A stretch of DNA of 34,224 bases. It comes from Chloroflexota bacterium. GTDB lineage: Bacteria > Chloroflexota > UBA11872 > VXOZ01. The number at the start of each line of letters is the position of its first letter. The stretch's first letter is position 1. Below the pieces are notes generated by a model. It saw only the letters and a program-made list of their open reading frames with translations. It searched no databases and had not been told where the DNA came from. The translations under genes were made by a program, and so were the position numbers. The stretch is from NCBI GenBank assembly GCA_028874195.1, contig JAPPLM010000070.1, positions 1-34,224 on the forward strand. Direction: 5' to 3'. Below are positions 1 to 34,224 of the stretch, one piece after another.

Positions 1-249
1 TGGCAACACCTTAGCAAAGTGTTGCACTTCGTTTGTGAGTCTAGGGAATCCATCCGCCGGATGCGGGGCGCGCCATCCCAAGAGCGGGGGACAAGCCCCC
101 GCGCTACGGTTCAGATTCCGCTAAAGCCACGTATAGCCCAGCACTAATCGCACGATGTGAATGCCATGTAAGGATGTGTCAAACAGGTACCCATTGTGCG
201 TTTTTGTCAGTTGCACCAACGATTGCATGGTCAACGCCCCGCGCATGAC
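1..249. other. Left-edge intergenic stretch
   Basis: No reading frame here looks like a gene. A short perfect inverted repeat (GCAACAC, 9-nt loop, GTGTTGC) lies at 3-25, and a GC-rich dispersed hairpin repeat lies at 84-109. The window edge may cut a gene just to the left. Confidence 0.5.
84..109. repeat. GC-rich dispersed hairpin repeat, copy 1
   Basis: The core GCGGGGGACAAGCCCCCGC is a perfect 7-bp stem around a 5-nt loop, followed by GCTACGG. The same 26 nt recur exactly at 3788-3813. A related unit with a different stem but the same trailing GCTACC lies at 13175-13200. Exact duplication in two unrelated spacers marks it as a REP-like dispersed element rather than a gene-specific terminator. 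Confidence 0.8.
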
Positions 250-486
250 CTAAGAGAAACTCACCGCCTGGTCTTTGAGACAATAGAGAGCCGGTCGATC
301 ATTGATCTGCACAAACAGCTCAGTATTGCCGCCTGGATTGCCAACACGGTGTTTTGGCAGGAAGTTTCCCGCCCAATGAATTCCTAATGCGGTATTCACA
401 TCATTTGGGCTGAACGGCTCCTGAAGTTTGCCCTGCAGCACCGCTTCCCGAATGTGCTTAATGGTCTTTCCTTCCCGTTTGCTCAT
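250..486 (-). CDS. Conserved hypothetical protein, 78 aa, winged-helix-like
   Basis: I do not recognise a named family. The protein begins MSKREGKTIKHIREAVLQG and is mixed alpha/beta, with a central FSPNDVNTALGI helix-turn-like stretch followed by FLPKHRVGNPGG and a strand ending in LFVQINDRPALYCL. This helix-turn-helix then beta-wing order resembles a small winged-helix DNA-binding protein, which is inference only. An upstream start at 564 is open, but the ATG at 486 has an AAAGG Shine-Dalgarno 5 nt upstream and begins where the composition becomes protein-like. It is transcribed towards the window edge, alone, downstream of the groEL terminator. Alternative: a regulator or a small restriction-associated protein. 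Confidence 0.6.
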   Translation of the reverse strand: MSKREGKTIKHIREAVLQGKLQEPFSPNDVNTALGIHWAGNFLPKHRVGNPGGNTELFVQINDRPALYCLKDQAVSFS

Positions 487-680
487 CACTGCCTTTCCCA
501 ATCGGTATAGAATCTTGTGAGGGACTGCCACTTGAACGGGCGGCTTTGGCAGCAGTCTCATCAAGGCCTACTGCACGGCATCCAATCCAAGAGACCCTTC
601 CTGCTCTTCGATGAAACTTCCCCGATAGTGCGCGCATTTCTAAGGAAATGTCAACAGGCGCAGGAAAACTCAAGAAAAAC

Positions 681-713
681 AAGAGGGGCTCCCCTAATTG
701 GGGAGCCCCTCTT
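681..713 (-). terminator. Rho-independent terminator of groEL
   Basis: A perfect 14-bp stem, AAGAGGGGCTCCCC with its complement, closes a 5-nt loop (TAATT). On the minus strand it starts 28 nt after the groEL stop codon and is followed by GTTTTTCTTGAG, a T-rich tail. Stem strength, tail and position make this a convincing intrinsic terminator and show that groEL is not co-transcribed with the 78-aa gene downstream. Confidence 0.9.
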
Positions 714-740
714 AATTCTCGCTATTGAGAACTGGCTGCC

Positions 741-2372
<1,632 letters not shown>

Positions 2373-2410
2373 TGGCGTAGTTCTCTCCTTCTTGCCTATT
2401 ACACCAATTT

Positions 2411-2434
2411 ACACCGCGGACATTGGAGCGGTGT
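2411..2434 (-). promoter_or_regulatory. Hairpin at the predicted 5' end of the groEL mRNA
   Basis: ACACCGC and GCGGTGT form a perfect 7-bp inverted repeat around a 10-nt loop. The predicted transcription start (about 2435, from the -10 box at 2442-2447) lies at the edge of this stem, so the groEL leader would begin with a stem-loop. Such structures can stabilise mRNA or act as start-site operators; which applies here is inference. Confidence 0.5.
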
Positions 2435-2441
2435 TCCTCTC

Positions 2442-2471
2442 ATTATAGATTCTCACTCGACTTGCAGTCAA
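2442..2471 (-). promoter_or_regulatory. Sigma-70-type promoter of groEL
   Basis: On the minus strand TTGACT (2466-2471) is followed after 18 nt by a perfect TATAAT (2442-2447), about 70 nt before the groEL start codon. Both hexamers are close to the housekeeping consensus. No heat-shock sigma-factor-type promoter was recognised. Confidence 0.8.
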
Positions 2472-2476
2472 GTCGA
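2457..2476. promoter_or_regulatory. Inverted repeat over the groEL -35 box, candidate operator
   Basis: TCGACTTG and CAAGTCGA form perfect 8-bp arms around a 4-nt centre (CAGT). The repeat covers the whole -35 hexamer, so a protein bound here would block RNA polymerase. It is not a CIRCE element, the HrcA site usual for groEL (TTAGCACTC-N9-GAGTGCTAA). The symmetry and position are directly visible; the operator role is inferred. Confidence 0.5.
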
Positions 2477-2732
2477 ATACTGTAGATAAAACGTGCATTT
2501 GCGTAGATTCACAGTTGTTCTCTGTGATTTCTTAGCATGCGCGTGTACTTGCGCCATACAATTGTGTATTTTCAGGGATTACTTGGGTGACGGGCGTGTT
2601 CGCGATAGTGCGGGCAGTCGCAGGTGTTGCAGGCGGCACTAACCGCAAACACGGTATCATTCACCAATCAAGTATGTACCGCATGAGTAGAACTGCCGGC
2701 CGTAAGTGCCGTCGGAGAGAGGCGAAGCCCAC

Positions 2733-3623
2733 ATGTCGCTGCGACTTACGCTGCTTGGGACCGGTACGCCAACCCCTTCACTGGAACGGGCAGGCTGCAG
2801 CTTCTTGGTGGAACAGGGTGACGCCAGAATCCTGTTCGACTGCGGACCGGCGACGGTGCGGCGTCTCTTAGCGGTAGCTGTTTCGCCAACACAGATCACC
2901 CATCTCTTCCTGACTCATTTACATTACGACCACTGTATGGACTACAGCTATCTTGTGCTTACACGGTGGGACCAAGGTGCGGGGCAGATACCGGACCTCC
3001 AGGTCTATGGTCCCGGCGGCACGGCGCGTATGACTCATCTGCTATTTGGTGAAGAAGGGGCCTTTCAGGCCGATTTGGCGGGGCGTACGCTTCACCCAGG
3101 CAGCCACTTGATCTACGAGCATCGCGGCGGCACGCTGCCGCGTCAACGCCCCGCGCCGCAGGTGCAAGAATTGCGTGCCGGCACAGAAGTCGCAGGAGAG
3201 GGTTGGCAGGTAAAGGTGGCTGAGATGGTGCACTGCCAGCCGTATTTGCAGTCAGTGGCATATCGGTTTGATGGACCTGAAGGCAGCATCGTCGTCACAG
3301 GCGACACAGCGCCTAACCCGCAACTGGTGGAGTTGGCCCGGGGTGCGAATGTGCTCTTGCACATGTGCCACTTCCTTAACGATGTGGAAACGGACCCGCG
3401 TCTCACATCATCATGCTCGGGTCACCTTGACGCCGCGCGCACGGCTGCCGCTGCGGACGTTGAAAAGCTGGTATTGATCCACCTGACCGAGCAAATCACC
3501 CGCCCCGGTATCCGGGAGCGCATGGTGGCCGAAGCGGCCGCTGCTTTCGACGGCACGGTCATATTGGGTGAAGATCTCATGGAGATCCCTTTGTCTCCTA
3601 TCCGACCGGAGCCGATACTATAG
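2733..3623 (+). CDS. MBL-fold metallohydrolase, RNase Z/arylsulfatase-like
   Basis: This is a cytosolic metallo-beta-lactamase-fold hydrolase of 296 aa. It opens with LTLLGTGTPTPS, typical of the RNase Z/AtsA/PhnP branch. The metal motif is THLHYDHCMD (His62, His64, Asp66, His67), with further ligands likely in VVTGDTAPN (Asp), HMCHF and LIHLTEQ. It is close to RNase Z in length, but I see no clear tRNA-binding flexible arm, so the substrate (tRNA 3' trailer, phosphodiester or lactone) stays open. The frame is open back to a GTG at 2706, but the ATG at 2733 follows GGAGAGAGG and starts the conserved strand. It is a single gene divergent from groEL. Confidence 0.9.
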   Translation: MSLRLTLLGTGTPTPSLERAGCSFLVEQGDARILFDCGPATVRRLLAVAVSPTQITHLFLTHLHYDHCMDYSYLVLTRWDQGAGQIPDLQVYGPGGTARMTHLLFGEEGAFQADLAGRTLHPGSHLIYEHRGGTLPRQRPAPQVQELRAGTEVAGEGWQVKVAEMVHCQPYLQSVAYRFDGPEGSIVVTGDTAPNPQLVELARGANVLLHMCHFLNDVETDPRLTSSCSGHLDAARTAAAADVEKLVLIHLTEQITRPGIRERMVAEAAAAFDGTVILGEDLMEIPLSPIRPEPIL

Positions 3624-3787
3624 TGGTGCGATGGCCGCTGCAGTGCTGACTTTGTGATGCTGCGACACTAGCGCGGGAGTAGCGCAAAAAAGATCGGGCG
3701 CGTGTGAGCCTGGAGTATGGCTGGAGCAAGGCGTCGCATGACCGGTGAGGTAATGAGTGGCGCCCAGAATCCGCGCTTTGTGCGGAA

Positions 3788-3813
3788 GCGGGGGACAAGC
3801 CCCCGCGCTACGG
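3788..3813. repeat. GC-rich dispersed hairpin repeat, copy 2
   Basis: This is an exact 26-nt copy of 84-109, with core GCGGGGGACAAGCCCCCGC and trailing GCTACGG. It lies about 85 nt before the amine-oxidase gene. The orientation is the same as copy 1. Confidence 0.8.
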
Positions 3814-3896
3814 CTTGTTGACGAAGCTCGATCGTTCCCTGGCAAGAAACACTGAGCGAGTCTAGGCGCTTAGAGCGAGTAAAGGAAGCCAAGGCT

Positions 3897-5036
3897 ATGA
3901 AGGCTGAGCACTTTGACACTATCGTGGTAGGCGTAGGCGGCATGGGGAGTGCTGCCGTCCACCACTTGGCACGGCGCGGCGAGCGCGTGCTCGGACTAGA
4001 GCACTTTGATATTCCCCACGACATGGGATCGTCGCATGGGGTCACGCGCGTCATTCGGCTCACGTATTTCGAGCACCCTTCGTATGTGCCGCTGCTGGCG
4101 CGGGCCTATGCGCTCTGGCGCGAATTGGAACAAGATGCTGGCGAGCAGTTGCTCTACATAACGGGCTCGATTGACGCGGGCGCACCGGATTCATTCGTTG
4201 TCAAGGGTTCCATAGAGTCTTGCGCGGAGCACGATCTCACACACGATGTGCTTTCGAGTGCGGAACTAACGCAGCAGTTCCCTGGGTTCGCTCTTCCACC
4301 TGAGATGATGGGGGTGTGGCAGCCGGATGGAGGCTTTCTCGTACCGGAAAGGTGCATAGTGCACCACGTGTGGCAGGCCCAGGCGGCAGGGGCCGAGGTG
4401 CGGGCCCGCGAGCCCGTGCTGGATTGGCAGGCTAAGCGAGATAGCGTTACCGTGCGCACCACGCGGGCCACATATGCCGCCGACCGGCTGGTTTTCACCG
4501 CCGGGGCCTGGAGCCAGTCCCTGCTACCGACGCTGGGCGGAAATGCTGTCCCGGAGCGCCAAGTGATGGGGTGGTTTCAACCGGCGCAACCCGAACTCTT
4601 CGCGGTTGAGCGCTTTCCGGTCTTCAACTGCCTCGTGCCGGAAGGACACTACTACGGCTTTCCCATTCATGGTATTCCAGGCTTCAAGATTGGGAAGTAC
4701 CACCACCTTCAGCAACAGACTACAGCGGAAAGTGTAGACCGCGAATGTCATCGCGAGGATGAAGAGGCGCTGCGCGCTTGTACACAACGGTATCTAACGG
4801 GCGGCATGGGCGCCACGTTGGCGCTAAAGACCTGCATGTTTACCAACACGCCGGACGGCCACTTCATCATGGATCACCATCCGGAACATGGGAACGTGGT
4901 CATAGCCGCCGGCTTTTCGGGCCACGGTTTTAAGTTCTGCAGCGTGGTGGGGGAGATACTGGCCGACTTGGCGCTAGGCGGCAAGACTCGGCACGATATT
5001 GGGATGTTTGGACTTGGCCGGTTTGGTGCTCAATAG
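3897..5036 (+). CDS. Monomeric sarcosine oxidase / N-methyltryptophan oxidase family FAD amine oxidase
   Basis: This flavoprotein of the DAO/MSOX family oxidatively demethylates or deaminates an N-methyl amino acid or similar secondary amine, giving aldehyde and hydrogen peroxide. Its 379 aa match the family length. The N-terminus carries the FAD Rossmann motif VGVGGMGSAA (11-20) with Glu35 at the end of the second strand, followed by GSSHGVTRVIR (44-54). KTCMFTNTPDG (311-321) contains Cys313, at the position of the covalent 8-alpha-S-cysteinyl-FAD bond. GFSGHGFKF closes the FAD site. GGAAG sits 8 nt before the ATG. No sarcosine oxidase subunits or glycine-betaine genes are adjacent, so the substrate is uncertain; SolA-type N-methyltryptophan oxidase is equally possible. 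Confidence 0.9.
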   Translation: MKAEHFDTIVVGVGGMGSAAVHHLARRGERVLGLEHFDIPHDMGSSHGVTRVIRLTYFEHPSYVPLLARAYALWRELEQDAGEQLLYITGSIDAGAPDSFVVKGSIESCAEHDLTHDVLSSAELTQQFPGFALPPEMMGVWQPDGGFLVPERCIVHHVWQAQAAGAEVRAREPVLDWQAKRDSVTVRTTRATYAADRLVFTAGAWSQSLLPTLGGNAVPERQVMGWFQPAQPELFAVERFPVFNCLVPEGHYYGFPIHGIPGFKIGKYHHLQQQTTAESVDRECHREDEEALRACTQRYLTGGMGATLALKTCMFTNTPDGHFIMDHHPEHGNVVIAAGFSGHGFKFCSVVGEILADLALGGKTRHDIGMFGLGRFGAQ

Positions 5037-5078
5037 GCCCGTCGGGCGGGAGCAACCGATCACCGCGTTTTGCTGATG

Positions 5079-5133
5079 CGTCCGTTCATGGTTCGACCAG
5101 GGCATTTCGATGCCCACTCACCACGAACGGACG
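5079..5133. repeat. Long palindromic dispersed repeat between convergent genes
   Basis: Outer arms CGTCCGTTC (5079-5087) and GAACGGACG (5125-5133) pair perfectly. Inside, TGGT/ACCA can pair, and GGGCAT-TTCG-ATGCCC (5100-5115) forms a 6-bp hairpin with a UUCG tetraloop. The arms resemble the 'CCGTTCATGG...CCACGAACGG' repeats common in environmental genomes. It sits between the convergent amine-oxidase and enolase-superfamily genes and could end transcription from both sides, although no T-tract is visible. Confidence 0.7.
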
Positions 5134-5183
5134 GTCCACCACGAATTGATGTATTGACGATGCCCCGGCCCCCTCGACGGTTG

Positions 5184-6374
5184 CTATTGCGGCCCATACT
5201 GCGCCACTACGGCTTCGTCGACTTCTATCCCCAGGCCGGGTCGCTGTGGAATCAAGACTGTCCCGTCATCCTCCAACGTGAAGGGTTCGCGCAGCAAAGT
5301 GTCGCGTAAGGGGTTGGGATTACGGTCGAACTCCAGCATTGGCTCATTGAGGGCCGGCAGCGGATTCGCTGAATGAGGACTCGGCGGCAGCGAGGCGATG
5401 AAATGCAGCGCGGCGGCCAGCGCGATGCCGGATCCCCAAACATGGGGATAGACCTGCACGCCGAAAGTTTGCGCTAGCGTGGCAATCTTGACGGTTTCAG
5501 AGATGCCGCCGGTGCCGCAGATGTCCGGCTGGGCGATGTCGATGCACCCTTCGAGCATGAGGTCGCGGAAGGAAAACCGCGTGTGCTCGCATTCGCCGCC
5601 GGCAATGGCGAGATCGAGGGTCTCGGCTACCTGGCGGTACCCTCTGCGGTCTTCGGGAATTACCGGTTCTTCAAACCATAGAGTATCTTCCTCTTCCAAA
5701 CCGCGGCCGACGGCAATGGCAATGTGCGGCGGATAGGCGTGATTGGCGTCCACCATGTAGGGGAAGCGTTCGCCGCTGGGTGCGCAGGCATCCAAAGCCC
5801 GCCGCGCTGCCTTCACGCGGGCGAGGTCTTCAGCCACGGACAGCAGCCCGACTTTGATCTTCAACGCGCGAAAGCCGGTGGCTACGTGTCTCTCAACCTC
5901 CGCTGCCAGCGCGCCGGTGTCCGCCCATTTCTCCGGCCCGCCCTTGTAGTAGCCTCCTGTGGCATACGCCTTAACCCTGTCGCGATAGGCGCCGCCCAAG
6001 AGCGCATGAATAGGTTGCTGCAGCGCTTGTCCCGCGATGTCCCAACAGGCGATGTCGACACCGCTGATCGCCTCAACGGCCGTGCCCTGCCGTCCCCAGT
6101 CGCGGATGTGGGCGTAGAGTTTTTCCCAGATGACATCCACGTGCAGCGGATTCATCCCCGTTATTCTGGGCGTCAGGACGTGGTCGATCATGGCGGCTAC
6201 CGGCTCCGGCGCTCCCCACAGCCCCGCCTCACCCCAGCCTACGAGACCGCTGTCCGTCTCGATGCGGACGAGGCAACTGCTGCGCTCGGAAAAAGACTCT
6301 TGCGAGGCGTAAAACTCTTCCTGCTCGGCCAACGGGCTTTTTAGCACGTAGCTTTGGACGTCGACGACTTTCAT
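5184..6374 (-). CDS. Mandelate racemase/muconate lactonizing enzyme family (enolase superfamily) acid-sugar dehydratase
   Basis: Enolase-superfamily enzymes abstract a proton alpha to a carboxylate and usually dehydrate or epimerise a sugar acid in the cytosol. This 396-aa protein has the capping domain (1-125) and TIM barrel. Visible catalytic features are the KxK motif LKIKVG (Lys172, Lys174), metal ligands Asp209 (DANHAY), Glu235 (FEEP) and Glu261 (GGECE), and His311 (YPHVWGSG), the set found in MR-subgroup dehydratases. An open frame extends 30 nt upstream, but ATG 6374 has GAGGAAG 7 nt before it and starts MKVVDVQSYVL, the family's normal N-terminus. No transporter or kinase neighbour indicates the substrate; galactonate-dehydratase-like is only the nearest label. 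Confidence 0.9.
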   Translation of the reverse strand: MKVVDVQSYVLKSPLAEQEEFYASQESFSERSSCLVRIETDSGLVGWGEAGLWGAPEPVAAMIDHVLTPRITGMNPLHVDVIWEKLYAHIRDWGRQGTAVEAISGVDIACWDIAGQALQQPIHALLGGAYRDRVKAYATGGYYKGGPEKWADTGALAAEVERHVATGFRALKIKVGLLSVAEDLARVKAARRALDACAPSGERFPYMVDANHAYPPHIAIAVGRGLEEEDTLWFEEPVIPEDRRGYRQVAETLDLAIAGGECEHTRFSFRDLMLEGCIDIAQPDICGTGGISETVKIATLAQTFGVQVYPHVWGSGIALAAALHFIASLPPSPHSANPLPALNEPMLEFDRNPNPLRDTLLREPFTLEDDGTVLIPQRPGLGIEVDEAVVAQYGPQ

Positions 6375-6413
6375 GGATGGGCTTCCTCGTGTTGCTTGCG
6401 GCAATCCTGTCCC

Positions 6414-6419
6414 ATTATA
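6414..6419 (-). promoter_or_regulatory. Possible -10 box of the enolase-superfamily gene
   Basis: A perfect TATAAT lies on the minus strand 40 nt before the start codon of the gene ending at 5184. The matching -35 position reads CCAAGG, which is poor, so an activator or a weak promoter would be expected. The call rests on one hexamer. Confidence 0.35.
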
Positions 6420-6607
6420 CCGAGATTCATTGCAATCCTTGGGTCCTGGCTTGCGTAGCCACTGCCCGAAACTGCGCTGCTAGACGAGGTGCGGGCCGGT
6501 TGCACGGCGCGGTGGGATGCAGATACGGCGCTCTGCTGCCAACCCCGTGCAGTTGAAAGTAGACAACGGCCTGTGTGGACAAAGGGTAAGAGTGGGTCAC
6601 GAATTGT

Positions 6608-8095
6608 CTAACGTGACGAGAAATCGCTGTCAACGTGATTGCTGGCGCTCTCAGCGCGGCGGGAGATCGCGCCGATCAACCCGCTGAAAATCCATGCATG
6701 CAATGGATACAGGGTGTACCAGTAGGCCAAGCCGAATAGACCCTTTGGGATGAACGTAGCAGTTTGCTCCAAGGTGCTGGTGCCGTCCTCTGCATTTCGC
6801 ACTTCGTATTGGAGCCAGGCCCGACCGGGTAGCTTCATTTCGGCCCTCAATCGGAGTAGACGGTTCGGTTTCAGGTCTTCCACGCGCCAGAAGTCCAAGG
6901 CGTCGCCGACACGCAAGTAGTCGGGATGTCGTCTGCCCCTGCGCAGGCCGGCGCCGCCCAACATGCGGTCCAGCATGCCGCGCAGTCGCCACATCCAGTT
7001 GGCAAAGTACCACCCTCGCGCCCCGCCGATGCCGGTGAAGACACGAAAGACTTCTGCGGCCGGTGCCGCAACCATGCGGTGACGGCGCTCGATGATCACT
7101 CCCTCGTGGGATTCTAGGCGAGCCGCCGACTCCGGCTCCGACGTTGTGCCGGCGGCATCACTCCACGCCGTATCAATCCGTCCCTTCTCAAGGTCTCCGA
7201 TCACGCTGCCAATAGCAGTGGCGTAGTCTCGGGGCTCAATATGAGGGAAGAGTGAGCGAGCAAGCGTATTTGTCACGATGACGTCGTTGCGGAGCCCCTC
7301 GACGAGAGGTGCGGTGATGCCGGCAGGGATGGGGGTCACCCAGTGTACCCAGTAGGAGGACAGGAGGGGCGTGAGCACCGGCACCGGTATCAGCAAGCGG
7401 CGGAGGCCCCGTGCACGCGCGTAGCCGAGCATCAAGCCCTTATACGTAGTAATGTCACTCCCGCCAATCTCCACGATGGCGCCGCCACTCTCCGGGGCGT
7501 CCAGGGCCGAGAACAGGTACTCCAGCAAGTCGTCAACGGCAATCGGCTGGATGCGTGAGTATACCCACTTGGGGCAAATCATAATGGGCAGCCGCTCTGC
7601 CAGGTACCGGATCATCTCAAAAGAGATGCTGCCCGAGCCGACGACGACTGCGGCGCGGAATTCCGTGACGGGGACGCCACTCTCTCCCAGCGCACCTCCC
7701 GTCTCCTGGCGGGAGCGCAGGTGTGGGGAGAGATTGGCTTGCGGGTCACCCAAGCCCCCCAGGTAAATGATGCGATTCACGCCTGCCTTGCTTGCCGCTT
7801 GGCCGAAGGCACGGGCGGCTGTAATGTCGAGGTCGTGAAAGTTGGCGCCATGGGACATGCTGTGGATGAGGTAGTAGGCGATGCCTACCCCTTCGAGTGC
7901 TTGCGAAAGGGCGTCGGGGCAGAGGATGTCACCCGCCACGATTTCGACCCGGTCGGACCAGGGACGGGAGAGCGCCTTGGCCCGGCTGCGGACGAGCACG
8001 CGGACACGGCAATCCTCTTGAAGCAGGCGGGGTACCAGCCTGCCGCCGATGTACCCGGTGGCTCCGGTGACCAGAATTGTCTCAGTGCGGTCCAT
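6608..8095 (-). CDS. NAD(P)-binding SDR-type epimerase fused to a DUF2867 domain
   Basis: This 495-aa protein has an atypical short-chain dehydrogenase (NmrA/TMR-like) half: ILVTGATGYIGGRL (8-21), then VAGDIL and LIHSMSHG, with YLGGLGDP near residue 121. A C-terminal half of about 170 aa starts with HRMVAAPAAEVFRVF and is the DUF2867 (START/SRPBCC-like) domain usually fused to this SDR subgroup. The GxxGxxG motif supports NAD(P) binding, but the substrate is unknown; the family is often annotated only as 'SDR family oxidoreductase'. No strong Shine-Dalgarno precedes the ATG, so the start is less certain than the rest. It lies downstream of no operon partner and is transcribed alone. Confidence 0.88.
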   Translation of the reverse strand: MDRTETILVTGATGYIGGRLVPRLLQEDCRVRVLVRSRAKALSRPWSDRVEIVAGDILCPDALSQALEGVGIAYYLIHSMSHGANFHDLDITAARAFGQAASKAGVNRIIYLGGLGDPQANLSPHLRSRQETGGALGESGVPVTEFRAAVVVGSGSISFEMIRYLAERLPIMICPKWVYSRIQPIAVDDLLEYLFSALDAPESGGAIVEIGGSDITTYKGLMLGYARARGLRRLLIPVPVLTPLLSSYWVHWVTPIPAGITAPLVEGLRNDVIVTNTLARSLFPHIEPRDYATAIGSVIGDLEKGRIDTAWSDAAGTTSEPESAARLESHEGVIIERRHRMVAAPAAEVFRVFTGIGGARGWYFANWMWRLRGMLDRMLGGAGLRRGRRHPDYLRVGDALDFWRVEDLKPNRLLRLRAEMKLPGRAWLQYEVRNAEDGTSTLEQTATFIPKGLFGLAYWYTLYPLHAWIFSGLIGAISRRAESASNHVDSDFSSR

Positions 8096-8475
8096 TGGCT
8101 GGGAATGGCGAACTGCAAACGAACACTAGGGCCTTGAACTCACTATAGATAATTACAATGAGCAAAGGCTTAATAGCGTGGCGGATTTAAACGCATCGAT
8201 CGCTTACATTACAATACATGGCAGAGGTGCAGAGTGGCGCCGGGCGCAGAAGCGGGAGTCTGGACAAGCAGAGTGCGAAGAATGATGGCCTTCGGTGCAA
8301 GTGGGGTCAAACACTGCCCCCCGTCCGGCTTCATTGGCTTATGGGGACGATTCTTTGGGTAAATGTGATCTACCGTAAGCCCCCGATACGATTTCGACGA
8401 GGTCTAGACGTTTGTGCGCAAGCTGAATGAAGGCTGTCCCCAAGAGGGGGCAATCCATTGAGAAAGGCTACAACG
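8096..8475. other. Divergent intergenic region
   Basis: This stretch separates the divergent SDR and toroid-protein genes and must hold both promoters. Two AT-rich patches, around 8140-8165 and 8195-8220, contain TACAAT-like hexamers, but no hexamer pair with good spacing is convincing. No short gene, riboswitch or repeat was recognised. Confidence 0.4.
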
Positions 8476-9702
8476 ATGCGGGACCCACTTACCATTGCAC
8501 GTTCGATTGGCGACCGCTTTGTCGCCTGGCAGGGCACAATCGGGCGTCCCGACCCGGAGAAATGTCCCTTCGTCACGACTAGCAGCGACTTCGGCCCGAC
8601 GCACGCGCATTCGCCGCCGTACCTGGCTCAGGCCCTCTACCGGCTGTATGAGCGGACCAATGAAGTACGCTACAAAGAGGCGGCTGACCGCTACGCTGTT
8701 TTTTCATTCAGCTTCATGCGCGATCCCGTGCCGCCGGTGGCGGACCGGCAGCGCAATCTGCGGCTGAGCCAGCGGATGGAGCGGGACCCAACCAGCGTTG
8801 GCGATCCGCGGACCGTGAACAACCTCTTCAGCCGTTCCTGGATGCAGGGCGTCGGTCTATGGTGTTACGGGGAATTCTATTCACACAATCCTAACGAAAC
8901 TTGCTTCGATGCCCGGGCTGATTCGCTGTTTGATTACCTGCAGCAGCATCGCACCGATCGGGGTCATGCCTACAACATTGGCTACCCGCCTTCCGATAGC
9001 CAGGACCCGTCTGTTACCGATGGTGCATTCACCGACGATTTGCGATGGGTCGGTATGGGGTTGGTGCACTACTATGAGCGGACGCGCCGGGACGACGTGC
9101 TGGCGTCAGCGGTGCGGTTGGCCGATTACTACCTTCGTCGCCATGAACCGGGTTCGCCGGACGGGGCTTTCGTTGAGTCATTGGGCACGTGGTGCATGGG
9201 GCCTTGGCCCACGGAGATTGCCGCAGAGCACTTTCCCAGCGTGCGCATGGATGAGACCGGCTGGGGTTTCTCCGCGCGGGGCGCGGTGGAGTTTCTCACG
9301 CGGCTACACGGGTGGCTGCCGGACGGGCATCCACGTACAGCAGTGATGCGCGATCGCTGCACGCGCTCGGTTGAATGGCAGTTCTCTTGCCAGTTTCCCG
9401 ATGGCGCGGTCGGCATGCACACCCAGGACGATCACTGGCTGGGCATGACCGCGGCGGCACTCTTGGCCTACGATCACATTCGCGCGGTGGGCTGGGTGGA
9501 TGAGGCCTTTGCTGAGCGGCTGGGTCCCAAGGTGGCGCTGGCAAGCGAATGGCTGCTCGCCAACGCGACGGAAGAGTTTATCGACCAGGGCGGCTACCGT
9601 AAGATTACGGGCAGGACCACGCCGCACCCACCGGAAAACCTGGCATGGCTGCTTGGTTGGACGGTTGAAGCGCTGCTGCGGATTGAGGCTGAAGCACTCT
9701 GA
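8476..9702 (+). CDS. Alpha/alpha-toroid (six-hairpin glycosidase-like) protein
   Basis: I do not recognise an exact family. The 408-aa protein is rich in Trp, Tyr, Asp and His and has repeated amphipathic helices such as YLAQALYRLYERT, WVGMGLVHYYERT and AVRLADYYLRRH. With conserved-looking turns (TDDLRWVGMG, DETGWGFSARG), this is the pattern of (alpha/alpha)6-barrel glycosidases, epimerases and lyases (GH88/GH105/GH127 fold class). There is no signal peptide, so it would act in the cytosol. A TTG at 8458 opens the frame, but ATG 8476 follows AAAGG at 8 nt. Next to enolase-superfamily, ThuA and cupin genes it may process an oligosaccharide or uronide. Catalytic residues cannot be assigned with confidence. 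Confidence 0.8.
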   Translation: MRDPLTIARSIGDRFVAWQGTIGRPDPEKCPFVTTSSDFGPTHAHSPPYLAQALYRLYERTNEVRYKEAADRYAVFSFSFMRDPVPPVADRQRNLRLSQRMERDPTSVGDPRTVNNLFSRSWMQGVGLWCYGEFYSHNPNETCFDARADSLFDYLQQHRTDRGHAYNIGYPPSDSQDPSVTDGAFTDDLRWVGMGLVHYYERTRRDDVLASAVRLADYYLRRHEPGSPDGAFVESLGTWCMGPWPTEIAAEHFPSVRMDETGWGFSARGAVEFLTRLHGWLPDGHPRTAVMRDRCTRSVEWQFSCQFPDGAVGMHTQDDHWLGMTAAALLAYDHIRAVGWVDEAFAERLGPKVALASEWLLANATEEFIDQGGYRKITGRTTPHPPENLAWLLGWTVEALLRIEAEAL

Positions 9703-9775
9703 AGCGTGGAAGCGAGGTCTAAGAACAGGAGCCGATGGATGTCACGCTTACCGGATGGTGCCCTGCTCCGATCTG

Positions 9776-10138
9776 CTACTCTTCAGTAGGCTCGCCCCAG
9801 ACGATGAACAACTTCAGCGTCTCGTCGCCGGTGTTGCGGAAACCGTGGTCAACCCCGGGAGGAGCCATGACGGCGTCACCCGCCCGGACCGGCACTTCTT
9901 CTCCGTTCATCCACATGACGCCCTGACCCTCGATGAAGTAGTAGAACTCCTCCAGCACGTCGTCGCCTTCGTGGATATGGGAGCCTTCACTCGCGCCCGG
10001 CAGCAGTTCCCATACCTCGATGCGGACGGGCAGCCGCGTGGTTTCCCGGAAGAACCTCCGGCGCGTGATCCTACCATCCCCTTCGTGGAAGGCGGGCGCG
10101 TCCATCACGTCCGCCGCTTCGTTCTGCTTCCATGCCAT
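9776..10138 (-). CDS. Single-domain cupin protein
   Basis: This is a 120-aa cupin_2 beta-barrel protein. Motif 1 is GSHIHEGDDVLEEFYYFIEGQG (His54, His56 and Glu63 or Glu64) and motif 2 is APPGVDHGFRNTGDE (His98), giving a full 3-His/1-Glu metal site. Such proteins are mononuclear metalloenzymes (isomerases, dioxygenases) or sugar-binding sensors; the sequence alone does not tell which. GGAGG lies 6 nt upstream of the ATG, so the start is firm. It converges with the toroid-protein gene across a 73-nt gap and is otherwise alone. Confidence 0.9.
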   Translation of the reverse strand: MAWKQNEAADVMDAPAFHEGDGRITRRRFFRETTRLPVRIEVWELLPGASEGSHIHEGDDVLEEFYYFIEGQGVMWMNGEEVPVRAGDAVMAPPGVDHGFRNTGDETLKLFIVWGEPTEE

Positions 10139-10403
10139 CCTGCGCCTCCAAGCCTACTAGTTTGGAATTCAGTATAGCGCACCCTATGACTTGGATATGG
10201 CGCTGCTGACGTCCCAATCTGCTCATTGCAGTGATTCCGGTTTCTTTGGTTTAATTCTGTAGAGGCCCTGGTGATAGGCTTGGCACGTCTCTCCTTGGTA
10301 GCAAAACCGGACAACCGGTGGCGCTCGTGTCTTGCCCGGCAAGTGTTCGCCAACTCACGGATCGCATGTGGCCGTCAGAGAGGGTACATGAAAGAAGGAA
10401 GTA

Positions 10404-11726
10404 ATGAGTCGCGGTCGTAAGCTGCGAGAAAGTGAACCGGTGGAATTGACGCTCACCGGCATGGCGCATCGCGGCCCTGCAGTGGGCCGCATCGATGGGC
10501 AGGTGGTTTTCGCGTTCTACGGGATTCCCGGTGAGCGAGTCAAGGTGCAACTGGAGCGCCGGCGCAAGAAATTCTTGCATGCACGCGTCGTTGAGGTGCT
10601 CGAAGCTTCGCCTGACCGCACGGACCCGTTCTGCCAATACTATGGCGCATGCGGCGGCTGTCAGTGGCAGCACATCGAATATGCCGCGCAAAAACGCCTC
10701 AAGCAGCAGGTCGTGGAAGAGCACTTTGCGCGGATCGGCAAGCAAGCCGTCGGCATCGACGCCGTGCATACGCCGCAATTGCCATGGGAGTACCGTTATG
10801 GCTGCGAGATCGCGCTCTCACGCGAAGCGGGCTTCCGGCAGCGTGGCAGCCGTCGCGTCGTCGAGATCGAGCATTGCGCCATTAGTCACCCGCTCATCTC
10901 CAAGCTGCTAGCGACACTTAATGCAATGATCCGCGACGGCAGGATCCCGGATCTGTGGGGAAGAAACTGGGTGGAAACGCGCGTCATTCCGCAGGATAGC
11001 GGTGCAAAGCTGGCGCTGATTCTTGAAGGCGTCCGCAATGTTGACCTGGAGGCGGAACCGGAGCTTGGCGCCGTTCTGGAAGCCCTTGCCACCATCCCGG
11101 AGGCGGTGAGTATCTCGTATCGCACGCCAAGTGGTCGCGTGGAGCCATTCGCCGGAGGGGCTCTGGTGGGCATTGAACTCATGGGCAAGACCATCCAGTT
11201 CCCGCCTGGAGCATTCTTTCAGGCGAGCGTGGAAATGTTGCCCACTGCCATAGCGCGCATGCGGGCACTGGCGGCGATCCGGTCAGATGAGACCGTGCTC
11301 GACCTCTACTGCGGCGTCGGGATATTCGGCCTCTTTATGGCCGAGGATTCGGGACACGTCATCGGCATTGAGGTAGACCAGCAAGCCATCGCGGCCGCGC
11401 GGCAAACGGCGGAGAATTGGGGGCTGCGGAACATCAACTTCTGGGACCTGCCTGCGGAAAAGGTGACGGAGGAGTTGCCGCAGGTGGACATCGCCGTGGT
11501 TGACCCGCCGCGCACCGGCATGGACCCGCGTGTGCTCCGCGCGGTGGCCGGCAGCGCGCCGAGCCGTATCGTCTACCTCTCGTGCGAGCCTTCCACCCTA
11601 GCGCGAGACGCGGGGCTTCTGCAGGAAGAAGGATACCGCGTGGAACGACTGGAGCTCTTTGACTTCTTTCCGCAGACCTACCACATCGAAAACCTTGCGC
11701 TATTTCGTCGCGGTGAGCCAAGCTGA
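10404..11726 (+). CDS. rlmD: 23S rRNA (uracil-C5)-methyltransferase, RlmD/RumA family
   Basis: This SAM-dependent enzyme forms 5-methyluridine in RNA (U1939-type position of 23S rRNA in E. coli RlmD). The 440 aa contain an N-terminal TRAM RNA-binding domain (about 11-68). Iron-sulfur cysteines lie in CQYYGACGGCQW (Cys77, Cys83, Cys86), with a fourth Cys in EIEHCAISH. The class I methyltransferase core has VLDLYCGVGIFGLF (SAM), VVDPPRTGMD and YLSCEPSTLARD, where Cys394 is the nucleophile; Glu429 in YHIENLAL is the likely general base. Chloroflexi enzymes of this COG2265 family may instead modify another uridine (RlmC/TrmA-like), so the exact target is inferred. It is the first gene of a + strand run with coaE. 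Confidence 0.93.
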   Translation: MSRGRKLRESEPVELTLTGMAHRGPAVGRIDGQVVFAFYGIPGERVKVQLERRRKKFLHARVVEVLEASPDRTDPFCQYYGACGGCQWQHIEYAAQKRLKQQVVEEHFARIGKQAVGIDAVHTPQLPWEYRYGCEIALSREAGFRQRGSRRVVEIEHCAISHPLISKLLATLNAMIRDGRIPDLWGRNWVETRVIPQDSGAKLALILEGVRNVDLEAEPELGAVLEALATIPEAVSISYRTPSGRVEPFAGGALVGIELMGKTIQFPPGAFFQASVEMLPTAIARMRALAAIRSDETVLDLYCGVGIFGLFMAEDSGHVIGIEVDQQAIAAARQTAENWGLRNINFWDLPAEKVTEELPQVDIAVVDPPRTGMDPRVLRAVAGSAPSRIVYLSCEPSTLARDAGLLQEEGYRVERLELFDFFPQTYHIENLALFRRGEPS

Positions 11727-11783
11727 CACGCGGCAGTGAGGACGCAACGGTACGGAGATAGCGTGGTTAAGGAGAACATTCCG

Positions 11784-12461
11784 ATGTCAGACGGCCTGCA
11801 AGGTGCGGGCAGGCGGCGGGAAGCGCCTGTGGTCGGCATTACGGGAAATATCGGCACCGGCAAGAGCACTGTGGCGAAGTTCCTTGCCGAATTGGGTGTG
11901 CACGTGGTCGACGCCGATCAGGTCGTGCATGATCTCTACCGTGACTCCGACAGCCTGTTGGTGCAAGCTGTCGCCGCTGAGTTCGGTGGAGAAGTCTTGG
12001 CGCAAGATGGGTCGCTTGATCGCGCCGCCCTTGGCAGAGTAGTATTCAATGACGCCGCCGCTCTGGAGAAGCTCGAGCTGATTGTACACCCCGCTGTCGT
12101 GACAGCGGTGCGGCAGGAACTCGATCGGACCCCTGCGCACATTCCCTGCGCCATCGAGGCCATCAAGCTGATAGAGAGCGATCTTGTAATGATGCTCGAC
12201 GCTGTGTGGGTCGTGGTTGCAACATCGGAATCGCAGCGTGAAAGACTAAGTGCCAAAGGGATGTCTCCCGCAGAATCGCAACGACGCCTGGACATGCAGC
12301 CATCGGTTGAGGATAAGGTCGCCCGACTGCGGCAGAAGCGCGGCCCTCTTTCCCCGGTCACGAGAATAGACAACGTCGGGACACTTGCCGACCTAAAATC
12401 GACTGTGCGCGGGTTGTGGAGCACAATGCAGGCAACGATACACGATACGAAGGAGTATTAG
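11784..12461 (+). CDS. coaE: Dephospho-CoA kinase
   Basis: This enzyme catalyses the last step of coenzyme A synthesis, ATP-dependent 3'-phosphorylation of dephospho-CoA. The protein has 225 aa. The P-loop GITGNIGTGKST (18-29) is followed by VHVVDADQVVHDLY, the CoaE-specific DAD motif. Further on come VHPAV, PCAIEAIKLIES (family consensus around PLLxE) and a lid region with QRERLSAKGMSPAESQRRLDMQ. The frame is open to a GTG at 11736, but the ATG at 11784 has AAGGAG 9 nt upstream; that choice leaves a short acidic/basic leader of 15 residues before the first strand. It lies 57 nt after rlmD and 4 nt before the membrane-protein gene, so the three are probably one operon. Confidence 0.94.
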   Translation: MSDGLQGAGRRREAPVVGITGNIGTGKSTVAKFLAELGVHVVDADQVVHDLYRDSDSLLVQAVAAEFGGEVLAQDGSLDRAALGRVVFNDAAALEKLELIVHPAVVTAVRQELDRTPAHIPCAIEAIKLIESDLVMMLDAVWVVVATSESQRERLSAKGMSPAESQRRLDMQPSVEDKVARLRQKRGPLSPVTRIDNVGTLADLKSTVRGLWSTMQATIHDTKEY

Positions 12462-12465
12462 AACC

Positions 12466-13032
12466 ATGCCCTGGACTGCGCTCGGCCTCACATTTGCCGC
12501 CGGGCAAAACCCGTATGCTGCCCTGTTTCTCTTGGCGGTACTGGCCCGCTCCGAGGACGTAGAGGTATCATTGCAGACTCCGCTGACGTTCTTGTCCCAT
12601 ACTGCCGTCATTGGCGTGCTCTTCGTGCTTGCCGGCGCACAGGTGTTTGCTGACAAGCATCCACGCTGGGGACGCTACGAGGCGATGGTGAGCGCAGTCA
12701 CGCGTCCGTTCTGCGCCGCGGCAATCGTGCTCAGTTTGCTTGACGCTGCCGCTGCCAGCGTGTGGCTGTGGCTGGCGGTAGCCGTGGTCATCGCGCTTTG
12801 CAGTCACGTCCTTCGCGTTGCCATGCGGCGTCAACTTGCCGAACGAATGGCAGGAATGGGTTACTTTCTCGCGAGCCTCACTTTAGACAGTGCCGCGTTG
12901 ATCACCGGCCTGCTTGCCATATTGGCCCCAGTCGTCGGCGCGGTTTTGGGCGTACTCATGCTCGGCGGTTCGGCCGTGCTTTCCTTCCGTTGGCGCTTCA
13001 CGGCGGGCACCAGCCAAGGGACGGAATCCTAG
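12466..13032 (+). CDS. Small polytopic membrane protein, DUF4126-like
   Basis: This 188-aa hydrophobic protein has about five membrane segments (roughly residues 5-27, 45-62, 80-112, 130-152 and 155-175). Segment spacing, the opening LGLTFAAGQNPYAALFLLAVLAR and a Gly/Ala-rich C-terminal hairpin resemble DUF4126 proteins, whose function is unknown. It starts 4 nt after the coaE stop codon, and the Shine-Dalgarno AAGGAG lies inside the coaE 3' end, so it is translationally close to coaE. No charged channel or enzyme motif is visible. The assignment to DUF4126 is from general resemblance only. Confidence 0.75.
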   Translation: MPWTALGLTFAAGQNPYAALFLLAVLARSEDVEVSLQTPLTFLSHTAVIGVLFVLAGAQVFADKHPRWGRYEAMVSAVTRPFCAAAIVLSLLDAAAASVWLWLAVAVVIALCSHVLRVAMRRQLAERMAGMGYFLASLTLDSAALITGLLAILAPVVGAVLGVLMLGGSAVLSFRWRFTAGTSQGTES

Positions 13033-13444
13033 GGCGGGAGCAAGATACTCTCTGCGCGATCCCACTGCCTGATGCGCGAAGTTTCTACGGCATTCCAATC
13101 GGATTAGATTGCAAGCCTCTTCGATCGCGCCATGACCTGTGGCTTCATAGGTGGCCCGCTCGTAGCCAAAACGGGCGCAGGTTGCAAACCTGCGCTACCA
13201 GAGAGCCAAGCGTGGGACTGGTGGGGGAGTAAAGGGAGCCGGCTGGGACGGAGAAATCGAGGCGGGAACCAGGGGTTTTGCGAAGAAGTGATGTACTGGC
13301 GGCGATTTACGGCTGTTCAGAGATCAGTGCAAGTCCTGCCACGGTTTCGTGCAGGCAATGAAAACAGGCCCTCGCTCTCCTTATTTGTCTTGCCGCGTTG
13401 GATTGCAACTCCCACCGGGCTAAGAAAAGCGCTACCGGAAGTGG
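13033..13444. other. Convergent intergenic region
   Basis: This is a spacer between the convergent membrane-protein and glycosyltransferase genes. It contains the hairpin repeat at 13175-13200. Overlapping open frames here have no recognisable protein character. No T-tailed terminator was found on either strand. Confidence 0.5.
13175..13200. repeat. Dispersed hairpin repeat, variant stem
   Basis: GCGCAGGTTGCAAACCTGCG forms a perfect 8-bp stem (CGCAGGTT/AACCTGCG) and is followed by CTACCA. The layout (GC stem ending GCG, then CTACC/CTACGG) matches the repeats at 84 and 3788, suggesting a common family with changed stem bases. Confidence 0.6.
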
Positions 13445-15226
13445 CTAGAGCAGGTGAACGAGATCGCCGCGCACGAAGAAGTAAAAGTCCTGAGAGCCGA
13501 AACGGAATTCCTGCGAGTCGACGGGTTTCGGCATTTTGCGGCTCACCAGCCATGCCGTAAAGTTGCCGCGGGTCTGAGAATTGATCACAAAGTCGAGCAA
13601 GAATGAGGGACGCAGTTCTTTGTAGAGCGCTTCCGGGAACCACCACCGCAGTTTGTAGCGGAACGGCACATAGTTGCTGAGGTTTTCCCTTGCGTTTTCG
13701 ACCTCGCTGGCCGTGACGATCACAAAGGCCGCCTCGCCCGGATCGCCAATCTTGGATATGTAGCCGACTCTCGTGTAGTCGCGGAGATACCACGCGAACG
13801 GCCAGGAATCCTCATTGTCGATGAGGCCGACCAATTCCGTCTCGGTAGTTAGCTTGCGCGATATCTGCTCGATTTGTGCGACGACGTAGGGCACGTCCGG
13901 CGTTGTCTGCACGTAGACGAGCATGTCTTTTGGCGTGTCACCGTGCGCGTATGCCAGCGGCATAACGGTGTGCAGCGCATAGACGCCGATCAAGAGAAAG
14001 AGCGTCAGTGCAATGCGATGGCGGCGTAGACCATTCGGCTCAGCGAATTTCTGTCCCAGAAACCGCGATACCAGGAGAATGCCCGGCAGCGAGAGGTGGA
14101 GCACGAGCCAGGGCATGCGTTCACCGGCCAGGGAATACAGCACGACCGCGCCGACGAACCAGTAGCAGAGAAAGCGATCCGTCAGGCTGCCCCGCCGCGC
14201 GAGAAACCACAGCGCCGGCAGCACGAATACCGCCACAATGAGTTCGTAGAGCGGCAGCAGCATAAAGTAGTACCAGATCGGTTGATTGCCTCGGCCCACT
14301 TCCTGCTGGGCCAGCCAGTACTCCAGCGCCTTGACGACGCCGCTGGCGAAGTCTTGGGGATGGGTGTAGAAGGCGGTAAAGAAGGTCACGAAGACCAAGA
14401 GGAACGCCACTATGCCGGCAATGAGAAGCCGCCAATCGTTCCACAGATCGGCGAGCGCGCTCTTCACCGACTCATGGCTGGGCAGTCGTGCCGCCAGCCC
14501 TGGCGTGAATTGCTCCTGCAAGAACCGAATGATGATGAATGACCCCGCAATCGCCAAAGTGATGTAGGTATTCTCCTTGGTTGCCAGAGAGAGCGCGACG
14601 GCTATCGTGCCTATGTAGATGTACGCGCGCTGTCTTGTATGCAACCACCCAAAGAGCGCCAGCACGATGAGCATTGTCCACGCCACCACGTAGATGTCGT
14701 TGCGCGCGAACCGCGCGAAATAGAGCAGTGGCGGCGAAATGCCCATGAGAATGGCCGCCAACACCATGCCATTCCGCCCCAGGTAAGGCTTCAGGGGATA
14801 GACCAGTAGTACGGACACCACGCCGAACAGCGCCGGCCCAAAGCGCGCTACCTCGTCGCTGACGCCAAAGAGAAAGAACATGAATGCGGTGAAGTAGAAC
14901 TGGAACGGGCCGTGCAGCAGGGGATTGTAGCGATAGTCGAACGAACGGTAGATATCCCAGGCAAAGCGGGCATGCATGCTTTCGTCGTGGTGCAGCGCGC
15001 GCGTGCCCAGGTCCCAGAAACGTGTGAAGGCAACGAACGCGAGCACGGCGAGGAAGACAAGCAGTTGCCAGCGGGAGAGCCCGAAGGGTGTCTCGGCGCG
15101 CAACCAGGCAGCTATGGCCGGCCAATTGGCGGATACCGGCTCTTCCGGGGGTGGGGGTGTCCGGCGCGAGCGCGACTTCCTCGACCTGGGCTGCGCCGCG
15201 GGCGGGGCTGCTTTCTTAACTGGCAT
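13445..15226 (-). CDS. Membrane glycosyltransferase, TIGR03663 (Agl23-like) family
   Basis: This 593-aa polytopic protein is related to ArnT/PMT (GT-C) glycosyltransferases that use polyprenyl-phosphate sugars. After a cytosolic Lys/Arg/Pro-rich tail (1-33) come a first membrane helix (about 53-68) and the loop RALHHDESMHARFAW (76-90). Asp81-Glu82 is the acidic pair expected in the GT-C catalytic loop. About ten further helices follow, then a soluble C-terminal domain of about 150 aa. TIGR03663 proteins are typical of Chloroflexi and Archaea. Its start overlaps the stop of the DUF2298 gene by 11 nt, so both are one transcript and probably act together on envelope glycoconjugates. The acceptor is unknown. 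Confidence 0.88.
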   Translation of the reverse strand: MPVKKAAPPAAQPRSRKSRSRRTPPPPEEPVSANWPAIAAWLRAETPFGLSRWQLLVFLAVLAFVAFTRFWDLGTRALHHDESMHARFAWDIYRSFDYRYNPLLHGPFQFYFTAFMFFLFGVSDEVARFGPALFGVVSVLLVYPLKPYLGRNGMVLAAILMGISPPLLYFARFARNDIYVVAWTMLIVLALFGWLHTRQRAYIYIGTIAVALSLATKENTYITLAIAGSFIIIRFLQEQFTPGLAARLPSHESVKSALADLWNDWRLLIAGIVAFLLVFVTFFTAFYTHPQDFASGVVKALEYWLAQQEVGRGNQPIWYYFMLLPLYELIVAVFVLPALWFLARRGSLTDRFLCYWFVGAVVLYSLAGERMPWLVLHLSLPGILLVSRFLGQKFAEPNGLRRHRIALTLFLLIGVYALHTVMPLAYAHGDTPKDMLVYVQTTPDVPYVVAQIEQISRKLTTETELVGLIDNEDSWPFAWYLRDYTRVGYISKIGDPGEAAFVIVTASEVENARENLSNYVPFRYKLRWWFPEALYKELRPSFLLDFVINSQTRGNFTAWLVSRKMPKPVDSQEFRFGSQDFYFFVRGDLVHLL

Positions 15227-17606
15227 TGGCTTTCAACACGTATACGTTTCCGCTCTGAAATACGACAGGGAACCAGTCGAGGAGGTGGTCTACGTCCTGG
15301 CCGTAGAGCTGGCGTTCCCAGTCCCCTATGAAGATATAGTCAGCGTCATACTTGCGCAACAGGGCATTTGCGTCTTCTCGCCCCGCGTTCACGTAGAACT
15401 GCTGGAGGTCGTTTTCACGTTCAAGCACCAGCCTAAAGTCATTGCGCCAGAGCTGTTCGTGCTGGCGCCAGCCGAGTACCGTCTGCAGGCCCGTAAAGGC
15501 CGCTACCCGGCTATAGAGACTGTACTCCTGGCCTGAAGCCTCTACTACCACGCTATCCGACGCGGCGTTCTCCTGCAACCAGGCGATAGCGGCGACCTCG
15601 TCGGCATGGTCGCGGGCGTAGAACTTGGTGCCGTCCAGGGTCGGCGGCTCGCGCTGGAACGAGGCAAAGATGGGCGCGGTCAGAGCACTGTAATAGAAAC
15701 CGCTGAGCACGAGCAGAATGGTGATGACACGAAACACCCAGCTAAGCGGACGCTGCCTCTGCCGCAGCCAAATCCTCGCGTAGTAGATCGCGAAGGCCAT
15801 CACCGGCGCAAGGAGCGTCCAGATTTGGAAATACAGCTTGAAGACGGTGTTCATGCGCATATTTGGCGGGCCGTAGAAATCCTTTACATAAAATATCTCG
15901 CTGGCGAAGACGAGAAACGCCACCAAGCCCACGACACCGAGCACCAGCGGTAGCGGCTCGCTGTAGTCTCGCCGCCACAGCAGGATGCCAATGCCCACGA
16001 CGAGGCTTAGCGCGATGATTGCCAAGGCCGCAGTGTCAAAGAGCCGTGCGAGCAACAGCGTCACGACGACCCAACAAACGAGAATCCAAACCACGTAGAG
16101 CTGATAGGACTTCCGGCGTTCCTTGGATTCAGGTTCGGCGGTGGCGGGTTGGGCGGAACCTCCGTCCGCGCGGCGTTGTTGTCGCGCCTTGCGTCCCCGC
16201 GTTTGGCTCTGCGGCTCGGCTGTCTCCGGGACGACGTGGCGCAGCGAGGTCTGAATGCCGACTATCGTCAGGAGCACTCCCAACGGCACCAGGAAGATGC
16301 CGAACGCAGTGAAGAATTGGCCGAGATCCGTCCGGTAGGGCACCAGGCCGATACCCTGGGTGGGAGGATCGAATGTCAGATAGAACGGCGCGTAGAGCAG
16401 AAGAGCCAGCACGCCCGTAGCACCTAACCAAATGAGCGCGTCCTTCCACTGTTGCCACGTATCATGAACCCGAAGCGAGAGCAGCACAAATACCGTCAGC
16501 AGTATGAAGTACGTTGGAAAGTCCCATGAATTCAAGAAGTAGAGACCGCCGAAGATGACGGCGCTGAAGACGATACGACTGACTCTTGGGACGGTAAGTA
16601 TCGTCAAGATGGATTCCCGCTTTCGCGGGAATGACGGAGGTATGGGCGGGTAGTCAGGTTTCGCGTACCAGGTGAGGGCGGTGAAGATCGCCAACAGGGC
16701 AAAGGGCAGCGCCATGACGTGCGGGTGCATGTCGCCCAAGATGAAGCTAAAGGCGGGGAATTCATTAATTGTGTAATCGAGCAGCGTATCGCCTTCGACG
16801 CGTTGTATCACCCGTGTGGCGTTCCAGCCAACGCCGAACCAGAAACCCTGGCGCAGGATTTCGGGCTCGGTCAGGGCTTTCCAGATGGTAAAGAGGTTGC
16901 CGATGAAGAGGAGCAGGAACACGGCAAAGAGACCCGTGAGCGTTCCTCTGCGCGGCTCGACAATGCCGCCTGCGGCTTGGAAGCGCTTGACCAGGCTGTA
17001 GCCGATGCCGTAGGCTCCCAATCCACTCAGAGCGAAGAAGAGCGCCAGCGCCAGATTATACGTGATTCCTGAGGGAATTGTGGTGAGTCGTGTAAGAAAC
17101 GCCACCATCAGGTAGCCGAAATAGTAGTAGTTGATGGTGAGGCCCGCGGCCCAAGCGTCGTGGGGAGGCAGGGACGACGACTGGAGAATGCTATTCACCA
17201 TCATGAAGTCCATGAACTTCTCGGTGCCCATGAGTTCCGGCGCGTACTGGCGCAGCACCGCATAGGCGGTCAGTAGAACCAAGAAGAGGACTTCAACGAC
17301 ATAGATTTGATGCCCCACGGCTTCCCGTATGTCTTTCAAGCGCCAGCGAAAGTGCCGCACAGTGACCGCCGAGAGTGCGCCGAGGAGGATGAGCACGACA
17401 ATCAGTGCCCATAGGGTGTTCGGCAGTATCCGCAGGGACATCAGCAGCCAGCCGACGAAGCCAAAGAGCAGGATGCCGAACGTCTTGGCGAAAGGATACC
17501 CGGCCAAGGGCATATGCCGGAAGAGCAGCCAGGTCAGCGGGAGAGTCACGATGGTAATGGCTTGCACCGCAAGCCACCACAGCAGAATGTACCCTAAGGT
17601 TGTCAC
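15216..17606 (-). CDS. DUF2298 (TIGR03662) polytopic membrane protein
   Basis: This 796-aa protein is largely hydrophobic, with well over ten membrane helices, and matches the DUF2298/'Chlor_Arch_YYY' family by its loops MDFMMVNSILQSSSLPPHDAWAAG, TINYYYFGYLM, LGDMHPHVMALPF and FYGPPNMRMNTVFKLY. A soluble region starting KFYARDHADEVAAIAWLQ lies near the C-terminus. The family is thought to be GT-C-like; the reaction is unknown. Two departures stand out. SFPRKRES (about residues 324-331) is encoded by a dispersed hairpin repeat. A charged Arg/Gln/Glu-rich insert (about 457-502) interrupts the membrane region. It overlaps the TIGR03663 gene downstream, which fits their known pairing. Confidence 0.88.
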   Translation of the reverse strand: MTTLGYILLWWLAVQAITIVTLPLTWLLFRHMPLAGYPFAKTFGILLFGFVGWLLMSLRILPNTLWALIVVLILLGALSAVTVRHFRWRLKDIREAVGHQIYVVEVLFLVLLTAYAVLRQYAPELMGTEKFMDFMMVNSILQSSSLPPHDAWAAGLTINYYYFGYLMVAFLTRLTTIPSGITYNLALALFFALSGLGAYGIGYSLVKRFQAAGGIVEPRRGTLTGLFAVFLLLFIGNLFTIWKALTEPEILRQGFWFGVGWNATRVIQRVEGDTLLDYTINEFPAFSFILGDMHPHVMALPFALLAIFTALTWYAKPDYPPIPPSFPRKRESILTILTVPRVSRIVFSAVIFGGLYFLNSWDFPTYFILLTVFVLLSLRVHDTWQQWKDALIWLGATGVLALLLYAPFYLTFDPPTQGIGLVPYRTDLGQFFTAFGIFLVPLGVLLTIVGIQTSLRHVVPETAEPQSQTRGRKARQQRRADGGSAQPATAEPESKERRKSYQLYVVWILVCWVVVTLLLARLFDTAALAIIALSLVVGIGILLWRRDYSEPLPLVLGVVGLVAFLVFASEIFYVKDFYGPPNMRMNTVFKLYFQIWTLLAPVMAFAIYYARIWLRQRQRPLSWVFRVITILLVLSGFYYSALTAPIFASFQREPPTLDGTKFYARDHADEVAAIAWLQENAASDSVVVEASGQEYSLYSRVAAFTGLQTVLGWRQHEQLWRNDFRLVLERENDLQQFYVNAGREDANALLRKYDADYIFIGDWERQLYGQDVDHLLDWFPVVFQSGNVYVLKANAS
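16606..16637. repeat. 32-nt dispersed hairpin repeat inside the DUF2298 gene
   Basis: AAGATGGATTCCCGC, then TTTCGCGGGAATGACGG: the stem is ATTCCCGC...GCGGGAAT. The identical 32 nt occur at 23748-23779 in non-coding DNA, and a diverged, expanded form lies near 34089-34140. Read on the minus strand it encodes SFPRKRESIL in frame with the host gene. Confidence 0.9.
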
Positions 17607-17652
17607 CGTTACCGTTTAACCTTCACCTGAGGGCGCGGGGCTATCTCCACAA

Positions 17653-18291
17653 TCACAACTCGCCGGCGACCCAGGCAACGCCGCGCCGTAAGAGCGTGGC
17701 TGCGCCTGGATACTGGAGGGCGGCCCTATCATGTCCCAAGAGCAGCGTGCACACGCGGGTCTGAGGGTGGTCTACGACCCACAAGAGCGGCTGCGCTTGC
17801 CCGTTTAGTTTGGCATGAGCGAGGAGTCGCGCCTGCGGCGTCAACTGCACGTTGGCGTAAAGTTCATCGCGCACGGCAAAGTCCACCATGCGTTCAGTGA
17901 TGGGGTGGGTTGAATCATCGATGTGCACGGAGAATGGGCCGTATGGCGGATGGTAGAAGTCCGGCGTGGGCCAGCCGCCAATAAGCTGCGTATAGTCTTC
18001 CCAGCCGCGAAAGCTCAAGACGCCCGCATGCAGCACGAGGAGTCCTTTGCCCCGCGCTAACACCTCGCGAAACGCCGCTTCTCTGCTCTGGGGCCAGCGC
18101 TCTTCCTGGGTGTTGAGATAGAGCAGGAACGCATCATAGGCGTCAACGGCGGCAGACTCGAGGATGCCGGTGTCTTCGGTGATTACCACCTTCACGCCGC
18201 CGGGTTCTTCCAGGTAGTCCGCGACGTACGCGGCGACGTCCCGCGGCTTATGCGCAGGGTTTGCGCCGCCAAGCAGCAGGATGTTCTTCAT
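17653..18291 (-). CDS. ThuA-like (trehalose utilisation) glutamine-amidotransferase-fold protein
   Basis: This 212-aa cytosolic protein has the class I glutamine-amidotransferase-like fold of ThuA: MKNILLLGGANPAHKP, then DAYDAFLLYLN, GKGLLVLHAGVLSF (His in the active-site loop), WEDYTQLIGG and HIDDSTHPITERM. ThuA homologues act in trehalose or other disaccharide oxidation, but many are of unknown substrate; there is no nucleophilic Cys in the usual elbow, as is normal for ThuA. GGAAGAG lies about 5 nt before the ATG. It is transcribed alone, 46 nt downstream of the DUF2298 gene start and on the same strand. No trehalose transporter is present, so a general sugar-metabolism role is inferred. 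Confidence 0.88.
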   Translation of the reverse strand: MKNILLLGGANPAHKPRDVAAYVADYLEEPGGVKVVITEDTGILESAAVDAYDAFLLYLNTQEERWPQSREAAFREVLARGKGLLVLHAGVLSFRGWEDYTQLIGGWPTPDFYHPPYGPFSVHIDDSTHPITERMVDFAVRDELYANVQLTPQARLLAHAKLNGQAQPLLWVVDHPQTRVCTLLLGHDRAALQYPGAATLLRRGVAWVAGEL

Positions 18292-18424
18292 TGAACTCTT
18301 CCACTCCCTATCAGGATTTGCCCCGAGTAGGTCCTTCTTTCCATCTTATACGTTCAGCGGCTTTCTGTGTGGAAGGAGGTTCGCATAGGGGGTGACGCTC
18401 GGCGGCGATCGGTTGAGATGACAG

Positions 18425-18586
18425 GAACTCATCTCATAGATACATTGCACTGTGCAGACCTGCCCTTCGACCCTTCGGCAAGCTCAGGACAGGCAGGCTC
18501 AGGGCGAACGGAAACACTAATAACCCGTTCGTGCTGAGTGGGCTTCGCGAAGCCTGGGCTTCACCAAGCCCTTGTCGAAGCACGAA
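18425..18586. repeat. Dispersed repeat of about 160 bp, copy 1
   Basis: It begins GAACTCATCTCATAGATACA and passes through CCCTTCGAC, GGCTCAGGGCGAACGG and CGTTCGTGCTGAGTGGGCTT, ending TTGTCGAAGCACGAA. The same order of blocks is found at 20244-20365. Relative to copy 2 it has two small internal duplications (near 18470-18495 and 18550-18567). The inner part is the widespread repeat that encodes VRPEPVEG when read as protein. Confidence 0.85.
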
Positions 18587-18689
18587 ACGACATGGCGAGC
18601 CGATTTGTGGGATAGCTTCAGGTCAAGGCGCGAGGAGGCAGCGATTCTCACACAACGCTCGGCCCTTGACTTTCCGCACTGCCTGCTCG

Positions 18690-20006
18690 TCACGGCGCCG
18701 CAAGCACGGGCGCAGACTCTTCCACAACCGACAAGGCATTATCGAGGATGTCTAAAGCGCGGTCGGCTTGCGCTAACGTGATGACAAGCGGCGGCTGGAA
18801 GCGGAGCACGTTCCCATAGAAACCGCCGCAGCCTATGAGGAGGCCTGCCTTGCGGCACTCTTCTTGGACACGTTTCGCTTCGTCCGGCGCCGGAGTCTTG
18901 GCTTCACGGTCGGTCACGAGTTCGATACCGATCATGAGTCCCTTGCCGCGCACGTCGCCGACGAGTCTGTGCGAGTTGCGCCAGGTTTCTAACGTATTCA
19001 GAACGTGCTGTCCCACGTAGCGAGCGTGCTCAGGCAGCTTTTCGCGTTCTAGATAGTCGATAGTAGCAATCGCTGCCGCGGCCGAAACGAGGTTGCCGCC
19101 AAAGGTGCTGAAGTGGTCGCCGGGTTGGAATGACTCGGCGATTTCGGGCCGAGTGGTGAAGGCGCTTAGCGGAAAACCGTTGGCAATGCCCTTTGCCGAC
19201 GTGAGAATATCCGGCTCGACGCCGATTTCCTCGCTGGCAAACATCGTGCCGGTGCGGCCGAAGCTCGTTTGCACCTCGTCGGCGATGAAGAGCGCGTCGT
19301 TCTGATCGAGGATGCGCTTAACTCTGGGAAAGTACTCAGAGGACGGCACGATGATGCCGCCTTCTCCCATTACCGGTTCCGCAATGAACGCCGCGACGTT
19401 GCCGGTGGTTTGGGTATCGAATACGCGCTCCACTTCATCTGCGCACGCCACGTTGCAGGATGGGAAGGTGAGGTGCAGCGGGCAGCGGTAGCAGTAAGGA
19501 GCCGGCGCAATGGCAGTGCCCGGCGCCAGCGGCCCGGCGCGGCGCTTGCGGCGAGCGTTGCCGCCGACGCTCAGGGTACCGAGCGTGCGGCCATGGAAGG
19601 AGTATTGTAGCGAGATGAACTCGTTGCGGTCGGTGTACGTCTTGGCGACGCGGAGCGCGCCTTCGACGGCCTCCGCGCCGCTGTTGCCGAAGAAAGACTG
19701 TTGCAGCCGCCCCGGCGTAATCTCCGCCAGTTTCTCAGCTAAATCGGCCACGGCGGGGGCGTAGTAGAGATAGCTCCCGACGTGCACGTGGCGGTCCATG
19801 GCGGCTTTGGCAGCGGCAAGCACCTCAGGATTGCTGTGCCCCGCGTTCACCACCGAGTAGCCCGCAAAGCCGTCTAGGTACTCCGTCCCGTCCGCGGCCG
19901 TAAGCGTTACGCCCTGCGCATGCGAAACTTCGACCGGCGGCATTGCGGGCGCGTGGCTCGTGACAACGTATTCTTCGTATTTCTGTTTGGTGTCCATCGC
20001 GCTCAT
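18690..20006 (-). CDS. Class III PLP-dependent aminotransferase, AGXT2/GABA-transaminase-like
   Basis: This 438-aa fold-type I aminotransferase transfers an amino group, probably from beta-alanine, GABA, alanine or a beta-amino acid, to pyruvate, glyoxylate or 2-oxoglutarate. Visible features are FFGNSGAEAVEGALRVAK (phosphate-binding loop), SFHGRTLG, FIAEPVMGEGG, LFIADEVQTSFGRTG (Asp243) and TSAKGIANGFPLSA with PLP lysine Lys272. A Cys-rich insert (YCYRCPLHLTFPSCNVAC) occurs in the AGXT2-type branch. The start may be the second ATG at 19997, which has GGGGA 9 nt upstream, whereas that sequence directly abuts the ATG at 20006. A candidate promoter with a very short leader lies at 20021-20048. 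The gene stands alone between two copies of a dispersed repeat. Confidence 0.92.
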   Translation of the reverse strand: MSAMDTKQKYEEYVVTSHAPAMPPVEVSHAQGVTLTAADGTEYLDGFAGYSVVNAGHSNPEVLAAAKAAMDRHVHVGSYLYYAPAVADLAEKLAEITPGRLQQSFFGNSGAEAVEGALRVAKTYTDRNEFISLQYSFHGRTLGTLSVGGNARRKRRAGPLAPGTAIAPAPYCYRCPLHLTFPSCNVACADEVERVFDTQTTGNVAAFIAEPVMGEGGIIVPSSEYFPRVKRILDQNDALFIADEVQTSFGRTGTMFASEEIGVEPDILTSAKGIANGFPLSAFTTRPEIAESFQPGDHFSTFGGNLVSAAAAIATIDYLEREKLPEHARYVGQHVLNTLETWRNSHRLVGDVRGKGLMIGIELVTDREAKTPAPDEAKRVQEECRKAGLLIGCGGFYGNVLRFQPPLVITLAQADRALDILDNALSVVEESAPVLAAP

Positions 20007-20020
20007 TCCCCGCTACACAA

Positions 20021-20048
20021 ACAATAGATTCCGACACTGGGTGTTCAA
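20021..20048 (-). promoter_or_regulatory. Candidate promoter of the aminotransferase gene
   Basis: On the minus strand TTGAAC (20043-20048) and TATTGT (20021-20026) are 16 nt apart. Transcription would begin about 10 nt before the ATG at 20006 or 18 nt before the ATG at 19997, which favours the latter start. Confidence 0.4.
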
Positions 20049-20243
20049 CTATTGCTGCCAGTATAGCGTACTATCCCGGAAGCATCATTGAACCTACCTC
20101 ATGACGTGCGGAGCCAGGAGACAACCGCTAGGGGTAAACACGTAGGCGCGTGTCGTATGGATCACTGAGCCATGCAGCAGGCTGTTGGAGGCGCCGGGAG
20201 TTGACACGGAGCGGTTTTTAGGGGACCGACAGCGAAGTGATTA

Positions 20244-20365
20244 GAACTCGTCTCATAAATACATTGCTCTGTGCATATCCGCCCTTCGACAGGCTCAGGG
20301 CGAACGGAAAGCGAACAATCCGTTCGTGCTGAGTGGGCTTCGCAAAGCCCTTGTCGAAGCACGAG
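20244..20365. repeat. Dispersed repeat of about 120 bp, copy 2
   Basis: It is in the same orientation as 18425-18586: GAACTCGTCTCATAAATACA, CCCTTCGACAGGCTCAGGGC, CGTTCGTGCTGAGTGGGCTT and TTGTCGAAGCACGAG. It is shorter because it lacks the two internal duplications of copy 1. A spurious frame across it reads VRPEPVEG, a signature of this repeat class. Confidence 0.85.
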
Positions 20366-20400
20366 TTGGCACGTCGATCCGAATTATGATGAGGTGGCTT

Positions 20401-21531
20401 CTACTTAATCTTCTTGCTGTTGTCTTTCACCTCTTTGTAGACCAGGCGCGGCGTGAATTCGGGATCGATCATGCGGAAATAGTATTCCGAAGAAGTGGGG
20501 GGGATATCGCCTACTTGTCGCAGATACCAGATACAGAAGACGCCTGCCCACGGCCAGTTTGTCCGGCCGTACCTAATGCCTTCAACCGTCCACTCTGCCT
20601 GCTCTTCCTCCGTAACGCGCCGCCAGATCAGCTTTTCGGCGGCCATATCAGGGGGCGATGCGTTCCAGCCGTATTCATTGAACCAGACCGCTTTGTCGGT
20701 ATCGCCGTTGCGCTCCATTACCTCTCGCAGGAGTTCGACGCGACGGAAGTTGAGGATCTCGGGGTCGGGCTCTGCCGTAGGGGGAAACTCCAGTCCATAC
20801 GCATTCGCCGACATGATGTCGAAGTATGCGCCGGCGCCGTGCTGATACATCTCTTCAAGGAAGTCAAGCTCGACCATGGCACGCGGGGATCGTTCCAAGG
20901 TAATGGCGAGCGGGGCCGCCAGCACCTTGATGGATGGATCCACCTCTTTTATGCGCTGGTAGCCGGTGCGCAGGAGGTCCACGTACCCCTTGGGATCGGG
21001 AGGGCTGCCCCATTCATGGGCCAGATTCGGCTCATTCCAAAGCTGATAGTGCGCAATGCGCCCCTTGTAGCGCTCGGCCAGAACGGCAAGGAAGTCGCCG
21101 AAGTCCGCGAAATTCACGGGTGGTGCTTCCGGCGCCGCGCCGGGCTGCCGCGCCCAGAGCGGGGTGCGGTCAACGCGAACGATGAGCTTCAGGTCAAACT
21201 CCTCGGCGAGGCTGACAATCTCATCGAATTTTTGCCAGGTTCCCTTTTGCCACGTTTGATCGAAGAATTCACCCTTACGGCCCTGCTCGATTTCTTCCCA
21301 AGAGAACTGCTGCTTGATCCACTTGATACCGGCATCGCGGGCCATTTCAAGGGTCTTCTCTTTCTTCCAGAACTCAACCTCTTTGTGGAGGAAGACGTTG
21401 GCGCCCCAAGGGTTGACCCGCGCCTCTGGAATGGCGCGTTCGATCTCCGGCTCTGCGTCGCCACGGATCGGGCCGCATGTCGCAGCGGCGAGAGATGCCG
21501 CAGCCGCCACCAGCATGTTTCTGCGTCGCAT
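20401..21531 (-). CDS. Exported clan GH-A glycoside hydrolase-like protein (GH39-like)
   Basis: This 376-aa TIM-barrel glycosidase-like protein carries both catalytic glutamates of clan A: the acid/base Glu167 in YQLWNEPN and the nucleophile Glu286 in VWFNEYGWN, about 120 residues apart as expected. The N-terminus MRRRNMLVAAAASLAAATCG is a signal peptide with a twin-arginine-like start; a lipobox is doubtful because Thr precedes the Cys. The enzyme would act outside the membrane on a plant- or algal-type glycoside or mucin-like glycan, substrate unknown. Its ATG overlaps the upstream gene's stop (TAATG, 1 nt), so translation is coupled to the TIM-barrel isomerase-like gene. Confidence 0.87.
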   Translation of the reverse strand: MRRRNMLVAAAASLAAATCGPIRGDAEPEIERAIPEARVNPWGANVFLHKEVEFWKKEKTLEMARDAGIKWIKQQFSWEEIEQGRKGEFFDQTWQKGTWQKFDEIVSLAEEFDLKLIVRVDRTPLWARQPGAAPEAPPVNFADFGDFLAVLAERYKGRIAHYQLWNEPNLAHEWGSPPDPKGYVDLLRTGYQRIKEVDPSIKVLAAPLAITLERSPRAMVELDFLEEMYQHGAGAYFDIMSANAYGLEFPPTAEPDPEILNFRRVELLREVMERNGDTDKAVWFNEYGWNASPPDMAAEKLIWRRVTEEEQAEWTVEGIRYGRTNWPWAGVFCIWYLRQVGDIPPTSSEYYFRMIDPEFTPRLVYKEVKDNSKKIK

Positions 21532-22394
21532 TATGCCTGCCCTGCCTCGATTTCCTGCATGTAGTCGAAGGTAATATCCAGCGCCTCACGGGGAGTAACG
21601 GTGTCCGGTTGCAGGTCGAGCGTATACCACTGACAGACGTCCGCGCGCAGCAACCGGCGCAGCGGATTGCGAATAGCCGCAAATCCTCGCCCCGGCGGCA
21701 CGAAGAGCCCCGCGGCCGCCGCGCTCGGTAGGCCGCGCATGCCAAGGTGGATTTCCTTGGCCAAATGCTCGTCGAGGTCCCGCACGTAGCAATACGCTAT
21801 CCGCGCGCCATGGCGCTCGATAAGGGCCATCGGATCTATCTCCATCAGCGCCAAGTGTCCGAGATCAAGCGCGAGTGTTAGAAGCCCGGGCTCCGTATTC
21901 TCTAGCAGTTGCTCTATCTCATCTTCGGTCTCGATGAATGAAGCCAGTCGAGGACGAAATGCTACCTCGACGCCAATAGAGCGAATCATATCGGCCACAC
22001 TCTGCACCGTTTCCACGAGGGTAGCATGTTCACTGGCCGAAAGAGAGTCGTAGCGCATGGCATTCGGCCAGCCGGCGGTTGACATGCGCTCGTTCGAGCC
22101 GGGGACTGAAAGAATGCAGAATGCCGGATTCAGGGCCGCCAGCCCATCGAGCAATTGCGGCAATGGCGGTTGGTGGGTCAATGTTACGGCGCGATCGTAC
22201 CAGGGCACGTGCAGTGAAAGTGCAGAGAGGGCAAGTCCGCTCTCGGCGAGCGCATCTTGGTTTGCCAGCAGTGAGGATAGGGCGGCTCCTCTTTGCTCCA
22301 TTCCCTCAAACTTCGCTGCGCTGCACGCCTCTGCAATTTCCTCAAGCGGAGCCTCTTTCCAAAGTCCTTGGCTGCAGCTTAGCGGAGGGGCCAC
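21531..22394 (-). CDS. Xylose-isomerase-like TIM-barrel protein (sugar phosphate isomerase/epimerase family)
   Basis: This 287-aa protein follows the AP-endonuclease-2/IolE fold: CSQGLWKEAPLEEIAEACSA, then LHVPW, then VADMIRSIGVEVAFRP, and TLALDLGHLALM with the usual D-x-G-H motif. At the strand where family members read '...HP...GT...ET' it has FRPRLASFIETEDE, so the common metal-ligating His is absent and activity is uncertain. The start is a GTG 3 nt after the NYN gene's stop codon, preceded by GAGGGAAAG. It is the middle gene of a three-gene operon ending with an extracytoplasmic glycosidase, which suggests a role in handling a released sugar; that is inference. Confidence 0.8.
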   Translation of the reverse strand: MAPPLSCSQGLWKEAPLEEIAEACSAAKFEGMEQRGAALSSLLANQDALAESGLALSALSLHVPWYDRAVTLTHQPPLPQLLDGLAALNPAFCILSVPGSNERMSTAGWPNAMRYDSLSASEHATLVETVQSVADMIRSIGVEVAFRPRLASFIETEDEIEQLLENTEPGLLTLALDLGHLALMEIDPMALIERHGARIAYCYVRDLDEHLAKEIHLGMRGLPSAAAAGLFVPPGRGFAAIRNPLRRLLRADVCQWYTLDLQPDTVTPREALDITFDYMQEIEAGQA

Positions 22395-22397
22395 TGC

Positions 22398-23114
22398 TCA
22401 CTTTCCCTCAAAGTTCGCCCGCGGATAGTATTGGCTGCCCTTCTGGTCGGATACCGTCTCCGGCGCTTCAGCGGGCGTGTCGTAGGCGGCGAAGGAATTT
22501 GCACCATCGTGTGAAAGCGGTGCGGCTGTGGCAGTGTCGGAGCCGGTCACGCGGGTACCGTTTGGCGGCAGAGCCATTTGGATCACTGGGACCAACTCGG
22601 AGAGTTCCGTAAAGGTATCGGCTACGTCGATGAGCGCCATGGCTGTCATCTCCGCCAGTCCGACGACTTCGACCCGGACACCCTTGAATTGCACGGCTTC
22701 CACCAAACGGACGAAATCCCCGTCTCCCGAGACGAGCACGGCGGTATCGATGTGCGGAGCGATCATCAGCATGTCTATCGCGAGTTCCACGTCGAGGTTC
22801 GCCTTTACGGTGCCGTCGGGGAAGCGGCGCAGGTGTTTCGTAACGACCCGAAAGCCGTGACGTTTCATCCACGTCAAATAGCCCTGAGACTCGGGGTTTT
22901 GCGGATCGACGCCGGCATACGCAAAGGAACGCAGCAAGCGCCGGCCTTTCGTCAGGACCTCTACCATACGGGTGTAGTCGACGCGGATGCTGAGCTTGCG
23001 AGCCGCAAAGTACAAGTTCCCCAAGTCGATGAAGAGCGCGACTTTCTCGAAATAGGGCGGGAAACCGAGTTGCTCTGCTTCAACAGTGGGGCGGTCGAGA
23101 TCGTTTGCATTCAT
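22398..23114 (-). CDS. NYN-domain (LabA/DUF88-type, PIN-like) protein
   Basis: This 238-aa protein has an NYN domain (about 20-165), a PIN-like fold that usually cleaves RNA with a magnesium site. Acidic positions are visible in ALFIDLGNLYFAAR (Asp), LDVELAIDML (Asp/Glu) and AVLVSGDGDFVRLV (two Asp). KHLRRFPDGTVKANLD lies between them, as in LabA proteins. A low-complexity tail of about 65 aa follows. GTG 23123 also opens the frame, but ATG 23114 has GAGAGG 8 nt upstream. It is the first gene of the operon with the isomerase-like and glycosidase genes; a link between an RNase-fold protein and sugar genes is not one I know. Confidence 0.88.
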   Translation of the reverse strand: MNANDLDRPTVEAEQLGFPPYFEKVALFIDLGNLYFAARKLSIRVDYTRMVEVLTKGRRLLRSFAYAGVDPQNPESQGYLTWMKRHGFRVVTKHLRRFPDGTVKANLDVELAIDMLMIAPHIDTAVLVSGDGDFVRLVEAVQFKGVRVEVVGLAEMTAMALIDVADTFTELSELVPVIQMALPPNGTRVTGSDTATAAPLSHDGANSFAAYDTPAEAPETVSDQKGSQYYPRANFEGK

Positions 23115-23442
23115 GAGAAGCACCTCTCAATACAGGACAGGGGTGGGGAACATTGATTCAAGGTAGAGTAGAAGAGCGAGTATGGTGGGTGGTCTTGCGC
23201 ATAAGACGCTTTGCGTTCATTAGAGGTACGTGCGTAACAAGGAATCAGGCGCGGAGACTAGCTGTGGAGGCGTGGAGTTTGCATTGAGGCGATCGATTTC
23301 CGTGCGAATCTTGCAGGCATGGCCTCTAGGCGGAAGCATGCGGTCAAAACCGGTTGCAGAAGAAAGAAGACAAAGGAAAGGGTCTCGGAGTGAGGCACGT
23401 GTCAGCGGTTCTCAATAGTATAGCAGGGTCGTGAAACAATGG

Positions 23443-23860
23443 CTAGTGGACGAGAAATCGGAATGTGTGGATATGGGATTGACCGTTTCGTTGTGTTGGC
23501 AGGCCTTTCATTCCGAACGGAGCACAGCGCCGTGTCGCTAAGAGCGCGGAATCTAGGTTCCTTAGCCAATCCAACTACGTGCAGCGCGGCCCTCAGATTC
23601 CTCGCATTCGCTCGGAATCTCAAGCGTTTGTGCGGGTTTCACTGTTGCTTTGCTCCTCGGAGTGACTGGAAAATCCCTTGACAAAGACAATACGTGCGCG
23701 TAAGATCACTCGCCATTCCGCGCGGAAGGACAATCCGGCGCAGCGTGAAGATGGATTCCCGCTTTCGCGGGAATGACGGAGTCCCTCATGCTATCTTCAT
23801 GGTAATGACGGCGAAATGTCAACACAACCTAGTGGACGGGAGATTCTGTCAACGAATTAG
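23443..23860. repeat. Composite dispersed repeat, copy 1
   Basis: Blocks shared in the same order with 33823-34217 are TCATTCCGA(A/G)CGGAGC, GGAATCTCAAGCGTTTGT, GCTTTGCTCC, TTGACAAAGACAATAC-like, GAAGATGGATTCC, GCGGGAATGACGG, and GGCGAAATGTCAACACAACC-like followed by TAG. The sequence between blocks is diverged. Near-identical 16-mers (CTAGTGGACGAGAAAT at 23443 and CTAGTGGACGGGAGAT at 23829) bound most of it as direct repeats. TCTGTCAACGAATTAG at its right end is the inverse of the right end of the other copy. Confidence 0.7.
23748..23779. repeat. 32-nt dispersed hairpin repeat, intergenic copy
   Basis: This is identical over 32 nt to 16606-16637, in the same window orientation, with stem ATTCCCGC/GCGGGAAT. 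It is embedded in the composite repeat 23443-23860. Confidence 0.9.
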
Positions 23861-23880
23861 CTGACATTTACAGGAATGAC

Positions 23881-23909
23881 AAGCCGTATGGGCACATCCC
23901 ATACGGCTT
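23881..23909. other. Perfect 12-bp hairpin
   Basis: AAGCCGTATGGG and its complement enclose a 5-nt loop (CACAT). No T-tract follows on either strand, so an intrinsic terminator is not clear. It lies about 300 nt upstream of sthA and just outside the composite repeat, and could be a regulatory or repeat-derived structure. Confidence 0.55.
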
Positions 23910-24217
23910 CCTGTCCGACGGGTCGGGAGAGGGTCAAGCGAAGCGTGAAAGGAGTGGCAGCACTGCCGCACGTTACCAATCAATGAATTTCTCATGGGTG
24001 ATCGACTGACGGAACTGCGGCATTCGCGAGAGAGGGTATACTGAGGGTGCGGTGGATCGTTGGCAGGGACGGCGGATTCTTTGGGAACAAACCGAGGTCG
24101 GTCTAGGGCGCTTGCGCATGTACCTTGCGCGTTCAGGTCTGGCCGTCTCTTGCCAATGAAGAGCAATGAGACAGAGAATAGCTCCAGCGGGACGCTATTG
24201 CATAGAGAGTACCTGGC

Positions 24218-25600
24218 ATGCAGAAGGTAGACGTAGTTGTCATCGGCACCGGTCCGGCAGGACACCGTGCTGCCATTCAAGCGGCGAAGCTAGGAAAGTC
24301 GGTTGTCGCAATCGAGCAGCGACGCTTCGTCGGCGGCAATTTGGTAAACGCCGGCTCGATCCCGAGCAAGACCTTGCGTCAGGCGGTGCTCTACCTCACC
24401 GGGTTCTTCGAGCGCAACATCTATGGGATCACGTACACGGTAAAAGAGAACATCACTATTACGGATTTGATGTTTCGTTGTGAGCACGTGATCAAGACCG
24501 AGACCGACGTGCTCGAGGTGCAACTCTCCCGCAACGGCGTAATGCCACTCTACGGCAGCGCCGAATTCATTGGCCCCCACAACGTTGCCGTCAATCTGGA
24601 GAACGGACAAACGGAAGAGGTAGAAGCAGACTATGTCATCATCGCAACCGGGAGCCGTCCGGCGCGCTCCGCCATGGTGCCTTTCAACGGCGGGACGATT
24701 ATCGATACCGACGGCGTGTACATGCTCCAGGAGCTGCCGAAGCGTCTTGCAATCGTCGGCGCCGGTGTGATCGGTGTTGAGTATGCCTGCATCTTTGCGG
24801 CGCTCGGTATCGACGTGACCCTCATCGAGCAGCGGGACGAGATGCTCGATTTCATCGATGAGGAAATCCGCGAGGCGCTTTCCTACCATATGCGGGAAGC
24901 GGGGATTACGTTTCGGTTCCGCGAGGAAGTGGCTGAAGTCAGCGATGAGGGGAATCGCATCGTTGCCCGCACCCGCAGCCGCAAAACGATCACGGCCGAT
25001 CATCTCCTCTATGCCGGGGGCCGCCAGGGAAACACGGACACGCTCAACCTGGCCGCTGCCGACCTAGAGGCGGATAAGCGGGGACGGCTGAAGGTCAACG
25101 ATCAATTTCAAACCGAGGTACCCCACATCTATGCCTGCGGCGACGTGATCGGCTTTCCGGCGCTGGCTGCTTCGTCTATGGAGCAAGGGCGGCTTGCCGC
25201 TCGCCACGCCTTTGGTGAGGGCGGCTCCTTTAATTCCAATCTCTTTCCGTACGGTATCTACACGATCCCGGAAACGTCGATGGTTGGGCAGACGGAGAAA
25301 GAATTGAGCGAGGCCGGGATTCCCTATGAGATTGGCGTGTCCCGCTACCGTGAAATCGCCCGCGGGCAAATCATCGGCGATCCGAACGGGCTCGTAAAGC
25401 TCCTCATTCACGCCGACGATAGGACCATCCTCGGCGTACACTTGCTCGGCACCGGCGCATCGGAGTTGGTCCATATCGGACAGACGGCAATGGCGCTTGG
25501 CGGCACGCTCGACTTCTTCGTGGACAACGTCTTCAACTACCCCACCCTCGCCGAGTGCTACAAGGTGGCGGCGCTGGACGCGTACAATAAGCTCGCTTGA
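24218..25600 (+). CDS. sthA: Soluble (Si-specific) NAD(P)+ transhydrogenase
   Basis: This cytosolic flavoprotein transfers hydride between NADPH and NAD+, balancing the two pools. The 460-aa protein has the pyridine nucleotide-disulfide oxidoreductase architecture: FAD motif VVVIGTGPAGHRAAI (6-20), NAD(P) motif AIVGAGVIGVEYA, and YACGDVIGFPALA for FAD. The redox-active Cys pair of dihydrolipoamide dehydrogenase is missing; the region reads VGGNLVNAGSIPSKTLRQAV with Leu42 and Ser47 at the Cys positions. The C-terminus has FNYPTLAECYKVAALDAYN, where SthA enzymes have FNYPT instead of the His-Pro pair of lipoamide dehydrogenase. These features point to SthA. It is a single gene, convergent with the toxin-antitoxin pair. 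Confidence 0.92.
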   Translation: MQKVDVVVIGTGPAGHRAAIQAAKLGKSVVAIEQRRFVGGNLVNAGSIPSKTLRQAVLYLTGFFERNIYGITYTVKENITITDLMFRCEHVIKTETDVLEVQLSRNGVMPLYGSAEFIGPHNVAVNLENGQTEEVEADYVIIATGSRPARSAMVPFNGGTIIDTDGVYMLQELPKRLAIVGAGVIGVEYACIFAALGIDVTLIEQRDEMLDFIDEEIREALSYHMREAGITFRFREEVAEVSDEGNRIVARTRSRKTITADHLLYAGGRQGNTDTLNLAAADLEADKRGRLKVNDQFQTEVPHIYACGDVIGFPALAASSMEQGRLAARHAFGEGGSFNSNLFPYGIYTIPETSMVGQTEKELSEAGIPYEIGVSRYREIARGQIIGDPNGLVKLLIHADDRTILGVHLLGTGASELVHIGQTAMALGGTLDFFVDNVFNYPTLAECYKVAALDAYNKLA

Positions 25601-25787
25601 CGCCCGTTCGCATCCAATTCTCAGAGTTCCTGCCCACCTGAGACGGCATGTGCGCGGGTAGGCAATGGTTAGCGGGCCATCTCCGGCGGCAACGACGGCG
25701 CGTCCCCTCCGTTTGCGCCGAGGCACATGGTGCCGTGGGCGGGGGTATTCCCCTCTAGCACAGAACCACTCTTCTTCACTTCCACGG

Positions 25788-26243
25788 TCATGCCTGGCCC
25801 TCCTCAGCAAGGAGGTCATCCAGGACAACTATAGGCAAATTCCGAACACGACGAAAGTCCGTGTCGTTGGTGATGAAGAGCGCACAACCGGAGCGCAGGG
25901 CTGTCGCGGCGTGAAGTGCGTCAGGCGTCTTCAAGCCTGACGCCACGCGGATCCGCGCGGCGTCCTCCCACACCTGGCGTGTGGCAGGGACTAGCTGCAC
26001 CTCTGGGGCGGCGAACACGGCACGAAAGGCCGCTTCCAGTTCAGCATGGCCCTCTCGCAAAGGTTTGACCAAGGTTTCTGCGATGACCATCTCACTGCAC
26101 ACCACGGTCAACTGTCCCGCCTCCGCTTGCCGCCACACGGGAGCCAGTAGGGTAAAGTACGGCTCGTTGCGCTCTACGCTGTAGATGATGGCGGAGATAT
26201 CTAGGTAGCTAGCCCCACGCGACGGGATTCTCAACGCTCCCAC
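25788..26243 (-). CDS. PIN-domain ribonuclease toxin (VapC-like)
   Basis: This 151-aa PIN protein is of the type-II toxin class that cleaves RNA with a magnesium site. The acidic set is in place: Asp15 in SYLDISAIIYS, Glu56 in VIAETLV, Asp108 in KTPDALHAATA, and Asp127/Asp129 in FITNDTDFRRV. The likely start is a GTG at 26243, giving 12 residues before the first strand; a nearer TTG could also serve. The frame overlaps the antitoxin gene by 13 nt, so translation is coupled, as usual for toxin-antitoxin pairs. All catalytic residues are present, so the toxin should be active if expressed. Confidence 0.9.
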   Translation of the reverse strand: MGALRIPSRGASYLDISAIIYSVERNEPYFTLLAPVWRQAEAGQLTVVCSEMVIAETLVKPLREGHAELEAAFRAVFAAPEVQLVPATRQVWEDAARIRVASGLKTPDALHAATALRSGCALFITNDTDFRRVRNLPIVVLDDLLAEEGQA

Positions 26244-26464
26244 GACGCCCGCTCCTCAGCGAGGTAGTCATCGACTTCCTTGGCGGTCTTGAAGAGCCGT
26301 TGCCCAGACCCCTCCGAGATAATCTGCCAAGCCGAACGAGCCGATGGGGCCGGCGCGGGTGATATGACCACGTCTACGTTCTCGCCTTCCATCAACTCCT
26401 GGTCCACGATCTCAACCTTGCCCCCTGGCAACACCGTCGTTCTTACGTGCAGTGCCTTCTGCAT
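26231..26464 (-). CDS. Antitoxin of the PIN toxin
   Basis: This 77-aa protein begins MQKALHVRTTVLPGGKVEIV, a short beta/swapped-hairpin-like N-terminus of the AbrB/VapB kind, followed by an Ala/Pro linker and a C-terminal LFKTAKEVDDYLAEERASWER helix typical of a toxin-binding tail. AAGGAGGGG lies 8 nt before the ATG, a much stronger ribosome site than the toxin's, which fits excess antitoxin synthesis. It overlaps the toxin gene by 13 nt. A decayed copy lies immediately upstream (26484-26674). The family is inferred from position and pattern, not from a search. Confidence 0.85.
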   Translation of the reverse strand: MQKALHVRTTVLPGGKVEIVDQELMEGENVDVVISPAPAPSARSAWQIISEGSGQRLFKTAKEVDDYLAEERASWER

Positions 26465-26483
26465 GTCCGTGCCCCTCCTTAAA

Positions 26484-26674
26484 TCACAAGTTAGTCGTCG
26501 CGCAACGGTGCCACGACGCCTTCTCTTTCTTCAAGTAGGCTGCCACGTCCGCCGCCGTCTTGAAAACTAGGCCGCCTACCACGTCCACATCCTCTCACAC
26601 CGGCAATTCCCGGCTGACAATCTCTACCTTGCTGCCCGGCAGTACCGTGGTCCGTATGCGCAACACTCTTGCAT
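26484..26674 (-). pseudogene. Decayed second copy of the antitoxin gene
   Basis: From an ATG at 26674, preceded by AAAGGAAA, the minus strand encodes pieces that match the intact antitoxin downstream: VLRIRTTVLPGSKVEIVSREL (compare HVRTTVLPGGKVEIVDQEL), EDVDVV (ENVDVV), and VFKTAADVAAYLKKEKASW (LFKTAKEVDDYLAEERASW). The ATG is out of frame with these pieces, a TGA interrupts after RELPV, and about 20 residues of the linker are missing. No matching toxin lies next to it. It must come from a duplication or from a second lost module. Confidence 0.85.
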
Positions 26675-26915
26675 GATTAAGTTTCCTTTCTAAGGTGGAT
26701 GGCCCCAGCTATATGTCAGGGCCTGACTCGGTGTTTACCACCTTACTCTGATAACCCATAACCGTGTGCATGGGATCACTTGATGGTTTTAAGTATTGGT
26801 TATACCCATTGGTTTTTAGAGTCCTGTTGGATGAGAAGGCCTCACCTTAGATTTCGTAGTAGCCTTATCAGGGCGTACTCGCCAAGGTCTATCATCGCGC
26901 ACCCATCCGCATCTA
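26675..26915. other. Stretch without recognisable gene
   Basis: This lies between two pseudogenes. On the minus strand a short piece reads EYALIRLLRNLR, which looks coding, and on the plus strand RVLLDEKASP, but both end within a few codons. It probably holds the eroded 3' end of the DUF6602-like gene. Base composition is lower in GC than the surrounding genes. Confidence 0.4.
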
Positions 26916-27226
26916 CTACATGCTTTCTAGCTCATCGTTAAGCCTGTACACCGGGCACAGTTCCTTCTCGTACAAGACAATATCCACCTGCCGACTCGTT
27001 CCATCGCAGCTGTCTATCACGAATCTCGTTCCCACGCCGACGCCCGGTGGCATGGCCTGTTAAAGCTTAGCTCGTGCAGCACCTTCCCGAGCCGACCCCA
27101 CGGCATCAGGTGTCGTTCCCATACCCGCAGCCGTGTCGGTCCTTATCAATTCCTCTCCTAAATCTCGCAGATAAGTCTCAATGTTGAAGGTTCTCTCAAT
27201 TTCCCTCTCTTCTCTTGCTTACCCAT
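26916..27226 (-). pseudogene. Remnant of a DUF6602-like gene
   Basis: On the minus strand one frame reads REIERTFNIETYLRDLGEEL, TDTAAGMGTTPDAVGSAREGAA, a TAA stop at 27060-27062, then MPPGVGVGTRFVID, SCDGTSRQVDIVLYEKELC and PVYRLNDE, before two stop codons at 26913-26918. The string 'G-T-R-F-x-I-D-S...S-R-Q-x-D-I-V-L-Y...P-V' is the core of the DUF6602 domain, found near restriction and other defence genes. The ATG at 27226 overlaps the preceding methyltransferase tail but is out of frame with the conserved part, so at least one frameshift and one nonsense mutation are present. Family assignment is from memory of the motif. Confidence 0.7.
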
Positions 27227-27410
27227 CCTGCTCCATGCGGTACTAGATACCATGGTTGATGATGAAGTCGAGCTCCTCCACTGTGAAGCCGTAATGCTCC
27301 GCCAGAACACGGTCGATTTCGTCGATTATCGCCTTGCTCAACCGTGGGTAAGTGGGCACGTTCTTAAAGAGCCAAGACGAAACGCGAGGCTACCTGCGCT
27401 GGAGTGAGCG
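27219..27410 (-). pseudogene. C-terminal remnant of an Eco57I-class restriction-modification methyltransferase
   Basis: The minus strand encodes FKNVPTYPRLSKAIIDEID, RVLAEHYGFTVEELDFIINHG-I, a TAG at 27243-27245, then YRMEQDG and a TAA at 27219-27221. This is the highly conserved C-terminal tail (PRLSKxIIDEIDxVLAxHYGFxxEELDFIINYDIKYRM) of large type II/IIG N6-adenine DNA methyltransferase-restriction proteins; the TAG replaces the Lys codon. Nothing else of the roughly 1000-residue gene remains: the intact DUF948-like gene starts within a few bases upstream. The DUF6602-like remnant begins inside the last codons, so the original genes overlapped as an operon. Confidence 0.8.
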
Positions 27411-27413
27411 GCC

Positions 27414-27710
27414 TTAGCGATGAGGAAAAGGCGCGTTCTTTGCTAAGCTCCGTAGGAATGCGCGTGCCCCGGCGTGGGCCGCGTGGAGGCGCACCACCGG
27501 CTTCACCACCTGCTCTCGCGAGATTTCATCGGTGTGTGCGGCAATACTCGCCACGTGGGCCCGACCGCTCTGCAGGAGGTCGCGCAGCGCGGCGTCAGCG
27601 CGGCGCACCATGCCAGCCAGCAGGAGAGTCAGGACCAGCATAAGCACGCTGGCGAAGAGCGCCTCGATGACGAGTATGAGGATCGCAATGTCACGCCAAG
27701 CTGCCAGCAT
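27414..27710 (-). CDS. DUF948-like membrane-anchored protein, second copy
   Basis: This 98-aa protein has one N-terminal membrane helix (about 9-33, ILILVIEALFASVLMLVLTLL) and a cytosolic helical tail with ISREQVVKPVVRLHAAHAG. It resembles the protein at 27937-28242: both start with a xxxRDIAxxxL helix and carry a V-V-(K/R)-P motif before an Arg-rich end. The start at 27710 is chosen because it gives this clean N-terminus 10 nt after the YtxH stop and follows GAAGG; the frame stays open further upstream into that gene. It ends next to the restriction-modification remnant, so its C-terminus might have been altered by that junction. Confidence 0.75.
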   Translation of the reverse strand: MLAAWRDIAILILVIEALFASVLMLVLTLLLAGMVRRADAALRDLLQSGRAHVASIAAHTDEISREQVVKPVVRLHAAHAGARAFLRSLAKNAPFPHR

Positions 27711-27720
27711 CAGTATGCCT

Positions 27721-27918
27721 TCACTGCTTGGCTTCCTCGAAGCGGGCGAGAAGCTCTTGTTCAGTTTCTTCGGCGGCCTGGGCCGCTTCGCGCCTCGCGA
27801 CTTCAATCTGGCGGCGGATACTCTCGCGGAATGTCTCGCCACTGCTCGGCGCGAGTATGCCGCCAACTACCATGCCGAGGGATATTCCCAGCGCGAAGCC
27901 GACCGTAAATCCTAGCAT
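27721..27918 (-). CDS. YtxH-domain protein
   Basis: This 65-aa protein has one N-terminal membrane helix with glycine spacing (GFTVGFALGISLGMVVGGILAPSSGETFRE) followed by a charged helix. The G-x-L-x-A-P-x-S-G-E/K-x-x-R junction is the YtxH signature of small envelope-stress-associated proteins. AAGGAG lies 9 nt before the ATG. It sits between two DUF948-like genes, 18 nt and 10 nt away, an arrangement also seen in Firmicutes where DUF948 and YtxH genes are adjacent. The function of either family is not firmly known. Confidence 0.9.
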   Translation of the reverse strand: MLGFTVGFALGISLGMVVGGILAPSSGETFRESIRRQIEVARREAAQAAEETEQELLARFEEAKQ

Positions 27919-27936
27919 TTGCCTGTACTCCTTGTC

Positions 27937-28242
27937 CTAAGTTCTCTGAATGCGTCTGACAGCAGCGGCCAACGTCCGCGCAAACCGCAGTATGCCGATA
28001 GTCCTGCCTGCGGCCTTGGCAGTCGGACGCACGACGGCCTCGCTCACAAACTGGGTCGTTCCCTTTACCGTATTGCTTGTCTCGGTAAGTGACCTGAGGA
28101 GCGGCCTGATCTCTTCCTGAAGTGTGCCGGCAAGTCGTACCACCGCCAGTACCAAGAAGAGCACTGAAAACGCCATGAGGGCGGAGATGAAGGCAAGTAC
28201 GATGACCGCTATGTCGCGTATCTCACTGAGGCCCAATGCCAC
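27937..28242 (-). CDS. DUF948-like membrane-anchored protein, first copy
   Basis: This 101-aa protein has one N-terminal membrane helix (about 10-37, IAVIVLAFISALMAFSVLFLVLAVV) and a helical tail, EEIRPLLRSLTETSNTVKGT, that resembles DUF948 proteins. It starts with GTG at 28242; AAAGGA is only 2-3 nt upstream, so a TTG two codons further (28236) may be the true start. First gene of the three-gene cassette with YtxH and its own paralogue, on the same strand as the TgpA/DUF58 pair 140 nt upstream. Confidence 0.82.
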   Translation of the reverse strand: MALGLSEIRDIAVIVLAFISALMAFSVLFLVLAVVRLAGTLQEEIRPLLRSLTETSNTVKGTTQFVSEAVVRPTAKAAGRTIGILRFARTLAAAVRRIQRT

Positions 28243-28382
28243 GATCCTTTCTCAATACGTCATTGTCCAGAAACTGTAAGAACTGATGCTGCATTTAAGT
28301 ATATGCGAGTCTGCGGCGCAGCCGCATGCGTTTCTCTATTGTCGCTACCGAGGTCAGGGTGTCCGTAGGCGGTCTCCTTAAC

Positions 28383-30857
28383 CTATTCGCTCGGACTGCT
28401 CGCTGGCGCACGAACGCCGGAACCTCTGCGCAAGAAGGGAATGAGCCGCCGTATGCCCAGATGCAGCCCCCGCCGGTAGAGCCGCCAGCGCAGGCGTCCC
28501 CAGGCTTTGACCGCAGCGTTCTTCTGCTGTGCAGTGATGCCTTGCGCGCTATAGAGCGATTCTGCGTAGGTGGTACAGATCGCCTGAACCGCGCTATCAG
28601 GAAAGCGCTTGTCGGAAGCCGGGCGCACGTCGCTGAGCAAGATGTAACCGTATTCATGCGGCGTGTAGGCGGTCGAGGCGGGAATGCCTGCCAGCCTGCC
28701 GGCGCGCACCAGCTTGCGATAGATGTGCCGCACCATCTGGTGAGGATTCATGCGCCGCTCTTGCACGAAGCCATACGTGAACCAGCCCACTACGATAAGG
28801 ACCACTACCGCGAGCAGCGGGCGCAGATCCGGCAAGTTTGGCACTTCTACGCCGAGGATGCTGGTTCCCGGCACAGCCCCGCCCACTGCGGCGACCGCCC
28901 CTGTTACCAAGAAGTCCTCTTCGCCAAGCTCGTCGTAGAACTCGTCGAGCTCGGGATTCGACGAGCCGCTAATCTCAGCGGCGAGAATGCCGCGGTCTAT
29001 GGGCGTCTGGTTGGGGCTCGGTTCGAAGGGTATCCAGCCTAAGCCCGCAAAGTACACTTCCGGCCACGTGTGCGCCTGCTTTTCAGTAACCACAAATCTG
29101 CGCTGTGCTACGTCATACCTTCCGGTCGCGAACCCCACAGCGAGGCGGGCAGGCACCCCCACTGTGCGCAGCATGACGACCATGGTGCTGGCATAGTAGT
29201 CTGCGTAGCCGCGTTTGGCTTCGAAGAGAAAGTAGTCAACCGCGTCCTTGTCCGCGGGCGGCGGGGGGATGGCAATCGAATAGGGGATGCGCCGCAGGAA
29301 GAGCTCGATTGCCAAGGCCTTCTCATACTGCGATTCCTTCCCGCGCACAACGGTTTTTGTCAGTTCCACCACGCGTTGCGGCAGCTTGGGCGCTTGCATG
29401 TACCGGCGAATCTCATCGGGAACCTCGCCTTGGGCATTGAGCAGTTGATCTTCTGTAGCGGTGGTGACGAGGCTCTCTAAGGTGTATTCAAGGTCGGGCA
29501 CCGCAACGCGCCGCGCGCGCAAGAGATCGTAGTCAAGCGGCGTGTCCGAAGAGGCTACCTGCACGCGGTACGGAATGTTGATGCTCGTAGGGAAGTCCGG
29601 CGCAAAGACGATGTCGCTGGGACTATCCACAATGCGGAACGAGAACGTCGCCGGCCGCCGGTAGCTCACCGGCGGCGGGGGAATCGGTTCCTCGTTGGCT
29701 CTCCGGTCGAGCAACGTCCCGCTAGTGTTGTACCAGGTGTAGCCGGTATAGGCATCGAACGTGGCGCCGCGCCAGTAGCCGTTGAAATTGCTCTCGTCCG
29801 TCGTGACGTACATGCGGTACGGTTGGCTGAAGCGCCGGGGTCCGCTGAAGAGACGGTTGTCGGAGCCGAGGATAAGACCGACGCCGCTCGGATTCTGTAC
29901 GCCCGAAAACAGCCGCTTGGCAGTATTGTCGATCTCAGACCATTCACCGCCGAAAACTGTCCAGAACGTCTCTGAGATCGGATTACTGCCGACTCGCGGC
30001 GCCATGGTAGCGACGAAGGTAATCGCGGTAGTCAAGATGACGCTTGCGATTAAGACATCCAAACCGACTTCGGTCGCATAGTCGAGCTTGCGGGTCTCCC
30101 AGCGTTTGTGCAGCGCGTGGAGATTCAAGCGCACCATGAGCAAGAGCGTCGCGGCAAGGAACAATACGAACGGCCAGCGACCCTGGCCTGAGTACGCCAG
30201 GTTGATCACCATGGCAACGCCGGGTACGAGCGCTACTATCAAGACATCGTTGTGTCGGAAGAAGCCCCACGTCGCTACGAACCCAATGGCCCACCCGACA
30301 ATTGTGATCCAAAAGACGAATACGCCGTTGTCCTCTGAGTACGTGCCGCTGAGGCCGGCTCGCGTCCAGTCGAGTACGCGCACGCCAAAGTCACTGGCAT
30401 TTGTGAAAAAGGTGGATGCCGCATCAACCGGCGGAATGGGCTGTGGCACGCCACGTCCGCTAAGAAGACCGCCAAGAGCGCCAAGGATCCACGTGAGGGT
30501 GTTCAGCAGCAGCGCCAGGGCGTCTTGGAAGATGCGATCGAGGGGCGGGAGAGCCTCGCTGACAAGCAAGAAGCAGTAGACTATGCCGACAATTGCCCCC
30601 AGGATCCAGCCTTTCCGTGTGCTCCACCGCGTTTGGGCGGCGAGAAAGCCAAAGAGCAGGCCGATTGCGGCAGTCGAAAAGATGGCTTCGGTGCCAACTG
30701 CCCAGCCCGATTGATGGATCGCCCAGGAGCTGACCAAGACCATCGCTGCCAAGAGTAGCAGGGTGAGCCAGTGCCTGAGCACGGTTTCGAGCAGGCTTGG
30801 CTTATCCTCAGAGGACGTGTCGGTGTAGGGGGAGTTTGCCACCTTGCTAACCTGCAC
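28383..30857 (-). CDS. TgpA-like transglutaminase-domain membrane protein lacking the catalytic Cys
   Basis: This 824-aa protein has about six N-terminal membrane helices (DUF3488/TgpA_N region, about 28-285), an extracytoplasmic transglutaminase-like domain (about 450-620), another helix (LLAVVVLIVVGWFTYGF) and a C-terminal cytosolic DUF4129-like region (HPHQMVRHIYRKLVRAGR...). In the core, where active enzymes have R-G-Y-C-x-x-(F/Y)-A, it reads KRGYADYYAST: Ala552 replaces the nucleophile. His596 (AHTWPEVY) is kept and Glu612 (WIPFEPS) replaces the usual Asp. It overlaps the DUF58 gene by 11 nt, the usual partner, but the MoxR ATPase normally beside them is absent. A GC hairpin at 28312-28326 follows, without a T-tract. 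Confidence 0.9.
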   Translation of the reverse strand: MQVSKVANSPYTDTSSEDKPSLLETVLRHWLTLLLLAAMVLVSSWAIHQSGWAVGTEAIFSTAAIGLLFGFLAAQTRWSTRKGWILGAIVGIVYCFLLVSEALPPLDRIFQDALALLLNTLTWILGALGGLLSGRGVPQPIPPVDAASTFFTNASDFGVRVLDWTRAGLSGTYSEDNGVFVFWITIVGWAIGFVATWGFFRHNDVLIVALVPGVAMVINLAYSGQGRWPFVLFLAATLLLMVRLNLHALHKRWETRKLDYATEVGLDVLIASVILTTAITFVATMAPRVGSNPISETFWTVFGGEWSEIDNTAKRLFSGVQNPSGVGLILGSDNRLFSGPRRFSQPYRMYVTTDESNFNGYWRGATFDAYTGYTWYNTSGTLLDRRANEEPIPPPPVSYRRPATFSFRIVDSPSDIVFAPDFPTSINIPYRVQVASSDTPLDYDLLRARRVAVPDLEYTLESLVTTATEDQLLNAQGEVPDEIRRYMQAPKLPQRVVELTKTVVRGKESQYEKALAIELFLRRIPYSIAIPPPPADKDAVDYFLFEAKRGYADYYASTMVVMLRTVGVPARLAVGFATGRYDVAQRRFVVTEKQAHTWPEVYFAGLGWIPFEPSPNQTPIDRGILAAEISGSSNPELDEFYDELGEEDFLVTGAVAAVGGAVPGTSILGVEVPNLPDLRPLLAVVVLIVVGWFTYGFVQERRMNPHQMVRHIYRKLVRAGRLAGIPASTAYTPHEYGYILLSDVRPASDKRFPDSAVQAICTTYAESLYSAQGITAQQKNAAVKAWGRLRWRLYRRGLHLGIRRLIPFLRRGSGVRAPASSPSE

Positions 30858-32157
30858 TCAAGCTATGCACGCGGCCTGTCGCCGTAGTTTCCACCGTCTG
30901 CGCGCGCCGCCGCACGTCCTCGTCACCCTTCTCCAAGGCAAGCGTGCGAAACTCCTGGCCTTGTTCGATTTCGATGCATGAAATCCCCGCGGCCCCAAGC
31001 GCGTTCTGCAGGGCAACGCTCGGCTTGGAGCTTCCGAACGTCTGCGGAACGAGGTGGAGCACCGTAGGCCGAATGCCTCTCCGTGAGACATTGACTAAGA
31101 TGGGCGCCAAGTTCGGGTCGGTGCTCGGCGTAATGACGATAAGGCTCATGCTGCCGCGAATTTGCGGCGCGACTTCGGCTAACACGTCGCCAACCTGTGC
31201 GGTGCCTTGGGCGCGCACGACCGCCAGGATTTCCATGATGCGCCACATGTGCTGGCTGCCTTTGTTCGCGCGCAAAATACTGCTCTCTTCGCCGTACGTA
31301 ATGAGCCCGATGGACTTCTGCTCGCGGATCAGACGGTAGACCAGTGCCGCGGCGAGCTTGACGCTGTACTCCTCTGTAGATTCGTCTTCTTCACCGGCTT
31401 GCACCGCCCGATCGAGGTCGAGCATGATCCAGGTGCTGCCACCCGGCTCCATATCGAACTCTTTCGTCTGCAAGCGGCCGCGCCGCGCCGTGGTGGGCCA
31501 GTGAATGATGTGCAATGCATCGCCGGGCACAAACTCGCGGACGCTGGCGGCGTCCGTCGTGAGATGCAACGCCCGACGCAGCGAGCGCGATTCCCCGGTC
31601 TGGCGGCCGGTCGGCAGCGCTAAGCCCGGCACCTCGGTAATGGGCGGGTACACGAGGAACGTCGCTTCATCGGGCAACACCTTAGTGGCGCGAAAGATGC
31701 CGAACGGGTCTCCCGTATACACGCGCAAAGGTCCCAGCCGGTAGAGACCCCGCCGGTTGCACAAAGCGCGCGTCTTCCACTCACGGTGCTCGCGCGGTCC
31801 CAGCCCGGTCACGATACCGGCCTCGTAGCCAGGCACGTCGGAGTGATCGTTCACCTCCACCCACAGCGCCGGCAATGCGCCGGCGTTGGTCACGCGAAAG
31901 GTCTCGACAATCTCATCGCCCAGCGTGGCCCACTTGGAAACCAGGTGCCGCTCCACACTGAGATTGCGGATATTCCTGGTGGTCCAAAAGTAGCTCAGGG
32001 CAATGAGGCCGAGCATGGCGTACAGGAAGGAATAGAGCACGTTGATGCCGGAGATAAGGGCAAGCAGCAAGATACCGGCGGTCAGCACGAAGATGAGCGG
32101 CCGCTCCAATTGGACCTGAACTGTCCCTTGCTCTGCCTGACGATCAGCGTCTAGCAT
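30847..32157 (-). CDS. DUF58 domain protein
   Basis: This 436-aa protein has two closely spaced N-terminal membrane helices (about 24-63) followed by an Ig-like/beta domain and the DUF58 core, GDALHIIHWPTTARRGRLQTKEF, then TWIMLDLD, a vWA-like strand with an Asp pair. DUF58 proteins usually pair with a MoxR AAA+ ATPase and a TgpA transglutaminase in an envelope-linked unit of unclear function. Here only the TgpA-like partner is present, overlapping its 3' end by 11 nt. The ATG at 32157 follows AGGCGG at 6 nt. A TATAGT at 32208-32213 (minus strand) could be part of its promoter, but no good -35 is visible. Confidence 0.9.
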   Translation of the reverse strand: MLDADRQAEQGTVQVQLERPLIFVLTAGILLLALISGINVLYSFLYAMLGLIALSYFWTTRNIRNLSVERHLVSKWATLGDEIVETFRVTNAGALPALWVEVNDHSDVPGYEAGIVTGLGPREHREWKTRALCNRRGLYRLGPLRVYTGDPFGIFRATKVLPDEATFLVYPPITEVPGLALPTGRQTGESRSLRRALHLTTDAASVREFVPGDALHIIHWPTTARRGRLQTKEFDMEPGGSTWIMLDLDRAVQAGEEDESTEEYSVKLAAALVYRLIREQKSIGLITYGEESSILRANKGSQHMWRIMEILAVVRAQGTAQVGDVLAEVAPQIRGSMSLIVITPSTDPNLAPILVNVSRRGIRPTVLHLVPQTFGSSKPSVALQNALGAAGISCIEIEQGQEFRTLALEKGDEDVRRRAQTVETTATGRVHSLSAG

Positions 32158-32475
32158 TCAGCACCGCCTGCGTCACCACATCCGGCCGCACACGCGCCCT
32201 TCATTTCACTATACCCCAAGTGTTGGCAGGTCGCATGGCCTCTGCGGAAATTCTCAGCCGTGCCTTTAGCGGGGATATTCAATCCTGTTTTCTATCCCAC
32301 ATAAGCAAACATTGCCGGTAGCCGCGCGGTAAAAGAGGTAGTCCGTAGAGCCTGGCCCTGTGCTACGATTGAGTTAAGATGAAGCGTACGAGAATGTAGG
32401 CTTGTTTACGCGCAATTTTGCTGCGCGTGGCTTCTACCAGGCAGGGCCAGATGCTTCAAGAAAGGACATGATGAG
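32158..32475. other. Divergent intergenic region upstream of glyA
   Basis: This holds the promoters of the DUF58/TgpA pair and of glyA. A perfect 7-bp hairpin (ACGCGCA, 7-nt loop, TGCGCGT) lies at 32408-32428 in the likely glyA leader. No known riboswitch consensus (tetrahydrofolate, glycine, SAM) was recognised. Confidence 0.5.
32408..32428 (+). promoter_or_regulatory. Hairpin in the glyA leader
   Basis: ACGCGCA and TGCGCGT pair perfectly around ATTTTGC, ending 47 nt before the glyA start codon. A regulatory role is only suggested by position. No anti-terminator partner was found. Confidence 0.35.
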
Positions 32476-33756
32476 GTGGCCGAGATCGTTGCCAATGCCT
32501 TACAAGGGAATCTGACCGGACTTGAAAGTCTTGCGCAGCGGGACCCGGCAATCTACCAATGGATTGTGAAGGAGCGGCAGCGCCAGGAAGATCACCTAGA
32601 GCTCATCGCCTCCGAGAACTACACCAGCGCCGCAGTGCGCGAGGCGTGCGGCTCTATTCTCACGAACAAGTATGCCGAGGGCTACCCCGGACGGCGCTAC
32701 TACGGCGGCTGCGAGTTTGTGGACGAAATCGAGCAACTGGCGATCGATCGGGCCAAGGCACTTTTCGGCGCTGAACACGCCAACGTGCAGCCGTACTCCG
32801 GCTCAAACCCCAATGCCGCCGTCTATCTTGCCATGCTTGAGCCCGGCGACACGGTCATGGGCATGTCGCTGGCACAGGGTGGACATCTCACCCACGGACA
32901 TCCTCGGAACTTTTCCGGTCTCGTCTACAACTTCGTGCCCTATGGGGTGAACCTGGAAACGGAACTCATCGATTACGACGACGTGGAGCGTATTGCGCAT
33001 GAGTACCGGCCGCGCTTGATCGTCGGCGGCGCTACGGCGTATTCGCGGATCATAGATTTCGCGCGCTTGCGGCAAATTGCCGATGCTGTGGGCGCGCTCT
33101 TGCTGGTGGATATGGCCCATATTGCGGGTCTGGTAGCGACCGGCCTTCATCCGAGTCCCGTGCCCCACGCCCATTTCGTGACGTCTTCTACCCACAAGAC
33201 GCTGCGCGGCCCGCGTGGCGGGCTCATCCTCTGCCAAGAGGAATTCGCTAAGAAGGTGGACAGCGCCATCTTCCCCGGTCTCCAGGGCGGACCGTTCATG
33301 CACATCATGGCCGGCAAAGCCGTGGCTCTCGCGGAGGCGATGGCGCCGGAATTCAAGACGTACAGCCAGTCCGTCATTGCAAATGCTGACGCGCTGGCGA
33401 CTACGCTCATGGAGAACGGCCTGCGCGTTGTCTCAGGCGGCACCGAAAACCACCTCATGGTGGTGGACTTTGGTCAGGACGGCCCCTCCGGCAAGGTGGT
33501 GGAGGCGGCTTTGGCCAAAGCCAACATTACCGTGAACAAGAATACGGTGCCACGCGAGACCCGCTCCGCCTTTGTCACCAGCGGCGTCCGCATTGGCTCG
33601 CCTGCCGTCACGTCCCGCGGCATGGGCGTGCCTGACATGCAACGCATTGGAGCTGGTATTGCCGAGGTGGTGCACAATCGCAAGGACGAGACAATATTGC
33701 AACGTGTGCAACGGGATGTCCTCGATCTGTGCGGCGCGTTTCCTGCGCCAGTCTAA
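32476..33756 (+). CDS. glyA: Serine hydroxymethyltransferase
   Basis: This PLP enzyme converts serine and tetrahydrofolate to glycine and 5,10-methylenetetrahydrofolate, the main one-carbon source. Its 426 aa match the family. Visible are [12 protein letters not shown] (40-51), [21 protein letters not shown] (63-83), [10 protein letters not shown] (104-113), [12 protein letters not shown] (209-220) and [14 protein letters not shown] (236-249) with PLP lysine Lys241. The start is GTG 32476: AAAGGA lies 9 nt upstream, and the ATGs at 32468 and 32471 are in another frame. It is a single gene with a 318-nt leader region; the amine oxidase at 3897 would, if a sarcosine oxidase, also yield glycine, but the genes are far apart. 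Confidence 0.97.
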
Positions 33757-34224
33757 GGGCCTACTTAGGCAGAGAAGCCTCACGGTGATGGCTGCCGGTC
33801 TGTCGATCCTGAGAGTACTAGGTAATTCGTTGGCCGACTGTCATTCCGAGCGGAGCGAGGAATCTAGGAACATAGTCTCTCGCACTATATTGGCCTTAGA
33901 CACTAGGTTCTGTGGACATTCAATGTCATTCCGAGCGCAAGCGTCGAACAGTGTTCGCGGAATCTCAAGCGTTTGTTCGGGATTCTCTCGCGCTTTGCTC
34001 CGCAAGGTGACAGTATGATCGATTGACAATGATAATACTTGCTTATTTGGCTCCTTACTACCTGGCGTAGCAACGCAGTCTGGGCCGCATGAAGATGGAT
34101 TCCGCGCCCCCGTGCGGGGGCGAGCTTGCGCGGGAATGACGGCAAAATGCCCACACAGCCTAGATTCCTCACTCCGCTGCGCTCCGTTCGGAATTGTAAG
34201 TGTTGACTAATTCGTTGACAGATT
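33757..34224. other. Right-edge spacer occupied by repeats
   Basis: No protein-like frame is present. Most of it is the second composite repeat. No clear intrinsic terminator for glyA was seen in the first 60 nt. Confidence 0.5.
33823..34217. repeat. Composite dispersed repeat, copy 2
   Basis: This shares ordered blocks with 23443-23860: TCATTCCGAGCGGAGC, GGAATCTCAAGCGTTTGT, GCTTTGCTCC, TTGACAATGATAATAC, GAAGATGGATTCC, GCGGGAATGACGG and GGCAAAATGCCCACACAG. The hairpin loop of the 32-nt repeat is expanded here by a second GC hairpin (CGCCCCCGTGCGGGGGCG). TAATTCGTTG occurs directly repeated at 33823 and 34208. The right end is inverted relative to that of copy 1 and may continue beyond the window. 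Confidence 0.7.

Follow-up and report, generated by a model that had tools for sequence, protein, structure and literature searches.

How does a short palindromic repeat that is scattered through a bacterial genome come to be read in frame as part of a membrane protein? The question is raised by a window of 34,224 nucleotides, the whole of contig C39 from the 3.5-Mb genome (81 contigs, 98.3% complete) of a Chloroflexota bacterium, referred to here as G000. This window contains a 32-nt core, CCGTCATTCCCGCGAAAGCGGGAATCCATCTT, in exactly two places, with its tag on the minus strand in both cases: once outside long open reading frames (ORFs) and once within a gene for a DUF2298 membrane protein (Table 1). 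The initial annotation interpreted the second copy as an in-frame insertion, and the identity of the two copies as evidence of recent mobility. Comparison with close relatives instead suggests that ordinary codons of equal length were turned into the repeat, with no insertion having taken place.

The CGTC-tagged repeat family

The descriptive claims of the initial annotation held up well. Both exact matches to the core were located, and with their flanks the two copies agree at 37 of 38 nt (16602-16639 versus 23744-23781). The gene copy leaves the frame unbroken and is read through as SFPRKRES, residues 325-332 of the DUF2298 protein. This peptide probably sits between predicted membrane helices, a placement drawn from hydropathy judged by eye and from a very weak AlphaFold2 model (five sequences, mean pLDDT 41.3) that is too poor for placing the loop. 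As had been claimed, the repeat is also dispersed: G000 holds 98 copies with no more than one mismatch to a common pattern, where 4e-9 perfect matches per genome at the 26 fixed positions would be expected by chance, and with up to three mismatches the count rises to as many as 192 (110 forward, 82 reverse), against 0 for a reversed control pattern in the same search. With the common pattern and threshold of one mismatch, the five further genomes of the genus in our comparison set (G001-G005) hold 37-64 copies, and 20 of 61 genomes hold any.

Table 1. Location of the repeat copies, the genes that hold them and the stretch compared between species
Feature	Location	Strand	Remarks
DUF2298 membrane protein gene	15216..17606	-	796 aa; PF10060, E 4.2e-114
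CGTC-tagged REP core within DUF2298 gene	16606..16637	-	32 nt; read as PSFPRKRESI
Stretch compared between species	16602..16639	-	38 nt; window-lineage changes at 16638, 16622, 16619, 16616
Identical core copy	23748..23779	-	Outside long ORFs; longest open frame across it 60 codons; possible donor
Variant copy	34084..34142	-	3' arm broken by GC-rich nested hairpin
uvrA, 2 copies	G000 C15:39602-40011 (L007)		PF17760, PF17755; orthologues L115, L108, L110, L118
moeA, 2 copies	G000 C60:117996-118303 (L081)		PF03453, PF00994, PF03454
Putative 4Fe-4S membrane protein ORF	C29:7872		Named by eye
Putative DNA methylase ORF	C22:43628		Named by eye; putative coding frame

A profile of 81 placed copies, picked at no more than one mismatch, resolves the repeat into a CGTC tag, a stem (ATTCCCGC/GCGGGAAT), a loop that is mostly GAAA (47/81) and a CCATCTT tail, with conservation dropping on either side of the 32 nt. 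The tag lies outside the stem, at one end, in all 81 copies; the 8-bp stem has complementary A/T at its first two positions and closes a 4-nt loop; and the CCA of the tail is present in 77 copies, the remaining four having T for the middle C. In tag, stem starting A and T, loop, CCA tail and high copy number, as well as in the presence of some in-gene copies, uvrA included, and in having no adjacent transposase that we could find, the repeat resembles the CGTC-1 REPs, a group to which Di Nocera et al. (2013, PMC3733652) assign Neisseria dRS3 and Rickettsia RPE-6. On these sequence features, we assign it to a dispersed family of CGTC-1 type. That study likewise mentions occasional CGTC repeats inside genes, among them uvrA, reports no dedicated transposase for CGTC REPs and leaves their route of multiplication open. 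The hosts named there are Proteobacteria, Chlorobi, Bacteroidetes, Spirochaetes and Thermotogae, whereas ours is a metagenome-assembled genome from the Chloroflexota, a phylum unlisted there.

Nine of the 81 placed copies fall in the interior of an ORF, meaning that the frame stays open for 100 aa or more to either side. Two were dropped on inspection by eye. The copy at C71:39414 is in an opposite-strand ORF that has a gene of the other strand on either side, and the one at C11:48937 precedes a signal-peptide-like start. Seven copies in five ORFs are thereby left. A Pfam search with the ORFs at C29:7872 and C22:43628 gave no family match. In uvrA, the linker that holds the repeats measures 158 aa in G000, 78 in G004, 60 in G001, 145 in G002 and 339 in G003. 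The corresponding moeA values are 137, 63, 123 and 111 aa in G000, G004, G001 and G002, with the G003 linker missed by the motif and also long in the alignment; those of the C29 ORF are 123, 141, 105, 75 and 154 aa in G000, G004, G001, G002 and G003. These are genuine in-frame length differences. The initial annotation also held that the DUF2298 peptide recurs in many unrelated proteins. Five of the six frames of the core are indeed open, but the verified in-gene copies of uvrA and moeA are read differently, as RHSRESG and VIPAKAGIH (the latter encoded in the moeA linkers), so that none of them repeats the DUF2298 peptide in a second verified gene. No paper was found that contains PRKRES.

Length and sequence of the DUF2298 site in related species

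Orthologues of DUF2298 were recovered from four genomes of the genus, with protein identities to the window of 92% (G004), 86% (G002), 79% (G001) and 76% (G003); G005, which is 69% complete, gave no match. The four relatives of the DUF2298 protein found in a named collection come from Chloroflexota/Chloroflexi metagenome-assembled genomes. All four genus orthologues align without a gap at the repeat site, where they read SFPREWKS, SFPPDWKS, SFVRNWRA and SFLRQWRS. Fixed motifs on either side are 32 aa apart in each of the five genus proteins, a wider loop between conserved motifs is 74 aa in all of them, and the nucleotide intervals around the site are 204/204, 208/208 and 243/243, with 201/198 by approximate mapping. 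This equality of length means that the window's lineage gained no residues, and consequently that the identity of the two repeat copies is no evidence of mobility.

Neither of the outcomes envisaged by the initial annotation is seen here. Residues around 320-336, predicted to be absent from relatives, are missing in none of the four orthologues; and the outcome that would have refuted it, an ancestral peptide shared by all homologues, does not occur either, since at this site the genus homologues have another peptide, equal in length. The exact peptide is, among the species compared, the window's only. What survives of the original interpretation is therefore a dispersed hairpin repeat, read in frame and giving a species-confined peptide; an insertion in the window's lineage does not. 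We regard a recent in-frame insertion into DUF2298 as highly improbable, despite the identical copies and the variable-length, REP-rich in-frame linkers of uvrA and moeA in the same genus, because besides the constant length, 29 of 38 nt across the supposed insert are common to the window and its nearest relative.

Base by base, the 38-nt stretch (in which position k corresponds to 16640-k) gives the direction of change. Its overall divergence is ordinary, with nine differences to G002 against 9.9 expected and nine to G004 against 5.3 expected (P 0.09). These two nearest relatives agree with one another at 29 of the 38 positions, and the window departs from them at four, where the gene's rate predicts 1.6, an excess that is not extreme taken alone. 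All four derived changes match the repeat consensus and three are non-synonymous. The three core changes (16622, 16619 and 16616) fall within 7 nt, at the first positions of consecutive codons, and convert GAG/GAT TGG AAG/AAA (Glu/Asp-Trp-Lys) into AAG CGG GAA (Lys-Arg-Glu). From the gene's own rates, the joint probability of these three as point mutations is about 1e-4, before requiring that nothing else changed.

It is possible that residues were gained longer ago, before the genus arose. Among 30 DUF2298 loci considered, one of which (L060) gave no loop, the wider loop of other families is mostly shorter, at 58-64 aa in 20 of 24 rows, so that the genus loop is 10-16 aa longer than these. 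An old in-frame REP insertion in the genus ancestor, kept intact in the window and decayed in the other species, would account for this difference. It would also account for loci L032 and L033, which still agree with it at 21 of the 26 fixed positions, improbable by chance, and there are intergenic precedents: several sites hold a copy at corresponding positions in two or more species, and some of these shared copies are near-perfect across species (e.g. C20:29420). We nonetheless judge it distinctly unlikely. The two nearest relatives have the same non-repeat base at all four positions, so retention of an old copy needs parallel changes, and the branch of G004 would have to bear all nine differences (2.8 expected, P 0.003). 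Furthermore, the Trp that is Arg in the window is found in all four genus orthologues and in the same column of 10 of the 24 other-family rows, and thus looks ancestral, while outside the genus the loop differs much in length (86-96 aa in the other four rows).

An artefact of assembly or read correction, in which part of the gene that nearly matched the repeat was overwritten by reads of this abundant element, is also improbable. The repeat is very abundant, the assembly comprises 81 contigs, and the relatives are without the repeat at this site, all of which such an error would fit. Against it, the frame and both flanks are intact, and several mismatches within one k-mer length would have needed joint correction, an argument from assembler behaviour. 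Many exact copies occur in the relatives too, including G001, assembled in nine contigs and holding 49 copies at no more than one mismatch.

Proposed conversion of a near-match in place

The reading that we favour, with moderate confidence, is that a near-match in DUF2298 underwent conversion in place, for which a different copy of the repeat served as template, perhaps aided by template switching at the hairpin. The chance expectation for perfect matches makes it most likely that the DUF2298 sequence was derived from the repeat, and gapless homology with the relatives indicates that the repeat did not arrive as extra sequence; both facts agree with a converted near-match. The starting point would be a resident coding stretch already similar to the repeat, which was then changed to the exact consensus without altering its length. 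Dozens of identical copies lie elsewhere in the genome, and one of them would most likely be the template, acting through short-tract ectopic gene conversion; the copy number in G000, above that of its five congeners, means that donors abound. Equal length in the relatives, the direction of the changes, the copy number and the absence of family copies near either of the two transposase ORFs found (see below) are observations; that the event was templated, that it was a single event and which copy was the donor are inferred. In contrast to perfect matches, near-matches on which conversion could act are expected by chance 0.06 times per genome at up to five mismatches, 0.6 times at up to six and 5 times at up to seven. 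Counting against conversion, those with five mismatches or fewer are themselves uncommon. The homology available beforehand would also have been short, with at most 15 nt of exact match when the better of G004 and G002 is taken at each site.

Template switching between the arms of an imperfect hairpin could yield two of the changes, those at 16619 and 16616, which restore pairing of the 3' arm. The window's copy is predicted to fold into a hairpin of -16.2 kcal/mol, which none of the four relatives forms. Loops that are inverted relative to the tag, the footprint that would be expected from template switching at such hairpins, occur in G000 (TTTC, GTGC and GTTC, once each among 71), in G002 (TTGC twice and TTTC once among 30) and in G004 (TTTC once among 27), which suggests that template switching, or some other inversion of the loop, occurs in the CGTC family. 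Quasi-palindrome correction of this kind is known from yeast coding DNA, and the cluster of non-synonymous changes by which the inverted repeat in DUF2298 became perfect resembles the multinucleotide mutations described in PMC8604942. As a complete explanation, however, with ordinary substitution supplying the rest and no donor copy, we think it unlikely. Copying of one arm onto the other fits two of the three core changes and leaves the loop change at 16622, and the change at 16638, unexplained. It also leaves unexplained the close match to consensus that tag, arm and tail must have had beforehand; unlike the mutations in that source, the DUF2298 product equals the genome-wide consensus in tag, loop and tail.

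The evidence for in-place conversion comes from one site among 30 compared. Of the 81 placed copies, 30 were covered by 57 pairwise comparisons, and DUF2298 alone showed equal length without a REP in the relatives; presence counts among the relatives' loci are inflated, as L167-L226 were chosen for holding the repeat. That CGTC REPs in general spread by overwriting near-matches through homology or hairpin templating, conserved codons included, rather than by transposition, with DUF2298 caught early in the process, is an extension that we put forward as doubtful.

Relation to known elements and other repeats of the genome

Palindromic elements of Rickettsia in protein-coding genes are described as insertions that add residues. 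Our repeat is similar in being a short palindrome read in frame in functionally unrelated genes, and the uvrA and moeA cases look like such insertions; the DUF2298 case differs in that it adds no residues and its protein is no longer than its orthologues. Higgins is said to have discussed in 1988 the evolution of REP sequences by gene conversion. Overall, this is a known kind of repeat family with one odd member, apparently arisen by sequence change and not by insertion. Intragenic REPs are already known, and what is new is the in-place route: the DUF2298 copy alters sequence at constant length, a difference from the CGTC-1 REPs described in PMC3733652. As a lead, from one site, to the way in which REPs that have no known transposase may spread, it has several implications. 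If conversion in place is correct, identity between copies does not testify to mobility, a protein can gain residues encoded by a repeat with no indel, and the loss of a conserved Trp can be a side effect. More generally, an in-frame repeat in a gene needs comparison with orthologues before it is labelled an insertion.

A Y1 transposase was considered as the agent for the CGTC family and dropped. A Y1_Tnp family search gave two matches in G000, and no CGTC copy with up to six mismatches lies within about 1.5 kb of either ORF; the family is, by this search, without a dedicated adjoining transposase. One of the G000 Y1 ORFs, C45:131036-131350, is flanked by oppositely oriented copies of a second, GTAG-tagged REP family (C45:130903-131570, L061), a layout termed REPtron in PMC3733652. 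The GTAG-tagged repeat (GTAGCGCGGGGGCTTGTCCCCCGCT) lies at 83-107 and 3787-3811 of the window and has up to 184 matches at no more than two mismatches.

Other repeat forms were also noted. A composite CGTC REP, as in the variant copy of Table 1, has 23 matches at up to three mismatches, and a few sites, such as C42:26064 and C26:34708, have the plain form in one species where another species has the composite. The window further contains two dispersed repeats, one of 36 nt (18519-18554 and 20314-20349, 92% identity) and one of 85 nt (23613-23697 and 33958-34042, 78% identity).
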